A stretch of 64,000 bases of DNA. Origin: Arthrobacter zhaoxinii. Its GTDB lineage: Bacteria; Actinomycetota; Actinomycetes; Actinomycetales; Micrococcaceae. Positions 1 to 64,000 of this stretch are shown here, piece by piece (the first letter of the stretch is position 1; every line of letters starts with the position of its first letter). The translations under genes were made by a program, and so were the position numbers. Under the pieces are notes generated by a model. It was not told the origin of the DNA. It did no database searches and saw nothing but the letters and a program-made list of their open reading frames with translations. Where the stretch lies: positions 1,922,001-1,986,000 of the forward strand of contig NZ_CP104275.1 of NCBI RefSeq assembly GCF_025244925.1. Direction: 5' to 3'.

Positions 1-1113
1 CTTGGCAAACACGCCGGTTCCGGAGCTGTTGAGCCGTCCCTCGCTGTATTCCTCGCCGCGCAGCTTGGCCAGCCTGCGGAGCAGTTCTTCCTGCTCGGAG
101 TCCAGCTTCTGCGGGGTCTCCACATGCAGGTGCACGCGCAGGTCGCCGCGGCCGTGGCCGCGCAGGTGGGTGACGCCCAGGTCATTGAGGACGGAGACCT
201 CGCCGGACTGTGTGCCCGGTTTGACGGTGATCTCGCGTTCGCCGTCGAAGGTCTCCAGGGTGACGGTCGTGCCGAGCGCGGCGGCGGTCATGGGAACCGT
301 GAGCGTGGCGTGCAGATCGTCGCCGTCGCGCAGGAACGTCGGGTCGCTGTTGACGCGGATCTCCACGTACAGGTCACCGGCGGGTCCGCCTGCCAGGCCG
401 GCTTCGCCCTGCCCGCCGAGCTGGATCCGGGTACCGGTCGCGACGCCGGCCGGAATCTTGATGGTCAGGGTGCGGCGGTTGCGGACACGGCCTTCGCCGG
501 AGCACTCGTGGCACGGATCGGGGATCACGGTGCCGAAGCCGTTGCAGGTTCCGCAGGGTGCCGAGGTCATGACCTGGCCCAGGATGGAGCGGACGGCCCG
601 CTGGACCTGGCCGGTGCCGTGGCAGATGTCGCAGGTGCGCGGCGAGGTGCCGGGCTGGCAGCAGGAACCGTCACAGGTGGGGCAGACGACGGCGGTGTCG
701 ACGTCGATCTTCTTGTTGGTGCCGAAGACGGCGTCCTTGAGGTCGATCCGGACGTTGATCAGCGCGTCCTGGCCCCGGCGGCTGCGGGAAGCCGGGCCGC
801 GTCCGCCGCCCTGCGGAGCTCCGCCGAAGAACGTGTCGAAGATGTCCTGGAAGCCGAAGCCCTGGGCGCCGAAACCGCCGCCGCCGAAGCCGTTGTCGTT
901 GCCGTTCTCGTTGCCCGTGGTGTCGTAGATCCGCCGCTTTTCCGGATCGGAAAGCACCTCGTAGGCATGCGTTACGGCTTTGAATTCATCGGAGGCACCT
1001 GGAGCGTTGTTAACGTCGGGGTGCAGCTTGCGGGCAAGCTTCCGGTACGCCTTCTTGATTTCTTCACCGGTGGCGTCTCGTCCGACACCCAGAACCTGGT
1101 AGTGATCGCTCAC
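1..1113 (-). CDS. dnaJ: Chaperone protein DnaJ (3' end cut by window edge)
   Basis: Hsp40 co-chaperone that stimulates the DnaK ATPase and delivers unfolded clients. The GTG start follows hrcA in the same direction. The J domain has its HPD triad at residues 31–33. A Gly/Phe-rich linker follows, then the zinc-binding region with four CxxC pairs (CPTC, CDIC, CGTC, CHEC), then the C-terminal substrate-binding domains. The first zinc repeat reads CDGSCC where the family usually has CxGxG. The reading frame is still open at base 1, so only a few C-terminal residues should be missing. Its position behind hrcA suggests this is the DnaJ2-type paralogue, not the one in the dnaK-grpE operon. That assignment is inference. 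Confidence 0.95.
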
Positions 1114-1218
1114 TCGTGCACATCGCTTTCCTGTATTGCGTGCCTTCAGCGTTTGAAGGCGGAGTTTGGATTCCCGCCGGTTGCCCGGCAGGGGCGGCCC
1201 GTAACTGCGCGGACCAGA

Positions 1219-2232
1219 CTAGTTGTTCAGTATTCGGGACAGGTACCTGGCCACGGCACGCACTGCTGCCATGGTGGTGGGATAGTCCATCCGGGTGGGA
1301 CCGAGGATGCCGACTTTCGCCGTGGCATCGGGACCGTAGCCCGTGGCCACCACCGACGCTTCGGACAATCCCCCGTGCGGATTCTCCCGTCCGATCCGGA
1401 CGGCAACCCCGCGGGCATCCTGTTCCATTTCGGACAGCAGCCGCAGCATCACCACCTGCTCTTCAAGTGCTTCAAGCACCGGACCGATGGTCAGCGGGAA
1501 GTCTACCGTGGAGCGGGCCAGATTGGCGGTGCCGGCCATCACCAGGCGGTCCTCGCGGTTGATGCCCGCCAGCTGCTCCAGGCAGTGGCCCAGGGCGTTG
1601 CCCACGCGGCGCCGCTCTACCGGGACAGTGGTCAGTGCATTGGCCAGCTGGCTGGTGATGCTGCTCAGCGGCGTGCCCGACAGCACGGACAGGAAGTGCT
1701 GGCGCAGATCCATCAGATCCGGCTCGGTGACGGGCTGCGGGACGGTCATCACCCGCTGCTCCACCCGGCCCGTGGTCGAGATCAGGACCACCAGCACCTG
1801 CGCCGGCGCCAGGAGGACAAATTCAATGTGCCGGACCTTGGCATTGCCCAGGTGCGGATACTGCACAACGGCTACCTGATTGGTCAGCTGGGACAGCAGC
1901 CGGACAGTCCGGTCCATCACGTCGTCAAGGTCATCCGCTTCCTCCAGCAGGGAGGAGATGGCACGGCGCTCCGGTGCCGAGAGGGGCTTGACGTCGGAGA
2001 TCCGGTCAACGAACAGGCGGTAGCCCTTGTCCGTGGGGATCCGCCCGGCGGAGGTATGCGGGGCGGTAATCAGCCCTTCTTCCTCCAGGGCGGCCATGTC
2101 ATTGCGGATGGTTGCGGAGGAAACGCCCAGATGGTGGCGTTCCACGAGCGCCTTGGACCCCACGGGCTCGCGCGAATGGACGTAGTCCTCAACAATGGCG
2201 CGGAGGACCTCGAGTCGGCGTGGCTCACTCAT
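1219..2232 (-). CDS. hrcA: Heat-inducible transcription repressor HrcA
   Basis: Repressor of class I heat-shock genes that binds CIRCE operators. The 337-residue length is normal for the family. The N-terminal winged-helix region shows the typical [20 protein letters not shown] and [13 protein letters not shown] motifs at about residues 22–75, followed by the HrcA dimerisation and GAF-like core. It begins with ATG, and a CIRCE-like inverted repeat lies 43 bases upstream, so autoregulation is likely. dnaJ follows in the same direction after a gap of about 105 bases and is probably cotranscribed. Confidence 0.96.
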
Positions 2233-2274
2233 GGTTTTCCCTCCCTGTTGATCGGCGGGCGGAGCGCCGGACGT

Positions 2275-2301
2275 TTAGCACTCGCAATGTTCAAGTGCTA
2301 A
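2275..2301. promoter_or_regulatory. CIRCE operator upstream of hrcA-dnaJ
   Basis: Inverted repeat TTAGCACTC-N9-AAGTGCTAA. It matches the CIRCE consensus TTAGCACTC-N9-GAGTGCTAA except for one base at the start of the right arm. It is the expected HrcA binding site and lies just upstream of hrcA. Confidence 0.9.
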
Positions 2302-2392
2302 GTCTAGTACGGATCAGCAGCGTTGCTAGCATTGAGGAACCCGTGGCCTGCTGCGGTTTCCGCCCGATCAGAACCGTAAGTGAGGCAACTTC

Positions 2393-3241
2393 GTGTCCAG
2401 CTTTTCCTGGGGTCCGCAGGACATCACCGCACCGGCCCGGACCGCCCTGCGCAAAGTCGGCGCTGAAACCGGCCTGGTCCTGGAGGACGTTGCCACGGGC
2501 TGGGTGGGTGCTGTGGTCCGCGTGGAGAAATCCGGCGGGCTGCACCTGATGGTGCTGGAGGACCGGCGCGGAAAAAAGAAATCCTTCGAGCTCGGCTTCG
2601 GCTTCCTGCTCGAGGGCGAGCCGGTGGAAGTGGTTCCCGCAGCGGCGGCCGCACCGAAGACGGGTCCGACCCGCACGGCGTCGGGCTCCGTCCGCGTCGC
2701 CAACCAGCGTGCCCGCACCGCCCGCGCCAGCCGCATCTGGGTGGAAGGCAAGCACGACGCCGAGCTGGTGGAAAAGGTGTGGGGCGATGACCTGCGGGTG
2801 GAGGGAATCGTCGTCGAGCCCCTCCACGGCGTCGACGATCTGTACTCAGCGGTCCGGGAGTTCGCGCCGGGGCCGGGCCGCCGGCTGGGGATCCTGGTGG
2901 ACCATCTGGTCCCGGGGTCCAAGGAATCCCGGATAGCCGCCGAGGCCATGACCTCTCCGGGTGCGCCGGGCAACGTGCTGATTGTCGGGCACCCGTACGT
3001 CGATGTCTGGCAGGCGATCAAGCCGTCCGTGATCGGACGCAGCGCCTGGCCCGTGGTTCCCCGGCACCTCGACTGGAAAACCGGAATCCTGCAGGGGCTG
3101 GGCTGGCCGCACCGCGACCACACCGACGTCGCCATGGGCTGGAAGAAGCTTCTGGGGCAGGTGAACAGCTACGCGGATCTGGAACCGTCGCTGCTGGGAC
3201 GGGTGGAGGAAGTCATCGATTTCCTGACCGTTCCCGGGTGA
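2393..3241 (+). CDS. DUF3097 family protein
   Basis: Conserved actinobacterial protein of 282 residues with no established function. It starts at GTG, eight bases after a GTGAGG ribosome-binding site, and is divergent from hrcA. The N-terminal third is a beta-rich region. A central segment at about residues 115–200 carries IWVEGKHDAELVEKVW and, further on, a GILVDHLVPGSKE stretch. This spacing of a conserved Glu and a later Asp is reminiscent of a TOPRIM fold, but that is an inference from pattern only. Family assignment is from recognising the sequence. Confidence 0.8.
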   Translation: MSSFSWGPQDITAPARTALRKVGAETGLVLEDVATGWVGAVVRVEKSGGLHLMVLEDRRGKKKSFELGFGFLLEGEPVEVVPAAAAAPKTGPTRTASGSVRVANQRARTARASRIWVEGKHDAELVEKVWGDDLRVEGIVVEPLHGVDDLYSAVREFAPGPGRRLGILVDHLVPGSKESRIAAEAMTSPGAPGNVLIVGHPYVDVWQAIKPSVIGRSAWPVVPRHLDWKTGILQGLGWPHRDHTDVAMGWKKLLGQVNSYADLEPSLLGRVEEVIDFLTVPG

Positions 3242-3358
3242 GACATACGCCGCACCGCCTGTGGCCTTTCCGTGATGAAGTGTCCGAACCAGTACGCTTG
3301 AGGAATACGTAGTAGCGGACCGACCCTGTGTCAGCATGAACCAAAAGGAATAAACGCC

Positions 3359-3787
3359 GTGTCCAACACACGCCAGAACCACCAGCCCCGGCCTGAAGAG
3401 CGGGGCGGTGCGCAGCGTCCGGTCTATCAGGGGGCTCCCGCCAACGCGCTGCCGCTGACGGCCTCAGAAGACCGGCAGTGGGCAACGCTGGCGCACTTCG
3501 GCGGCATCCTTGCTTTTGTTCCGTCACTGATCATTTACCTGGTGTTCCGCGACCGCGGTCCGTTCACTGCCCAGGAATCCAAGGAAGCCCTGAACTTCAC
3601 GCTTCCGCCCAGCATTGCTGCCCTGACGGTCTGGGCGCTGTCCTTCATTCCCGAGATCGGCGGCTTCTTTGCCGTGCTCAATGCCATGATCTGGGTCTAC
3701 GTTGCCGTGTCCTCCGTGATCGCGGGCATCGAGTGCAACCGCGGACGGCCGTACCGCTACCCGCTGAACCTGCGCCGCATCCAGTAG
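3359..3787 (+). CDS. DUF4870 (Tic20-like) small membrane protein
   Basis: 142-residue membrane protein of unknown function. It starts at GTG after an AAGGAA ribosome-binding site. A polar, proline-rich N-terminus (residues 1–38) precedes the W-ATLAHFGGIL segment and two to three hydrophobic helices (about 42–62, 84–122), with the charged FRDRGPFTAQESKEALNF loop typical of DUF4870 between them. It is convergent with hemW and stands alone. Confidence 0.8.
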   Translation: MSNTRQNHQPRPEERGGAQRPVYQGAPANALPLTASEDRQWATLAHFGGILAFVPSLIIYLVFRDRGPFTAQESKEALNFTLPPSIAALTVWALSFIPEIGGFFAVLNAMIWVYVAVSSVIAGIECNRGRPYRYPLNLRRIQ

Positions 3788-3877
3788 CGCCGCAGGGCGG
3801 GCACCCCGGCACGGACCGGGCCCCGGCTGCTCAAGCCGCCGGGCTCCCCGGCACGGACCTTAGCCCGGCCGCAGAAC

Positions 3878-5110
3878 CTAGTCCGGCAGCAGCCGGCGGA
3901 CCACGGCGTCGGCCAGCAGCCGGCCGGTGGGCTTGAGGATAACCTTGCCGGTCAGGGCCGCCCGCGGATCCACGAGCCCGTCCGCCATCAGCCCGGCGAC
4001 AGCGAGCCGTCCGGGTTCGCGCAGCCGGTCCAGGGCCAGGCCCTCGGCCAGCCGGGTCCGCAGCATAACGTCTTCCACGTACCGGGTATCCGCGTCGAGG
4101 GTTTCCCGTCCGACGGCGGGCGACTCCCCGGCCGCGATCCGCTGGGCATAGGCAGTCGGATGCTTGGCGTTCCACCAGCGCACACCGCCCGCATGCGAAT
4201 GGGCTCCGGGGCCGATGCCCCACCAGTCATCGCTGCGCCAGTAGGCGAGGTTGTGCCGGCACTGGTCGTCCGGGGTGCGCGCCCAGTTGCTGACCTCGTA
4301 CCAGTTCAGCCCGGCTGCGCTCATCATCTCGTCGGCCAGCACGTACTTGTCGGCGTGGTCGTCGTCGTCGATGGGCGGCACCTCCCCGCGCCGCATCCGG
4401 GCGGCAAGCTTGGTGCCTTCCTCGATGATGAGCGCGTACGCGGAGATGTGGTCCGGTTCGTAGCTCAGAGCTTCTTCAAGCGAACGTTTCCAGTCGGCCA
4501 TGGACTCGCCGGGTGTCCCGTAGATGAGGTCCACGCTGACGTGCAGGCCGGCGTCGCGCGCCCACTGCACGGCCTGCGGAACGCGCGACGGCGTGTGCGT
4601 GCGGTCCAGCACCGCCAGCACGTGCGGAACTGCCGACTGCATGCCGAAGGAGACGCGGGTGAAGCCGGCGTCGGCCAGCAGCTGCAGGGACTGCGGCGTG
4701 ACCGAGTCCGGATTCGCTTCGGTGGTGACCTCCGCGCCGGGCGCCAGGCCCCACTGGTCCACGGCGGTGCGCAGGATCAGCGCCAGGTCCTCCGCCGGGA
4801 GCAGCGTGGGGGTGCCGCCGCCGAAGAAGACGGTACCCATGCGGCGTTCCGGCAGGCCCGAGCGCCGCAGCGCGTCGGCTGCGAAGACGACTTCACGCGC
4901 AGCCGTGCCGCCGTAGGCGTCCTGCGAGGCGCCGCCGCCGAGTTCGGTGGCGGTGTACGTATTGAAATCGCAGTAGCCGCAGCGGACCGCGCAGAACGGG
5001 ATATGGACGTAAAGCCCGAAATTCCGTTCGGCTGCGCCGTCTGCGGCCTGTGCTGGCAGGAGTCCGTCGGCGGGTGCCGGGTCTCCGAGGGGCAGTGCAC
5101 TGGGTGTCAC
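3878..5110 (-). CDS. hemW: Radical SAM protein HemW (heme chaperone, formerly HemN-like)
   Basis: Putative heme chaperone of the radical SAM superfamily, 410 residues. The iron-sulfur motif CxxxCxxC is at residues 40, 44 and 47 ([10 protein letters not shown]), followed by FGGGTPTLL, which helps bind SAM. A HemW-type C-terminal domain completes the protein. The GTG start overlaps the lepA stop (GTGA), so translation is coupled to lepA, the usual partner of hemW in actinobacteria. True coproporphyrinogen dehydrogenases (HemN) differ in the N-terminal motif, so HemW is the better name. Confidence 0.93.
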
Positions 5111-6960
5111 TTCTTGGATTTGTCCTTGGATTCGTCAGAGGAAAGCGCGGCTACGAAGGCTTCCTGCGGAACTTCCACGCGGCCCACCATCTTCATGCGC
5201 TTCTTGCCTTCCTTCTGCTTTTCCAGCAGCTTGCGCTTACGGCTGATGTCGCCGCCGTAGCACTTGGCCAGCACGTCCTTGCGGATAGCGCGAATGGATT
5301 CGCGGGCAATGATGCGGGAGCCGATGGCTGCCTGGATGGGCACCTCGAACTGCTGCCGCGGGATCAGCTCACGCAGCTTGCCGGTCATCATAACGCCGTA
5401 GGCGTAGGCCTTGTCCTTGTGCGTGATGGAGCTGAAGGCGTCCACCTGCTCGCCCTGGAGCAGGATGTCCACCTTGACCAGGTCGGCGACCTGTTCGCCG
5501 TCGGCCTTCCAGTCCAGCGAGGCGTAGCCGCGGGTCTTGGACTTGAGGATGTCGAAGAAGTCGAAAACGATCTCGGCCAGCGGCAGGCGGTACCGGATTT
5601 CCACCCGGTCCTCTGAGAGATAGTCCATGCCGCCCAGGACGCCGCGGCGGGACTGGCACAGTTCCATGATGGCGCCGACAAATTCGTTCGGTGCCAGGAT
5701 CGTGGCCGAGACCATCGGCTCGCGGACCTCTTTGATCTTGCCTTCGGGGTACTCGCTGGGGTTGGTCACCGTGACCACCTTCTTGTCCTCCAGCGTCACC
5801 TCGTACTCCACGTTGGGTGCGGTGGAGATCAGGTCCAGGTTGTACTCGCGCTCGAGCCGCTCACGGGTGATTTCCAGGTGCAGCAGGCCCAGGAAGCCCA
5901 CCCGGAAGCCGAAGCCCAGCGCCGCGGACGTCTCGGGTTCGTACACCAGCGCGGCATCGTTGAGCATCAGTTTTTCCAGCGCTTCGCGCAGCACCGGGTA
6001 GTCGGCGCCGTCGATGGGGTACAGCCCGGAGAACACCATGGGTTTGGGATCGGCGTAGCCCTCGAGGGACTTCTCGGCCGGCTTGGCCAGGTTGGTGACG
6101 GTGTCGCCCACCTTGGACAGGCGCACGTCCTTCACGCCGGTGATGAGGTAACCCACCTCGCCGACGCCCAGCCCCTTGGACGGGGTGGGTTCCGGGGAGC
6201 TGACACCGATTTCCAGGAGTTCGTGGCTGGCTCGGGTGGACATCATCTGGATGCGTTCGCGCGGGGACAGCGAACCGTCGATCACGCGGACATAGGTGAC
6301 GACGCCGCGGTAGGTGTCATACACGGAGTCGAAGATCATGGCCCGGGCGGGGGCGTTGGGGTCGCCCTGCGGTGCCGGGATTTCACGGACAATCTGGTCC
6401 AGCAGGGCTTCGACGCCAACACCGGTCTTGCCGGAGACGCGCAGTACGTCCGCAGGATCGCCGCCGATCAGCTTCGCCAGTTCCTCGGCGTACTTCTCCG
6501 GCTGCGCTGCCGGGAGGTCGATCTTGTTCAGGACCGGAATGATCGTCAGATCGTTTTCCATCGCCAGGTACAGGTTCGCCAGGGTCTGCGCCTCGATGCC
6601 CTGGGCAGCGTCCACCAGCAGCACGGCGCCTTCACACGCAGCCAGCGACCGGGAGACTTCATAAGTGAAGTCCACGTGGCCCGGGGTGTCGATCATGTTC
6701 AGGGCGTAGGACTCGCCGTCGAGCTCCCACGGCATGCGCACGGCCTGGGACTTGATGGTGATGCCGCGTTCGCGCTCGATATCCATCCGGTCCAGGTACT
6801 GGGCCTTCATGTTCCGGTGCTCAACCACTCCGGTGGACTGGAGCATGCGGTCGGCCAGGGTGGACTTGCCGTGGTCGATGTGGGCGATGATGCAGAAGTT
6901 TCTGATGATCGCCGGATCCGTCGCGGCAGGCACCGGCGAGAAGCGGGCCATGGGTGACAC
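5107..6960 (-). CDS. lepA: Elongation factor 4 (LepA)
   Basis: Ribosome-associated translational GTPase that back-translocates or remodels stalled ribosomes. Its 617 residues are the normal length. The G1 motif AHIDHGKS is at about residues 26–33, followed by DTPGHVDF (G3) and NKIDLP (G4). The LepA-specific C-terminal domain contains [19 protein letters not shown] and ends in a lysine-rich tail. GTG at 6960 is preferred because an AAAGGA site lies nine bases upstream; ATG at 6951 is an alternative. hemW overlaps its stop codon. Confidence 0.97.
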
Positions 6961-7136
6961 TGTGGCGGTTCCTTTACTGTTCCGGGACGAGCCGGACGCG
7001 GCGCGGTGCGCGGGTGTCCTTAGTCCTGGCGGTTCTAGTGGGAGTTCTGTCGAATTAACAGTCTCCCACGTTTGCCTGCCTCAACAGGAACCGGACCCGC
7101 CTTAGGTTCCGGGCGCCGGGAGCATAACGTAGTGCC

Positions 7137-7808
7137 ATGCCTTTTAACGCCCGTGCCTTTGCCTCCCTTGCTCGATCGGCTCTCAGCCTGCTGCGCCAGG
7201 CGTCCTCCTCTGCCGGGCCTGCCGAAGACAGCCGCCAACGCCGAAACCGTCCACGCACGCAGGCTCCGGGCCGGACGCCGTCGCCCTCGCCCCGGACCCC
7301 GGCCGCTCCCCCGCGCACACCGACTGCTCCCCCGCGGACTCCAGCCGCCCGGCCGTCGCCGACGTCGACCGCCCGGACCGCGCCGTCGTCATCGTCCCCG
7401 TCGGGGACGGGTTACGCCGGCGACTACTTCGGTCCCGTCACCCCGGTTTACGCTCCGCAGCCCGACGGCGACCCGGACCCCGGCGAGGTGGTGTGGGCCT
7501 GGGTGCCGTACGAGGATGACGCCAGCCAGGGCAAGGACCGTCCCGTCCTGCTGATCGGGCGCAGCGGCGACCTGTTGCTGGGACTGATGATGACCAGCCG
7601 GGACCGGAACAACCGCAGCGGTTCCGACCCGCGGTACCTCGACGTGGGCACCGGCCCGTGGGACAGCAAGGGGCGTCCCAGCGAGGTGAAGCTGGACCGC
7701 GTGCTCCTGCTGGAACCGGGCAGCGTGCGCCGGGAAGGTGCGATCATGGATAAGAACGTTTTCCAGACAGTTGCCCGGCGGCTGGCCGTGATGCGTTCGG
7801 CGCGCTGA
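7137..7808 (+). CDS. PemK/MazF-like toxin-family protein with long disordered N-terminal linker
   Basis: 223 residues. Residues about 110–223 resemble the actinobacterial PemK/MazF endoribonuclease fold (PGEVVWAWVPYEDD, KDRPVLLIG, DPRYLDVGTGPWDS, KLDRVLLLEPGSVRREGA). Residues about 27–98 are a Pro/Ser/Thr/Arg-rich low-complexity stretch. No antitoxin gene sits on either side: lepA is divergent and rpsT is next. It may therefore be an orphan or a non-toxic member. No signal peptide is seen. The fold is recognised from sequence; ribonuclease activity is inference. Confidence 0.75.
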   Translation: MPFNARAFASLARSALSLLRQASSSAGPAEDSRQRRNRPRTQAPGRTPSPSPRTPAAPPRTPTAPPRTPAARPSPTSTARTAPSSSSPSGTGYAGDYFGPVTPVYAPQPDGDPDPGEVVWAWVPYEDDASQGKDRPVLLIGRSGDLLLGLMMTSRDRNNRSGSDPRYLDVGTGPWDSKGRPSEVKLDRVLLLEPGSVRREGAIMDKNVFQTVARRLAVMRSAR

Positions 7809-7982
7809 ACCGGCGCTTTCGTTACCGGAGCCCAAACTCTGCTAACATTTATTGCTGTGTGTCCGCGCAGGTCGACGGGCACTTTGGTTCAGGCGCCATT
7901 ACGGTATCCCCACGCCGCTCAGTCAATGTCTGGGCTGAAATACCCTCACCGACCAAGTCCGCAATACAAAGAGAGTTTATAA

Positions 7983-8243
7983 GTGGCCAATATTAAGTCC
8001 CAGAAGAAGCGCATCCTCACCAACGAGAAGGCGCGTCAGCGCAACAACTCGGTGAAGTCCGAGCTGAAGACCGTCATCAGCAAGGTTGATGCCGCAGTCA
8101 AGGCCAGCGACAAGGACGCAGCAGCCGAAGCGCTGAAGACCGCCAGCCGCAAGCTGGACAAGGCCGTCAGCAAGGGCGTTATCCACAAGAACAACGCTGC
8201 CAACCGCAAGTCGGCCATCTCCAAGAAGGTCAGCGCGCTCTAA
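7983..8243 (+). CDS. rpsT: 30S ribosomal protein S20
   Basis: Small lysine-rich primary 16S rRNA-binding protein of 86 residues, starting [20 protein letters not shown]. The GTG start follows GAGAG. The gene is monocistronic, preceded by about 170 bases of untranslated DNA and closed by a strong terminator. It is in its usual place next to holA. Confidence 0.97.
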
Positions 8244-8271
8244 CCAGCAGCCAGCATTACAGACTTACCAG

Positions 8272-8309
8272 GCACGGCCGGTCCTTCGGGACCGGCCGTG
8301 CTTTGTTTG
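8272..8309 (+). terminator. Intrinsic terminator of rpsT
   Basis: Perfect 13-bp stem GCACGGCCGGTCC/GGACCGGCCGTGC around a TTCG tetraloop, followed by TTTGTTTG. It lies 28 bases past the rpsT stop. Confidence 0.93.
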
Positions 8310-8340
8310 TACCTGCAGCCTGCGGGTGGTTCCGGCGGCG

Positions 8341-8379
8341 GGGCCGGAAGGGCGGGCCGGAAGGGCGGGCCGGAAGGGC
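8341..8379. repeat. Three tandem 13-bp GC-rich repeats
   Basis: Three exact head-to-tail copies of GGGCCGGAAGGGC between the rpsT terminator and the 3' end of holA, followed by a partial fourth (GGGC). No coding frame uses it. Probably replication-slippage sequence. Confidence 0.9.
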
Positions 8380-8432
8380 GGGCAAAGCTGCGGGCCGGCT
8401 GTACCCGGCCCGCATGGGCAGGCAGGGTGCTC

Positions 8433-9458
8433 CTAGCGTCCCGACGCGGCCAGGGCAATGACTGTCACGGCACGCTCCACGGCATAGACGGGGTCCCGGC
8501 CACCGCCCTTGACCTGGGCATCCGCTTCGGCGAGGGCCTGGACGGCTTCAATCAGGGACTCGGAAGAGAACCGCTGGGCATCCCTCCGCGCCTGGTCCAC
8601 CTGCCACGGCGCCATGGACAGGTCCCTGGCCATGGACGCGGAGGATCCCCGCAGATTGGCCACCCGTGCCACAGAGCGGACCTTCATGGCCAGGGCGGCA
8701 ACCAGCGGGACCGGATCCACTCCCGTGTCCAGCGCGTGACGGAGCATGGACAGGGCCTGCGCGGCACGGCCTGCCAGGGCCGCATCAGCCACCTTGAAGG
8801 CGGTGGCCTCCACCCGTCCGCCGTAGTACCGCTCCACCAGCTCCTCGGTGACTTCACCGGTCGAGTCGCTGATCAGCTGCTGGCAGGAGGCGGCCAGTTC
8901 GGAGAGGCTGGAGCCGACGGCGTTCACCAGCGCCCGGGCCGCGGCCGGGTCAATCCGGCGGCGGGCGGAGCGGAACTCCGAAGTAACGAAGTCCAGCTTC
9001 TCGGCGTCCTTCTTGAACGGCTGGCACTCCACCACCGGAGCGCCTGCGGCCTTCACCGCGTCCAGCAGCTTCTTGCCGCGGTTGCCGCCGGAGTGATGCA
9101 GCACCAGGACGGCGTCCGGTGAGGGGTCCTTCAGGTAGGTGAGGGTTTCGGTGAGGAAGTCCTCATTCATCGACGCCAGGTTCACTGCTTCAATGAGTTT
9201 GGCTTCACCGAACAACGAGGGACTCGACTGCAGCATAAGTTCCCCGGAAGCATAGGTGGCGGCGTCGAACTGCACGAGTTCGGTGTCCGGCTGCTTTTCC
9301 CGCAGCAGGCTGCGCAGCCGGTCCCGTGCCCGGGAGGCCAAGTAGTCTTCGGGGCCGGCCAGCAGGATGAACGGTGCCGGCTCCACATCGCGCCAGGACA
9401 CAGTGCGGGAGGAGGTTTTGCTGCCTGAGCTGCGCTTGGATGGGACGGCCGGATTCAC
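8433..9458 (-). CDS. holA: DNA polymerase III subunit delta
   Basis: Clamp-loader delta subunit, which opens the beta clamp. It has 341 residues when started at GTG 9458, where an AGGAG site lies eight bases upstream. The open frame runs further 5' but that extension has no delta-like sequence. The N-terminal AAA+-like domain starts at FILLAGPEDYLASRARD. The C-terminal collar domain includes AMKVRSVARVANLRG and ends in the usual YAVERAVTVIAL helix. As in other delta subunits there is no Walker A motif. In related genomes this gene follows comEC; here two lipoprotein genes and a low-GC stretch intervene. Confidence 0.93.
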   Translation of the reverse strand: MNPAVPSKRSSGSKTSSRTVSWRDVEPAPFILLAGPEDYLASRARDRLRSLLREKQPDTELVQFDAATYASGELMLQSSPSLFGEAKLIEAVNLASMNEDFLTETLTYLKDPSPDAVLVLHHSGGNRGKKLLDAVKAAGAPVVECQPFKKDAEKLDFVTSEFRSARRRIDPAAARALVNAVGSSLSELAASCQQLISDSTGEVTEELVERYYGGRVEATAFKVADAALAGRAAQALSMLRHALDTGVDPVPLVAALAMKVRSVARVANLRGSSASMARDLSMAPWQVDQARRDAQRFSSESLIEAVQALAEADAQVKGGGRDPVYAVERAVTVIALAASGR

Positions 9459-9636
9459 AGCTGGTGCTCCTGGAGTGGTGCGGGCGGCCCGGTGCGGACG
9501 GGCCTGGCGGGTTGGGCGGAATGGAACCGTCCGTACGACGGACAGGTCCCCTCCAAGATTGCCACGCCCGCCCGGTCCGGCCAATTTTCCCGCTGGACGT
9601 GTTGACCTCCAACCAGCTCGCTCCCGGAAGGGGAGC

Positions 9637-10177
9637 TTAGAATTTCCCACGCTTATACTTGCCGTCATCGACCCAGATGAAGCAGTCGGAACTCGAAGTG
9701 ATAAGGATGGTGTCGGGCTTCGTTCCCTCTCCGACGATGTATATTTCAGCGATATCCGGAGATCGCAGCTGTACTTCATAGTCTCCCGCAGGAGCGGGAT
9801 CACGGATTTTGATGGTGAACCGGCTGTTCCGGTATTTCTCTTCGAACTCCCTGACGAGCGGCTCCGGCTCTGTCCCCTCTGTCAAAGTGACAGTGGTTGC
9901 CCCGTTCCAAGTCACCAAGGTATCGCTGCAATCGATCAAGACACCGGTCGGCAGCTGATCGACCTTGGCCACTTTGTCTTCGGGAATGGAATGGGCGATT
10001 TCCAGTTCCATAGCCTGCGTCCGGGCCTTGGCTTCCTGCCACGTCAACTCTGTCGCCACGGGTGTTTCCCCTTTCCGTTGAACTCGCAGATGTCGGCGCC
10101 ACCGACGAATCGTCGGCGCACCCAGTGAGGCCTGGAATCAGCCCGAAAACTGCGGCGCTACGTCGTACTGGAATCAT
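9637..10177 (-). pseudogene. Frameshifted copy of a tandemly duplicated lipoprotein gene
   Basis: Second copy of the lipoprotein at 10272–10802. The 5' part (ATG at 10177) encodes a signal peptide ending in a lipobox, LTGC, then ADDSS. A one-base insertion near 10070–10076, where this copy reads CCCCTTTCCG and the intact copy CTCCTTCCG, throws the frame. The remaining 140 codons (from about 10059) are intact in another frame and match the paralogue closely (TELTWQEAKARTQAMELEIAHS near the start, SSDCFxWVDDGxYKRGKF at the end). Unless the extra base is a sequencing error, the product cannot be exported. Confidence 0.75.
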
Positions 10178-10271
10178 TGCGTTACCACTAGGAGCAGGTC
10201 GCGAAGCGCTTTCATATTGGTCCCGGCTGTCGTTCGCGGTTGTCTTAGCCAGTACCGCCGCATAGGGAACC

Positions 10272-10802
10272 TTAGAACTTCCCACGCTTATAATTGCCGT
10301 CATCGACCCAGGGGAAGCAATCAGAACTAGACGCAATACGGATCGTGTAAGGCTCGAATCCCGGTGCGATGAGGTAGATTTCTGCGGTGTCCGGTGATAC
10401 CAACCCGACTTCGTAATGTCCCGCCGGAGCGGTACGCGTTTCGATGTTGAATCGAGTGTCCCGGTACTTCGCTTCGAACGCCCTGACTAGAGGCTCAGGC
10501 TCTGTCCCCTCAGTCAAAGTCACAGTCGTCGCCCCGTGCCAATTCACCAAGGTATCGCTGCAATCGATCAAGACACCGGTCGGCAGCTGATCGACCTTGG
10601 CCACTTTACTTCCGGGAAGGGAATGGGCGATTTCCAGTTCCATAGCCTGCGTCCGGGCCTTTGCTTCCTGCCACGTCAACTCTGTCGCCACGGGTGTTTC
10701 TCCTTCCGTTGAACTCGTAGATGTCGGCACTTCCTCGCCTGCGCAGCCGGCGAGGCTAAACAGCAAAACAACAACTGCGGCAGAGCTTCGTACTCGAATC
10801 AT
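10272..10802 (-). CDS. Putative lipoprotein (intact member of tandem pair)
   Basis: 176-residue secreted lipoprotein of unknown function. ATG follows a GAGGGAAGGGA ribosome-binding region. Residues 1–20 form a type II signal peptide with lipobox LAGC, followed by a Ser/Thr/Glu-rich linker. The mature domain contains two further cysteines (LIDCSDTLV and SSDCFPW) that could pair, and several beta-strand-like stretches. Its close relative downstream is frameshifted. I do not recognise the family. Low-GC DNA lies immediately upstream. Confidence 0.75.
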   Translation of the reverse strand: MIRVRSSAAVVVLLFSLAGCAGEEVPTSTSSTEGETPVATELTWQEAKARTQAMELEIAHSLPGSKVAKVDQLPTGVLIDCSDTLVNWHGATTVTLTEGTEPEPLVRAFEAKYRDTRFNIETRTAPAGHYEVGLVSPDTAEIYLIAPGFEPYTIRIASSSDCFPWVDDGNYKRGKF

Positions 10803-11557
10803 TCCCTTCCCTCTCGGAGGATGTCCTCAAGCGCTCTGCTGTTGTCTGTGCTGTCGCTGGTGATGAGAGAGTGGTCCTCGATTGGTGCTATATCAGGCAG
10901 CCAGGATCCACGATTAGACCTACCGTACTTGTATTGTGTAAACGAATTATGGTTACCCAAAGTGCCCCGCGTCTATTGGCCACCCGGCTACGGAAAACGA
11001 TTTCGACAATCTCAATATTTAACAACGCCCGGTCGTTTGTGGCCTGCAGCGGTGTCACCACGTGAAGCAACCCGTAGTGAAAATACCCTGGTGAGATTGT
11101 CCGCAATTGGAACACAAAACTCAACAGGTTTTGCGTTTGCCTTACCCAGTGCTGATATCACATCCATACGGTGACGAAATACCAATGGTTTGCATAGACG
11201 CCCACCGCTCAGGTCCACGAGAGGACTGGCACGCCTGTTTTGTTGGGTTTGTTGACTATCAGCGACACGTAGAACGCATTGCCAAACCAACGGCACATCA
11301 GGAAAACCCATTTTTCCGAATCTGAGGAAGAAGAGATATTGGTAAGTATTTTGCCGTTTGAGCATGACGTCGTTCGCTCCCGTGTTGCTCCGCTCCCGCA
11401 GGACGTCCAGGTTCATGTTCCTCCGGATGGAAGTGCAGCAGGATGAACCACCTTTTCGACGAAACCGCTGCCTCCCCTGAAAGGTGAAAGGCGAGGGTAA
11501 GCAGGCATTTCGGCCCGGCGACATGGGTGGAAGGCCAAGGCCCGGCTGCACAACCGA
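10803..11557. other. Low-GC region without a convincing gene
   Basis: About 750 bases between the lipoprotein gene and the comEC stop. Two 60-base lines I counted (10921–10980 and 11281–11340) are about 45% GC, far below the flanks. No family I recognise is encoded; short frames on both strands are weak. The composition suggests acquired or decayed DNA. Confidence 0.6.
11012..11416 (-). CDS. Doubtful hypothetical ORF in low-GC region
   Basis: A 134-codon frame starting MNLDVLRERSNTGANDV. It is preceded by GGAGGA only two bases before the ATG. It shows no motif I recognise, and competing frames are open on both strands. It is listed only because of the ribosome-binding-site-like sequence; it may well not be a gene. 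Confidence 0.22.
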   Translation of the reverse strand: MNLDVLRERSNTGANDVMLKRQNTYQYLFFLRFGKMGFPDVPLVWQCVLRVADSQQTQQNRRASPLVDLSGGRLCKPLVFRHRMDVISALGKANAKPVEFCVPIADNLTRVFSLRVASRGDTAAGHKRPGVVKY

Positions 11558-14359
11558 TCAGGGCGGCAGGCTCCGGACGGCAAGGGTGTTGCCTTGGTGG
11601 AATAGCAGCACCGTTCCGTACAGGTCCGTCCGGGCAACAGCCGATCCCGCAGCCTCAAGGCTGCTCAGGATCTGCGGCGCCGGATGGCCGTAGTCATTGT
11701 CTGCGCCGACCGAGATCAGGGCCAGGGAAGGCCGCAGGGTCCGGATCCAACTGTCACCGCCGTTGCGTGCCCCGTGGTGGGGAACCTTCAGTACATCCAC
11801 GCCTGCCCGCAGCTCCGGATGGGATGCGAGGATCCGGGCCGCGGTGTCCTCCTCGGCATCGCCGGTCAACAGTATCCGCAGCGGTTCCTCCCCCGGTTCC
11901 GGTGTGGCAACGGTCACCAGCAGGACGGCACTGGCGTTGTTCTCCTCCTCGTCCCCGGCCGCGGGCAGCGAACCGTCCGAGGCCGGCGGCCAGAGGACTT
12001 CCCACTGCACGCTGCCGGAGGTTCCTGCCATCCCGTTCGCCAGTCTTGTGCGGGGCGCCCCGGAACCGTCCAGCACTGCAGTCAGCTCGCGCGGCAGCCC
12101 GGGTCCGGCCGTCGAGTAGCCGATCTGCAGCACGGAACGGCCCGACAGAACTCCCGCCGCACCGCCGTAATGGTCCAGATGGGCATGCGTGAACACGAGG
12201 AGTTCCACGGTCCGCACACCCAACCGATCCAGACAGGCGTCCATGGGCTCCGGCTCCCCGCCGGCGTCTATTACGACGGCGCTGTCCGGGCCGGCACGGA
12301 TGGCAAACCCGTCGCCCTGCCCGACGTCGCAGGCTGCCAGCACCCACTCCTGAACCTGCCCGGGATCTTCCTGCAGAGCACGCGTAGTGAGGACGGCAGC
12401 CCCCGGAAAGGCCAGCAGAGCGGCTCCAGCGGCCGCCGTACGGGTGCGGCGGGAACCCCGGAACCCGGCCCGCGGAGGAAGTGGTTGATTCCGCGGGTTC
12501 CGCGGGGACTCCGGATACTGCTGGTTCACCTGCCTCCGCCGGCCACCGGGACCGGGCATGCCGCCGGTGCCGCGCAGCGAGAGATAGAGAATTCCGGCAG
12601 TTGCTGCCGCCGCCCCTGCTGCCATCAGCAACACACCCGGGGTGCCCTCCGGCCACGCTGCCAGTGCTCCCGGAACGGATTCAAAGAATCGAGCCGTCCC
12701 TGCCACCCACCAGGCTCCCGCAGCCGCGGTAAGGAGCGGCGGCACTGCCAATACCGGAGCGAACCCGATCAGCGCGACGGCAAGCATTCCGGCCACGGTC
12801 ACTGCCGGAACTACGGGGGCGGCCGCCAGATTCGCCGGAACGGAATACACCGGCAACTGCGGCTGCAGGAGCACCAGCACCGGGCCGCAGAACAGCTGTG
12901 CAGCCACGGGAATGGCCAGGGCTGCCGCGAGCCAGCGGGGCAGGCGATAGGACAGCACCCGGACCAGATGCGGCCCCAACACGACCAGGCCAAGGGTCGC
13001 GCAGACCGACAGAATGAACGCGTAACTTCCACACAGCCACGGATCCACACACAACAGGACCGTGATCGACAGGAAGAGCAGTGCGGCGGAAAGGCGTCCC
13101 CGCCCGGAGAGCACGGCGAGGGTTCCCAGCCCGCCCATGACGGCTGCGCGCAGCACACTGGGATCCGGCCGGACGAGGAGCACAAACGCGGCAAGTCCGG
13201 CCAGTGCCAGCAGCACCGCAGGCGCCTGCGGCATCCGAAGTGCCCGCGCAGAAAGGAAGATGAAGGCCAGCAGGTAGCTGCAGTTAGCACCGGAAACAGC
13301 CGTCAGGTGGGTCAGCCCCGTATCCTTCATGGCCTGCTCCAGCCCGGGGTCCAGGCCTCCCCTGTCGCCCAGCACCATGCCGGGGAGCAGACCGTCTACG
13401 GCTGCACCGTGTTCTTCGGCTACCCGGACAAAGGTGCTCCGGAGCGCTGCCGTTGCGGCGTACCATCCACCGGCAGGTGTGACCTCCGGTGGAGCAGCTG
13501 CCCGGAGCAGGCCCAGGTTACGGTCCCCTGCAGGAAGCGGCTGCAGGGATCCGGCGCTGGTAAACCGGTCCCCCAGTCTGACGGGCGCGTAGTCCTCCCC
13601 GCCGATCACCAGGAGGGTCGCCGACGTCCCGAACCGCTGCCCGGCTGCCGTTCCGGATTCAGCGACGGCATCGATGAGATACCGCGGACGGCCGGTGAAC
13701 CGGTCCGGTGCCCCCGGGCGGGCATCTGATGCTGCACGCAGTTCCACGGTCACAGCGGCCTCTTCGGCGATGAGACCGGAGAGAGGGCCGGCCGTGCGCA
13801 CAGACAGGCTGGCCGCTGCGCCGGCGCATACCAATGCCGCCGCCGCCATCGGGACTGCGGCACCTCGAAGGGCCGCTGCGGTCCCCCGCTGTATGGGGCG
13901 CTTTCCCCAGCTAGCGCGCGGTCCCGGGGACGTTTCCGGGCTGGCGACGACTACCGACCCCTTCCGAATCCGCCCGCGCGAGGCCGTCAGCAGCAACAGG
14001 ACCGCCAGAACAGCTGCCGTGCCGGCCAAAGCCCAGCCAGCCGGAGGCGGGAGCCGGACCACGGCGTAGGCGGCAGCCCATACGGTTGCTGCCGCCGGCA
14101 ATAGCCGCAGTTCACGGAGCGGCAGCGGCGCGTCTGCTGCAGCGGTTTCGCGGTTGTTCCAGGCCTCCCGCAGCTTGACTCCTAGACGCTTTGCCCGCTG
14201 TCTGCCGACGGCCGTGCCGGATTCCGCTTCCGCACCCCTTTCCGATTCCGTCGGACCGACACCCTCCGAACCGGCACCCTGCGGACCACCTGGCCGGGTT
14301 TCCGGATTCAGTGCCGAGGTCACATACCGTGACCATGCGCTTTCGGACCCGCTGGACAT
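11558..14359 (-). CDS. comEC: ComEC/Rec2 family competence DNA-uptake channel
   Basis: Inner-membrane channel through which single-stranded DNA enters during transformation. It has 933 residues. A hydrophilic N-terminal tail (about 1–75) is followed by membrane helices and the N-terminal ComEC domain. The central competence domain (about 320–640) contains GDRGGLDPGLEQAMKDTGLTHLTAVSGANCSYLL and many helices. A C-terminal metallo-beta-lactamase-fold domain (about 690–933) carries CDVGQGDGF and the metal motif THAHLDH near residue 725. All expected blocks are present, so it looks functional. A partial extra copy of its 5' end lies at 17061–17259. Upstream is a decayed comEA; the intact comEA is 2.9 kb away. 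Confidence 0.93.
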   Translation of the reverse strand: MSSGSESAWSRYVTSALNPETRPGGPQGAGSEGVGPTESERGAEAESGTAVGRQRAKRLGVKLREAWNNRETAAADAPLPLRELRLLPAAATVWAAAYAVVRLPPPAGWALAGTAAVLAVLLLLTASRGRIRKGSVVVASPETSPGPRASWGKRPIQRGTAAALRGAAVPMAAAALVCAGAAASLSVRTAGPLSGLIAEEAAVTVELRAASDARPGAPDRFTGRPRYLIDAVAESGTAAGQRFGTSATLLVIGGEDYAPVRLGDRFTSAGSLQPLPAGDRNLGLLRAAAPPEVTPAGGWYAATAALRSTFVRVAEEHGAAVDGLLPGMVLGDRGGLDPGLEQAMKDTGLTHLTAVSGANCSYLLAFIFLSARALRMPQAPAVLLALAGLAAFVLLVRPDPSVLRAAVMGGLGTLAVLSGRGRLSAALLFLSITVLLCVDPWLCGSYAFILSVCATLGLVVLGPHLVRVLSYRLPRWLAAALAIPVAAQLFCGPVLVLLQPQLPVYSVPANLAAAPVVPAVTVAGMLAVALIGFAPVLAVPPLLTAAAGAWWVAGTARFFESVPGALAAWPEGTPGVLLMAAGAAAATAGILYLSLRGTGGMPGPGGRRRQVNQQYPESPRNPRNQPLPPRAGFRGSRRTRTAAAGAALLAFPGAAVLTTRALQEDPGQVQEWVLAACDVGQGDGFAIRAGPDSAVVIDAGGEPEPMDACLDRLGVRTVELLVFTHAHLDHYGGAAGVLSGRSVLQIGYSTAGPGLPRELTAVLDGSGAPRTRLANGMAGTSGSVQWEVLWPPASDGSLPAAGDEEENNASAVLLVTVATPEPGEEPLRILLTGDAEEDTAARILASHPELRAGVDVLKVPHHGARNGGDSWIRTLRPSLALISVGADNDYGHPAPQILSSLEAAGSAVARTDLYGTVLLFHQGNTLAVRSLPP

Positions 14360-14369
14360 GCGCTGTCCG

Positions 14370-14776
14370 CTAGACCGTGACCAACGGGAGCAACGGGAGC
14401 AACGCCACCATCATGGCCTCGCCGATCCCGGGGACGGCGTCCAGATCCTCCGGCCGGCTGAACCCCCATGCTCGGTACGCCACGCAATCATCCGCTCGGC
14501 CAGAACCGGCCCGACCGTCGGCAGTGTCTGAAGCTCGGTGGAATCGGTGGTGTTCAGGTTGGCGCTGTCCGAAGCACCGCTGCTAGCCTGCGCCCCCGGA
14601 TCTGGGTCCCGAAGCACAGCAACCGCCGCCCCGCAGCCCGGGAACAGGCAAACCGCCAGTACCGCTGCGGGCAGGGGAAAGGCCCACCTCCGCTTCAGCC
14701 CGGATGAAGGGCTGCCTGCCGGCTCCGACTCATCCGGGACGTCGACGTCCGGGCTGTCCAAACGATGTTGTGCCAT
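14370..14776 (-). pseudogene. Decayed comEA copy adjacent to comEC
   Basis: Second comEA-like sequence, starting MAQHRLDSPDVDVPDE. The N-terminal membrane helix is kept. An in-frame deletion of about 450 bases relative to the intact copy removes the Pro-rich linker and the SLBB domain, so the helix joins almost directly to the helix-hairpin-helix region (SANLNTTDSTELQTLPTVG). A one-base deletion just after WRTEHG then shifts the frame, and the end no longer reads DLDAVPGIGEA. The ancestral stop (TAG at 14370–14372) sits exactly where the intact copy has its own. It is not expected to give a working DNA receptor. Confidence 0.85.
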
Positions 14777-15008
14777 CGGGCAAACCTACGATCCCGGCCA
14801 GCCATGTTTCCGCCGTTGTTCGCGTAGCTGGTTGTACCCACAGCGAGCCGTAGCCCGCCCCGGCGCTGTTGAGGACAAGACAAACGGTGGAACGAAGCAG
14901 CACCGCCGCACGTCCTGTTTGCGCTGTAGCCTGCGCACCTACCTGGGCGAGCAGACCGCATGCCGTAGGAGGCCGGAATCGTAGTCCAGGTCTTCGCTGT
15001 TCCCACAA

Positions 15009-16304
15009 TCAGTTCTCGCAGCCGACCCCGTCCCCGTCACGGTCGAATTTGGATTGCCACCCCGGGTCGCCGGCCCGGATTGGGGCCGCACCAGCAGCCT
15101 TCGCTGCATCGCAGTTCGGATAGTAGACATTGGCCGGTGCTGCCGGGGCGGGGGCAGGGGCTTCAACGGTGAGCGGTTCAGCCGCCGGAGCGGGTTCCGG
15201 TGCGACCATAACACCGCCGTCGGCAGGAACCGGCTGGTCAGGGCACGTGGACGTGAGGATGTTCCGGATCGCATCGGACTCAGCCTGCGTCATCCACAGC
15301 CCATACTTGGCTTTCACCGCAGTCTGCAGGGCCACATACTCACAACGGAAACCCTTGTTCGGCGGCAGCCACGTCGCAGCGTCACCGTCACCCTTGGCCC
15401 CGTTCGTGGAGCCGTCCACAGCCAGTAGATTCAGCGGATCGTTGGCGAACGCTTCACGCTGGTCCTGTCCCATCTGCTGGGCACCCTTCTGCCAGGCGTC
15501 GGAGAGCGCCACCACATGGTCGATTTGGACAGCGTCGGAAGTACCTTCCCCGCGCACGAAGTTGATCACCGATCCCGTGAACGGGTCCAGCAGGGTGCCG
15601 GAGGTTACAACACAGTTATTCGTACCGGGCTTGAAGCTGACGGATTCCAGGTCGCGCAGGAGCAAGTCATTGCGCTGGTCGCAGCCATTGCGGTCAACGT
15701 CCTTCCATGCGGGCCCGAACTGGTCCCGGTCGTAGCCGGTCTTCGGTGCCCTGCCCTTGATGGGGATGGTGTCCAGCTGGGCCAGGGCGGTGCCGACCGC
15801 TGCAGGTGCCGGTGCAGCCGCTTCAGGCTGAGGCTCCGGTTCGGACGCTGTAACAGGAGTCGACTCAGGTTCAGGCGCCGGTGCATCCGCTTCAGGTTGA
15901 AGCTCCGGTTCGGACGCTGTAACAGGAGTCGGCTCAGGTTCGGACGAAGGGGCCGCCGTCGGAGATGTCGAGGCCGACGGCGATGATGTCGGTGCCGGAT
16001 CAGAAGCCAGCGAAGGGGCGTCAAGCTCAGAAGCGGGAGCCAGCGCGCTGGCCACGATTAGCGTGACGACCGATGCGGCCACCGCTATGGCTCCACCGCG
16101 CCGGCCAGCAGGGAGCCGGGCCCAGGACCGCCGGCCGGTAATGAGGACGTATAGACCGGTGAGCAAACCGCAGAAAGCCAGCAGTCCCAGACCGGCGGTG
16201 ACGCTGGGGAACATTGCAGCTATAACCAGGAGTCCCAGGATGGAGCCGGTAACTATGGTCACCGACCCGAGCTTCCGCTTTTGGGTGGGTTTGATGTCGG
16301 TCAT
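15009..16304 (-). CDS. Secreted or membrane-anchored HNH nuclease (DUF1524/GmrSD C-terminal-like) with excalibur domain
   Basis: 431 residues from ATG 16304, which has AAAGGAG five bases upstream; an ATG 15 bases earlier lacks such a site. Two to three membrane helices lie at about residues 14–95. A Pro/Glu/Ala/Ser-rich extracellular linker (about 100–170) contains an internal duplication of the PVTASEPExQPEA type. The nuclease domain (about 190–360) has IDHVVALSDAWQKGAQ, DPLNLLAVDGSTNGAKGD and a CEYVALQTAVKAKYGLWMT segment typical of DUF1524/HNH proteins. The C-terminus is an excalibur calcium-binding motif (NCDAAKAAG, DRDGDGVGCEN). It likely degrades or nicks extracellular DNA. It lies between duplicated comEA/comEC sequences. 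Confidence 0.85.
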   Translation of the reverse strand: MTDIKPTQKRKLGSVTIVTGSILGLLVIAAMFPSVTAGLGLLAFCGLLTGLYVLITGRRSWARLPAGRRGGAIAVAASVVTLIVASALAPASELDAPSLASDPAPTSSPSASTSPTAAPSSEPEPTPVTASEPELQPEADAPAPEPESTPVTASEPEPQPEAAAPAPAAVGTALAQLDTIPIKGRAPKTGYDRDQFGPAWKDVDRNGCDQRNDLLLRDLESVSFKPGTNNCVVTSGTLLDPFTGSVINFVRGEGTSDAVQIDHVVALSDAWQKGAQQMGQDQREAFANDPLNLLAVDGSTNGAKGDGDAATWLPPNKGFRCEYVALQTAVKAKYGLWMTQAESDAIRNILTSTCPDQPVPADGGVMVAPEPAPAAEPLTVEAPAPAPAAPANVYYPNCDAAKAAGAAPIRAGDPGWQSKFDRDGDGVGCEN

Positions 16305-17060
16305 AGGTCTCCTTTCCATGGGTTACTTCCCCATAAAAAGGTTAAGCCGAGTGCGGCAATCGCCGGTTGAGGCAGGCATGAACAGCACGCTCAGGAGTTC
16401 GTCCAAGTTGGCTGCGATAGCGCTCTCAAAGTAGTTCTTCTTGCTGAGAGGCTGTGCGCCAGCCCCGCCCGGCCCGGCCCTCGAGTATGGCAGCGCTGCG
16501 TGAAGGAGGCCCGCGAGGCCCAGCCCAGCACCTAGCAGTGTGAAGTATGGAACGGGTCGATATTCTGGGGATCATCCACGCCATTAGTCCACAACATGAT
16601 GTCGGTTATGGTGTGGAAGCGGCGGGACAACATTCTGACCCGATCTTGGGCGGTCGCGATGGAATCGCCGCGTGCTTCTTGATCGACGCACCTAGTTGGG
16701 CTTAGCCGGCTGCCGGACTGGCGCAGCCAGCCCTGTTCTTCCTCGCCGGCCTAGTCCCCCTTCAAGCCTCTGAAATTCCAGAGACGCTAAACTGCCTCAA
16801 GGCAATAAGCCAGCTCCGCCTGTCGTTTGGCTGGAGCGCGTCCGTCTCATAACTTGGCGGCTCTGCACTCTGGCGGCGTGTGCTGGCGAATATGTACTAC
16901 CTGAACAACTTGAACCGGACTAGAAATCAGTGTCCACGGTATCCAATTGCTCCTGGGTGAAGGCATGCAGCATCAGATGCCCACCCGGGGGCAACGGGCC
17001 GGTTAGGCGACCCTCCTGGTGAGTCGGCGGGGAGGACTTTGCCCTCATCAGGCTGGGGAC
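16305..17060. other. Gene-poor stretch within the com-locus insertion
   Basis: About 750 bases between the nuclease gene and the comEC remnant. I see no complete gene. Near 16920–17060 on the minus strand there is a short frame that looks like the C-terminal tail of a lost gene. The rest shows no coding pattern I can support. Confidence 0.5.
16920..17060 (-). pseudogene. Possible C-terminal remnant of an unidentified gene
   Basis: The minus-strand frame ends GGHLMLHAFTQEQLDTVDTDF and a TAG at 16920–16922. Codon use is protein-like but there is no start. The frame runs into the broken comEC copy. The family is not recognised. It may be the tail of a gene cut by the rearrangement, or chance. 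Confidence 0.3.
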
Positions 17061-17259
17061 CGCAGTTCCACGGTCACAGCGGCCTCTTCGGTGATGAGAC
17101 CGAAAATGGGGCCGGCCGTGCGCACAGCCAGGCTGGCGGCTGCGCCGGCACAGACCAGTGCCCCCAGCGGACCGGCACCATGCGGAACACTGGCCGGGTT
17201 TCCGGATTCAGTGCCGAGGCAACATACCGTGACCATCTGCTTTCAGACCCGCTCGACAC
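17061..17259 (-). pseudogene. comEC 5' fragment downstream of intact comEA
   Basis: ATG at 17259 gives MSSGSESRWSRYVASALNPE, matching the comEC N-terminus. About 425 bases corresponding to part of comEC are then missing. The frame shifts, and a second homologous block (VCAGAAASLAVRTAGPIFG, then EEAAVTVELR) runs to 17061, where similarity ends abruptly. The spacing to the comEA stop equals that of the real comEC start from the decayed comEA. This is therefore a truncated duplicate. Confidence 0.85.
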
Positions 17260-17269
17260 GCGCTGTCCG

Positions 17270-18094
17270 CTAGACCGTGACCAACGGGAGCAACGCCGCC
17301 ATCATGGCCTCGCCGATCCCGGGGACGGCGTCCAGATCCTCCGGCCGGCTGAAGCTTCCGTGCTCGGTACGCCACGCAATGATCCGCTCGGCCAGGACCG
17401 GCCCGACCCTCGGCAGGGTCTGCAGCTCGGTGGAATCGGCGGTGTTCAGGTTGATGCTGTCCGTGGCCCCGCCGTCGGCCGGCGGCCCGGGACCCTGCAC
17501 ACCGGAACCCTTCGCAGCGGAGGTGCTGCCCGGGCCTGCTCCGTCCGCGCCGCCTGCGGGCGGCGCTTCGCCGATCCGCGGAACGATCACCATTGCACCG
17601 TCCTCAGCCAGGGCCGCCAGGTTCACAGCGGTGAGGTCCGCGTCAGCCGCCGTTCCACCGGCTGCATCAACGGCATCGATGATCCGGCTGCCCGGCAGCA
17701 GACGGACGATCCCTGGGCGCTGCACGGCTCCGGCTATATGCACCACCAGTGCTGCCTGGCCCTCTCCTCCCGGGCCCGCTGACCGGGAGGGCGACGGAAC
17801 GGGTGCCGGAGAGGGCAGGCCGGGAGCCTCGGTGGCCGCCGGACTATCGCCGCCGTCAGCGGGCGCCGGGGCACTGCTGGCAGGAGGGGACAACTCGATG
17901 CTGGCCACCGGCACGGGACTTCGATCCCGGAGCAGCACGACCGCCACCCCGCACCCCAGCAGGAGACAGACCGCCAGCACCGCTGCGGGCAGGGAAAACG
18001 CCCACCGGCGCCGCAGTCCGGGAGGATCCTCGTCAGCGGGACCGGGACCGTCCATGTCGTGAATATCGGCGGTGTCCCAACGATGCTGTGCCAT
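17270..18094 (-). CDS. comEA: ComEA family competence DNA receptor (intact copy)
   Basis: DNA-binding receptor of the transformation apparatus, 274 residues. A cytoplasmic tail is followed by one membrane helix (about 31–53). A Pro/Ser/Ala-rich linker follows. The SLBB domain is at about 112–165 (VVHIAGAVQRPGIVRLLPGSR, with VNLAALAEDGAMVIVP). The C-terminal helix-hairpin-helix pair has INLNTADSTELQTLPRVGPVLAERIIAWR and DLDAVPGIGEAMM. It starts at ATG 18094. A broken comEC fragment follows it, so the intact partner comEC is no longer adjacent. Confidence 0.93.
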   Translation of the reverse strand: MAQHRWDTADIHDMDGPGPADEDPPGLRRRWAFSLPAAVLAVCLLLGCGVAVVLLRDRSPVPVASIELSPPASSAPAPADGGDSPAATEAPGLPSPAPVPSPSRSAGPGGEGQAALVVHIAGAVQRPGIVRLLPGSRIIDAVDAAGGTAADADLTAVNLAALAEDGAMVIVPRIGEAPPAGGADGAGPGSTSAAKGSGVQGPGPPADGGATDSINLNTADSTELQTLPRVGPVLAERIIAWRTEHGSFSRPEDLDAVPGIGEAMMAALLPLVTV

Positions 18095-18241
18095 GCGAAG
18101 AACTTAGGATCACCAGCCCGGCGGAGAGATTCCGGTGAACCCGCCGGTGGACCGGCAGGAGCGTGCCGCAGCCCGAAACGGCACTGTTGAGGACAGGACC
18201 GCCGCAAAAAGCGGGCACCGGGGCCATGCCCGGCACGAGGG

Positions 18242-19363
18242 TTATCCGCGTTTCGTTTTGCCTCCGGCGAACTTCACCCGTAACGCCGGGTCCCCGGGTA
18301 CCGGCTTTTCCGGCGCCTTGCCGCCCGCTGCGCCGCCGCCCGCCGGCGCCTTGCCGCCTGCTGCGCCGCCAGCTGCGCCGCCTGCGTCGGTGGTGGCGGG
18401 AGCCATGTCGGCCGACGCCGCGGAGTCGTCCGGAGCCGGTTCGTCTCCCGCAACGGCCACGGCCAGCACCCCCAGCCCGGCGTGTGCGGCCAGGACGGCA
18501 GGCAGCGGGCAGATGAGGATCTCCACCTCCGGCGCCGCAGCACCGATGACGCCGGCCAACCGCTCTGCTTCGGCGGCATTACCGAAGTGGTGCACCGCGG
18601 CGCGGACCCTCCCGGGGCGGGCGGCAATGTCCTGCTGAACAAGTTCGGCCAGCCGGGCCAGTGCCTTGGGTGCGGTCCGGACGCGTTCCAGCGGAAGCAC
18701 TTTACCGTCGCGTACTACCAGGATCGGCTTTACGGCCAGCAGGGTGCCCAGCCAGCCCGACGCTGCACCGATCCGCCCGCCCCGGCGCAGCTGGTCCAGG
18801 CTGGGGACATAGAAGAGGATGGTGGACTCGGCCGCTGCCGCCCGGGCGCAGGCCGCCACCCCGGCTGCGGAGGCACCGGCCCGGGCGCTCTCCGTCGCGG
18901 CCGCCACGGCGAATCCGAGGCCCATGGCCGCCGTCGCGCTGTCGATGACCTCTACGGGAATGTCGGCGGAACGGGCGGCCAGCCGCGCCGAATCCACGGT
19001 CCCGGACAGCTGCCCGGAGAGATGAATCGATACCACGGCGGTGCAGCCCGCCGCGGCAAGCTCGCGGTAGGCCGCTTCGAACTGTCCCGGGGCCGGCCGG
19101 GAGGTCCGTACTTCATGGCCCTGCGCCATAGCCAGGGCAAGGGCCGGAATCAGATCCGCGGATCCTTCGCCGTAGATCTGGTCCCCGATCATCACAGGCA
19201 TCGGAACCACCCGGACGAAATCGCCGGCGTGGGCCGCTTCCGTCCAGCCGTCGGGCAGGGCGGAGGCGGAATCGGTCACCACTCCCACGGACGGGCCGGG
19301 GGCGGCAGCGGTTTCCCGCTGCCGCCCCTTGGCCCGCGAAGCGAGCCGTTCCAGCCAGTCCAC
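18242..19363 (-). CDS. DegV family protein (fatty-acid-binding)
   Basis: 373 residues. The DegV fold opens with VGVVTDSASALPDGW and contains SIHLSGQLSGTVDSARLAA and LRRGGRIGAASGWLGTLLAVKPIL. Members bind a fatty acid and can serve fatty acid kinase as FakB. The C-terminal 65 residues form an extra Ala/Gly/Lys/Pro-rich tail with a duplicated GGAAGGKAP unit, not part of the fold. The GTG start lies 12 bases after the leuS stop, so it is probably cotranscribed with leuS. Its physiological role here is unknown. Confidence 0.88.
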   Translation of the reverse strand: MDWLERLASRAKGRQRETAAAPGPSVGVVTDSASALPDGWTEAAHAGDFVRVVPMPVMIGDQIYGEGSADLIPALALAMAQGHEVRTSRPAPGQFEAAYRELAAAGCTAVVSIHLSGQLSGTVDSARLAARSADIPVEVIDSATAAMGLGFAVAAATESARAGASAAGVAACARAAAAESTILFYVPSLDQLRRGGRIGAASGWLGTLLAVKPILVVRDGKVLPLERVRTAPKALARLAELVQQDIAARPGRVRAAVHHFGNAAEAERLAGVIGAAAPEVEILICPLPAVLAAHAGLGVLAVAVAGDEPAPDDSAASADMAPATTDAGGAAGGAAGGKAPAGGGAAGGKAPEKPVPGDPALRVKFAGGKTKRG

Positions 19364-19375
19364 GGTCCCCGGGGC

Positions 19376-21874
19376 CTAGGCCGAGACGATGTTGACGAGC
19401 TTCGGTGCCCGGACAATGACCGTCCGGATGCCGCGTCCGTCGAGGAACCGCTGCACGGCGTCGGACGCCAGCGCGGCTTCGCGCAGGTCCTCTTCGCTGA
19501 TGTCGGCGGCAACTTCCAGGCGGTCACGGACCTTGCCCTGCACCTGGACAACGGCGGTGACGGTGTCCTGCACCAGCAGCGTCTTGTCCACTGCGGGCCA
19601 GCCGGCGTTCACTACCGAGGCGTCGCGGCCCAACAGGTTCCAGAGGTCCTCGGCCGTGTAGGGCGCGAAGAGGCTCAGCATGACGGCGACGGCTTCCGCG
19701 GCCTCGCGCACTGCCGGGTCGGCAGCACCCGCACCGGAGTCGATGGCCTTGCGGGTCGCGTTGACCAGCTCCATCAGCTTAGCCACCACCACGTTGAACT
19801 TGTTGTTCTCCAGCAGTTCAGTGGCATCGGCGACGGTCCGGTGCGTGAGGGCACGCAGCTTCCGGTCCCCCGTCGAGTAATCCACGCCCGGTTCGCTGGT
19901 GATGTCCTGCCCCAGGCGCCAGGCGCGGGCCAGGAACTTCGCGGAGCCCGACGGCGAGACGTCCGCCCAGTCGACGTCGTCTTCCGGCGGGGACGCGAAG
20001 ATCATGGTCAGACGGACAGCGTCCACGCCGTACTTGTCCAGCTGCTGGCCCAGGTCGACGCCGTTGCCCAGGGACTTGGACATGGCCTTGCCCCCGTTGA
20101 GGACCTGGCCCTGGTTCAGCAGGGAACCGAACGGCTCGCTGGCTTCCAGCAGGCCCATGTCATGGACCACCTTGGTGAAGAACCGTGCATAGAGCAGGTG
20201 CAGGATGGCGTGTTCGACGCCGCCCACGTACTGCCCGACCGGCATCCAGTTCTTTGCCGCTTCCGGATCGAACGGACCGTCGGTGAAGTGCGGGGATACG
20301 AAGCGCATGAAGTACCAGGACGAATCCACGAAGGTGTCCATGGTGTCGGTATCGCGCCGAGCGGGACCGTCACACTTCGGGCAGGCCACATTGACCCATT
20401 CCTCGGCGGAGGCCAGCGGGGAGGTGCCCTTCGGAGCCAGTGCTTCGCCGCGCAGCCCGGTGGGCAGCGTGACGGGCAGCTGGTCATCGGGGACCGGAAC
20501 CTCGCCGCAGTTTTCGCAGTGGATGATGGGGATGGGCGTGCCCCAGAAACGCTGCCGGGACAGCAGCCAGTCACGCAGGCGGAAGTTCACGAACTTCTCG
20601 CCGGTGCCCTGCTCCTCGAGCATCCGGACGGCGGCGGGAATGGCTTCAGCCTTGGGCAGGCCGTCCAGGGTGCCCGAGTTGATCAGGGTGCCTTCGCCGG
20701 TGGTGGCCACGCCGCTGACGGCGGGATCCTCTTCACCGGTGTCCAGCACGGCCTTGACGGGCAGGTCAAAGGTCTTGGCGAAGTCCAGGTCACGCTGGTC
20801 GTGCGCCGGCACGGCCATGATGGCGCCGGTGCCGTAGTCCGCCAGCACGTAGTCGGCGGCCCAGACGGGCAGCTTCTCACCGTTCAGCGGGTTCACGGCG
20901 TAGCGGCCGGTGAAGACGCCGGTCTTGACGCGTTCGGTGGACTGCCGCTCGATGTCCGAGAGTGCCTTCACCGATTCGCGGTAGTCCAGCAGGGCGTTCC
21001 GGTTTTCGTCCGTCACCAGGTCCAGTGCCAGCGGGGCGTCCGCGGCGACAACGAAGAAGGTGGCGCCGGCCAGGGTGTCCGGGCGGGTGGTGAAGACGGT
21101 GACCTGCTCGGCGGGCTTGCCGCCGTCGGCCTCGATATTGAACCGGACGTGCGCGCCCTCGGAGCGGCCGATCCAGTTTTTCTGCATGGCCAGGACACGC
21201 TCGGGCCAGTGGCCCTTGAGCTGTTCCATGTCATCGAGCAGGCGGTCGGCGTACTCGGTGATCTTGAAGTACCACTGGTTCAGCGATTTCTTGGTGACCT
21301 GGGTTCCGCAGCGTTCGCAGGCACCGTTGACTACCTGTTCGTTGGCCAGCACGGTCTGGTCCTTGGGGCACCAGTTGACCGGGGAATTCTTCCGGTAGGC
21401 CAGTCCGCGCTCGTAGAACCGGGTGAACAGCCACTGGGTCCAGCGGTAGTACTCGGGGTCCGAGGTGTGGATCCGGCGGGACCAGTCAACGCTGATGGCG
21501 TAGCGCTTGAAGGACTCCGCCTGCGTCTCGATGTTGCGGTAGGTCCAGTCGCTGGGGTGCGCGTTGTTCTTGATGGCCGCGTTCTCCGCGGGCAGACCGA
21601 ACGAGTCCCAGCCGATCGGGTGCAGCACGTCATACCCGCGCTGGCGCCAGTAACGGGCGACGACGTCGCCCATCGCGAACGCTTCGGCGTGGCCCATGTG
21701 CAGGTCGCCGGAGGGGTACGGGAACATGTCCAGTACGTAGCGTCGTTCGCGCGAGCCGTCGTCGGCAGGGGTGAAAACGCCGAGGTCATCCCAGACCTTC
21801 GGCCATTTCTGCTCGATGGCCGCGAAACTGTAGACGGCCTCTTCCTGCTGATCAGTCTGTGACTGCGTGCTCAC
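19376..21874 (-). CDS. leuS: Leucine--tRNA ligase
   Basis: Class I aminoacyl-tRNA synthetase that charges tRNA-Leu, 832 residues. The HIGH-type motif is HMGH at residues 59–62. The KMSKS-type loop reads KAMSKS at 596–601. The CP1 editing domain lies between, and the zinc-type cysteine pairs CPKC and CENC are visible. The GTG start is preceded by a leader of about 150 bases holding a Leu-codon leader peptide and a terminator hairpin, so expression probably responds to leucyl-tRNA supply. Confidence 0.96.
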
Positions 21875-21960
21875 TATGCTTCGCCTCTGTCCTCAAAGAA
21901 AATCGATCCGCGCTGCGGGCCGGCGGTAAATCCGGCCCTAAGATTTTGGGTCCTCCCAAG

Positions 21961-21991
21961 ACACACAAAAGCCCCTCGACAAGCAAGGGGC
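21961..21991 (-). terminator. Attenuator terminator in the leuS leader
   Basis: On the minus strand, stem GCCCCT/AGGGGC with a nine-base loop, followed by TTTTGTGTGT. It lies between divergent genes, upstream of leuS, so it makes sense only as a leader terminator. A 9-bp hairpin precedes it at 21993–22015. Confidence 0.75.
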
Positions 21992-21992
21992 G

Positions 21993-22015
21993 GCCGCGCA
22001 CGGACGGTGCGCGGC
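21993..22015 (-). promoter_or_regulatory. Leader hairpin between the leader peptide and the leuS attenuator
   Basis: Perfect 9-bp stem GCCGCGCAC/GTGCGCGGC with a five-base loop. It begins at the last base of the leader-peptide stop codon. A ribosome paused on the Leu codons would cover its 5' arm. Confidence 0.65.
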
Positions 22016-22041
22016 TAGCTAAGGAGGAGTACTGCGATCAT
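22015..22041 (-). CDS. Leu-rich leader peptide of leuS
   Basis: Nine-codon frame ATG ATC GCA GTA CTC CTC CTT AGC TAG, encoding MIAVLLLS with three consecutive Leu codons. GGAG lies just before the ATG, with a spacing of two bases, which is short. It is followed at once by a hairpin and an intrinsic terminator. This arrangement is that of classical ribosome-mediated attenuation. It is inferred from sequence only. Confidence 0.65.
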   Translation of the reverse strand: MIAVLLLS

Positions 22042-22224
22042 TTCTCCACTTTACAACAGCACACCGCCGCCGTGGCCAGTGCGTCCGGGTGAGCCGCGAG
22101 CGGTTTGGAGCCGGACGTATCTTTTGGCTCCTCCCGTGCGTCTACCCGGTAACGCAACGGTGGAAATGCCATTGTTGACGCAAATGCCGCCGCGCGGCCT
22201 CACGGGATGGAGCCAGGAGTGTCA

Positions 22225-23247
22225 GTGACAACAGAGAAACCGGAACCGGTAAACGTACATGCCGGTGAACTTCGACAGGCCCGGCGGAACTTCCTCGTTG
22301 CCCTCGAGCCTGTACGTCCGGCCGTTTACCGTTATTGCCGCCGGCTGACCGGGACCGTCTGGGATGCCGAGGATCTGCTGCAGGAAACCCTGGTCAAGGG
22401 CCTGGCCGAGGCCTCGCAGCGGCACGAACCGATCCGGAATGTCCAGGCCTGGCTGATCCGCATCGCCACGAACACCTGGTTGGACTCCCTGCGCCGCAAC
22501 GGCCGGACTTCGGTACAGGACTTCAGCGAACCGGGCGCGGACCTGCCCGACGGCGACGCCGCGGATCCCCTGACATCGCTGGCGGTGGAGTCCGCGCTGG
22601 GGCACGTACTGCTGGTCCTGCCCCCGCGGGAACGGGTCTGCGTGGTCCTCAAGGACGTGTTCTCCTATTCCCTGGCCGAGATCGCGGAAATGCTGGACAC
22701 CACCGCCGGAGCGGTGAAGTCCGCGCTTCACCGCGGCCGGGGCACGCTGGCAGCGGCCCAGGTGGGCGTATCAGTTTCCGACGACGACGGCTCGGCCGCG
22801 GGCTCCGGAACCAATACGACGCCGCCGGCCGGGCATCCCGAACTGCTCCGCCGTCTGGCCGACGCCTTCAACTCCTACGATATTGACGCCATGGTCAGCC
22901 TGTTCCTGAGCGGCGGACGCACGGAGGTGATCGGCAACGTCAGCGAAACCGGGCACGAGGAGATCCGCACCGGCTCCATGACCCACACCTTCGGACCCGA
23001 CGCAGCGGAGCTGTACCGGGCCAGCGTGCACAGCTATGACGGTGAGAACGTGATCCTCCTGTGGGAGCGCCCCAAGGATTCACCGGACACGCCCGAGGTC
23101 GTGGCGGACGTGGTACGCCTCAGCTGCGCCCACGGAGAGCCGCTGATTGCCGAACTCCGGCTGTACTTCTTCTGTCCGGAAGTCCTCGCCGAGGTGGCCG
23201 GCGGGCTGGGACTTCCCTTCAAAACGAACGGCGTCTCCTATTTCTGA
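22225..23247 (+). CDS. ECF-type RNA polymerase sigma factor with SnoaL-like C-terminal domain
   Basis: 340 residues from GTG 22225, five bases after AGGAG; ATG 22207 in the same frame is possible but lacks a site. Sigma region 2 spans about residues 25–95 (YRYCRRLTGTVWDAEDLLQE, VQAWLIRIATNTWLD). Region 4 (about 125–180) has PPRERVCVVLKDVFSYSLAEIA and an HTH. A Ser/Gly/Asp linker joins it to a SnoaL/NTF2-like domain (about 210–340), as in ECF41-like sigma factors, where this extension tunes activity. No anti-sigma gene is adjacent. It converges on, and overlaps by ten bases, the SDR gene on the other strand. Confidence 0.85.
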   Translation: MTTEKPEPVNVHAGELRQARRNFLVALEPVRPAVYRYCRRLTGTVWDAEDLLQETLVKGLAEASQRHEPIRNVQAWLIRIATNTWLDSLRRNGRTSVQDFSEPGADLPDGDAADPLTSLAVESALGHVLLVLPPRERVCVVLKDVFSYSLAEIAEMLDTTAGAVKSALHRGRGTLAAAQVGVSVSDDDGSAAGSGTNTTPPAGHPELLRRLADAFNSYDIDAMVSLFLSGGRTEVIGNVSETGHEEIRTGSMTHTFGPDAAELYRASVHSYDGENVILLWERPKDSPDTPEVVADVVRLSCAHGEPLIAELRLYFFCPEVLAEVAGGLGLPFKTNGVSYF

Positions 23248-24209
23248 CGAATGTCCCGGGCAGCGTCCCTCGCGGCACGGAACGCGAGGAACGCTTCCCG
23301 GCTCGTGCGCGTGGGGGTAAAACCGAACTCCTGCTTGAGCGCGGTGTTGTCCAGCACGGGCCGGTAGCGCAGAAACCTCACCTGCTCCGGACCGTGGACG
23401 GTCAGCCGCAGCCGGTGTCCCAGCCGGAGCGCGGCTGCCAGGACCGGCGCGGGAACCGTCACGGTCCCCTTGCCCATCAGCCCCGCTATCTCCCGGACAG
23501 TCAGGGCGCCGTCTCCGGCGACGTTGAAAATGCCGCTGCGTCCCGTGACGACGGCCTGCACCATGATCCCGGCGACATCCTCGTCCCAGATGAACACAAA
23601 GGGGGATTCGCTGCCGGCGACGCGCAGCAGCCGCGGCGCGTCGAAAAGTGCGGTGATTTGGTTGCGGACCCGCTCGCCCAGGATGGTCCCGATCCGGAAG
23701 ATGGTCTGCTGCAGTTCGGGATGTTCGGCACGGACCCGGGCCAGCTCCTCTTCGACCAGCCGTTTGTGCCGGGAGTAGGCAAACTCGTCATTGCCCCGCA
23801 GCGCATCGGATTCAGTGAGCCACTCCGGGTTGTCCCGGTGGTAGCCGTAGGCGGCCCCCGAGGAGGAAATGACCACATGCTTCACGCCCGAGGAAATGCA
23901 GGCCGCCAGCACGTTGCGCGAGCCCACCACGTCCACGGAGAATTCCTGCTTTCGCGTGGTGTTTTTCCCCGGATTCACAATGGCGGCGAGATGGACCACG
24001 GTGTCGATCCGGTGGGCCTGCAGCAGCCGGGCGACGTCCGGGGAACATACATCCGCGAGGGCGTACTCGACCCCCGCGAGACGGCGTTCCTCCGCGGGTT
24101 CCCGGATATCGAGGCTGAGGACATGCGAAATCTCCGGATGGTCCGCTAATCCCGCGACCACCGCACTGCCCAGGAAGCCGTTGCCTCCGGTCACGCAGAC
24201 CCGTGTCAT
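23238..24209 (-). CDS. NAD-dependent epimerase/dehydratase (extended SDR)
   Basis: 323 residues from ATG 24209, which overlaps the upstream transporter stop (ATGA). The glycine motif TGGNGFLG at residues 8–15 binds NAD(P). The catalytic set has Ser in ISSSGAAYG and Tyr-Lys in FAYSRHK. The sequence VFIWDEDVAGIMVQAV is typical of extended SDRs acting on nucleotide sugars or sterol-like substrates; the substrate cannot be told. It is the third gene of a translationally coupled operon with a monooxygenase and a BASS transporter. Confidence 0.85.
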   Translation of the reverse strand: MTRVCVTGGNGFLGSAVVAGLADHPEISHVLSLDIREPAEERRLAGVEYALADVCSPDVARLLQAHRIDTVVHLAAIVNPGKNTTRKQEFSVDVVGSRNVLAACISSGVKHVVISSSGAAYGYHRDNPEWLTESDALRGNDEFAYSRHKRLVEEELARVRAEHPELQQTIFRIGTILGERVRNQITALFDAPRLLRVAGSESPFVFIWDEDVAGIMVQAVVTGRSGIFNVAGDGALTVREIAGLMGKGTVTVPAPVLAAALRLGHRLRLTVHGPEQVRFLRYRPVLDNTALKQEFGFTPTRTSREAFLAFRAARDAARDIRQK

Positions 24210-25180
24210 CGTCCTGTCCCCCGATTCCCGGCCGGTCCCGCTGATCCTGCCGACCCTGCCGACCCTGCCGCGGCCGCCGTACCGCGCCGCGCATCCCGCC
24301 GCCGCCACCAGGCAGCCAGCAGCAGTCCGGCCAGAATGTCCCAGATGCCCCACCAGGCGGCAACCATGGCCATGCCGCCGAGCCCGGCGAAGAAGGTCAG
24401 CGTCAGACCCAGGCCGAGTCCGGTGTTGCGGGCGCCTACTTCGAAGGTAAAGGCCCGCCGGCTCGGCTCGTCCAGCCGCACCGCCGCTGCGGTCCAGTAC
24501 CCCACGGCCAGGGCCACCGCGTCATGCAGCAGCACCACCAGGAAAATCGTGCCCAGATGCTCCCGCAGGGGGCCGAGGTTGCTGGCGGTGCCGGCCACGA
24601 TGAACACCAGCAACGCCACCAGGCCGATCCGCTGCACCCAGGGCCGAAGAATGTCCGTCACCGCCGGGAAGCGCCGGGCCAGCGGCATGCCAACCGCGAA
24701 CGGCACGCCGATGATCAGCAGCACCTGCACCAGCATTTCCCACCGGTCCAGCGAGAAGTTCCGCATCAACCCTGCCGTCGCGGGATTCAGCCGGGCCCAC
24801 AGCGCCACGTTCAGCGGCATCACCGCGATGGCCACCAGGTTGGAGACGGCGGTCATGGAAGCAGACAGGGCAACATTGCCGTGCGCCCTGTGGGTCAGCA
24901 CATTGGAGATGCCGCCGGGCGGACAGCAGGCCACGAGGATCATGCCCAGGGCAATGGATGCCGGCACGCGAAGCACCAGTGCCAGGCCGACCGTCACGGC
25001 GGGCAGCACCAGGTACTGGGCGCAGATCCCCAGCAGCACCGCCTTCGGACTGCGCGCCACCGCACGGAAGTCCGCCGGACGCACCTCGAGGGCGATACCC
25101 AGAATGATGAACGCCAGCACCGCATTCAGGAGCATCAGCGAGGCGGGAGTGAAGCTCAGGACAACGTCGTCAATGGGCAT
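24206..25180 (-). CDS. Bile acid:sodium symporter (BASS) family transporter
   Basis: 324 residues with about nine to ten hydrophobic helices spread over residues 10–300. Family features include ILVACCPPGGISNVLTHRAHGNVALS and EVGARNTGLGLGL, which form the crossed discontinuous helices that bind sodium and substrate. The C-terminus is a short Ala/Gly/Ser repeat tail. The start overlaps the stop of the monooxygenase (TGATG) and the stop overlaps the SDR start. The substrate is unknown; bacterial members carry bile acids, pantothenate and other organic anions. Confidence 0.88.
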   Translation of the reverse strand: MPIDDVVLSFTPASLMLLNAVLAFIILGIALEVRPADFRAVARSPKAVLLGICAQYLVLPAVTVGLALVLRVPASIALGMILVACCPPGGISNVLTHRAHGNVALSASMTAVSNLVAIAVMPLNVALWARLNPATAGLMRNFSLDRWEMLVQVLLIIGVPFAVGMPLARRFPAVTDILRPWVQRIGLVALLVFIVAGTASNLGPLREHLGTIFLVVLLHDAVALAVGYWTAAAVRLDEPSRRAFTFEVGARNTGLGLGLTLTFFAGLGGMAMVAAWWGIWDILAGLLLAAWWRRRDARRGTAAAAGSAGSAGSAGPAGNRGTGR

Positions 25181-26541
25181 CAGGGACGCACCTCGCTACG
25201 CGCTGCGGTCCCGGCGGCGGCCAGCCGGTCCAGGTGTGCGTCCAGTTCGGCACGGTACGCGTCCTTGTTCACGTAGTAGCTCATCCGGTCCAGGCCCAGA
25301 TAACGGTAGCCGCCCGTGACATCCGGGGACTTCCCGGCCAGCAGCTGCCGGAACTCCCCCGCTGCGGCCGGTGCCTGCTGCTGGGCCGCCAGGTAGGCCG
25401 CTGCCAGCTCCGCCTGCCGGAACCGGCCTTCCCATCCGAGGCCGGAGGCTTCCACCATGCCGATGACCAGCAGGTTTTCCGCCTGGCGGCTGAAGATGTT
25501 CAGGTACAACGACGGCGACGGGCCGTCCCAGCCAAGCAGCGACGGGTCCAGGAAGGGATAGTCCAGCACGTAGCCCGTGGCGAGCAGGATCAGGTCATAG
25601 TCCCCCGAGGTCCCGTCCCGGAAGTGCACGGTCTGCCCGTCCAGCCGGGCAATGTCGCCCTTGACCCGCAGGTCCCCGTGCCCCAGATGGTGCAGGATCA
25701 GCGAGTTCACCACCGGATGCGACTCATAGATGCGGTAGTTGGGCTTCGGGAAACCGAAGCGGTGCGGATCTCCGGTGAACATCCGCAGCAGGCGGGTGTC
25801 GAAGAACTGCTTCAGCGGCCGCGGCATTGGCTTGCCCTGGTTCAGGGTGTCCGTGGGCCGGCCGAAAATGTACTTGGGAATGAAGTAGTACCCCCGCCGG
25901 ACGCTGATGTCGACGGCGGCGGCGTGGTGCACGGCGTCCACCGCAATATCGCAGCCGCTGTTGCCGGCGCCCACGATCAGGACCCGCTTCCCCGCCAGCT
26001 CCCGGGGGTCCTTGTAGGAAGCGGAATGGCGGATCTCGCCGCTGAACTCTCCGGGCAGCGTGGGAATGGCGGGGGTATGCAACGTGCCGGATGCCACAAT
26101 GACGGCACTGAACCTGCCGCTTTCCGCTCCGCCGGCATCCTCCCAGGACACCGTCCACACGCCGTCGTCGTCGGACCGCACCGCGGCGGTAACCGCCGCA
26201 CCGAACCGGATAAAGGACCGGAGGCCGAAGTGGTCGGCGTAGGAGCGGAAATAGGCCTGCAGATGGCGGTGCCCGGGATAGTCCGGGGTGTCCTCCGGCA
26301 TGGGGAATTCGGTGAATTCCGTGGTGGATTTCGAGGAAATGAGATGGGCCGACTGGTAGACCGTGCTGGCCGGATTCCCGATGTTCCAGAGTCCCCCGAC
26401 CTCCGTGTGCTGTTCAAATCCGACAAAGTCCAGCCCCTGCTTGGACAACGCCCGCATGGCGGCAAGGCCGCTGGGTCCGGCGCCGATGACGGCGACCGGC
26501 AGTGCCGATCGTACAAAGTTTGCTGTGGGAGACACTTCCAC
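25180..26541 (-). CDS. Flavin-containing monooxygenase family protein
   Basis: 453 residues. FAD-binding GxGxxG in GAGPSGLAAM (about 20–29). The FMO fingerprint FSGEIRHSASYKDP is near residue 165, and the NADPH-binding GAGNSGCDIAVDA follows near 190. LLATGYVLDYPFL is the late conserved ATG motif. It probably oxygenates N or S atoms or performs Baeyer–Villiger-type oxidation; the substrate is unknown. It is the first gene of the operon, and GTG at 26541 or the GTG six bases later could be the start. Confidence 0.88.
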   Translation of the reverse strand: MEVSPTANFVRSALPVAVIGAGPSGLAAMRALSKQGLDFVGFEQHTEVGGLWNIGNPASTVYQSAHLISSKSTTEFTEFPMPEDTPDYPGHRHLQAYFRSYADHFGLRSFIRFGAAVTAAVRSDDDGVWTVSWEDAGGAESGRFSAVIVASGTLHTPAIPTLPGEFSGEIRHSASYKDPRELAGKRVLIVGAGNSGCDIAVDAVHHAAAVDISVRRGYYFIPKYIFGRPTDTLNQGKPMPRPLKQFFDTRLLRMFTGDPHRFGFPKPNYRIYESHPVVNSLILHHLGHGDLRVKGDIARLDGQTVHFRDGTSGDYDLILLATGYVLDYPFLDPSLLGWDGPSPSLYLNIFSRQAENLLVIGMVEASGLGWEGRFRQAELAAAYLAAQQQAPAAAGEFRQLLAGKSPDVTGGYRYLGLDRMSYYVNKDAYRAELDAHLDRLAAAGTAARSEVRP

Positions 26542-26637
26542 CTGCTTCTGTGACCTGCATCACCGTCGATGCTGCCCGAACGCTACCGAAGGGTGGAGGT
26601 GCCCGTCAAACCGGCCATTCCGGACGAAGAGATGCGA

Positions 26638-26668
26638 AAGGCCCCGGCAGTCTCGCTGCCGGGGCCTT
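26638..26668 (-). terminator. Terminator of glpFK
   Basis: 13-bp perfect stem AAGGCCCCGGCAG/CTGCCGGGGCCTT with a five-base loop, followed by a short T run on the minus strand. It lies just past the glpK stop, ahead of the monooxygenase operon. Confidence 0.85.
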
Positions 26669-26690
26669 CCACTACTGCTCTTCGATCGAA

Positions 26691-28214
26691 TTACTGAACG
26701 TCGTCGTCAACCCAGTCGAAGGTCTTGGTGACAGCCTTCTTCCAGAGGCGCATCTGGCGCGCACGTTCGGTTTCTTCCATCTGCGGGACCCAGCGCTTGC
26801 CTTCAGCCCAGTTCTGCTCGAGCTCGTCGGTGTCGTTCCAGAATCCGACAGCCAGGCCTGCGGCGTATGCGGCGCCCAGTGCCGTGGTCTCGATGACCTT
26901 GGGGCGGACGACGTCGACGCCGAGGATGTCTGCCTGGAACTGCATGAGGGCGTCATTGGCGACCATACCGCCGTCCACGCGCAGTTCCGTCAGCGGGACA
27001 CCGGAGTCGGCGTTCACGGCATCGAGCACTTCCCGGGTCTGGAAAGCGGTGGCTTCCAGTGCGGCCCGGGCAATGTGGTTCTTGTTCACGTAGCGGGTCA
27101 GGCCGACCATCGCACCGCGCGCATCTGCACGCCAGTACGGTGCGAAGAGTCCGGAGAATGCGGGCACGATGTACACGCCGCCGTTGTCGTCCACCTTGCG
27201 GGCGAGCTCTTCGATCTCCGGGGCGCTGTTGATGATGCCCAGGTTGTCGCGGAGCCACTGGACCAGGGATCCGGTGACGGCAATGGAGCCTTCAAGCGCG
27301 TAGACCGGCTTGGCGTCACCCAGCTGGTAGGCCACCGTGGTGATGAGGCCGTTCTCGGAACGGACAATCTCCTCGCCCGTGTTGAAGATCAGGAAGCAGC
27401 CGGTGCCGTAGGTGTTCTTGGCATTGCCCTTTTCGAAGGCCGCCTGGCCGAACGTGGCGGCCTGCTGGTCACCGAGGATGCCTGCCACCGGGGTTTCGCG
27501 CAGCAGCTGCGAACCGGCAACCATGCCGTAGACCTCGGAGGAGGACTTGATTTCCGGAAGCATGGACTTCGGAATGCCGAATTCCTTGAGGATCTCCTCA
27601 TCCCAGGTGAGTGTCTCAAGGTTCATGAACAGGGTGCGCGAAGCGTTGGTGACATCAGTGATGTGCACGCCGCCGTCCGTCCCGCCGGTCAGGTTCCAGA
27701 CAATCCAGGAGTCCGTGTTGCCGAACATGAGGTCCCCCGCCTCTGCCCGTTCACGTGCCCCCTCTACGTTGTCCAGGATCCACTTGATCTTCGTTCCGGA
27801 GAAGTACGTCGCCAGCGGCAGGCCAACGGTGTCCTTGAAGCGGTCCAGGCCGCCGTTTGCGGCCAGCTCGTTGACGATGGGCTGCGTGCGGGTGTCCTGC
27901 CAGACAATGGCGTTGTAGACAGGTTCGCCGGTCCTGCGGTCCCAGACCACTGCTGTTTCACGCTGGTTCGTGATTCCGACGGCGGCAATGTCGTGCCGGG
28001 TCAGGTTGGCCTTGGACAGGGCGCTGCCCACAACCTCGCGGACGTTCGTCCAGATCTCCATCGGATCGTGCTCCACCCACCCGGCGTGCGGGAAGATCTG
28101 CTCGTGTTCCTTCTGCCCGGTGGAAACGATGTGTCCGTCGTGGCCGAAGACGATTGCACGGCTGCTGGTGGTGCCCTGGTCGATGGCGATGATGTACCTG
28201 GGATTGTCAGGCAT
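26691..28214 (-). CDS. glpK: Glycerol kinase
   Basis: Phosphorylates glycerol to glycerol 3-phosphate with ATP, 507 residues. FGGY-family signatures: [18 protein letters not shown] at the N-terminus, [13 protein letters not shown] near residue 80, and [20 protein letters not shown] near 400, followed by [14 protein letters not shown]. It has the expected length. It follows glpF by about 60 bases in the same direction, so glycerol entry and phosphorylation are coupled. Confidence 0.97.
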
Positions 28215-28275
28215 TATTTCTGCTCCTTGCGGTGGGGGTCTTTAGGGGGTGGCGCACCGGATGGCGGCCGTGCGC

Positions 28276-29022
28276 TTATTCCAGAATCGGAAGGGGAAGC
28301 TGGGCGCCCAGGAGTCCACCCAGGGCACCGCCGATCAGCGGGCCGACAACCGGCACCCAGGCGTAGGCCCAGTCGCTGCTGCCCTTGCCCGGGATGGGCA
28401 GCAGGGCGTGCACGATGCGCGGGCCGAGGTCACGGGCAGGGTTGATGGCGTAGCCGGTGGGTCCGCCGAGCGATGCGCCGATGCCGAGCACCAGCAGCGC
28501 CACGGCCAGGGGGCCAAGCTCGTCCGGGGTACCGGCGAAGGCGATGATGATGAAGACCAGGACGAAGGTGCCCACGACCTCGGTGACAACGTTCCAGCCG
28601 TAGGACCGGATGGCAGGACCGGTGGAGAAGACGCCCAGGATGTTGGCTGCGTCAGGCTCGTCATCGAACTGCTTCTTGTAGGCGAGCCATGCCACGAACG
28701 CACCTATGATGGCACCGACCATCTGTCCGGCGAAGTAGACCATGGCCGCACTGAAGGACACTTCAACGCCGGGCGCGAATTCGTCCGCGCCACTGGCCCA
28801 CAGGCCCACGGTCACGGCGGGGTTGATGTGCGCACCCGAGAGAGCGGCTGCGTATACGCCGGCAAACACACCGATGGCCCACCCCCAGTTGACCATCAGG
28901 AAGCCGCCGCCGGCCCCCTTCGTCTTTGCAAGGGCGACGTTGGCCACGACACCGCAGCCAAGAATAATGAGGATGGCCGTTCCGGCCAGCTCACTAATGA
29001 AAACTTCTCCCAGAGTCACCAT
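28276..29022 (-). CDS. glpF: Glycerol uptake facilitator (aquaglyceroporin)
   Basis: 248-residue MIP-family channel with six helices and two half-helices. The two NPA motifs are at residues 67–69 (GAHINPAV) and 194–196 (YAINPARDLGPR). Asp after the second NPA-Arg is the usual mark of glycerol facilitators rather than strict water channels. The ATG follows GGAGGA. It is first in the glpFK operon. Confidence 0.94.
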   Translation of the reverse strand: MVTLGEVFISELAGTAILIILGCGVVANVALAKTKGAGGGFLMVNWGWAIGVFAGVYAAALSGAHINPAVTVGLWASGADEFAPGVEVSFSAAMVYFAGQMVGAIIGAFVAWLAYKKQFDDEPDAANILGVFSTGPAIRSYGWNVVTEVVGTFVLVFIIIAFAGTPDELGPLAVALLVLGIGASLGGPTGYAINPARDLGPRIVHALLPIPGKGSSDWAYAWVPVVGPLIGGALGGLLGAQLPLPILE

Positions 29023-29216
29023 CGACTCCTCCGATCATTCGTATCCATCCGCGACCCGATTGGGAGGGCGGACTGTTGGTTTCTATGCAATCAATCTTTT
29101 GCAAGAAGCGCCATTACCTTAGCTGACCTGTTTGGCGCCACGCCAATCTTCATATGGAGAAACAGGTAGTCAGGGCACGATTCGGCACCGCGCCCGTGCC
29201 TCGGTAAAGTCGTCCT

Positions 29217-30053
29217 ATGCAGCCTGCACCCCGAATCCCGCTCAATAACGGCGTCCTGATGGACCAGGTCGGCTTCGGCACGTACAAGATTCCCGCCGAC
29301 GACGCCGCCCGGCTGTGCCTGGACGCGCTCGAGGCGGGTTACCGGCACATCGATACGGCCGCCCTGTACGGCAACGAGGCAGGTGTGGGCGAGGCCGTAC
29401 GGTCCTTCACCGGCAGGAACGACGCCGCGCGGACCGACATCTTCGTCACCTCCAAGGTCTGGAACACCGACCAGGGCTACGACCCGACCCTGCGGGCCTT
29501 CGACGCGTCCCTGTCCCGGCTGGGCCTGGATTATCTGGATCTGTACCTGATCCACTGGCCCTGCCCGCAGCGGGGACAGTTCATCGACACTTACCGGGCG
29601 CTGGAACAGCTCTACGCCGAGGGCCGGGTCCGCGCCATCGGCGTCTCCAACTTCCAGCCTTCCCATCTGGAGCAGCTGCTGGACGCGACCGGGATTGTTC
29701 CCGCGGTAAACCAGATTGAGCTGCACCCGTGGCTGGCGCAGGAGGAACTGCGGCAGCTGCACCAGCGGCTGGGGATCCGCACGGCCGCCTGGAGTCCGCT
29801 GGGCCGCGGGGCGGTATTGGCGGACCCGGCCGTCGAGCGGATCGCCGCCGAGCTGGGCCGCACTCCGGCGCAGGTGATCCTGCGCTGGCACCTGGACCTG
29901 GGCAACATCGTCATCCCCAAGGCCAGCAGCCCCGAGCGGATTGCCGGCAACCTGGACCTCTACTCCTTCGAGCTGACCGACGAGGACAGGACCGCTTTGA
30001 ACCGGCTGGACCGCGGGCACCGCTCCGGTTCGCATCCCGACGAGGTGAACTGA
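29217..30053 (+). CDS. Aldo/keto reductase
   Basis: 278-residue NADPH-dependent oxidoreductase of the AKR superfamily with a (beta/alpha)8 barrel. The catalytic tetrad is visible as D46, Y51, K80 and H113 (RHIDTAALYGNE, TSKVW, LIHWP). The cofactor-binding end has IPKASSPERIAGNL. It resembles AKR5-type (2,5-diketogluconate reductase-like) enzymes. The next gene starts at the very next base after its stop, so they form an operon. Confidence 0.93.
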   Translation: MQPAPRIPLNNGVLMDQVGFGTYKIPADDAARLCLDALEAGYRHIDTAALYGNEAGVGEAVRSFTGRNDAARTDIFVTSKVWNTDQGYDPTLRAFDASLSRLGLDYLDLYLIHWPCPQRGQFIDTYRALEQLYAEGRVRAIGVSNFQPSHLEQLLDATGIVPAVNQIELHPWLAQEELRQLHQRLGIRTAAWSPLGRGAVLADPAVERIAAELGRTPAQVILRWHLDLGNIVIPKASSPERIAGNLDLYSFELTDEDRTALNRLDRGHRSGSHPDEVN

Positions 30054-30983
30054 ATGTCCGGGACTGCGGCGCACCGGCCGCTGACGCCGTCGGGCGCCCC
30101 GGAACCGTTCTTCCGCAAAGCCGCGGTCCGGTCATTTACCGTGGACGGTGCCGTGCAGGTCTGCCGCGATTTCCCGCCGGTGACCGGCGACGACGCGGGC
30201 CTCCCGCCGATCTTTATGGTCCACGGTTTCCGCGGCGACCATCACGGACTGCTGCGGATTGTCGAAGCGCTCCCCCGGCACCGGATCCTGGTGCCGGATC
30301 TTCCCGGCTTCGGGTCCGGTGCCGCGCTTCCGGGCCGGCACGATGTCCCCGCGTACACCGGTTTCATCCGCGAGGCGTTGGCCGCACTGGGCCTGGGGCC
30401 GGACACCGTCCTGCTCGGCCATTCCTTCGGTTCCATCATTGCCGCCCACCTGGCAGCCGAGTCGCCGGAGCTGATCAGTGAACTGGTGCTGGTCAACCCG
30501 ATCTGCGAGCCTGCACTGGAAGGGCCCAAAGGGATCACCAGCAAGGCCGCCGAACTCTACTACCGGCTGGCCGCGGCGCTGCCGGAGAAACCCGGGATGG
30601 CGCTGCTGCGCAGCCCGGTGATTGTCCGTGGCATGAGCATGCTGATGGCGAAGACGAAGGATCCCGGCCTGCGCCGCTGGATCCATGCCCAGCACGATGC
30701 CTATTTCAGTGCATTTGCCAACCGCCGGGTGGTCCTGGACGCCTTCCGGGCCTCCATCTCAGCCACGGTGCGCGACGTCGCCGCACAGTTGACCATGCCG
30801 GTGCTGCTGATCGCGGCGGAACAGGACGACATCGGATCCGTTCGGGGGCAGCGCCTGCTCGCGGAGCGCATCCCCGACGCGGAACTGGATATCCTGCCCG
30901 GCGTCGGGCATCTGGTGCACTATGAGAAGCCGGCCGAAGCGGCCGATACGATCGAGGATTTCCTCTCCCGGAGGCACCCGTGA
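30054..30983 (+). CDS. Alpha/beta hydrolase
   Basis: 309 residues. The oxyanion-hole motif is HGFRGDHHG. The nucleophile elbow GHSFGS has Ser124. The catalytic His lies in GVGHLVHYEKPAEAADTI near the C-terminus. The acid is probably an Asp in the EQDDIGS region. No signal peptide. It starts directly after the reductase stop and its own stop overlaps the glycosyltransferase start (GTGA). Substrate unknown. Confidence 0.88.
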   Translation: MSGTAAHRPLTPSGAPEPFFRKAAVRSFTVDGAVQVCRDFPPVTGDDAGLPPIFMVHGFRGDHHGLLRIVEALPRHRILVPDLPGFGSGAALPGRHDVPAYTGFIREALAALGLGPDTVLLGHSFGSIIAAHLAAESPELISELVLVNPICEPALEGPKGITSKAAELYYRLAAALPEKPGMALLRSPVIVRGMSMLMAKTKDPGLRRWIHAQHDAYFSAFANRRVVLDAFRASISATVRDVAAQLTMPVLLIAAEQDDIGSVRGQRLLAERIPDAELDILPGVGHLVHYEKPAEAADTIEDFLSRRHP

Positions 30984-32077
30984 GGATGCGCCTGGCCGTA
31001 GACGCACGCTTCACCCGCACCGACCACCATGACGGCATCAGCCGGTACGGCGCCAGCCTGATCGAAGCCGTGAGCGGGCATGCCGATGTCCTGATGCTGA
31101 TCTCCGACGAACGCCAGCTGGCCCTGCTTCCGGACCTGCCGTGGGTGAAGATCAACAGTCCGCTCTCCCCGGCGGAGCTGTTTGTGGCGTTCCGGATCAA
31201 CCGGCTGCGCGCGGACGCCGTCTTCTGTCCCATGCAGACGATGGGCAGCTGGGGGCGGAAGTATCCGCTCATCCTGACCCTGCATGACCTGATCTACTAC
31301 TCGAACCCGACGCCGCCGTCGTTCCTGCCGTTGCCGGTGCGTGCACTGTGGCGGCTGTACCACCTGTCCTACCGGCCGCAGCGGCTGCTGCTGAACCGGG
31401 CCGACGTCGTCGCCACCATCAGCGACACGACCAGCGGGCTGATGCGCCGGCACCGGCTGACGAAACGTCCGGTCCGGATGGTGGCCAATGCACCGCAGGA
31501 CGGTGCCGCACCGCGGGATCCGGAGACCGGCGCGGATGCGACGCTGCTGTATATGGGCTCCTTCATGCCCTACAAGAACGTGGAAACGATCATCCGCGGC
31601 ATGGAGCACCTGCCGGACTTCACGCTGCACCTGCTCAGCCGGATTTCCGACGCGCGGCGGGCCGAGCTTGAAGCGCTGATCCCCGCCGGCGCGCACGTCC
31701 GGTTCCACAACGGCGTGACCGATGAGGAGTATGACGCCCTCCTGCGCCGCACCACGGCGCTGGTGACCCTGTCCAAAGCCGAAGGGTACGGGCTGCCGGT
31801 GATCGAAGCGATGGCTGCCGGCACCCCCGTCGTCGCCAGTGATATTCCGATCTTCCGTGAGGTTTCGGGCGGCGCGGCACTGCTGGTGGATCCGGATGAC
31901 CCGGCGGCGTTTGCCGGCGCCGTGCGGCAGCTGGGCGAGCCGGGGCGCTGGCAGAAGGCGTCCGACGCCGGCGTGCAGCGCGCGGCCGACTACAGCTGGG
32001 GTGCCTCCGCCGCCCAGCTCATGGAAGCGGCCGGGGAGGCTGTCCGCCTGTTCCCCGGCCGCCGCCGTCGTCGTTGA
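30980..32077 (+). CDS. GT4-family glycosyltransferase
   Basis: 365 residues with a GT-B fold. The N-terminal acceptor domain has GISRYGASL. The C-terminal nucleotide-sugar domain has LLYMGSFMPYKNVETIIRGM and the EGYGLPVIEAMAAGTPVVASDIP block, which contains the EX7E motif of GT4. It is likely a cell-wall or capsule mannosyl- or glucosyltransferase; donor and acceptor cannot be told. GTG at 30980 overlaps the hydrolase stop; ATG at 30986 is an alternative start. The C-terminus ends in a run of arginines. Confidence 0.88.
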   Translation: MRMRLAVDARFTRTDHHDGISRYGASLIEAVSGHADVLMLISDERQLALLPDLPWVKINSPLSPAELFVAFRINRLRADAVFCPMQTMGSWGRKYPLILTLHDLIYYSNPTPPSFLPLPVRALWRLYHLSYRPQRLLLNRADVVATISDTTSGLMRRHRLTKRPVRMVANAPQDGAAPRDPETGADATLLYMGSFMPYKNVETIIRGMEHLPDFTLHLLSRISDARRAELEALIPAGAHVRFHNGVTDEEYDALLRRTTALVTLSKAEGYGLPVIEAMAAGTPVVASDIPIFREVSGGAALLVDPDDPAAFAGAVRQLGEPGRWQKASDAGVQRAADYSWGASAAQLMEAAGEAVRLFPGRRRRR

Positions 32078-32097
32078 TCCTTACTGGCCGTTGATCC

Positions 32098-33105
32098 TTA
32101 CTTGCCCAGGGTCACGATCATCTTGCCCTTGTTGGCGCCCTTCATCAGGTCGATAAAGGCCTGCGGGGCGTTCTCCAGGCCATCAACGAAGGTCTCGTCG
32201 TAGCGGACCTTGTTTTCCTGCAGCCAGCCGGTCATCAGGGAGGCAAACTCGTCGGCGTACTTGTTGTAGCTGCCGACTATGAACCCGCGCAGCGTGATTT
32301 CCTTACCGATGGCAATGGCCAGGTTCCGCGGGCCGACCGGTGCATCGTTGTACTGCGAGATGGCACCGCACATGGCGATCCGGCCGAACTTGTTCATCAC
32401 GGAAAGGGCGGCTTCGAGGTGCTCGCCGCCCACGTTGTCGAAGTAGACGTCGATGCCGTCAGCTCCGGCAGCCTTCTTCAGTGAATCCTTGACCGGACCG
32501 TCGTGGTAGTTGAACGCCTCATCGAAGCCAAGGTCCAGCAGGTGCTGGACCTTCTCGGCGGAACCGGCGCTGCCGATAACCTTTTTGGCTCCCAGCGCCT
32601 TGGCGATCTGGCCAACCAGCGAGCCCACCGCACCGGCGGCACCGGAGACGAAGACGACGTCGCCTTCCCGGAATTCGGCGACCTTGGTCAGGCCGACATA
32701 TGCGGTCAGGCCGGTCATGCCCAGGACGCCGAGGTAGGCGCTGGCGGGTGCCTGTTCGGTGTCGATGACCCGGGCGCGGCCTCCGTCGAGAACGGCGTAG
32801 TCCCGCCAGCCGAGGCCGTGGAGGATCTTGTCACCCGGCTTGTGGCTTTCGGAGCGGGACTCCACGACTTCGCCTACGGCGCCGCCTTCGAGCGGTGCAT
32901 CGAGCTTGAACGGCGGAACATAGGACTTGACGTCGTTCATCCGGCCGCGCATGTAGGGGTCCACGGACATGTACAGGTTGCGGACCAGGATCTGGCCCTC
33001 CTGCAGCTCGGGCACCGCCGCCTCGGTCAGGCGGAAGTTCTCCTCCGTCGGCCAGCCTTCGGGGCGGGAAGCGAGCTGGATTTCGCGGCCGGTGTAACTG
33101 CTCAT
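32098..33105 (-). CDS. NADP-dependent MDR oxidoreductase (zinc-free, PTGR/LTB4DH type)
   Basis: 335 residues from ATG 33105, which has AAGGACC upstream; the open frame extends further 5' but only through repeats. It is a medium-chain dehydrogenase without zinc ligands. NLYMSVDPYMRGRM is typical of the prostaglandin/leukotriene reductase group. The nucleotide-binding segment is VSGAAGAVGSLVGQIAKALGAK. It probably reduces alpha,beta-unsaturated aldehydes or ketones, which fits control by the OhrR-like regulator just upstream in the same direction. Confidence 0.9.
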   Translation of the reverse strand: MSSYTGREIQLASRPEGWPTEENFRLTEAAVPELQEGQILVRNLYMSVDPYMRGRMNDVKSYVPPFKLDAPLEGGAVGEVVESRSESHKPGDKILHGLGWRDYAVLDGGRARVIDTEQAPASAYLGVLGMTGLTAYVGLTKVAEFREGDVVFVSGAAGAVGSLVGQIAKALGAKKVIGSAGSAEKVQHLLDLGFDEAFNYHDGPVKDSLKKAAGADGIDVYFDNVGGEHLEAALSVMNKFGRIAMCGAISQYNDAPVGPRNLAIAIGKEITLRGFIVGSYNKYADEFASLMTGWLQENKVRYDETFVDGLENAPQAFIDLMKGANKGKMIVTLGK

Positions 33106-33162
33106 GGAATGGTCCTTACTGTTGGGGTGACGGGACGAATCGCGGCGGTTCTTTTCGCTGCC

Positions 33163-33240
33163 GTTCATTTCGCTGTCGTTCATTTTTGTGGGCGTTCATT
33201 TTTGTGGGCGTTCATCTTGGGCGCGTTCATTTTGCTGCGG
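33163..33240. repeat. Degenerate 15–16-bp tandem repeats between ohrR-like gene and MDR gene
   Basis: Five successive units starting GTTCAT; two are identical (GTTCATTTTTGTGGGC at 33178 and 33194). The last unit includes the stop codon of the regulator gene. On the coding strand each unit carries ATGAAC. Probably slippage expansion of the regulator's 3' end. Confidence 0.85.
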
Positions 33241-33661
33241 CCTGCCGCAGGGCGGCGGTGACCTTCGCGAGGGTCTCCTGCAGGCGTCTCAGTTCGGCAG
33301 GCTCCAGTCCTGCTGATTCCGCCAGCCGTTCCGGAAGGTTCCTCGCCTGCTGCTCGAGTGCACGGCCGGCATCTGTGAGGTCGATACGGACACGCCGCTC
33401 GTCTTCGACGGCACGACGGCGCTGCACCAGATCCGCCGCTTCGAGCCGCTTGAGCAGCGGAGAGAGCGTCCCGGAGTCCAGGTCCAGCGCCTCCCCCAGG
33501 TCCCGGACGGTTTGTCCGTCCTGTTCCCAGAGCAGCGACATCACCAGGTACTGCGGGTAGGTCAGGCCGAGATCATCGAGCATCGGCCGGTACAGGGCCG
33601 TGGCCGCTCTCGAGGCGGAGTACAGCGAGAAGCACACCTGGCGCTGCAGTGATTCGTTCAT
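33227..33661 (-). CDS. MarR-family regulator, OhrR-like
   Basis: 144 residues from ATG 33661; GTG 33679 is also possible. The winged HTH includes LTYPQYLVMSLLWEQDG, DLGEALDLDSGTLSPLLKRLE and the wing RRAVEDERRVRIDLT. A lone N-terminal Cys in RQVCFSLYSASRA occupies the place of the peroxide-sensing Cys of OhrR, which is normally followed by FALYSASRA. A matching palindrome precedes the gene. It probably senses organic hydroperoxides or electrophiles and controls itself and the MDR gene. No ohr gene is adjacent. Confidence 0.88.
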   Translation of the reverse strand: MNESLQRQVCFSLYSASRAATALYRPMLDDLGLTYPQYLVMSLLWEQDGQTVRDLGEALDLDSGTLSPLLKRLEAADLVQRRRAVEDERRVRIDLTDAGRALEQQARNLPERLAESAGLEPAELRRLQETLAKVTAALRQAAAK

Positions 33662-33675
33662 AGATACACCGTAGG

Positions 33676-33697
33676 GCACAATTCAGTTGTGCACAAC
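33676..33697. promoter_or_regulatory. Putative OhrR-type operator
   Basis: Inverted repeat GCACAA-TTCAG-TTGTGC overlapping a perfect 12-bp palindrome GTTGTGCACAAC. The CACAATT half resembles the TACAATT half-sites known for OhrR. It lies 15 bases upstream of the regulator start. Confidence 0.65.
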
Positions 33698-33752
33698 CTT
33701 TTTGCGGCTCGTCTCCCAATCGCGGCTTCGAGGACGATACACAACTTCCGGG

Positions 33753-33963
33753 TTAGACGCCGGCGGATTTGTGGACCACGCGACGGCGGCGCCGCTTCCG
33801 CGGCTTGAGCACACAGTAAAGGCTGATGACGCTGACCAGAACAACGGCTGCGGCCAGCCAGGCGGTCAGTGGATCGCTGGCGAGGAGCCGCGGAATGCTT
33901 CGCGACGGAACGATGGTGGAGCTGCCGACCAATCTTCCGCGACACTTTGCGCCCCTTCTCCAT
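33753..33963 (-). pseudogene. Small single-pass membrane protein gene, apparently frameshifted
   Basis: Codons near the 3' end read SIPRLLASDPLTAW, then a hydrophobic helix (LAAAVVLVSVISLYCVL), then KPRKRRRRRVVHKSAGV and a TAA at 33753–33755. The only in-frame start is a poor TTG at 33932. The upstream ATG at 33963 (MEKGRKVSRK) would join this frame if one A near 33932 were removed. So it is either a one-base frameshift or a 59-codon gene with a TTG start. No family recognised. Confidence 0.4.
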
Positions 33964-34084
33964 CCGGCTTCTTGACGGCGGTCCGTAACCCCTTTTAATC
34001 AATCCCCCTAAAGGCAGGAGCGTAAAGACAGGTAGTAGGTTGCGTAGTTTTGGCCTTCCGGACGGTTGTTCCAGCCGATAAACT

Positions 34085-34098
34085 CGAACACATGTTCG
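34085..34098. promoter_or_regulatory. SOS box (LexA operator)
   Basis: CGAACACATGTTCG, a perfect match to the actinobacterial LexA consensus CGAAC-N4-GTTCG, extended to a 16-bp palindrome. It lies about 40 bases upstream of the likely start of the DUF222-HNH gene. Confidence 0.85.
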
Positions 34099-34136
34099 AA
34101 TATTCGGCATCGGCCGACCATCGCCGGGAAGGACCC

Positions 34137-35555
34137 ATGGAGGTCCAATCCGCGGTATTCGACGCCTGGGTGGAGTATCTGGGCGACGTTCCCGGAAGCC
34201 GGGAGGATGCAAAAGGCGAGCATCCGGATTCGGAACTGATCAACCAGCTCAGGGCATTGGAAGACCTCAAGGCTGCCGCTTCTGCTGCCCAGGCGCGTAT
34301 CGCTGCAGCATTCGATGCCTCGCAGCGCCGCCTGCAGGCGCGGGCCGGTGAGCGGACCGAAAACCTGGGGCGCGGGGTGGCATCGCAGGTTGCATTAGCC
34401 CGGAGGGAATCCCCCAACAAGGGCGGACGGTTGCTGGGTTTCGCAAAAGCATTGACGTCGGAGATGCCGTATACGCTCCGGGCACTGACCGCCGGAAGAA
34501 TCAGTGAGTGGCGGGCAATGCTGCTGGTCCGCGAGACTGCCTGCCTGTCCGTCGAGGACCGGCGCCGCGTGGACGAGGAGGTGGCCGGTGATCTCCCGCT
34601 TCTGGAAACCCTCGGCGACCGGCAGATTATTGCCCGTACCAAGGCTGCCGCGTACCGGCTGGATCCGCGGGCTGCGGTAAACCGCGCTTCAAAGGCCGCC
34701 TCCGAACGCTTTGTCTCCTGCCGCCCGGCGCCGGACACCATGACGTATCTGACTGGATTGCTGCCCGTAGCCGACGGGGTAGGTGTTTATGCAGCGCTTT
34801 CCCGCGAGGCTGACCGCCTGCGTGCTGCCGGCGATCCCCGCGGCCGCGGTCAGATCATGGCGGACACCCTGGTGCAACGCGTCACCGGTCAGGCCGAACC
34901 GGGGTCCGTGAAAGTCGAAATCCAGCTGGTAATGACTGACCGCACCTTGCTGGCCGGCGATTCCGAACCGGCATTGGTCCCCGGCTACGGACCGGTCCCG
35001 GCACAGTGGGCCCGGAACCTGGTTCGGCACGGGATCCGGGGCATACCAAAACGGCGGATCAAGGACGGACCCGAGAGGTATGGGGAACGCTGGATCCGGA
35101 GGCTTTACACCGCTCCCGACAGTGGTGAGCTGATTGCGATGGATTCCCGTGCGCGGTTATTTCCAGGTTCCCTTGCGCATTTCATCGCAGTCCGGGACCA
35201 GACCTGCAGGATGGCCTGGTGCGGAGCTCCGATACGACACGTGGACCATGTCCATCCGCACAGCCGCGGCGGACCAACAAGTGCAGCCAACGGGCAGGGA
35301 CTGTGTGAAGCCTGCAATCACGCAAAAGAAGCACCGGGCTGGAATGCGGCAGCAATGAGGATGGAAGGCGAAGCCGGCACCGCTCCTGCCGGCACCGGTG
35401 TCTCCCCGACAGTCGTGACGACCACGCCTACCGGGCACACCTACCGATCCGCCCCACCTCCCTTACCTGGCAAACCTCAGGCGGCTAGTCTGCCGAGACA
35501 GAGGGAAGGCTCCCCCGCCGAAACCCTCTTTGCGGATCTACTCTGGGCGGCTTGA
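34137..35555 (+). CDS. DUF222/HNH endonuclease (13E12 repeat family type)
   Basis: 472 residues from ATG 34137, three bases after GGAAGGA. Earlier in-frame ATGs exist at 34050 and 34092, but the one at 34092 lies inside the LexA box. The long DUF222 domain (about 30–330) precedes a C-terminal HNH domain: CRMAWCGAPIRHVDHVHPHS with the His-Asp-His core, GGPTSAANGQGLCEACN, and the closing K-APGW. The tail contains VVTTTPTGHTYRS, common in this family. Such genes are multi-copy in actinobacteria and of unknown function. The SOS box suggests DNA-damage induction. Confidence 0.88.
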   Translation: MEVQSAVFDAWVEYLGDVPGSREDAKGEHPDSELINQLRALEDLKAAASAAQARIAAAFDASQRRLQARAGERTENLGRGVASQVALARRESPNKGGRLLGFAKALTSEMPYTLRALTAGRISEWRAMLLVRETACLSVEDRRRVDEEVAGDLPLLETLGDRQIIARTKAAAYRLDPRAAVNRASKAASERFVSCRPAPDTMTYLTGLLPVADGVGVYAALSREADRLRAAGDPRGRGQIMADTLVQRVTGQAEPGSVKVEIQLVMTDRTLLAGDSEPALVPGYGPVPAQWARNLVRHGIRGIPKRRIKDGPERYGERWIRRLYTAPDSGELIAMDSRARLFPGSLAHFIAVRDQTCRMAWCGAPIRHVDHVHPHSRGGPTSAANGQGLCEACNHAKEAPGWNAAAMRMEGEAGTAPAGTGVSPTVVTTTPTGHTYRSAPPPLPGKPQAASLPRQREGSPAETLFADLLWAA

Positions 35556-35665
35556 TCCTTGCGCCCCGATGAAGAGTCCCGGTAGTGCCGCTGAAGGAAC
35601 GGCGGTACGCAGAACACTGAAGCGGCTCGCTGGAGTCAGCAACACCCGAACTGCAAGGAGCCCCG

Positions 35666-36400
35666 ATGAGACTCGGACCGCATCTGCACCGCATCGGCAA
35701 TGACATAGTGGCTGCCTATCTGGTGGATACGGATGATGGCGTAACTGTCGTAGACACCGGATTGCCCGGACACTGGGACGATCTGATCGCCGAACTGCGG
35801 GCGATGGGCCGCTCCCTCGACGATGTGCGCGGAGCAGTCCTCACGCACGGAGACAGCGACCATATCGGCTTTGCCGAAAGGCTGCGAAGGGAGGTCGGCG
35901 TACCGGTCTTTGTGCACTCGCTCGATGCCGAACGTGCGCGCAGCGGCGGCAAGCCTAAAACCGCCATGGGTTCCGTGCGGGTCTTCCCTCTGCTCCAGTT
36001 CGCCCTCTACGGGCTGCGTAAACGCGGCTGGCGCCCAAAATACCTCAGCCAGGTGACTGAAGTGGCAGATGGAGACATCCTCGCGCTTCCGGGCTCCCCT
36101 CGGGTGATCGCCCTGCCGGGTCATTCCCCGGGAAGCATTGCCGTCCATGTGCCCGTCGCCGACGCCGTTTTCGTCGGCGATGCGTTGACCACGCGCCACG
36201 TGCTGACCGGGATATCGGGCATCCAACCCGCACCATTCACCGATGATCCGGATGCTGCGCTCGATTCCCTCGGCCGGCTCGCGGGGGTGGAGGCCAGCTG
36301 GGTGCTTCCCGGGCACGGCGCTCCATGGCGTGGAGATCCCGGAGATTTGCAGGTGCTCGCCCGCCGGGCGAAAGAACAACTTCCACACCAGAAAAAGTAG
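35666..36400 (+). CDS. Metallo-beta-lactamase-fold hydrolase
   Basis: 244 residues. The first metal motif reads THGDSDHIG, that is HxDxDH in place of the usual HxHxDH; later ligands are in LPGHSPGS, VFVGDAL and VLPGHGAPW. The variant may alter metal content. The ATG follows AAGGAG. It is probably a cytosolic hydrolase of glyoxalase II or lactonase type. It is monocistronic; its stop lies at the edge of the hsp20 CIRCE element. Confidence 0.85.
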   Translation: MRLGPHLHRIGNDIVAAYLVDTDDGVTVVDTGLPGHWDDLIAELRAMGRSLDDVRGAVLTHGDSDHIGFAERLRREVGVPVFVHSLDAERARSGGKPKTAMGSVRVFPLLQFALYGLRKRGWRPKYLSQVTEVADGDILALPGSPRVIALPGHSPGSIAVHVPVADAVFVGDALTTRHVLTGISGIQPAPFTDDPDAALDSLGRLAGVEASWVLPGHGAPWRGDPGDLQVLARRAKEQLPHQKK

Positions 36401-36427
36401 TTGGCACTCGCCACAAGTGAGTGCTAA
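36401..36427. promoter_or_regulatory. CIRCE operator of hsp20
   Basis: TTGGCACTC-N9-GAGTGCTAA, one mismatch to the HrcA consensus. It lies directly after the preceding gene, 71 bases upstream of the hsp20 start. Confidence 0.85.
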
Positions 36428-36438
36428 TCTCTTTCTGC

Positions 36439-36463
36439 AAGTTGAGTGACATCGACTCAACTT
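36439..36463. promoter_or_regulatory. HAIR-like element (HspR site) of hsp20
   Basis: Perfect 9-bp inverted repeat AAGTTGAGT-N7-ACTCAACTT. The core TTGAGT-N7-ACTCAA matches the HAIR consensus CTTGAGT-N7-ACTCAAG except for one symmetric base in each arm. It lies 11 bases after the CIRCE element. Confidence 0.8.
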
Positions 36464-36497
36464 TGGAACTGAATCTTGAAAAGGAGTTGGTACCACC

Positions 36498-36965
36498 ATG
36501 GCTATGAAGTTTGATCCGTTCCAGGAACTGGACCGTATGACTCAGGCACTGCGCGGCGAAGGAACTCTGCGCGGCATGCCCATGGACCTTTACCGGCAGG
36601 GCGACCAGTACATCCTCGCAGCCGACCTCCCGGGGATCGATCCCGGTTCCATCGACATTGACGTTGATGGCCAGCTGCTCACCATCCGCGCCCAGCGCAC
36701 GCTGCAGAACACGGACGGCGTCAAATGGCTGACCCGTGAACGTGAAAGCGGTTCCTTCCTGCGCCAGCTGAACCTGGGCCAGGGCATCGACACCGAAAAG
36801 ATCTCCGCACAGTATGAGAACGGTGTCCTCAGTGTCATCATCCCTGTGGTTGAGCGGGCCAAGCCCCGCAAGATCGCGGTCCAGACGTCGTCCGAAAGCA
36901 CGGCGATCAGGGGCGAAACCGCAGCCGAGGGCAAAGACGACGCCCGTGAAGCCGTTCAGGCATAG
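36498..36965 (+). CDS. Small heat-shock protein, Hsp20/alpha-crystallin family
   Basis: ATP-independent holdase of 155 residues. It starts MAMKFDPFQELDRM. The alpha-crystallin domain spans about residues 32–130 (YILAADLPGIDPGSIDIDVDGQLLTIRA, with ESGSFLRQLNLGQGID and YENGVLSVIIPV). The C-terminal tail is acidic and variable; the I-x-I motif is not obvious. AAGGAG lies 11 bases upstream of the ATG. Two different heat-shock operators precede it, so it is likely under both HrcA and HspR. Confidence 0.94.
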   Translation: MAMKFDPFQELDRMTQALRGEGTLRGMPMDLYRQGDQYILAADLPGIDPGSIDIDVDGQLLTIRAQRTLQNTDGVKWLTRERESGSFLRQLNLGQGIDTEKISAQYENGVLSVIIPVVERAKPRKIAVQTSSESTAIRGETAAEGKDDAREAVQA

Positions 36966-36982
36966 ATAAACAGATCCACCGT

Positions 36983-37012
36983 CGAAGGGCTCCGGATATC
37001 CGGAGCCCTTCG
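36983..37012 (+). terminator. Probable terminator of hsp20
   Basis: Perfect 13-bp stem CGAAGGGCTCCGG/CCGGAGCCCTTCG around ATAT, 17 bases past the hsp20 stop. No clear T run follows. The next 220 bases up to 37234 show no gene. Confidence 0.55.
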
Positions 37013-37234
37013 TCGTGTGGGCAATTCGTACCGGCAGTCCGCACCGGCGGTTCTCACCTGCCGCCGGTGGCCACTCCCCGTGGCCAACTTCACCCCGATT
37101 CCGGTCAGGTTGCCTGTCAGCGGCGCAGGATACTGGGAAATGTACGCCATCAAACCGAGTCGGCCCGGGGCGGAATGCAAGGCACTTTAAACTGCAGCCG
37201 ACAGATCCCGGCCGCCACGAAAGGGGACGCAGCG

Positions 37235-37384
37235 ATGAGGCTGCCGATAGTCAACCATCGGAACTGGATGATCCATGGAGTACCCCGTGGACTCCTCGGG
37301 CAGCTGTCCCGGCTGGGCGGGGCGGCCCAGCTGGCGCTGCTTTCCCTGCTCGGCGCCGGCGCCGTCCTGCTCGAACTGCTGTAG
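37235..37384 (+). CDS. Hypothetical 49-residue hydrophobic peptide
   Basis: ATG preceded by AAGGGG at eight bases. The N-terminal half is polar (MRLPIVNHRNWMIHG). The C-terminal half is a hydrophobic Leu/Ala-rich helix of about 20 residues ending LLELL. Convergent with priA. It may be a small membrane peptide; no family is recognised. Confidence 0.42.
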   Translation: MRLPIVNHRNWMIHGVPRGLLGQLSRLGGAAQLALLSLLGAGAVLLELL

Positions 37385-37413
37385 GCCTACTGCACTGCTG
37401 TAGGCCTTCTGCG

Positions 37414-39612
37414 CTAGAGAACGTCTGTTCCGTCCACCCGGATGTAGACGGGATCACCGGTGCGGCGGGCCGAGGCAGCAGCTTTGGTGGAACGCAGCGC
37501 CGCGGTAATCGCCGGAGCTGCCGCGTAGGGGAAAAACAGCAGTGTCCGGTAGCGTCCGCCCGTTCCGCCCAGCTGGCCGTCCGGGCCGTCGCGGCGGGTG
37601 CTGTTTCCCGGCGGCGGAACAACCGGAGGCGCAAGCGGCGCCGGTCCCACCGCCCGGACCCCCTCAGGAAGCCCAAGCCTGGTCACGAAGGCATCAAGTC
37701 CCTCGCGCGAACCGGTGAGTTCGGCATACCGCACGGCAGGAGGCAGCCCCAGCTCGCGCCGCAGCTCCAGTTCCCGTTCCGCCGCCGACGCCGGATCCCA
37801 CCGAAGCAGGTGCCCGACCGTTGACGAGTCGTCGGCCGTGACCACCACCAGCCCCTTTTCCGCGGCAGGCCGTACGAGCGCTGCAGCGGTGAACCAGCGG
37901 CGCAGGGTGTCCTCCCCTGCCCGCAGCGATTCGCGTGACAGCATCGCGTTGCCGTCCAGCAGGATGGCGGCGGCGTAGCCGCGCGGTGCTACGGGTTCAG
38001 CGCCGGGGGTGGCAACCACCAGCGCAGGAGCGTCCGGGATCTCGGTCCGGACATGGTCGCCGGCGGAGGAGATCACAGTGGTGGAGGGGAAAGCACGTCC
38101 CAGCTCCTCGGCGGTACGGCCGGCACCTGCAGTGGACCCGCGCAGATGCGTTCCCCCGCAGTTGCTGCAGTGCCACATCGGCTCCGGCCGTCCGCACCAG
38201 CGGCAGGCAGGAATGCCGTTCCTGCTGGCCAGCCCGAGCGGACCGGAGCAGTTCCGGCAGCGGGCAGGTTCTCGGCAGTCCTGGCAGGACAGCGCCGGCG
38301 AAAAACCGGTACGCGCCACCTGGACCAGGACCGGGCCGCGGGTCAGCCCGTCCTGGGTTGCTTTCCATGCTGCATGCGGAATCCGGGCACGCGCAGCCAG
38401 CGGGTCCCGTTCCATCGTGAAGGAGTCGGTGGTGCTGACCACACGCGGGGCGTGGGCACGGACAGTGGAACGTTCCGCGGCAATCCCGGCCGCCCAGCCG
38501 CTGGCGACCAGCCGCTGCGCCTCCGTGCTTCGTGAATGCGACGCGAGAAGCAGGGCGGCATCCTCCAGTTCGGCACGCAGCAGCAAGACGTCCCGGGCGT
38601 GCTGGTAGGGCGCCCGCTGTTCGGCGTGCAGATCATCGGCATCGTCCCAGATGACCGCCAGGCCCAGTTCCTGCACGGGTGCATACGCTGCCGAGCGTGT
38701 CCCGATAGCAACGCGGACGTCACCGTGCAGCAGCTGCAGGAAGCTGCGGTAACGCGGGGTAGGGCCGTCTTCTGCGGTCAGCCGGACAAAGGCCTTCGCC
38801 CCGATCCGGGCGGTCAGCGCCGACTGCAGCCGGGCCAGGTCCTTGTTGTCGGGAACGACGACGACGGCGCCGCGGCCGGAGAGCAAAGTGGACCGGACCG
38901 CTTCGGCAATTTCGGCCGGCCAGTCCTGCGGACCGTATCCGCCGAGCGAGGACAGCACCGCGCGCGGGCTGTGCCCGGCAGCAAGATGCGTAAGGAAGCG
39001 GGGTCCGTGCGGGTACCGGGCAAGCGGATTGACCCCGGCGCCTTCAGGCCCCGGTGTCGGTCCTGCGGGAGCCGGAGGCGGTCCTGCGGGTCCCGGTGTC
39101 GGTCCTGCGGGAGTCGCCCCGGCTTCCGCCCCGGCACCTATGGACCCGGCCGCCGACCGCGCCTCCGGAGTGAACTCCTTGTCCACGCGGGCCGCACGCG
39201 GCGGAATAGCTACCCGCAGGACGTCATGCACGGTGCCCGCGTAACGGGCCGCGACCGCTTCCGCCAGGCGCAGAATCTGCGGCGAAAGGACGGGCTGCGG
39301 GGAAATCACCTTGCCCAGGGGCATCAGGCGTGCGGCGGTGTCCGCTTCGGCCACACGCGCAGTGATGAAGCCGGGAAGTTCCTGGCCGCCGAACCGGACC
39401 TTGACCCGGGCGCCCGCAACGGCGTCGGCCTCGAGATCGGCAGGGACCAAGTAGTCGAAGGGGCGGTCCAGATGCGGCAGCGGGGAATCCAGGAGCACGC
39501 GGGCAATCGGCAGGGCGGAAGCCGGCTGGGCCTTGCCCGCCGGTTTGGCTGACGGCGTGAAGCCGTGCAGCAGTGACAGCTGCACGGCCTCCCCGGAAGA
39601 GTCCCCGCCCAT
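37414..39612 (-). CDS. priA: Primosomal protein N' (PriA), actinobacterial type
   Basis: Replication-restart protein, 732 residues. The N-terminal 3'-DNA-binding domain includes ARVLLDSPLPHLDRPFDYLVP. A Pro/Gly/Ala-rich insertion with a repeated PAGPTPGP-like unit lies at about 155–195. Helicase motifs are degenerate: no GxGKT Walker A is seen, and the DEAH position reads WDDADD. Eight zinc-ligand cysteines are kept (CQDC, CRNC, CRWC, CSNC). Loss of the ATPase motif is typical of actinobacterial PriA, so it probably recruits rather than unwinds. It follows metK by nine bases. Confidence 0.88.
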   Translation of the reverse strand: MGGDSSGEAVQLSLLHGFTPSAKPAGKAQPASALPIARVLLDSPLPHLDRPFDYLVPADLEADAVAGARVKVRFGGQELPGFITARVAEADTAARLMPLGKVISPQPVLSPQILRLAEAVAARYAGTVHDVLRVAIPPRAARVDKEFTPEARSAAGSIGAGAEAGATPAGPTPGPAGPPPAPAGPTPGPEGAGVNPLARYPHGPRFLTHLAAGHSPRAVLSSLGGYGPQDWPAEIAEAVRSTLLSGRGAVVVVPDNKDLARLQSALTARIGAKAFVRLTAEDGPTPRYRSFLQLLHGDVRVAIGTRSAAYAPVQELGLAVIWDDADDLHAEQRAPYQHARDVLLLRAELEDAALLLASHSRSTEAQRLVASGWAAGIAAERSTVRAHAPRVVSTTDSFTMERDPLAARARIPHAAWKATQDGLTRGPVLVQVARTGFSPALSCQDCREPARCRNCSGPLGLASRNGIPACRWCGRPEPMWHCSNCGGTHLRGSTAGAGRTAEELGRAFPSTTVISSAGDHVRTEIPDAPALVVATPGAEPVAPRGYAAAILLDGNAMLSRESLRAGEDTLRRWFTAAALVRPAAEKGLVVVTADDSSTVGHLLRWDPASAAERELELRRELGLPPAVRYAELTGSREGLDAFVTRLGLPEGVRAVGPAPLAPPVVPPPGNSTRRDGPDGQLGGTGGRYRTLLFFPYAAAPAITAALRSTKAAASARRTGDPVYIRVDGTDVL

Positions 39613-39621
39613 GGCCGGCGG

Positions 39622-40845
39622 CTACAGGTTGAAGTAGCTGCGGAGATCCTCGACCTTGTCCTTGCGCTCCCAGGTGAAGCCTTCGTCCTCGCGGCCGAAG
39701 TGGCCGTGGGCGGCAGTCCGCTGGTAGATGGGACGCTTGAGGTCCAGGCCGTTGATGATGCCCAGCGGGCGCAGGTCGAAGACTTCCTGGATGGCGTCGG
39801 CAATGCGTGCCGGATCCACCGTCTCCGTGCCGAAGGTCTCGACGTAGATTCCCACGGGGCGGGCCATGCCGATGGCATAGGCGATCTGGATTTCCGCGCG
39901 CCGGGCCAGGCCGGCGGCCACGACGTTTTTGGCTACCCAGCGCATGGCGTAGGCCGCGGAACGGTCCACCTTGCTCGGATCCTTGCCGCTGAAGGCGCCG
40001 CCGCCGTGGCGGGCGAAGCCGCCGTAGGTGTCGACGATGATCTTGCGGCCGGTGAGGCCGGCATCGCCCACGGGGCCGCCGATAACGAACGGTCCGCCCG
40101 GGTTGATGATGTGCTCGACGTTGGAGATGTCCAGGTCGGTGCCGGCCAGGACCGGGTTGACCACGTACTGGACCATGTCGGCGCGCAGCTGCTCAAGGTC
40201 CAGTTCGGCGGCGTGCTGCGTGGAGACGACCACGGAGTCCACGGAAACCGGCCGGTCGCCGTCGTAGCCGACAGTGACCTGGGTCTTGCCGTCCGGGCGC
40301 AGGTACGGCAGGGTGCCGTCCTTGCGGACGGTGGTGAGGCGTTCGGAGAGACGGTGCGCCAGCCAGATAGGCGTGGGCATCAGCACCGAGGTCTCGTCGC
40401 TGGCGTAGCCGAACATGATGCCCTGGTCCCCCGCACCCTGGGCGTCGTAGGGATCCACGACCTTCCCGGTCCGGTTCTCCAGGGAGTTGAAGACGCCCGA
40501 AGCGATTTCCGGGGACTGCTGGCCGATGGAGACGGACACTCCGCAGCGGGCGCCGTCGAATCCGTTGGCCGACGAGTCGTAGCCGATGTCGAGGATGGTG
40601 TCGCGGACCAGCTGCGGGATTTCAACGTACCCCTCGGTGGTCACTTCCCCGGCGACGTGCACCAGGCCGGTGGTTACCAGGGTTTCGACGGCTACCCGGG
40701 ACTCCGGGTCAACCTTCAGCAGGCCGTCGAGGATGGCGTCACTGATCTGGTCGCAGATTTTGTCCGGGTGTCCCTCAGTGACGGATTCCGAGGTGAAAAG
40801 GCGCAGGTTCGACTGCGGCTTAGAGGGGGAAGAAGTAGAAGTCAC
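39622..40845 (-). CDS. metK: S-adenosylmethionine synthase
   Basis: Makes SAM from methionine and ATP, 407 residues from GTG 40845 ([20 protein letters not shown]); the open frame upstream has no family similarity. Signatures: [30 protein letters not shown] and [19 protein letters not shown]. Cotranscribed with coaBC upstream and priA downstream. Confidence 0.96.
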
Positions 40846-40901
40846 GGGATTTACTCTACCGGGCCGCACCCACCATCAACGTACGTGGCCCGCGTGCGGC
40901 G

Positions 40902-42149
40902 TCAGGAGCGGCGGGCAGCGAGTTCGGCGGTAATGCGCGCGAGAATGCGTGCCGAAACCTCGGCTTTGGTGCCGGCGGCGCTTTCGACGGCGTCCTCCGC
41001 GGAATCGGCCGGTGAGAGAATCCTCACTTCGGTTTCGTCCTGGCCGAAGACCAGGGATTTGCCGACCCGGTTGAGGACCAGCAGGTCGCAGCCTTTGCGG
41101 GCGAGTTTCTTACGGCCGTACTCGAGCACATCGGAGGTGGCGTCTCCGGTTTCGGCGGCGAAGCCGACAATGAGCGCGGGGGTACCGGTTCCGGATTCGT
41201 CCCGGGCGTGGACGAGTTCCTGCAGGATGTCCGGGTTCCGGACGAGCGTGATGACGGGATCCGCCTCGTCGTCGCGCTTCTTGATCTTGGTCTCCACCAC
41301 CTGTGCGGGGCGGAAATCCGCCACGGCAGCGGCCATGATGACGACGTCGGAGTCCGCTGCGGCCTGATGGGCGGCGGTACGCAGTTCAAGGGCTGTTTCG
41401 ACGCGGATCAGTTCGACGCCGTCCGGTGCGGGAACGTCCATGTGTGCGGCAATGAGCCGCACCCGGGCTCCGGCCGCCAGGGCTGCTACGGCCAGCGCCG
41501 TGCCCTGCTTTCCGGAGGAGCGGTTGCCGAGGAACCGTACCGGGTCCAGCGGCTCACGGGTGCCGCCGGCAGTGATGGTGACCGTGGTGCCGGCCAGCGC
41601 GCCGGGGGCGGCAGCCGGCCGGGATGCTTCGACTGCGGCCAGCGCAGCTGTGAAGATATCCTCAGGTTCCGGCAGGCGGCCGGGGCCGGTGTCCTTGCCG
41701 GTGAGCCGCCCGGTCGCGGGTTCCAGCACCACCGCTCCCCTGCTGCGCAGGGTGGCAACGTTGGCGGTGGTGGCGGGATGCGCCCACATCTCGGTGTGCA
41801 TGGCCGGGGCGAAAACCACCGGCCCGCGGGCCATGAGCAGGGTGTTGGTCAGCAGGTCGTTCGCCTGTCCCCCGGCAGCCCGGGCCAGCAGGTCGGCCGT
41901 GGCAGGGGCCACCACGATCAGATCCGCTTCGTGGCCGAGCCGCACGTGGTTGACCTTCTCCACCTCGTCAAAGACGGAGGAGGAGACGGAGTTGCCCGAG
42001 AGTGCCTCCCAGGTGGCAACCCCGACGAACTGCTTGGAGGATTCGGTGGGGACAACGGTGACGTTGTGCCCGGCCTCCGTGAAGAGCCGCAGCAGCAACG
42101 CGGCCTTGTAGGCGGCAATACCGCCGCCGACGCCCAGGACTACGCGCAC
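40902..42149 (-). CDS. coaBC: Bifunctional phosphopantothenoylcysteine decarboxylase/phosphopantothenate–cysteine ligase
   Basis: Two steps of coenzyme A synthesis, 415 residues. The N-terminal flavodoxin-like CoaC domain (about 1–180) starts VVLGVGGGIAAYKA and has PAMHTEMWAHPAT. The C-terminal CoaB domain (about 190–415) has TAGGTREPLDPVRFLGNRSSGKQG. The GTG start follows a GGGGGAAGG site. It lies between rpoZ and metK, as is usual in actinobacteria. Confidence 0.95.
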   Translation of the reverse strand: MRVVLGVGGGIAAYKAALLLRLFTEAGHNVTVVPTESSKQFVGVATWEALSGNSVSSSVFDEVEKVNHVRLGHEADLIVVAPATADLLARAAGGQANDLLTNTLLMARGPVVFAPAMHTEMWAHPATTANVATLRSRGAVVLEPATGRLTGKDTGPGRLPEPEDIFTAALAAVEASRPAAAPGALAGTTVTITAGGTREPLDPVRFLGNRSSGKQGTALAVAALAAGARVRLIAAHMDVPAPDGVELIRVETALELRTAAHQAAADSDVVIMAAAVADFRPAQVVETKIKKRDDEADPVITLVRNPDILQELVHARDESGTGTPALIVGFAAETGDATSDVLEYGRKKLARKGCDLLVLNRVGKSLVFGQDETEVRILSPADSAEDAVESAAGTKAEVSARILARITAELAARRS

Positions 42150-42174
42150 GCTGCTGCCTTCCCCCGTGTTGGCT

Positions 42175-42426
42175 TTATTCGGCGTTCTCGTTCGGGCGCA
42201 CTACGAGCATGCCGTCGTTGATCTCGCGCAGGGCGATGGACAGCGGCTTTTCGTTCAGCTTGGTTTCCACCAGCGGGCCGACGTACTCGAACAGGCCCTC
42301 GTGCAGCTGGGAGTAGTAGGCGTTGATCTGGCGGGCGCGCTTGGCACCGTAGATGACCAGCGCGTACTTGGAATCTGCTGCTTCGAGCAGGTCGTCGATC
42401 GGCGGGTTGATGATGCCTTCAGACAC
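42175..42426 (-). CDS. rpoZ: DNA-directed RNA polymerase omega subunit
   Basis: Small RNA polymerase assembly subunit, 83 residues from GTG 42426, which has TTGGAG six bases upstream; TTG 42438 is an in-frame alternative. Family features: [33 protein letters not shown] and [10 protein letters not shown]. Confidence 0.93.
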
Positions 42427-42464
42427 AGGGTTCTCCAAAATTCTTGAACGGGATTCGCGGTTTG

Positions 42465-43034
42465 TCAGCGCGTGCGCGGACTGATTCCCATGAGTGATAC
42501 AAGCTCAGCTGCAGCCCGCTGGACGTCATCATTAATGACGGTGTGATCGAACTCGGACTCGGCAGCAAGTTCCAGTTTAGCTGTTTCCAGCCGTTGCTGC
42601 TGCTCTTCGGGTGTTTCAGTTCCGCGTCCGACCAGCCGGCGGACCATTTCGTCCCACGATGGCGGGGCCAGGAACACGAAATTTGCCTCCGGCATGGACT
42701 TCTTGACCTGCCGGGCGCCCTGCAGATCGATCTCCAGCAGGACGCTGCGCCCCTCGGCCATGGCTGCTTCGACGGTGCGGCGCAGAGTGCCGTACCGGTT
42801 GCGCCCGTGGACTACTGCCCACTCAAGCATCTGGTCCTGTTCGATCATGGCGTCGAATTCCTCGGCGCTGACGAAGAAGTAATGCACACCGTCTTCTTCA
42901 CCCGGCCGGGGCGCACGCGTGGTGGCCGATACGGAAAGCCAGACCTCGGGATAGTTGTCCCGGATATAGGTGGATACAGTGCCTTTGCCAACTGCGGTTG
43001 GACCTGCAAGAACTGTCAGCCGCGGTTGCGACAC
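42465..43034 (-). CDS. gmk: Guanylate kinase
   Basis: Phosphorylates GMP to GDP. It has 189 residues from GTG 43034, where TGAGG lies five bases upstream; GTG 43049 is an alternative. The P-loop reads GPTAVGKGT. The GMP-binding [19 protein letters not shown] and [12 protein letters not shown] segments are present. It is located between mihF and rpoZ. Confidence 0.95.
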
Positions 43035-43060
43035 GTAGACCTCATTCACTCGTTATTACT

Positions 43061-43378
43061 TCAATGGTTGTCCAGCAGGTCGATCAGCGCCTTGCGCTGA
43101 TGCACGCCCAGCCCCCGGACCCGGCGGGTGGGCGCAATACCTACCGTAGCCATTATTCCAGCTGCGCGGCGCTCCCCGACACCAGGCAGGGCACGCAGCA
43201 GATCCATGACCTTGAGCCGGCCTACCGCTTCCTCCCCTGAACGGGACAGGATGACCTCTTCGATGCTGAGGTCGCCGGACTTGATTCGTGACTTCACCTC
43301 GGCACGGACTGCGCGGGCCGCAGTGGCCTTTTCGCGGGCCCGGGTACGCTCGGCTTCTGTCAGTGGCTTGAGGTTCAA
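43061..43378 (-). CDS. mihF: Integration host factor, actinobacterial type
   Basis: 105-residue nucleoid-associated, DNA-bending protein unrelated to IHF-alpha/beta. It contains IEEVILSRSGEEAVGRLKVMDLL and the helix-turn-helix-like LPGVGERRAAGIMATVGI, followed by RRVRGLGVHQRKALIDLL. The TTG start follows GGGAG at six bases. Its usual neighbour gmk follows. Confidence 0.94.
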   Translation of the reverse strand: MNLKPLTEAERTRAREKATAARAVRAEVKSRIKSGDLSIEEVILSRSGEEAVGRLKVMDLLRALPGVGERRAAGIMATVGIAPTRRVRGLGVHQRKALIDLLDNH

Positions 43379-43505
43379 GAGGCGCTCCCGGACGAAGACA
43401 AACCGCTGTCAGCGGCTCTGCTGGTAAGTTCCGAATAAGTTCCGAACCTATCCGCAAACGAAGCCCAATTGCAATGGACCCGCGCCGCAGCGGAAGACTC
43501 GTCGG

Positions 43506-44372
43506 CTAGCGTGCGGATGCCAGTTCCGCCCCGGTCCGCAGCGCCGCTTCCCGCAGGCTCCGGAGGTCTGGGCCGGCCCGCAGGATGCCGCGGCTCGAGG
43601 TGGCCAGGACGTTGGGGTAGGCCGCGGCGAAGGTTCGGCGCAGGTCCGCCGCCGTCGCGCCCTGTGCCCCCAGTCCCGGAGCCAGCAGCGGCGCCCGCGA
43701 GGCGGCGAGGTCGATGTCCAGGTCCGCCAGGGCAGTACCAACGGTTGCGCCGACCACCAGCCCCACGGAGCCCAGGTCAGGCTCCGCTCCCGCCTCCGGC
43801 CGGACGTTTTCCGCCGCTGCGGCATCAACTATCCGCGCGGCCACGGACCGGCTGTCCGGGCCGCCCGTGTGCTGGACGGACGCCCCTTCCGGATTCGAGG
43901 TCAGGGCGAGCACAAAAACGCCGCGGCCCGTTTCCGCGGCAAGGTCCAGGGCGGGCCGCAGGGACTCGAACCCGAGGTACGGACTGAGGGTCACGGCATC
44001 GGCCGCCAGCGGCGAACCGTCCCGGAGCCAGGCGTCAGCGTAGGCGGCCATCGTGGAGCCGATGTCTCCGCGCTTCGCGTCGGCAATGCTGAGCACCCCC
44101 GCGTCGGCACACTCCGCCAGCAGGCGTTCCAGGACCGCGATGCCGGTCGAACCGTGCCGTTCATACAACGCCACCTGCGGCTTCAGGGCGGCAACCTGCT
44201 CCCCCACCGCTTCCACAACGGTGCGGGAGAACCGCTCCAGCCCGGCGGCGTCGTCGTTCAACCCCCACTCAGCCAGCAGGCCGGGGTGCGGGTCGATGCC
44301 GACACACAGCTGCCCGCGGCGGTCCATCGCCGCGCGCAGCCGTGCACCGAAGGTTCTGCGGGGCTCAGACAC
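43506..44372 (-). CDS. pyrF: Orotidine 5'-phosphate decarboxylase (type 2)
   Basis: Last step of UMP synthesis, 288 residues. The catalytic DAKRGD motif lies at about residue 98–103 in [23 protein letters not shown] is near the N-terminus. The length fits the longer type-2 group found in actinobacteria. The GTG start overlaps the end of carB by eight bases. It is the last gene of the pyr operon. Confidence 0.95.
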
Positions 44373-47300
44373 CGGTGGCGGCCTTGAGCCGGGCCGCGTG
44401 TTCCTGCAGGGAGGTCACGTCCCATTCGTAGGACCGCATTGCTTCGATTGCCTGGACGGCAGCCCCGAACTCGGAGACGGTGGTGACCACGGGGCAGCCG
44501 ATGGAGGTGGCCGCTGCGCGGATCTCGTATCCGTCACCGCGGGCCTGACCGCCGGAAGGCGTGTTGACCACGAGGTTGATCTCGCCGGCGGTGATGAGGT
44601 CGACGACGGTCCCTTCCCCGTTCGGTCCCGCACCCTCGCCGACCTTGCGCACCACGGTGGCGGCAATGCCGTTGCGGCGCAGCACCTCGGCGGTGCCGCC
44701 CGTGGAGAGGATCTCGAACCCGAGGTCGCTCATCAGCTTCACCGGCATGATGATGGAGCGCTTGTCCCGGTTCGCCACGGAGACAAACACCTTGCCGGCG
44801 GTCGGCAGCGCGCTGTTCGCGGCGGCCTGGGACTTTGCGAACGCCGTATCGAAGTACTTGTCGATGCCCATAACCTCGCCGGTGGAACGCATTTCCGGGC
44901 CCAGCAGCGAGTCCACCACGGTGCCCTCAGGCGTGCGGAACCGGCTGAACGGCAGCACTGCCTCCTTCACGGCCACGGGTGCGTCCAGCGGCAGGGTGGA
45001 GCCGTCGCCGACGGCGGTCAGCTTCCCGGCCGCCCGCAGCTCGGCGATGCTGCTGCCGGTGCCGATCAGTGCCGCGGCCTTGGCCAGCTGGACACCGGTG
45101 GCCTTGGAGACAAACGGCACCGTGCGGGAGGCCCGCGGGTTGGCTTCAATGACGTAGAGGATGTCCGAGGCCAGCGCGAACTGGATGTTGATCAGGCCGC
45201 GGACGCCCACGCCGGCGGCGATCACCCGGGTGGCTTCGCGGACCCGGTCGATCACGTCGGTGCCGAAGGTGATGGGCGGCAGCACGCAGGCCGAGTCGCC
45301 GGAGTGGATACCGGCTTCCTCGATGTGCTCCATGATTCCGCCCACGTACAGGTCGGTGCCGTCGAAGAGCGCGTCGACGTCGATCTCGATGGCATCTTCC
45401 AGGAACCGGTCCACCAGGACGGGATGGTCCGGGGTGATCTCGGTGGCGTTGGTGATGTAGCGGGAGAGGTTGGCTTCGTCGTAGACGATTTCCATGCCGC
45501 GGCCGCCCAGGACATAGGACGGGCGGACCAGTACGGGGTAGCCGATCTCATCCGCGACCCGCTTGGCGTCCTCGAAGGAGACGGCGGTGCCGTTCTTCGG
45601 GGCGGTCAGGCCGCCCTCGTCCAGCACCTGCTGGAACGCCCCGCGGTGTTCGGCCAGGTCGATCGCAGCAGGCGAGGTGCCCAGGATCGGCACGCCGGCG
45701 TCGGCCAGGGCCTGCGCCAGCTTCAGCGGCGTCTGCCCGCCAAGCTGGACGAAGACGCCCAGGACACCGCCGGTGCGCTGCTCCGCGGCGATGACCTCCA
45801 AGACATCCTCCAAAGTCAGCGGTTCGAAGTAGAGCCGGTCGGAGATGTCATAGTCGGTGGACACGGTTTCCGGGTTGCAGTTGATCATCACGGTCTCGTG
45901 CCCGGCCTCGCGCAGGGCCATGGTCGCGTGGACGCAGGAGTAGTCGAACTCGATGCCCTGGCCGATCCGGTTCGGACCCGAGCCGAGGATGATGATGGAC
46001 GGCTTGGCGTGCTCGGCCACCTCGTCCTCCTCGTCGTAGGAGGAGTAGTGGTACGGGGTGTAGGCGGCGAATTCGGCGGCGCAGGTGTCCACGGTCTTGA
46101 AGACCGGGCGGACGTTCAGGGCGTGCCGGACACCGCGGACCACGGCTTCGGGGGTGTTGGTCAGCGCCCCGATCTGCTCGTCGGAGAAACCGTGCCGCTT
46201 GGCCAGGCGCAGGATGTCCTCGTTGACCGACGGCGTGGCGCGGATCTGCTCGGCGGTTTCGTTGATCAGCACCAGCTGGTCCAGGTACCAGGGGTCGATG
46301 CCCGTGGCTTCGAACAGCTCCTCGATGGAGGCTCCGCCCAGCAGCGCCTGCTGCACCTGCTGCAGCCGGGCGGTGGTGGGACGCCGGGACGCCTCAATGA
46401 GTCCGGGCACATCGGCGGCATCCACCGGATCGAAGGACAGCGAGGCGCCCCTCTGCTCCAGGGATCGCAGCGCCTTCTGCAGGGCCTCGGTGAAGTTGCG
46501 GCCGATCGCCATCGCCTCGCCCACGGACTTCATGGTGGTGGTCAGCGTGGGATCCGCGGCCGGGAACTTCTCGAAGGCGAACCGCGGAACCTTCACCACC
46601 ACGTAGTCAAGGGTGGGCTCGAACGACGCCGGGGTCTTCTTGGTGATGTCGTTCGGAATCTCGTCCAGGGTGTAGCCGAGGGAAAGCTTCGTGGCGATCT
46701 TGGCGATGGCGAAGCCGGTGGCCTTGGACGCCAGCGCCGAGGACCGGGAGACGCGCGGGTTCATTTCAATGACCACCACGCGGCCGGTGTCCGGTTCGAT
46801 GGCGAACTGGATGTTGCAGCCGCCGGTGTCCACCCCCACCTCGCGGATGACGGCGATCGCGATGTTGCGCAGCTTCTGGTATTCGCGGTCGGTGAGGGTC
46901 ATGGCCGGGGCCACGGTGATGGAATCCCCCGTGTGCACGCCCACCGGGTCGAAGTTCTCGATGGAGCAGACGACAACCACGTTGTCGTTCTTATCCCGCA
47001 TCATCTCCAGTTCGTATTCCTTCCAGCCCAGGATGCTCTCTTCGAGCAGCACCTCGGAGGTGGGGCTGTACTGGATGCCGGCACCGGCGATGCGGCGCAG
47101 GTCCTCGGCGTTGTAGGCCAGGCCGGAGCCGAGGCCGCCCATGGTGAAGGACGGCCGGACCACCATCGGGTAGCCCAGCACGTCGGCGGCGGCGAAGGCC
47201 TCGTCCATGCTGTGCACAATGATCGACTTCGCAGATTCGGCACCGCAGCGTTCGACGACGCCCTTGAATTTTTCGCGGTCCTCGCCGAGTTCGATCGCGG

Positions 47301-47661
47301 CGATGTTCGCGCCGATCAGCTCTACGTTGTACTTTTCCAGCGCACCGCTCTTATCCAGCGCGATGGCGGTGTTCAAGGCGGTCTGTCCGCCCAGGGTGGG
47401 CAGGATGGCGTCGGGGCGTTCCTTGGCAATGATCTTTTCGACCACCTCGGGGGTGATCGGCTCGACGTACGTGGCGTCGGCGAACTCCGGGTCGGTCATG
47501 ATGGTGGCCGGGTTGGAGTTCACGAGGATGACGCGCAGGCCCTCCTCCTTGAGCACCCGCAGGGCCTGCGTGCCGGAATAGTCGAATTCCGCGGCCTGGC
47601 CGATGACGATCGGGCCGGAGCCGATGACCAGGACGGACTTGAGGTCGGTTCTGCGGGGCAT
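44365..47661 (-). CDS. carB: Carbamoyl phosphate synthase large subunit
   Basis: Synthetase subunit making carbamoyl phosphate from ammonia, bicarbonate and two ATP; 1098 residues. Two homologous ATP-grasp halves each begin with the [14 protein letters not shown] or [14 protein letters not shown] motif (residues about 10 and 570). The C-terminal MGS-like domain binds allosteric effectors. The carA stop and the carB start share one base (TAATG). Confidence 0.97.
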
Positions 47662-48839
47662 TAGATGCTTTCCTTGCTCTTGCTGGCGGCCATCAGGTCC
47701 ACGAAGCGGTCGAAGAGGTAGGCGGAGTCATGCGGTCCCGCGGCAGCCTCGGGGTGGTACTGGACGGAGAATGCCGGGAGGTCGAGGCAGGCGAGGCCCT
47801 CAACGACGTCGTCGTTCAGGGACACGTGGCTGACTTCCACCCGCCCGTAGCGGGCCTCCGGGGCGGTGACGGGCCCGTCCAGCGGGGCGTCGACGGCGAA
47901 CCCGTGGTTCTGGCTGGTGATTTCCACCTTCCCGGTGCGCCGGTCCATGACGGGCTGGTTGATGCCGCGGTGGCCGTAGCGCAGCTTGTAGGTGCCGAAG
48001 CCCAGCGCGCGGCCGAGGATCTGGTTGCCGAAGCAGATCCCGAAGAACGGCAGGCGGGCATCCAGTACCTCGCGCAGCAGGTCCACCTGGACGTCGGCGG
48101 TCGCCGGGTCGCCGGGGCCGTTGGACATAAACACGCCGTCGGCGTTCAGTGCCTTGATGTCCTCGAAGGTGGCGGCGGCGGGCAGCACGTAGGTGCGGAT
48201 GCCGCGCTCGGCCAGGCGCACCGGCGTCATCGACTTGATGCCCAGGTCGATGGCGGCAACGGTGAACAGCGGCTCGCCGGCCCAGCCGTGGTCCGCCGGG
48301 TCGATCAGGTACATTTCGTCCACGCTGACCTCTTCGGCCAGCCGGGCGCCCTCCATCCCCTGCTGGGCACGGACCTCGGCGAGGAGCTCGGTGTCGGGGC
48401 GTTCGGCGTCGGAGCCCGAGAAGATCCCGGCCTTCATGGCGCCGCGTTCCCGCAGGTGCCGGGTCACGGCGCGGGTGTCGACGCCGGAGATGCCGACGAC
48501 GCCCTGCTCGGCCAGCTGCTCGTCCAGGGTGCGCTCGGAGCGCCAGCTGGAGGGGCGGCGGGCGGCGTCGCGCACAATGTACCCTGCCACCCAGATGCGG
48601 CGGGACTCGGCGTCGTCGCCGTTGACTCCGGTGTTGCCGATGTGCGGGGCCGTCTGGACCACGAGCTGGCGGGCATAGGAGGGGTCGGTGATGGTCTCCT
48701 GGTAGCCGGTCATGCCGGTGGCAAACACCGCTTCGCCCAGCGCGGTGCCCTGCGCCCCGTAGGCACGTCCGCGGAAGGTGCGCCCGTCCTCCAGCATGAG
48801 GACGGCGGGCGTGGGGTTGATGGTCTCGTGCACTGTCAC
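47661..48839 (-). CDS. carA: Carbamoyl phosphate synthase small subunit
   Basis: Glutaminase subunit, 392 residues. The N-terminal CarA domain starts with [17 protein letters not shown]. The class I amidotransferase domain has the nucleophile Cys in [11 protein letters not shown] and the His-Glu pair in [13 protein letters not shown]. The GTG start overlaps the previous stop (GTGA). Confidence 0.97.
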
Positions 48840-49351
48840 AGTTGTTCCTCGCTAGGGGTGGCCGATTCCGGCAGAAGTTCGGTAATGGCGCGGACAAGGG
48901 GTGTCTTCTCGTCCGCGGAGCGGGTGCGGAAGCCGGTATCCACGCGCTTGGGGCCCAGCTGCCAGGTCACAATGACCAGTCCGTCCTTTTCGACGAACTT
49001 TCCGGCCATGCCCCGCTCGAGGCGGACGTCGTGCAGGTCCCGGCGCGGGATCCAGAGGTCGTCGGCGCCGGAGCGGGCAAAGAGCACGCCTTCGGGGAAA
49101 ACCGCGGCGGTGGCATTGGACTTTACGCCCAGGCCGTAGGGTGCCACACGGTCCAGCCAGTCACCGGCGGTGGTGGTGGCGACATATTGGCCGAGCGCCT
49201 GGAAGCCGGGATCGGACAGTTCGTCCGGCAGCGGCAGCGGGCGGGGCGTGTCCTGCTGGCGGCGTCGCCTGCCGCGCCAGCCGAGGGCAAACAGGCCCAG
49301 GACCACAACGATAAGGGCGGCCAGGCCCAGGAAGAATAAGACCAGTTCCAT
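48836..49351 (-). CDS. Membrane-anchored PH-like domain protein in the pyr operon
   Basis: 171 residues of unknown function. One N-terminal membrane helix (about 2–24) is followed by a basic stop-transfer (RGRRRRQQ). The rest is a soluble beta-rich domain resembling the bacterial PH-like domain found beside pyr genes in actinobacteria ([42 protein letters not shown]). It overlaps both neighbours: the pyrC stop (TGATG) and the carA start (GTGA). Tight coupling suggests a role tied to pyrimidine synthesis or to the membrane, but none is shown. Confidence 0.82.
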
Positions 49352-50679
49352 CAGGATTCCTTTGCGGCAGCGGGGTGGGGCGTGTTCAGTCTGCCGTTCA
49401 GGACGGTGGGGTGGCCGGCGTAGAACACCGCTTCGACCCCACCGGGCAGTTCCAGTCCGGCAAACGGACTGTTGCGTCCCTTGGTTGCCATCTTATTGGG
49501 GTCGACCCGCCTGCGCGCAGACGGGTTCACCAATATGACGTTGGCCGGTTCGCCGGCGGCGACCGGCCTGCCCTGCTCCGGCACCCGTCCGATCAGGGCC
49601 GGCGTTGCGGAAGTTACGCGCGCAAAGTCGGCCCAGTCCATCAGCCCGGTGTCGATCATGGCGTGCTGCACCACGGAAAGGGCGGTTTCCAGGCCGGTCA
49701 TGCCCATCGCCGCATGGGCCCACTCGCCTTCCTTGTGTTCGCTCGGGTGCGGGGCATGGTCGGTGCCGACAATGTCGATGGTGCCGTCGGCCAGGCCGCG
49801 GCGGACGGCCTGCACATCTGCTTCGGCACGCAGGGGCGGGTTCACCTTGTAGACCGGATCGTAGGTCCGTACCAGTTCGTCGGTCAGCAGCAGGTGGTGC
49901 GGGGTGACCTCGGCGGTGACCCGGATGCCGCGCTCCTTCGCCCAGCGGAGGATCTCCACGGAGCCGGCGGTCGAGACATGGCAGACGTGCAGCCGGGATC
50001 CGGTGTGCCGGGCCAGCAGGACGTCACGGGCAATGATGGATTCTTCGGCGACGGCGGGCCAGCCAGCCAGTCCGAGGACGGCACTGACCTCGCCTTCGTT
50101 CATCTGCGCACCCTCGGTCAGGCGGGGTTCCTGCGCGTGCTGGGCGATGACGCCGTCGAACGCCTTCACGTATTCCAGGGCGCGGCGCATCAGCACCGGG
50201 TCCGAAACGCATTTGCCGTCGTCGGAAAACACGCGCACCCGTGCCCGCGAGTCGGCCATCGCCCCGAGCTCGGCCAGCTGTTCGCCTGCCAAGCCCACGG
50301 TGACCGCCCCTACGGGACGCACGTCCACCCAGCCGGCCCGCTCCCCCAGGTGAAGGACCTGTTCCACCACGCCGGCGGTGTCAGCCACCGGCATGCTGTT
50401 GGCCATGGCGTGGACCGCGGTGAAGCCGCCCAGCGCAGCTGCCCGGGTGCCGGTTTCGACGGTTTCGGCGTCCTCGCGGCCGGGTTCGCGCAGGTGCGTG
50501 TGCAGGTCCACCATGCCTGGCAGGGCGATCAAACCTTCCGCCTCAATCACGGAGGCGCCCTCGGGCACCGGCAGCCCGGGGGCGACGGCGGCAATGATGC
50601 CGTTCTCGATGCGGATGTCCGCGTGCTCCGCGCCGAGCACGGAGGCCCCGCGGATCAGATAGGTACCGGTGGTGCTCAT
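49351..50679 (-). CDS. pyrC: Dihydroorotase
   Basis: Cyclises carbamoyl aspartate to dihydroorotate. It has 442 residues from ATG 50679, which overlaps the pyrB stop (ATGA); the longer open frame runs antisense-like into pyrB. Zinc ligands: HTH in [14 protein letters not shown] (near residue 60), later His in HVCHVST, and the Asp in GTDHAPH. It is a type I dihydroorotase of the amidohydrolase superfamily. Confidence 0.95.
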
Positions 50680-51671
50680 CGTGGCTGCTCCTGCGGTGTG
50701 CGGTCGGTGCTGTTCTCTCCGGAGAGCAGCAGGTAAAGGGCGGCCATGCGCACGGAGACTCCGTTGCGGACCTGGTCCAGGACGGTGGAGCGGGGCGAAT
50801 CCGCTGCCCGGGCGGAGATTTCCAGCCCGCGGTTCATCGGCCCGGGATGCATGATGATGGTGTCGGTCAGGCCCAGGGCGTCCAGCCGGTCCAGGCGGAC
50901 ATCGTCCAGGCCCCACCGGCGGGAATACTCGCGGACGGACGGGAAGAAGGCCGAGTGCATCCGTTCGCCCTGCACCCGCAGCATCATCACCGCATCCGGA
51001 CGGGAGGCCAGCGCCTCGTCAAGGTCGTAGGTGACGGTGCAGGGCCAGGATTCGACGCCGAACGGCAGCAGCGTCGGCGGGGCCACCAGGGTGACTTCCG
51101 CGCCCAGTGTCCGAAGCAGCCACAGGTCCGAGCGGGCCACCCGGGAGTGCAGTACATCCCCGGCAATCACGACTTTCATGCCGGTCAGGTCGGTGCCGGC
51201 GGATTCCGTGCCGTGCAGCCGGGCCCAGTGCCGGCGCATGGTGAAGGCGTCCAGCAGCGCCTGGGTGGGGTGTTCGTGCGTGCCGTCCCCGGCGTTGAGC
51301 ACGGCGGCATCGATCCAGCCGGAGGACGCCAGCCGTGCCGGCGCTCCGGAGGAGCCGTGCCGGATCACCACGGCGTCGGCGCCCATGGCGGCCAGCGTCT
51401 GTGCGGTGTCCTTCAGAGATTCCCCCTTGGAGACCGAGGATCCCTTGGCGGAGAAATTGATGACGTCGGCGGACAGCCGTTTCGCGGCGGCCTCGAAGGA
51501 GATGCGCGTGCGGGTGGAGTCCTCGAAGAAGAGGTTCACCACGGTGCGTCCGCGCAGGGCCGGGAGCTTCTTTACTTCCCGCTCCCCCACCGCTGCCATT
51601 TGCTCGGCGGTGTCCAGGATGGCCAGGGCGTCGTCCCGGCCGAGGTCCATGGTGGACAGCAGGTGCCTCAT
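50676..51671 (-). CDS. pyrB: Aspartate carbamoyltransferase catalytic subunit
   Basis: Condenses carbamoyl phosphate with aspartate, 331 residues. The carbamoyl-phosphate motif STRTRISFE lies near residue 52–60 ([15 protein letters not shown]); the aspartate-site segment is [13 protein letters not shown]. No pyrI regulatory gene is present. The ATG overlaps the pyrR stop. Confidence 0.96.
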
Positions 51672-52249
51672 GCAGTGCCCTCGATGACTACCTCGTCTGT
51701 GGCCGCTTCACCTGGAGCCGCGCTGTCGGTCTCGGCCAGCCGGACCCGGACCTGTTCCAGGGACGAGGTCGGGAGGTTCTTGCCCACGTGGTCCGCCCTG
51801 ATGGGCAGCTCGCGGTGGCCGCGGTCCACCAGCACCGCCAGCCGGACAATGCGGGGGCGGCCGAGGTCGACGAGGGCGTCCAGTGCCGAGCGGATGGTCC
51901 GGCCGGAATACAGGACGTCGTCCACCAGCACCACCACCTTGTCATCGATGCCGGTCACCGGGACGCGGGTGGCATAAGGGGGCCGGGTGGGCCTGCGGGC
52001 GAGGTCGTCCCGGAACATGGTGACGTCGAGCTGGCCGGTGATGGCCGCCGGATCGACGCCGGGGGCTGCGGCTGCAATCTTGGCCGCCAGGCGCCGGGCC
52101 AAGGGATAGCCGCGGCGGGGAATGCCCATCAGGACCAGGTCTTCGGGGCCCTTGTTCGCCTCGAGGATCTCATAGGCAATGCGTGTCAGGGCGCGGTCAA
52201 TGTCAGCTGAAGACAAAACAGTACGGCTGGAAATGGCATCGGCCGTCAT
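51668..52249 (-). CDS. pyrR: Bifunctional pyr operon regulator/uracil phosphoribosyltransferase PyrR
   Basis: RNA-binding regulator of the pyr operon, sensing UMP/UTP and PRPP; 193 residues. The PRPP loop is [21 protein letters not shown]. Flexible-loop and RNA-face residues follow the family ([14 protein letters not shown]). It is the first gene of the operon, and a PyrR-type binding loop lies just before its ribosome-binding site AAGGAGG. Confidence 0.96.
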
Positions 52250-52266
52250 ATTCGCTTCCTCCTTCC

Positions 52267-52282
52267 CCGCCTCACAGGACGG
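52267..52282 (-). promoter_or_regulatory. PyrR binding loop in the pyr leader
   Basis: On the minus strand the leader reads CCGTCCTGTGAGGCGG. It contains the PyrR-loop core TCCNGNGAGG and can fold with CCG/CGG at the base. It lies right before GGGGAAGGAGG, the pyrR ribosome-binding region, so bound PyrR would block translation initiation. No terminator hairpin is visible. Confidence 0.75.
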
Positions 52283-52395
52283 AATTTAAAGGTTGAATGC
52301 GCCACCAAGCTATCACAGGGCACGCCGCTGCCCGCTCCGTGACGGGGATCAGTCCGCGGGAGAACTATCCTGTCTCCTATGATCAGGCCCAGCGC

Positions 52396-53589
52396 ATGAG
52401 CGCACCCGGTAGCTTCCCCGACCAGCAGCATCCCGCCCCTCCGGGCTACGGCTCCGCGCCTGTCCAGACCTTCTGGTCCCCTCCGGCGGTACGCCGCGAC
52501 AAGGGACTGGCGGCGACCGTAGTGCTGATTGTGCTCTCCGCCGTGGCGCTGGCGTGGGTGGGAATGTTCCTGCTGGACAGCCTTGGCCCGCCGGCCTTCA
52601 TTGTCTGCGGGCTCCTGGCACTGGTGCCCCTGGGCATCTGCGTGCTGGGGATCTGGTGGGTGGACAGGTGGGAGCCCGAACCGCGCAGCAGCCTGGTGTT
52701 TTCCTTCCTCTGGGGTGCCGGTGTTTCGGTGGCGATCGCCCTGCTGGTGGGCCCGTACTTCACGTTTGCCTTGCTGGAGCTGGTTCCGTACGGCTCCGCG
52801 GACGCGCTGGGCGCCGTGGTCCAGGCTCCCGTGGTGGAGGAAGTCGCCAAGGGGCTGGGTATCCTCCTGCTGCTGGTGGTCCGCCGGCGGATCTTTGACG
52901 GTCCGGTGGACGGCATAGTCTTCGCTGCTGCGGTGGCTGCGGGGTTCGCCTTCACGGAGAACATCCTCTATTTCGGCTCCGCCCTGCTGGCCGCGGGGAA
53001 TGACACCTTCTATCAGCTCGGTTTTACCTTCATCCTCCGCGGGCTGCTCTCCCCCTTCGCCCATGTGCTGTTCACCGCCTGCACCGGAATCGCCCTCGGC
53101 CTGGCGGCGCGGCGCGCCGGCAATGCGTGGATCCTGCCGGCCTTCGTGCTTGGCCTGATTCCCGCCATTCTCGGACACATGCTCTGGAACGGCGGCCCTG
53201 CGTTCCTGTTCGGGGACTTCTTCCTCTTCTACTTCCTGCTCCAGGTGCCGTTCTTCGCCGCAGCGGTCACCGGAGTGTGGCTGCGGCGCCGTGCGGAGCA
53301 GCGCCTGACCCTGCGCCGGCTGTCGGAATACGCCGCGGCGGGCTGGTTCACCCCTGCCGAAGTGGGGATGCTGGCCACCGGCGCCGGCCGCCGTCAGGCA
53401 ATGGTCTGGGCGCGGGCCACCGGAACGGCACCGGCCATGAAGGAGTTCATCCGGCGTGCCACCCGACTGGCGCTGACCCGGCAGCAGATAGCCGCCGGCC
53501 GGGACGTGCCTGCCAACCAGGAATACGAGCGGACCCTGCTCGGCGAAGTCACCGGAATCCGGTCCGCCATGCTGGCCGGGCAGCGGTAA
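52396..53589 (+). CDS. PrsW family intramembrane metalloprotease
   Basis: 397 residues from ATG 52396. Hydrophobic helices fill about residues 32–300. Family motifs: EE-xxK in VVEEVAKGLG, EN-xxY in FAFTENILYFG, and two His-bearing helices (PFAHVLFTACTG and ILGHMLWN). The C-terminal ~90 residues are cytoplasmic and helical. PrsW in Bacillus cleaves an anti-sigma factor; the target here is unknown. No adjacent sigma/anti-sigma pair. Divergent from the pyr operon. Confidence 0.88.
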   Translation: MSAPGSFPDQQHPAPPGYGSAPVQTFWSPPAVRRDKGLAATVVLIVLSAVALAWVGMFLLDSLGPPAFIVCGLLALVPLGICVLGIWWVDRWEPEPRSSLVFSFLWGAGVSVAIALLVGPYFTFALLELVPYGSADALGAVVQAPVVEEVAKGLGILLLLVVRRRIFDGPVDGIVFAAAVAAGFAFTENILYFGSALLAAGNDTFYQLGFTFILRGLLSPFAHVLFTACTGIALGLAARRAGNAWILPAFVLGLIPAILGHMLWNGGPAFLFGDFFLFYFLLQVPFFAAAVTGVWLRRRAEQRLTLRRLSEYAAAGWFTPAEVGMLATGAGRRQAMVWARATGTAPAMKEFIRRATRLALTRQQIAAGRDVPANQEYERTLLGEVTGIRSAMLAGQR

Positions 53590-53640
53590 ACGCGCGGCCG
53601 GACTGGGCCGGCCGCAACAGCCGCAACAGCCGCAACGCAG

Positions 53641-53670
53641 AAAAGACCGGCCCCGTGGGGCCGGTCTTTT
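53641..53670. terminator. Bidirectional terminator between PrsW gene and nusB
   Basis: 14-bp perfect stem AAAAGACCGGCCCC/GGGGCCGGTCTTTT with a two-base centre. It has A and T runs on both sides, so it serves both convergent genes. Confidence 0.93.
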
Positions 53671-53688
53671 CGTTAATGCGGGTTCTGC

Positions 53689-54099
53689 CTACGCCAGGAG
53701 GGACGGCTTCAGTTCCTGGAGCCGGCCCAGCAGGCCGTTGATGAAGGCCGGGGATTCGTCCGTGGAGAGCGCTTTCGCCAATTCCACGGCTTCGCTGATG
53801 GCCACTTTGTCGGGAACGTCGTCGTTGTAGAGGAGTTCCCACGTGCCCAGGCGGAGGATGATGCGGTCCACCGAAGGCATGCGATCAAGCGTCCAGCCCT
53901 GCGAATACGTGCTCAGGAACTCGTCAATCTGCTCCTGCATCGCAACCACGCCTTCCACCAGGTCCATGGTGTAGGGGTTGATGGTCTGGTCGGTCTTTTC
54001 GCGGCGGGCCCGGATGGCATCGAAGGCCGAAACCGAACGCTGTTCGGCTTCGAAAAGGACCTCCAGTGCCCGGGTCCGTGCTTTACTGCGTGCGCTCAC
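53689..54099 (-). CDS. nusB: Transcription antitermination protein NusB
   Basis: 136 residues, all-helical. Binds boxA RNA with S10 for rRNA antitermination. Signatures: [17 protein letters not shown] at the N-terminus and [28 protein letters not shown] and FINGLLGRL. The GTG start overlaps the efp stop (GTGA). Confidence 0.96.
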
Positions 54100-54659
54100 T
54101 CGTTAACGCGTCCCAGGTAGTCGCCGGTGCGGGTGTCAACCTTGACCTTGGTGCCCTGTTCCAGGAACAGGGGCACCTGGATCTCGTAGCCGGTCTCGAT
54201 GGTGGCCGGCTTGGTGCCGCCGGTGGAGCGGTCGCCCTGCAGGCCCGGCTCCGTGTACGTGATTTCCATGGTGACCGACGGCGGCAGCTCGATGTAGAGC
54301 GGCGAGCCTTCGTGGATGGCGATGGTGACCATCATGGACTCCATCATGAAGTTCGCGTTGTCACCGACAATCTTGCCGGGGACCGTGAGCTGGTCGAAGT
54401 CGGAGGTGTCCATGAAGACGTAGTCTTCGCCGTCCTGGTACAGGTACTGGTAGTCGCGGCGGTCCACGGTGGCGGTCTCGACCTTGATGCCGGCGTTGAA
54501 CGTCTTGTCCACTACCTTGCCCGAAGTCACGTTGCGCATCTTGGTACGGACGAACGCACCACCCTTGCCCGGCTTCACGTGCTGGAACTCGATGATGCTC
54601 CAGAGGTTGCCTTCAAGCTTCAGCACGGTGCCGTTCTTGATGTCGTTGGTCGTCGCCAC
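54096..54659 (-). CDS. efp: Elongation factor P
   Basis: Relieves ribosome stalling at polyproline. 187 residues with the three beta-barrel domains. The tip of domain I reads [15 protein letters not shown], with Lys at the site that is modified in other bacteria. [25 protein letters not shown] is the family signature of domain III. The GTG start precedes nusB in a two-gene overlap. Confidence 0.96.
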
Positions 54660-54732
54660 AGTTTCTCTTCCGTTGTTCGTGAAAGTACGTTTTATTCAAG
54701 TCCGTCGACTATTCTACCCGCTCGCGCACAAC

Positions 54733-55854
<1,122 letters not shown>

Positions 55855-56409
55855 CTAGTCTTCTCCTTTAGTGAGGACGGAAGTCAGCCGGTCAATGATG
55901 GCCGGAACGGTAAGTCCCCTGGTGTCTATGGTGATGTCGGCCAGGGATTCGTATATGGGGCGGCGGATGTCCGCCAGCTCCTGCCAGCGCCGGACCGGGT
56001 CCGGTGCCAGCAGCGGGCGGTGGCCTGCGCGGGTGATGCGGGGAAGCACGGTGGCAAGGTCCGTATCCAGAAACACTACCGTGGCGCGGCCGAGGAGCTG
56101 CTGGGTCCCCGAATCCAGTACCGCTCCCCCGCCCAGTGAAATCACGGTGGGCACGCGGGCCTCAAGCGCCGCGGCGACGGTCCGCGCTTCGACTTCCCGG
56201 AAATAGTGCTCGCCGTAGGCGCTGAAAATGCCGGCAATGGGCCCGTACCGGGCCACGACGGCCTCGTCCGTGTCCAGGAAGGGCATCCCCTGGCGGGCAG
56301 CGAACCCGCGTCCGACGACGGACTTCCCCGCCGCCATGAAGCCCATCAGGACCAGGTGCCGGTCAGAGCTCCACGACCGGCTCCGGGGCAGGCCGCTCCT
56401 AGAGGACAT
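55855..56409 (-). CDS. aroK: Shikimate kinase
   Basis: 184 residues from ATG 56409, which overlaps the end of aroC by 11 bases. P-loop [14 protein letters not shown] for shikimate/Mg binding; LGGGAVLD; the RPLLAP lid region. The first 20 residues are a polar extension before the first strand. It lies in the aroC-aroK-aroB order usual for actinobacteria. Confidence 0.94.
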
Positions 56410-57607
56410 CGGTACCGGCGGATTCCAGCGACTGCGGGATGGCGGCCAGGTAGGCGTGCAGGTTGCGTGCCGTCTCGGGCACGGAATCACCGCCGAACTT
56501 CTCAATCACGGCTTCGGCCAGGACCAGCGCCACCATGGCTTCAGCCACCACTCCTGCAGCGGGGACCGCGCAGACGTCCGAGCGCTGGTGGTGGGCACGC
56601 GCCGGCTCGGACGTACTCACGTCCACGGTGCGCAGCGCCCGCGGCACGGTGGCAATGGGCTTCATGGCGGCCCGCACCCGCAGCAGTTCGCCGATGCTCA
56701 TGCCGCCTTCGATCCCTCCGGCGCGGTTGCCGGAGCGGACCACCCGGCCGTCGGCGTCCTGCAGGATTTCGTCATGCGCGGCGGAACCGCGGCGGGTGGC
56801 TGTGAGGAAACCGTCACCCACCTCCACTCCCTTGATGGCCTGGATGCCCATCAGGGCACCGGCGATCCGGGCGTCCAGCCGGCGGTCCCAGTGCACGTAG
56901 CTGCCCAGTCCGGGCGGCAGCCCGTAGGCCAGCACCTCCACCACTCCCCCGAGCGTCTCGCCCTCCTTGTGGGCGGCATCGACTTCGGCAACCATGGCCG
57001 CGGAGACGCCGGCGTCGAAGCAGCGCATCGGATCGGCGTCGAGGGCGTCGACGTCGGCGGGCAGCGGCAGTGCGGATCCCTCGGGTGCCATGACGCCGGC
57101 GATCCCCACCGTGTGGCTGACCAGTTCAATGCCGAGCTGCCGAAGGAAGGCCGAAGCCACCGCGCCGAGGGCCACGCGGGTGGCTGTCTCGCGGGCGCTG
57201 GCGCGTTCGAGGACGGGCCGGGCCTCGTCAAAGCCGTATTTCTGCATGCCGGTGAAGTCGGCGTGCCCCGGACGGGGACGGGTGAGCGGGGCGTTGCGGG
57301 CGGAATCGGCCAGGACCGCCGGGTCCACGGGATCGGCAGCCATGACCTGTTCCCATTTGGGCCACTCGGTGTTGCCGATTTCAATGGCGACGGGGCCGCC
57401 CTGGGTGAGGCCGTGGCGGACACCGCCGAGGATGCGCACCGCGTCCTGCTCGAACTTCATCCGTGCGCCGCGGCCGTAGCCGAGCCGCCGGCGGGCCAGG
57501 GCGGCGGAGACGGCGGTGCTGTCCACTTCCACTCCGGCAGGGACGCCTTCAATAATTCCGACAAGGGCAGGGCCGTGGGACTCACCGGCGGTCAACCAAC
57601 GCAACAT
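56399..57607 (-). CDS. aroC: Chorismate synthase
   Basis: Forms chorismate from EPSP, needing reduced FMN. 402 residues. Signatures: [20 protein letters not shown] at the N-terminus, [30 protein letters not shown] and RGSAAHDEI. Full length. It is downstream of aroE with a 32-base gap. Confidence 0.97.
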
Positions 57608-57639
57608 GCTTTCAATACTGCCATGCCCGGCGGGGGCGT

Positions 57640-58503
57640 TCAGCGCCGCGGGATTCCCACCGCGTCACACATGGCGTTTATGACGCCGGGTTCATCCGAG
57701 AACGCATCCGCGGTGAACAGCTTGACCTGTTCCACGGCCTGGTACAGCAGCATCTCGATGCCCGGGGCCACCGTTCCGCCGAGCCCGGACCAGGCCGAGG
57801 CAAGGCGGCTCGGCCAGGGGTCATAGGCTGCGTCCAGGAGGACGGCGTCCGGGCGTACCGCGGAGATTTCCTCCGCCAGGCCGTCGGCGCCGTGCGGGGG
57901 CAGCGTGCAGATCACGACGTCGGCTGCCGAGCAGGCCGCCGCTGCCTCCTCCCACGGGCGCGGGCGCACCGTGACACCGGTAGCCAGGCCGGCTTCGCGG
58001 ACTCCTGCCCTGCCGGCTGCCGCTTCCGGAAAGCGCCGGGCGCAGACGTCGACGCCGTCCGCGTCCAGCTCTGCCAGGGCCGCAACGGCCGCACACGCGG
58101 TTCCGCCGGCGCCGAGCACGACGGCGCGTGGCCGGCGCCGGGTTCCGGCGTGCCGCAGGGCTCCGACTATGCCGGGCACATCGGTGTTGTGCCCGGTCAG
58201 CCGCGGGCCGGAGTCCGTACGGCTGAAGGTCACGGTGTTCAGCACTCCGAGTGCCTGCACCAGCGGCCGGACCTCGTCCATCTGCGTCACCATAACGGCC
58301 TTCAGCGGCATGGTGACGGACAGGCCGGTCCAGCCGGCCTGTCCGCGAAGGGAGGCCACAAACTCTGCGGCTTCCGCTTCGCGGACATCGATGGCCTCAT
58401 AGCTGCACTCGAACCCCAGGTGGGCGTAGGCCGCCCGGTGCAGCAGGGGTGACTTGGAATGGCCGATCGGGTGACCCAGGACGGCTGCCCGCCGTGGAAC
58501 CAC
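57640..58503 (-). CDS. aroE: Shikimate dehydrogenase
   Basis: NADPH-dependent reduction of 3-dehydroshikimate, 287 residues. [17 protein letters not shown] binds shikimate; SVTMPLK carries the catalytic Lys; [13 protein letters not shown] is the nucleotide-binding turn. GTG start directly after the mltG stop. The residues after the glycine motif could fit a YdiB- or AroE-type enzyme; operon context favours AroE. Confidence 0.93.
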
Positions 58504-59715
58504 TTATCCGCACCGCCCGGCTTTTTGGGTGCTGCACCAGTTCTGGTATTCCTCTACGTACTCGGCGTGCTCGGCCAGGGTGGAGGAGAACTTGGTTTCG
58601 CCCGTGTCGAGGTTGACCGTGACCCAGTAGTAGTACGGGACATCGTCGGGGTTGGCGGCCGCGTCAATGGCCTCCCGGCTCGGGGAACCGATCGGACCGA
58701 CGGGCAGGCCGGGGTTGGCGTACGTGTTGTACGGGTTGGACTTGTCGGCCTTTTCCTCGGGAGTGAGTTCGTAGCTCTTGCGCCCCAGCCCGTAGGTCAC
58801 CGTTGCATCGGACTGGATCAGCCCGTTGGTTTCCTTGTTGTCCGGGCCGAGACGGTTCTCGATGGAACCGGCAACGGAACCGTAGTCCGCTTCCCCGGCT
58901 TCGGCCTGGATAATGCTGGCCTTGGTCAGGATGCGGTACTGCTCGGCGGGATCGGTAATGCCGGCCTCTTCGAGCTCGGTGAAGGTGCTCTCCACCATCT
59001 CGGTGATGATCTCGGTGGCGGTCTTCTCCACATCGAACCGGTATTCGCCGGGGTGCAGGTAGCCCTCGAGGCTCACGGCTTCCTCGGGCAGACCGAACTG
59101 CTGCGGATCTGCGGCCAGGGCCTGGAACTCCGAGAGCGGAATCCGAGTGGAGGTGTTGAGGACTTCAAAGACCTCGTTCTGGCGCAGGTCACGGGCCACG
59201 GCGGCGTAATGCACCTGACTGCCCCCGTCTCCCAGCAGGGCGTCCACCGCTGCCGAAGAGGACATCTGATACTTCATTTCATACGTGCCCGGCTGGATCT
59301 CCCGGCCGTCGGACTGCGCGGAGAAGGTATCGATGAACTTCTTGGAGGAGGCCACGATGTCTTCGGACTCGAGCTTGCCGCCGATCAGCAGCGGGCCGTC
59401 ACCCTCAGCGACGGTAAAGGCCACGGTACCGTTGCCGGCACCCTTGTAGTCCTGGACCTCGTTCATACCCAAAAGGTCCCGCAGGAACATGATGAGGCCG
59501 AAAATAACCCCGGCAAACACGGCCAGCACGGTGATCATGACGATGGTGCGGCGCCGGCGCCGGCGCTGCTTTTCAAGGCTCGGCCGCTGGCTCCTGCGGC
59601 TGGGCAGCTCCAAGGACTCCTCGAAGAACTGGCCCACGGGCAGGTCCCCGCTGGACTGCCCGGGCTGGCGCTCCGGCTCCGCCATCGGGGGGTACTCGGG
59701 ATATCTGTGGCTCAC
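58504..59715 (-). CDS. mltG: Endolytic transglycosylase MltG
   Basis: Membrane-bound glycan-chain terminase, 403 residues. A cytoplasmic Pro/Gln/Arg-rich tail (about 1–50), ending in KQRRRRRR, precedes one membrane helix (about 53–75). The YceG/MltG domain follows (about 90–395) with SLEGYLHPGEYRFDVEKTATEI and IIQAEAGEADYGSVAGSIENRL, which holds the catalytic Glu. The GTG start overlaps the ruvX stop. Located between ruvX and aroE as in many actinobacteria. Confidence 0.94.
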   Translation of the reverse strand: MSHRYPEYPPMAEPERQPGQSSGDLPVGQFFEESLELPSRRSQRPSLEKQRRRRRRTIVMITVLAVFAGVIFGLIMFLRDLLGMNEVQDYKGAGNGTVAFTVAEGDGPLLIGGKLESEDIVASSKKFIDTFSAQSDGREIQPGTYEMKYQMSSSAAVDALLGDGGSQVHYAAVARDLRQNEVFEVLNTSTRIPLSEFQALAADPQQFGLPEEAVSLEGYLHPGEYRFDVEKTATEIITEMVESTFTELEEAGITDPAEQYRILTKASIIQAEAGEADYGSVAGSIENRLGPDNKETNGLIQSDATVTYGLGRKSYELTPEEKADKSNPYNTYANPGLPVGPIGSPSREAIDAAANPDDVPYYYWVTVNLDTGETKFSSTLAEHAEYVEEYQNWCSTQKAGRCG

Positions 59716-60284
59716 GGCGTGATACCGCCTTCGCGCTCGATGTCCTGCGAAATGTCGAACTCCTCGGTCGGGGCCGGCACTCCGCCGCCTGGGCGGCGCG
59801 GCCGGCTAGGTGTAACCAGCTCCCCTACGTCCCGGTTCAGGGACCGCTGTGTGTCAATAGACTGCTGCAAAATGGCGACAGCGGCCGCTTGATCCACTAC
59901 TGTACGGTGATTCCGGCTGTTCATTCCAGCTTCATGCAGTGATCGGTGCGCGGACACAGTAGTCAGCCGTTCATCCACGAGCCGCACCTGCTGGTCCTGC
60001 CCGGCATCGGCCAGGGCCCGGGCCAGCGTCTGCGCGTACTCGCGCGCCATCCGGGTGGACGCGGTTTCACCGCCGCTCAGGCTCCGCGGGAGGCCGACGA
60101 ACACTTCAACGGCCTCCCGCTCTGCAGCTTCGCGGACCACCACGCGGATGTCGCTGTTTTTCTTAGCGTCCCGCTTCAGCGTCTTCACCGGCATGGCCAG
60201 GACGCCGTCGGGGTCGCTGGCTGCGAGGCCGACCCTTACGAGGCCGACGTCGACACCCAGCTTCACCCCGCGGAGAGTTGCCAA
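59712..60284 (-). CDS. ruvX: Holliday-junction resolvase-like RuvX (YqgF)
   Basis: 190 residues from TTG 60284; GTG 60266 is an alternative. RNase H-like fold with VKLGVDVGLVRVGLAASDP, VGLPRSLSG and VDERLTTVSA, then DQAAAVAILQQ. A 40-residue polar C-terminal extension follows. It lies one base after the alaS stop. The family takes part in 16S rRNA 5' processing in other bacteria; junction resolution is unproven. Confidence 0.92.
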   Translation of the reverse strand: MATLRGVKLGVDVGLVRVGLAASDPDGVLAMPVKTLKRDAKKNSDIRVVVREAAEREAVEVFVGLPRSLSGGETASTRMAREYAQTLARALADAGQDQQVRLVDERLTTVSAHRSLHEAGMNSRNHRTVVDQAAAVAILQQSIDTQRSLNRDVGELVTPSRPRRPGGGVPAPTEEFDISQDIEREGGITP

Positions 60285-60285
60285 G

Positions 60286-62979
60286 TTAGGCCCGTCCGGC
60301 CACGGCTTGGCGGATGGCCGTGAGCGCATCCGCGATCCTGCCGGCGTCGGAGCCGCCGCCCTGGGCGACGTCGTCCTTGCCGCCTCCGCCGCCGCCGAGC
60401 ACACCGGCGGCAACCTTGACCAGTGCCCCGGCCTTGACGCCTGCACTGCGGGCGCCTTCATTGGTGGCAACAATCACTACCGGGCGGTTGTTCGAGACAC
60501 CGGCCACGGCCACAGCTGCGGCGTCGCTGCCCAGGCGGGAGCGCAGGTCGAGTGCCAGGGTACGCAGATCATCCGCTCCCCCGACCTCGCCGGCGTTGTG
60601 GGCCAGCAGCCGGACGCCGTCGACGTCCACTGCGGTGCCGACGAGGGCGGCAGCCGAGGCCGCCAGCTGCTCGCGGCGCAGCCGGTCCAGTTCCTTCTCG
60701 GTGGACTTCAGCTTTGCCAGCGTGGCGGCAAGGCGGTCCGGCAGCTGCGCCGACGGGACCTTGAGCATCTCGGAGAGTTCGTTCACCAGTGCCCGTTCGG
60801 CAGCGAGGTGGCGGAATGCGTCCATGCCCACGAAGGCTTCGACACGGCGGTTGCCGGACCCTACGGACTGCTCGCCCAGCAGCGTCAGGCTGCCGATGCG
60901 GGAGGTCGAGGCCACGTGCGTGCCGCCGCAGAGTTCACGGGACCAGTCGCCGTTCATTTCCACCACGCGCACGGTGTCGCCGTAGGCTTCGCCGAACAGT
61001 GCGGTGGCGCCCAGGGCCTTCGCCTCGGACAGGGACATGATCTTGGTTTCGACCTGGTAGTTGCTGCGGATTGCCAGGTTGGAGACCTCTTCGATTTCCG
61101 ACTTCGCGGCGTCGGACAGGCCTTCGCCCCAGGAGAAGTCGAAGCGGAGGTAGCCGGCCTTGTTGAAGGAACCGCGCTGGAGGGCTTCCGGGCCGAGGAT
61201 CTGGTGCAGGGCGGCGTGCACAATGTGCGTGCCGGAGTGCGCCTGCTCGGCTTCGTGGCGGCGCTGGGCGTCGACGGCGGCCAGCACGGTGGCGCCGGCA
61301 GCGATCTCGCCTTCGCGGACAATGGCCTTGTGCACGCTCAGCCCCTTGACCGGGCGCTGGACGTCCTGCACCTCGAGGACAAAGCCGTCACCGGTGATGA
61401 GGCCGGTGTCGGCGGCCTGGCCGCCGGCTTCGGCGTAGAACGGCGTGGAGTCCAGGACCAGGGAAATCTCCGAGCCCTGTCCGGCGTATTCCACCCGGGA
61501 ATCTCCGGAAATGATGCCGCGGACCTTGGATTCGGACTTCAGCTCGTCGTAGCCGGTGAACTCCGTCTGCCCGGCGGCCAGCAGTTCGTTGAAGACGGAC
61601 ATGTCGGCGTGTCCGTGCTTCTTCCCGCGGGCATCTGCCTGGGCGCGCTTGCGCTGCTCGGACATCAGCGACCGGAAGCCGGCTTCGTCCACCTTCAGGC
61701 CCGCTTCCTCGGCCATTTCCAGCGTGAGGTCGATGGGGAACCCGTAGGTGTCATGCAGGGCGAAGGCTTCTTCGCCGCTCAGCGGGGAACCGGCGGCCTT
61801 GGAGACCTTGACGGCTTCTTCCAGGCGCTCGGTGCCGGAGGCGATGGTGCGCAGGAACGCTTTTTCCTCGGCGTAGGCAATCCGGCTGATCCGGGCGAAG
61901 TCGGCCTCGACCTCGGGGTAGGTGCCCTTCATGGCGTCCCGGGAAACGGGCAGCAGTTCGGGCAGCACGGCCGTTTCCACGCCGAGCAGGCGCATGGCGC
62001 GTACGGCACGGCGGATCAGGCGGCGCAGCACGTAGCCGCGGCCTTCGTTGGAGGGGCTCACGCCGTCGGAAATCAGCATCAGTGCGGAGCGGATGTGGTC
62101 ACCCACCACGCGCATCCGGACGTCATCGGTGTGGTGCGGATCGGAGGGGTCTTCGGCGCTGGTGTAGGTCTTGCCGGAGAGCTCGGCGGCCTTGTCCAGC
62201 ACGGGACGGACCTGGTCCGTCTCGTACATGTTCTCCACGCCCTGCAGGATCATGGCGAGGCGTTCCAGGCCAAGGCCGGTGTCGATGTTCTTCTGCGGCA
62301 GTTCGCCGGCAACGTCGAAGTCCGTCTTGGAGCGGACGGCGGAGAGCTGGTACTGCATAAAGACCAGGTTCCAGATTTCGATGTAGCGCGTCTCGTCGAC
62401 GGCCGGGCCGCCTTCCTGGCCGTACGCCGCGCCGCGGTCGTAGTAGATCTCGGAGCAGGGGCCGCCGGGGCCGGCCTGTCCGGTATTCCAGTAGTTGTCG
62501 GCCTTGCCGGTTCCCACGATGCGCTCGTTCGGGATGCCGATCTTGTCCCGCCAGATGGCGCGGGCTTCGTCGTCGCGCTCGTCGCCGTCTTCGTAGACGG
62601 TGACCCAGAGCCGCTGCGGGTCCAGCCCGTAGCCGCCCTTCTCCACGTCGGAGGTCAGCAGGTCCCAGGCATAGGTGATCGCTTCTTCCTTGAAGTAGTC
62701 ACCGAAGGAGAAGTTGCCGGCCATCTGGAAGAAGGTGCCGTGGCGTGCGGTCTTGCCCACTTCTTCAATGTCCGCGGTGCGGATGCACTTCTGCACACTG
62801 GTTGCCCGGCTGTACGGAGCCTTTTCCCGGGCGGTGAGGTAGGGGATGAACGGCACCATGCCGGCCACGGTGAACAGCAGCGAGGGATCGTTGGAGACGA
62901 GCGACGCCGAAGGCACCACCGTATGCCCCTTATCGCTGAAGTAGTCCAGCCAGCGGCGTGCAATCTCGTGGGACTTCAT
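60286..62979 (-). CDS. alaS: Alanine--tRNA ligase
   Basis: Class II synthetase, 897 residues. The catalytic domain starts at about residue 1 (SHEIARRWLDYFSDKGHTVVPS). The editing domain has HSGTHIVHAAL and the CGGTHV zinc motif. The C-terminal DHHA1 domain ends with LGGGGGGKDDVAQGGG. All domains are complete. No leader structure is evident in the 95 bases upstream. Confidence 0.97.
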   Translation of the reverse strand: MKSHEIARRWLDYFSDKGHTVVPSASLVSNDPSLLFTVAGMVPFIPYLTAREKAPYSRATSVQKCIRTADIEEVGKTARHGTFFQMAGNFSFGDYFKEEAITYAWDLLTSDVEKGGYGLDPQRLWVTVYEDGDERDDEARAIWRDKIGIPNERIVGTGKADNYWNTGQAGPGGPCSEIYYDRGAAYGQEGGPAVDETRYIEIWNLVFMQYQLSAVRSKTDFDVAGELPQKNIDTGLGLERLAMILQGVENMYETDQVRPVLDKAAELSGKTYTSAEDPSDPHHTDDVRMRVVGDHIRSALMLISDGVSPSNEGRGYVLRRLIRRAVRAMRLLGVETAVLPELLPVSRDAMKGTYPEVEADFARISRIAYAEEKAFLRTIASGTERLEEAVKVSKAAGSPLSGEEAFALHDTYGFPIDLTLEMAEEAGLKVDEAGFRSLMSEQRKRAQADARGKKHGHADMSVFNELLAAGQTEFTGYDELKSESKVRGIISGDSRVEYAGQGSEISLVLDSTPFYAEAGGQAADTGLITGDGFVLEVQDVQRPVKGLSVHKAIVREGEIAAGATVLAAVDAQRRHEAEQAHSGTHIVHAALHQILGPEALQRGSFNKAGYLRFDFSWGEGLSDAAKSEIEEVSNLAIRSNYQVETKIMSLSEAKALGATALFGEAYGDTVRVVEMNGDWSRELCGGTHVASTSRIGSLTLLGEQSVGSGNRRVEAFVGMDAFRHLAAERALVNELSEMLKVPSAQLPDRLAATLAKLKSTEKELDRLRREQLAASAAALVGTAVDVDGVRLLAHNAGEVGGADDLRTLALDLRSRLGSDAAAVAVAGVSNNRPVVIVATNEGARSAGVKAGALVKVAAGVLGGGGGGKDDVAQGGGSDAGRIADALTAIRQAVAGRA

Positions 62980-63073
62980 GGTGCTTCTCTACCCTTCCGG
63001 TAATGATGGTTCAGCATGCAGGTGGAACTGCGTGCGTTGTGCTGTGCTGCCAGTGATGAAGAAGTACCGGCGC

Positions 63074-63328
63074 TCAGCGGCGCATGGACCTCAGTGTCTC
63101 GGTGATGTTCTCGGGAGTGTCCAGTCCAAGTGCCGCGCGCAGCTCGCCCTCACGCTGGCCCATGCCTTCGCGCAGGGCTTCGGCAAAGCCCTGCACCACG
63201 CCCGCGGCGGAATCCACCGCACGGTTGATTCTCGCCTGGCTCAGGCTGGCCTTGGCCTCGGAAACCCTGCGGACGGCAATGACGCCGATGGCGACGCCGA
63301 TGGACATCCAAAATACGCGCTTGATCAT
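63074..63328 (-). CDS. Small membrane-anchored protein (DUF6167-like)
   Basis: 84 residues from ATG 63328, six bases after AGGAG. One N-terminal membrane helix (MIKRVFWMSIGVAIGVIAV), then a charged amphipathic helix ending in LRSMRR. It sits between alaS and the DUF948 gene, its typical actinobacterial place. Family naming is by resemblance and position; function unknown. Confidence 0.75.
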   Translation of the reverse strand: MIKRVFWMSIGVAIGVIAVRRVSEAKASLSQARINRAVDSAAGVVQGFAEALREGMGQREGELRAALGLDTPENITETLRSMRR

Positions 63329-63365
63329 GGCTGGCTCCTGTAGTTGGTTAAGTGTGCTGGCGTAC

Positions 63366-63740
63366 TTAGCGGCTGCGCCGGCCGCGGCCGGCTGTCCTGC
63401 GGGAAGCAAGGGCCGAGCGGACGCCGTAGCTGAACGCCGAGACCTTGATCAGCGGGGAACCCACGGTGGCGGCCACGAGGGAAGACAGGGCGGACAGGTT
63501 CGCCGTCGCGTCCGAGACGTTCGAGGAGATGCCGTCCACCTTCTGCAGCTGCTGATTGGTGGTGGACACCGTGGTGGTGACCTCGTCGATCAGCGGTGTG
63601 GTTTCCTCGCTGAGGGTCCGGATGGCGGAGCGCATCTCGTCAAAGACCTTCCCCAGTTTCCAGACGGGAACGGCCAGCAAAGCGACCAACACGGCAAACA
63701 CACCGGCCGCGATCAGACCGGCTATATCTCCACCCGACAT
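63366..63740 (-). CDS. DUF948 domain-containing protein
   Basis: 124 residues from ATG 63740, which follows AAAAGGAG. One N-terminal membrane helix (about 5–27), then a long heptad-like helix (GKVFDEMRSAIRTLSEETTPL, DEVTTTVSTTNQQLQKVDGI) typical of DUF948, and a basic C-terminus. Function unknown; some relatives are general-stress proteins. Cotranscribed with the small protein downstream. Confidence 0.85.
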   Translation of the reverse strand: MSGGDIAGLIAAGVFAVLVALLAVPVWKLGKVFDEMRSAIRTLSEETTPLIDEVTTTVSTTNQQLQKVDGISSNVSDATANLSALSSLVAATVGSPLIKVSAFSYGVRSALASRRTAGRGRRSR

Positions 63741-63910
63741 GGGACTCCTTTTACGCAAAATTTGTGGTTCGCAGCACCGTGACCGGCGCTGCCCTGGAGT
63801 CCCTGCCTGGATACGGCGAAAGACCCCGGTATGTACCTTACCTACTGCAGCCCCGCGGCACTTACTTTTGCCGCGTGCGCCACTTGGGGCGGCATCTGCC
63901 CCGGACAACG

Positions 63911-63943
63911 GAACAGCCCGCGGCACAAGGCCGCGGGCTGTTC
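63911..63943 (-). terminator. Terminator of rpsD
   Basis: Perfect 14-bp stem GAACAGCCCGCGGC/GCCGCGGGCTGTTC with a five-base loop, 24 bases past the rpsD stop. No long T run. The 170 bases between this and the DUF948 start hold no gene. Confidence 0.75.
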
Positions 63944-63967
63944 AGTAAACGGAAATTTTCTCCGTAA

Positions 63968-64000
63968 TTAGCGTGCGTAGTATTCCACGACGAGCTGCTC
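63968..64000 (-). CDS. rpsD: 30S ribosomal protein S4, C-terminal end only (partial)
   Basis: The last ten codons on the minus strand read EQLVVEYYAR and a TAA at 63968–63970. This is the conserved end of S4 (usually VEYYSR or VEYYAR). The rest lies outside the window. The alaS neighbourhood fits rpsD in actinobacteria. Confidence 0.85.
   Translation of the reverse strand, partial: EQLVVEYYAR

Follow-up and report, generated by a model that had tools for sequence, protein, structure and literature searches.

The comEA-comEC locus of Arthrobacter zhaoxinii as a probable decayed insertion-duplication around a nuclease gene

We believe that the split competence locus of Arthrobacter zhaoxinii is probably a decayed insertion-duplication, in which imported DNA carrying a nuclease gene recombined into the native comEA-comEC operon. 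Two strains of the species carry this locus, with a duplicated comEA-comEC segment in which one copy has a foreign 5' part. The imported DNA would have consisted of the nuclease gene together with the upstream region and the 5' part of comEA from a related species, and its recombination into the native operon would have left a direct repeat, running from the 3' part of comEA to the 5' part of comEC, on either side of the cargo. The full comEA on the left and the full comEC on the right would then have been retained, the latter in a copy that supplied its own comEA upstream region, while the redundant comEC fragment and the second comEA decayed. Import would have taken place in one step, either as a circularised fragment entering by a single crossover or through one homologous and one illegitimate joint, and natural transformation is probably the route of entry.

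Layout and decay of the locus

The window, that is, the whole stretch of DNA analysed, comprises 64,000 nt of A. zhaoxinii (GCF_025244925.1, NZ_CP104275.1, positions 1,922,001-1,986,000), and all coordinates below are window positions on the minus strand unless stated otherwise. Along that strand the order is intact comEA, a 5' fragment of comEC, an insert with an HNH/Excalibur nuclease gene, a decayed comEA and intact comEC; a preliminary description had claimed this gene order, and every part was found in its place. Following degV (18242-19363), the upstream neighbour in the cluster, a conserved upstream element, TCCTGTCCTCAACA (18185-18198), precedes comEA copy A (17270-18094), which is intact, native by phylogeny and encodes 274 aa with SLBB and HHH_3 domains. 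The left copy of comEC survives as a first direct piece that begins at the start-codon position (17171-17259), a second direct piece covering about codons 173-208 (17061-17165) and a piece in inverted orientation (16963-17058, plus strand); this last piece had been overlooked in the preliminary description, which otherwise placed the parts of the fragment and insert correctly. The insert proper, which shows no similarity to com genes (14911-16962), contains the nuclease gene (15009-16319), and beyond it lies the upstream region of the second comEA (14777-14910), which resembles that of genome G018 and holds its own conserved element, TCTTGTCCTCAACA (14867-14880). The decayed comEA, copy B, spans 14776-14370 as a whole and consists of a G018-like 5' part (14607-14776) and a native-like 3' part reaching from the HHH region to the stop (14370-14580), with a 1-nt frameshift. 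Intact comEC (11558-14359; 933 aa, Competence and Lactamase_B domains) completes the cluster.

The direct repeat comprises two stretches, one of 335 nt with 87% identity (E about 1e-114) and one of 105 nt with 90%, far beyond chance. Identity between the copies is uneven: their 5' regions agree at 70.5% and their 3' regions at 92%. As previously claimed, both partial copies place the comEC start equally far from the comEA stop, with an offset of 2900 throughout. The deletions, put earlier at about 425 and 450 bases, measure ~428 nt between the two direct pieces of the comEC fragment and ~450 nt in the decayed comEA, where 26 nt remain at the deletion site, and the frameshift proposed for each decayed copy corresponds to a single 1-nt gap in each. 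Around the cargo the left copy is truncated at its 3' side and the right copy at its 5' side, as is expected of an insertion-duplication, both in the window and in eight further cases described below.

Repeats can mislead assemblers, and an artefact was among the explanations that the preliminary description had allowed. The window genome is one contig, however, and the separate assembly of A. zhaoxinii zg-Y108 has the same gene order with differences of its own; because its comEC fragment is differently decayed, misassembly is ruled out for all practical purposes. The inverted comEC piece is longer in zg-Y108, where it spans ~codons 208-265, and decay is separate and ongoing in the two strains. 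Nor is the arrangement ancestral for the genus, another reading considered at the outset and now rejected: of the 29 genus genomes compared, only the two A. zhaoxinii strains have a nuclease gene between comEA and comEC, and the uninterrupted comEA-comEC corresponding to this insertion was seen only in other species.

That one comEA and one comEC later decayed, also part of the preliminary description, is supported. Between the two strains dN/dS is 0.20 for comEA copy A and 0.27 for intact comEC, values that place both genes under constraint; their NCBIfam matches to comE and ComEC_Rec2 fall below the curated cut-offs. The upstream element has exact matches only twice in the genome, one ahead of each comEA copy, and a further site with one mismatch, at genome position 817889, has transporter-like genes around it (by eye) and offered no competence lead. 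Since the right-hand copy came with a comEA upstream region of its own, comEC is probably still served by a com promoter. In Micrococcus luteus, as described in PMC8467076, the overlapping comEA and comEC genes are co-transcribed and essential for DNA uptake. A split com operon is not necessarily a broken one.

Native and foreign parts of the repeat, and the nuclease

The upstream region and comEA 5' part of copy B group with G018 (tree support 100/99), and a single clade of copies A and B is rejected for the 5' part (p-AU 0.004); in 15 core genes the species adjoins a six-genome clade, not G018 alone. By these trees, foreign origin is confined to the upstream region and 5' part of copy B. The 3' halves of copies A and B are 92% alike and at most 85% identical to any other genome. 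Support for a native 3' clade is 83/90, and for this half the AU test does not reject a grouping of B with G018 (p-AU 0.145). The differing sites are clear in two of the four 3' pieces, with B odd in the HHH part and A odd in the inverted comEC piece, and about evenly split in the other two (comEA stop to comEC start, and comEC 173-208). Overall, the 3' parts of both copies appear native, a reading that is well supported. The right copy is therefore foreign beside the cargo and native farther on (with moderate 3' support), again as expected of an insertion-duplication.

At the same time, these data revise the mechanism first proposed, a homologous single crossover of a related comEA-comEC segment. 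Entry of foreign DNA by duplicative insertion stands; the segment is not uniformly foreign, only the upstream region and the 5' part of comEA being so, and plain Campbell integration is not supported, because with such a segment it should have left a foreign comEC fragment and none is seen. No genome that could have donated a nuclease next to a G018-like comEA turned up, and the comEA of G018 has no nuclease beside it.

A more complicated history is conceivable, though we consider it rather unlikely. The lineage may have duplicated comEA-comEC in tandem, taken up the nuclease separately where the copies meet and afterwards exchanged one comEA 5' part for G018-like DNA; in another version, gene conversion between the copies made the 3' halves alike. 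Native 3' parts on both sides are compatible with such a self-duplication, and homologous replacement is common in relatives, for example in degV, whose divergence between the two A. zhaoxinii strains is raised beside a stable leuS. Nonetheless, this history requires more events, and no strain among the 29 genomes has the duplication alone. The same architecture also occurs with different cargo in other lineages, which suggests that cargo and duplication arrived together, as the one-step import that we favor would have it. A rise in identity along the repeat is seen in G025 as well and, more weakly, in G028; the bracketing pair of G017 has no such rise.

The nuclease gene encodes 436 aa with GmrSD_C (HNH-type; E=3.5e-20) and Excalibur (E=2.9e-14) domains by domain search, and hydrophobic stretches at its N-terminus give it the look, by eye, of a membrane-anchored protein. 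It is tempting to ask whether the gene was recruited to this position because it helps DNA uptake, in the manner of an entry nuclease. It is co-directional with comEA and comEC, its membrane-anchored look would suit such a role, and the two strains conserve it (dN/dS 0.28); moreover, between comEA and comEC G155 has a homologue of the nuclease domain and G013 an HNH_5-like gene, the latter below the family cut-off. Recruitment seems improbable all the same, given that the close homologues (82-84%) in G025, G024 and G007 are located outside the com genes, that most other inserts carry unrelated genes, and that the G155 insert also holds transposase-like genes (by eye). There is also no support for the insert having been taken over whole from the region around the nuclease in G025, G024 or G007, the similarity covering the gene and about 45 nt upstream only.

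Recurrent insertions at degV-comEA-comEC

Inserts flanked by direct repeats of degV-comEA-comEC DNA were found nine times, apparently independently, across two genera; the repeats measure 60 to about 540 nt, and the cargo is mostly unrelated between cases. These nine are most likely insertion-duplications, formed by homologous or half-illegitimate recombination with the DNA of relatives that probably entered by natural transformation. For one of them, the ~9-kb sugar-operon insertion of zg-Y108 (G028), the window supplies the empty site in a close relative: in zg-Y108 the insertion is flanked by two copies of window stretch 18143-18326 (minus strand), which comprises the 3' end of degV and the comEA upstream region. 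Within the genus, three of the ten inserts examined between degV and comEC lack a bracketing repeat. Outside it, a search of 139 genomes (E<=1e-15) placed comEA in 136 and comEC in 139, the comEC places being those among the matches listed, as are the places in a wider search of 295 genomes. At least eight genomes in those lists had, by eye, comEA and comEC that looked split or distant (G050, G077, G086, G100, G140, G143, G149 and G155), and of the six inspected, G077 and G100 have bracketing repeats and G149, G050, G155 and G140 do not; the repeat-less inserts of G155 and G140 hold transposase-like and phage-like genes (by eye).

Interruptions are far more frequent at junctions of the com cluster than at core junctions nearby: gaps >1500 occur at 12 of 62 genome-junctions in the cluster vs 3 of 460 in the neighbouring core, a local control in which shared descent makes the p value smaller than it should be. 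Repeats spaced ~678 nt apart between comEC and holA (G004, G006, G011, G015 and G001) were dropped as insertion cases because in the three genomes inspected (G006, G011 and G001) both copies lie within one gene, whose product resembles two tandem TetR-type regulators (by eye). Two other repeats, the window's sm1/sm2 pair (585 nt, 80.5%) and one of 104 nt in the G008 relatives of that pair, are duplications within that gene family and were left uncounted.

Cargo that lies within direct repeats beside one whole gene copy could also betray a site-specific integrative element at comEA or degV, the repeats being attL and attR with a replacement gene end. We regard this as very unlikely. Such an element should bring a recombinase and use one fixed attachment site, yet the joints fall at different places (degV end, comEA 5' third, comEA end, comEC start), the repeats differ by 2-30%, and no integrase or transposase family was found among 30 scanned proteins (the nuclease and the cargo of inserts, including the bracketed ones). 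Unconventional circularizable structures likewise hold cargo between direct repeats with no recombinase of their own.

Known systems and the competence operon as a target

In E. coli, DNA with homology at one end yields target duplications of 109-950 bp, as described in PMC3240628. Insertion-duplication, in which circularised DNA enters by a single crossover, and homology-facilitated illegitimate recombination (HFIR) share with the com locus the one-end homology, the addition of foreign DNA and the duplicated piece of target. HFIR as described there mostly deletes target DNA, whereas the com locus duplicates it, and strict HFIR, with a recipient deletion and 3-10 bp of microhomology at the illegitimate joint, does not fit a target that is duplicated and not deleted. 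The com events, for their part, arose in nature, recur in one operon and are known from sequence alone. Hotspots without mobile elements, described in PMC5635113 as lying between core genes that often undergo homologous recombination and as over-represented in transformable species, resemble the com cluster in their variable cargo amid conserved genes, the apparent absence, among the proteins scanned, of mobile-element genes from most inserts and the signs of recombination in the flanks. The double crossover at flanking genes that is proposed there would leave no repeats, whereas com cargo is flanked by fragments of the cluster itself, and the target here is the competence operon.

Pneumococcal merodiploids made by natural transformation (PMC3784515) are likewise tandem duplications from donor DNA with an altered and an intact copy, although those described extend to large, repeat-driven duplications and the com ones are short, with cargo between. 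The comM islands described in PMC11472951 also represent acquired DNA within transformation genes; there the elements inactivate the gene, whereas the com locus retains an intact comEA and comEC. Hotspots without mobile elements and insertion-duplication are thus already known, and it is the repeated use of the competence operon that looks new; a narrow search of the open-access literature found no report of insertions in comEA or other competence genes of Arthrobacter.

One possibility, which we put forward tentatively, is that DNA imported by the products of the competence operon of the Micrococcaceae lands preferentially in that operon itself, and that only duplicative insertions survive selection. 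Consider an operon strongly expressed during competence: incoming strands from relatives would recombine there, the survivors would keep comEA and comEC in one whole copy apiece, each with an upstream region, and the operon would gather cargo flanked by its own fragments without the aid of any recombinase.

The repeats are readable footprints of the entry of foreign genes into the chromosome without mobile elements. Each repeat marks an entry and, where it has diverged, indicates the lineage of the donor; in one case the empty site is preserved in a sister strain. With the DNA-uptake operon itself as the target, the relation between competence and the landing place of imported DNA becomes directly testable.

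Architecture and ancestry of the split com locus

Read along the minus strand, leuS (21874-19376) and degV (19363-18242) are followed by an intact comEA (copy A, 18094-17270), a comEC 5' fragment reaching to 17061 and then an inverted comEC piece (17058-16963). An insert carrying a nuclease gene (16319-15009) then precedes a decayed comEA (copy B, 14776-14370) and comEC itself (14359-11558). A direct-repeat comparison aligned 335 nt of the two junction copies at 87% (E about 1e-114) and a further 105 nt at 90%; the comEA stop and the comEC start are equally far apart in both. The duplicated junction, equal spacing, deletions and frameshifts reported in the preliminary description are all present.

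The second strain of the species, Arthrobacter zhaoxinii zg-Y108 (G028), has the same order, and its comEC fragment has decayed differently: the second direct piece is gone and the inverted piece is longer than in the window. Together with assembly of the window genome as one contig of 3.47 Mb, this rules out the assembly artefact that the preliminary description had considered. The other possibility it raised, an ancestral arrangement, is also ruled out, as comEA is present in all 27 other genus genomes and in none of them (0/27) does the nuclease lie between comEA and comEC; the two genes adjoin without interruption in closely related genomes, among them G018, G020, G021, G026 and G027. The nuclease insert is 94.8% identical between the two strains, and their dN/dS values are 0.20 (comEA), 0.27 (comEC) and 0.28 (nuclease).

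Within the nuclease gene, the linker rich in proline and glutamate carries a 69-bp tandem duplication (93%; 15803-15940), in zg-Y108 as well, and between comEC and holA two similar small secreted lipoprotein-like genes stand in tandem (9637-10802; a 585-nt repeat at 80.5%), with no Pfam match and with a single copy seen in zg-Y108.

Separate histories of the two comEA copies

In the region that begins about 115-150 nt upstream and ends near codon 60, copies A and B are 70.5% alike, and B is 83.7% alike to G018. In a tree of this upstream/5' region B groups with G018 (support 100/99), and A and B as a single clade are rejected (p-AU 0.004). The core-gene tree (15 genes, 22 kb) places the species next to a clade that unites G018 with five more genomes, not next to G018 alone; copy A therefore behaves as native, and the 5' part of B as imported. 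Over the 3' half the two copies share 92% identity, and neither exceeds 85% with any other compared genome; tree support for grouping A with B there (83/90) is not strong, and a grouping of B with G018 is not rejected (p-AU 0.145). At sites where A and B differ, the HHH part shows other genomes siding with A (8-11 vs 0-4), and in the inverted comEC piece they mostly side with B (G018 8 vs 0, G017 only 5 vs 4), patterns that would be expected if both copies were native and the redundant one had decayed. Between comEA stop and comEC start, and over comEC 173-208, differing sites split about evenly or in a genome-dependent way.

About 100 nt before comEA, eight upstream regions (copies A and B plus six genomes) have in common a TCCTC-ACA core, part of a TCYTGTCCTCAACA-like element. 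The exact TCYTGTCCTCAACA pattern occurs at two places in the genome, 18185-18198 before A and 14867-14880 before B, and at one further place with one mismatch; with at most one mismatch, the element precedes comEA in 9/29 genus genomes (the window genome G000, G017, G018, G020, G021, G022, G026, G027 and zg-Y108, which is G028). It is a putative promoter element and could be a competence regulator site. Since it precedes copy B as well as A, comEC has a comEA-type upstream region, with the intact comEA 2.9 kb away.

Bracketed inserts in other com clusters

The cluster was compared across the 29 genomes of the genus and searched for direct repeats. Seven of the ten examined inserts between degV and comEC are bracketed, a count made without the possibly ancestral ~1-kb degV-comEA spacer of G018, G020, G021, G022 and G026; the independence of the seven was judged from differing cargo and joints, not from a tree. 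Besides the nuclease insert of the two strains, bracketed by cluster DNA, zg-Y108 carries between degV and comEA a ~9-kb insert with a sugar-uptake operon (184-nt repeat, 94.6%), for which the window is the empty site, at 98.9% and 95.7% to the two repeat copies. Repeats also bracket inserts in G017 (about 1.1 kb; repeats of 230+120 nt, 87% and 83%), in G025 (about 5.6 kb, with a partial comEA on one side and the intact one on the other; a 544-nt repeat, 81%, its identity climbing from ~70% to 97% along its length) and in G001 (about 6 kb; 60+71 nt). Between comEA and comEC, the final comEA codons and stop are repeated just before comEC beyond an APH-family gene in G007 and G024 and lipoprotein-like genes in G008, with scores of 61 vs a shuffled maximum of 28 in G007 and 74 vs 29 in G008; by itself, the G024 repeat scores 35 vs 35. 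No repeat was found around a 13-kb operon in G009/G010, an HNH_5-like gene in G013 or a gene pair in G007/G024/G025 (G007 score 32 vs 28).

The G007 APH-family gene (stretch L065:4974-5873), found in G024 too, matches NCBIfam macrolide phosphotransferase models below their cut-offs, and the G008 genes are relatives of the lipoprotein-like pair at 9637-10802. In G022 (stretch L073) comEC may be interrupted, because its match is limited to codons 5-397 and the remainder of the 14-kb stretch showed no holA.

Six split loci from outside the genus were compared, and two, both from one other genus, are bracketed: G077 has a Fic-family gene insert with a comEC 5' fragment directly after comEA (85-96%), and G100 has a catabolic-gene insert of about 10.5 kb, where a solute-binding protein gene separates comEA from the comEC 5' fragment (93-98%). 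Bracketing repeats were not found in G149, whose Fic gene resembles that of G077, or in G050, G155 and G140. A comEA-like leader, with MGSH-W starts by eye, opens comEC in G100, G149 and G050; in the last two, short stretches of 32-35 nt match at 75-77%. The leader may be a remnant of an earlier insertion of this kind. The G155 insert between comEA and comEC (L143) has a gene homologous (53%) to the nuclease domain of the window and, by eye, two transposase-like genes. G140 (L146, L147) has phage-like genes, again by eye, at that position; its comEC matches only from codon 353 on, and the locus looks broken.

As a control of local junctions, which is not a genome-wide ranking, 30 core junctions were measured in 21 genomes over 54-76 kb each, and four were excluded (three always long, plus g24/g29, itself variable). 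Gaps >1500 bases occur at 12/62 genome-junctions at degV/comEA, comEA/comEC and comEC/holA vs 3/460 at 23 others (Fisher p about 1e-9, too small owing to shared descent). The second variable region, g24/g29 (33200-37000), has such a gap in 16/20 genomes, and no bracketing direct repeats were found there. About 1.03 Mb outside the cluster holds three non-tandem direct repeats (at least 55 nt, at least 72%), spaced about 1.62 kb and all at the site of one large gene, which we take to be carB; in about 177 kb of cluster, G000, G001, G017, G025 and G028 have bracketing repeats, and G008 has a gene-family repeat. Both totals are without G022, whose stretch lacks holA.

Insertion-duplication as a proposed route

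Overall, we believe crossover-based insertion-duplication is the most likely explanation of cargo between repeats. A relative's DNA, its cargo joined to a piece of the com cluster, would pair with the cluster; a single homologous crossover, combined with either circularisation or an illegitimate joint, would then leave a copy of the target piece on each side of the cargo. For E. coli given DNA with one homologous end, PMC3240628 describes target duplications in 56/60 clones by PCR (14 sequenced, 109-950 bp) and attributes them to circularised molecules. Between our two strains, dS is 0.155 in degV (18242-19363), 0.03 in leuS and 0.032 in comEC, and the raised divergence begins at the leuS/degV border. 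Judged from these values, degV is likely a recombination tract, and its divergence beside the zg-Y108 insert fits recombination there.

Gene-transfer hotspots without mobile elements (PMC5635113), insertion-duplication (PMC3240628), duplications made by transformation (PMC3784515) and islands disrupting transformation genes (PMC11472951) are already described in the sources cited; one targeted literature search returned no repeated, repeat-bracketed insertion in the comEA-comEC cluster that keeps one intact copy of each gene. The frequent hits on this cluster may reflect tolerance, repeated exchange at a gene that evolves fast, or exposure coupled to competence. Since comEA and comEC are described in Micrococcus luteus as overlapping, co-transcribed and essential (PMC8467076), insertions that spare the whole of both genes should persist.
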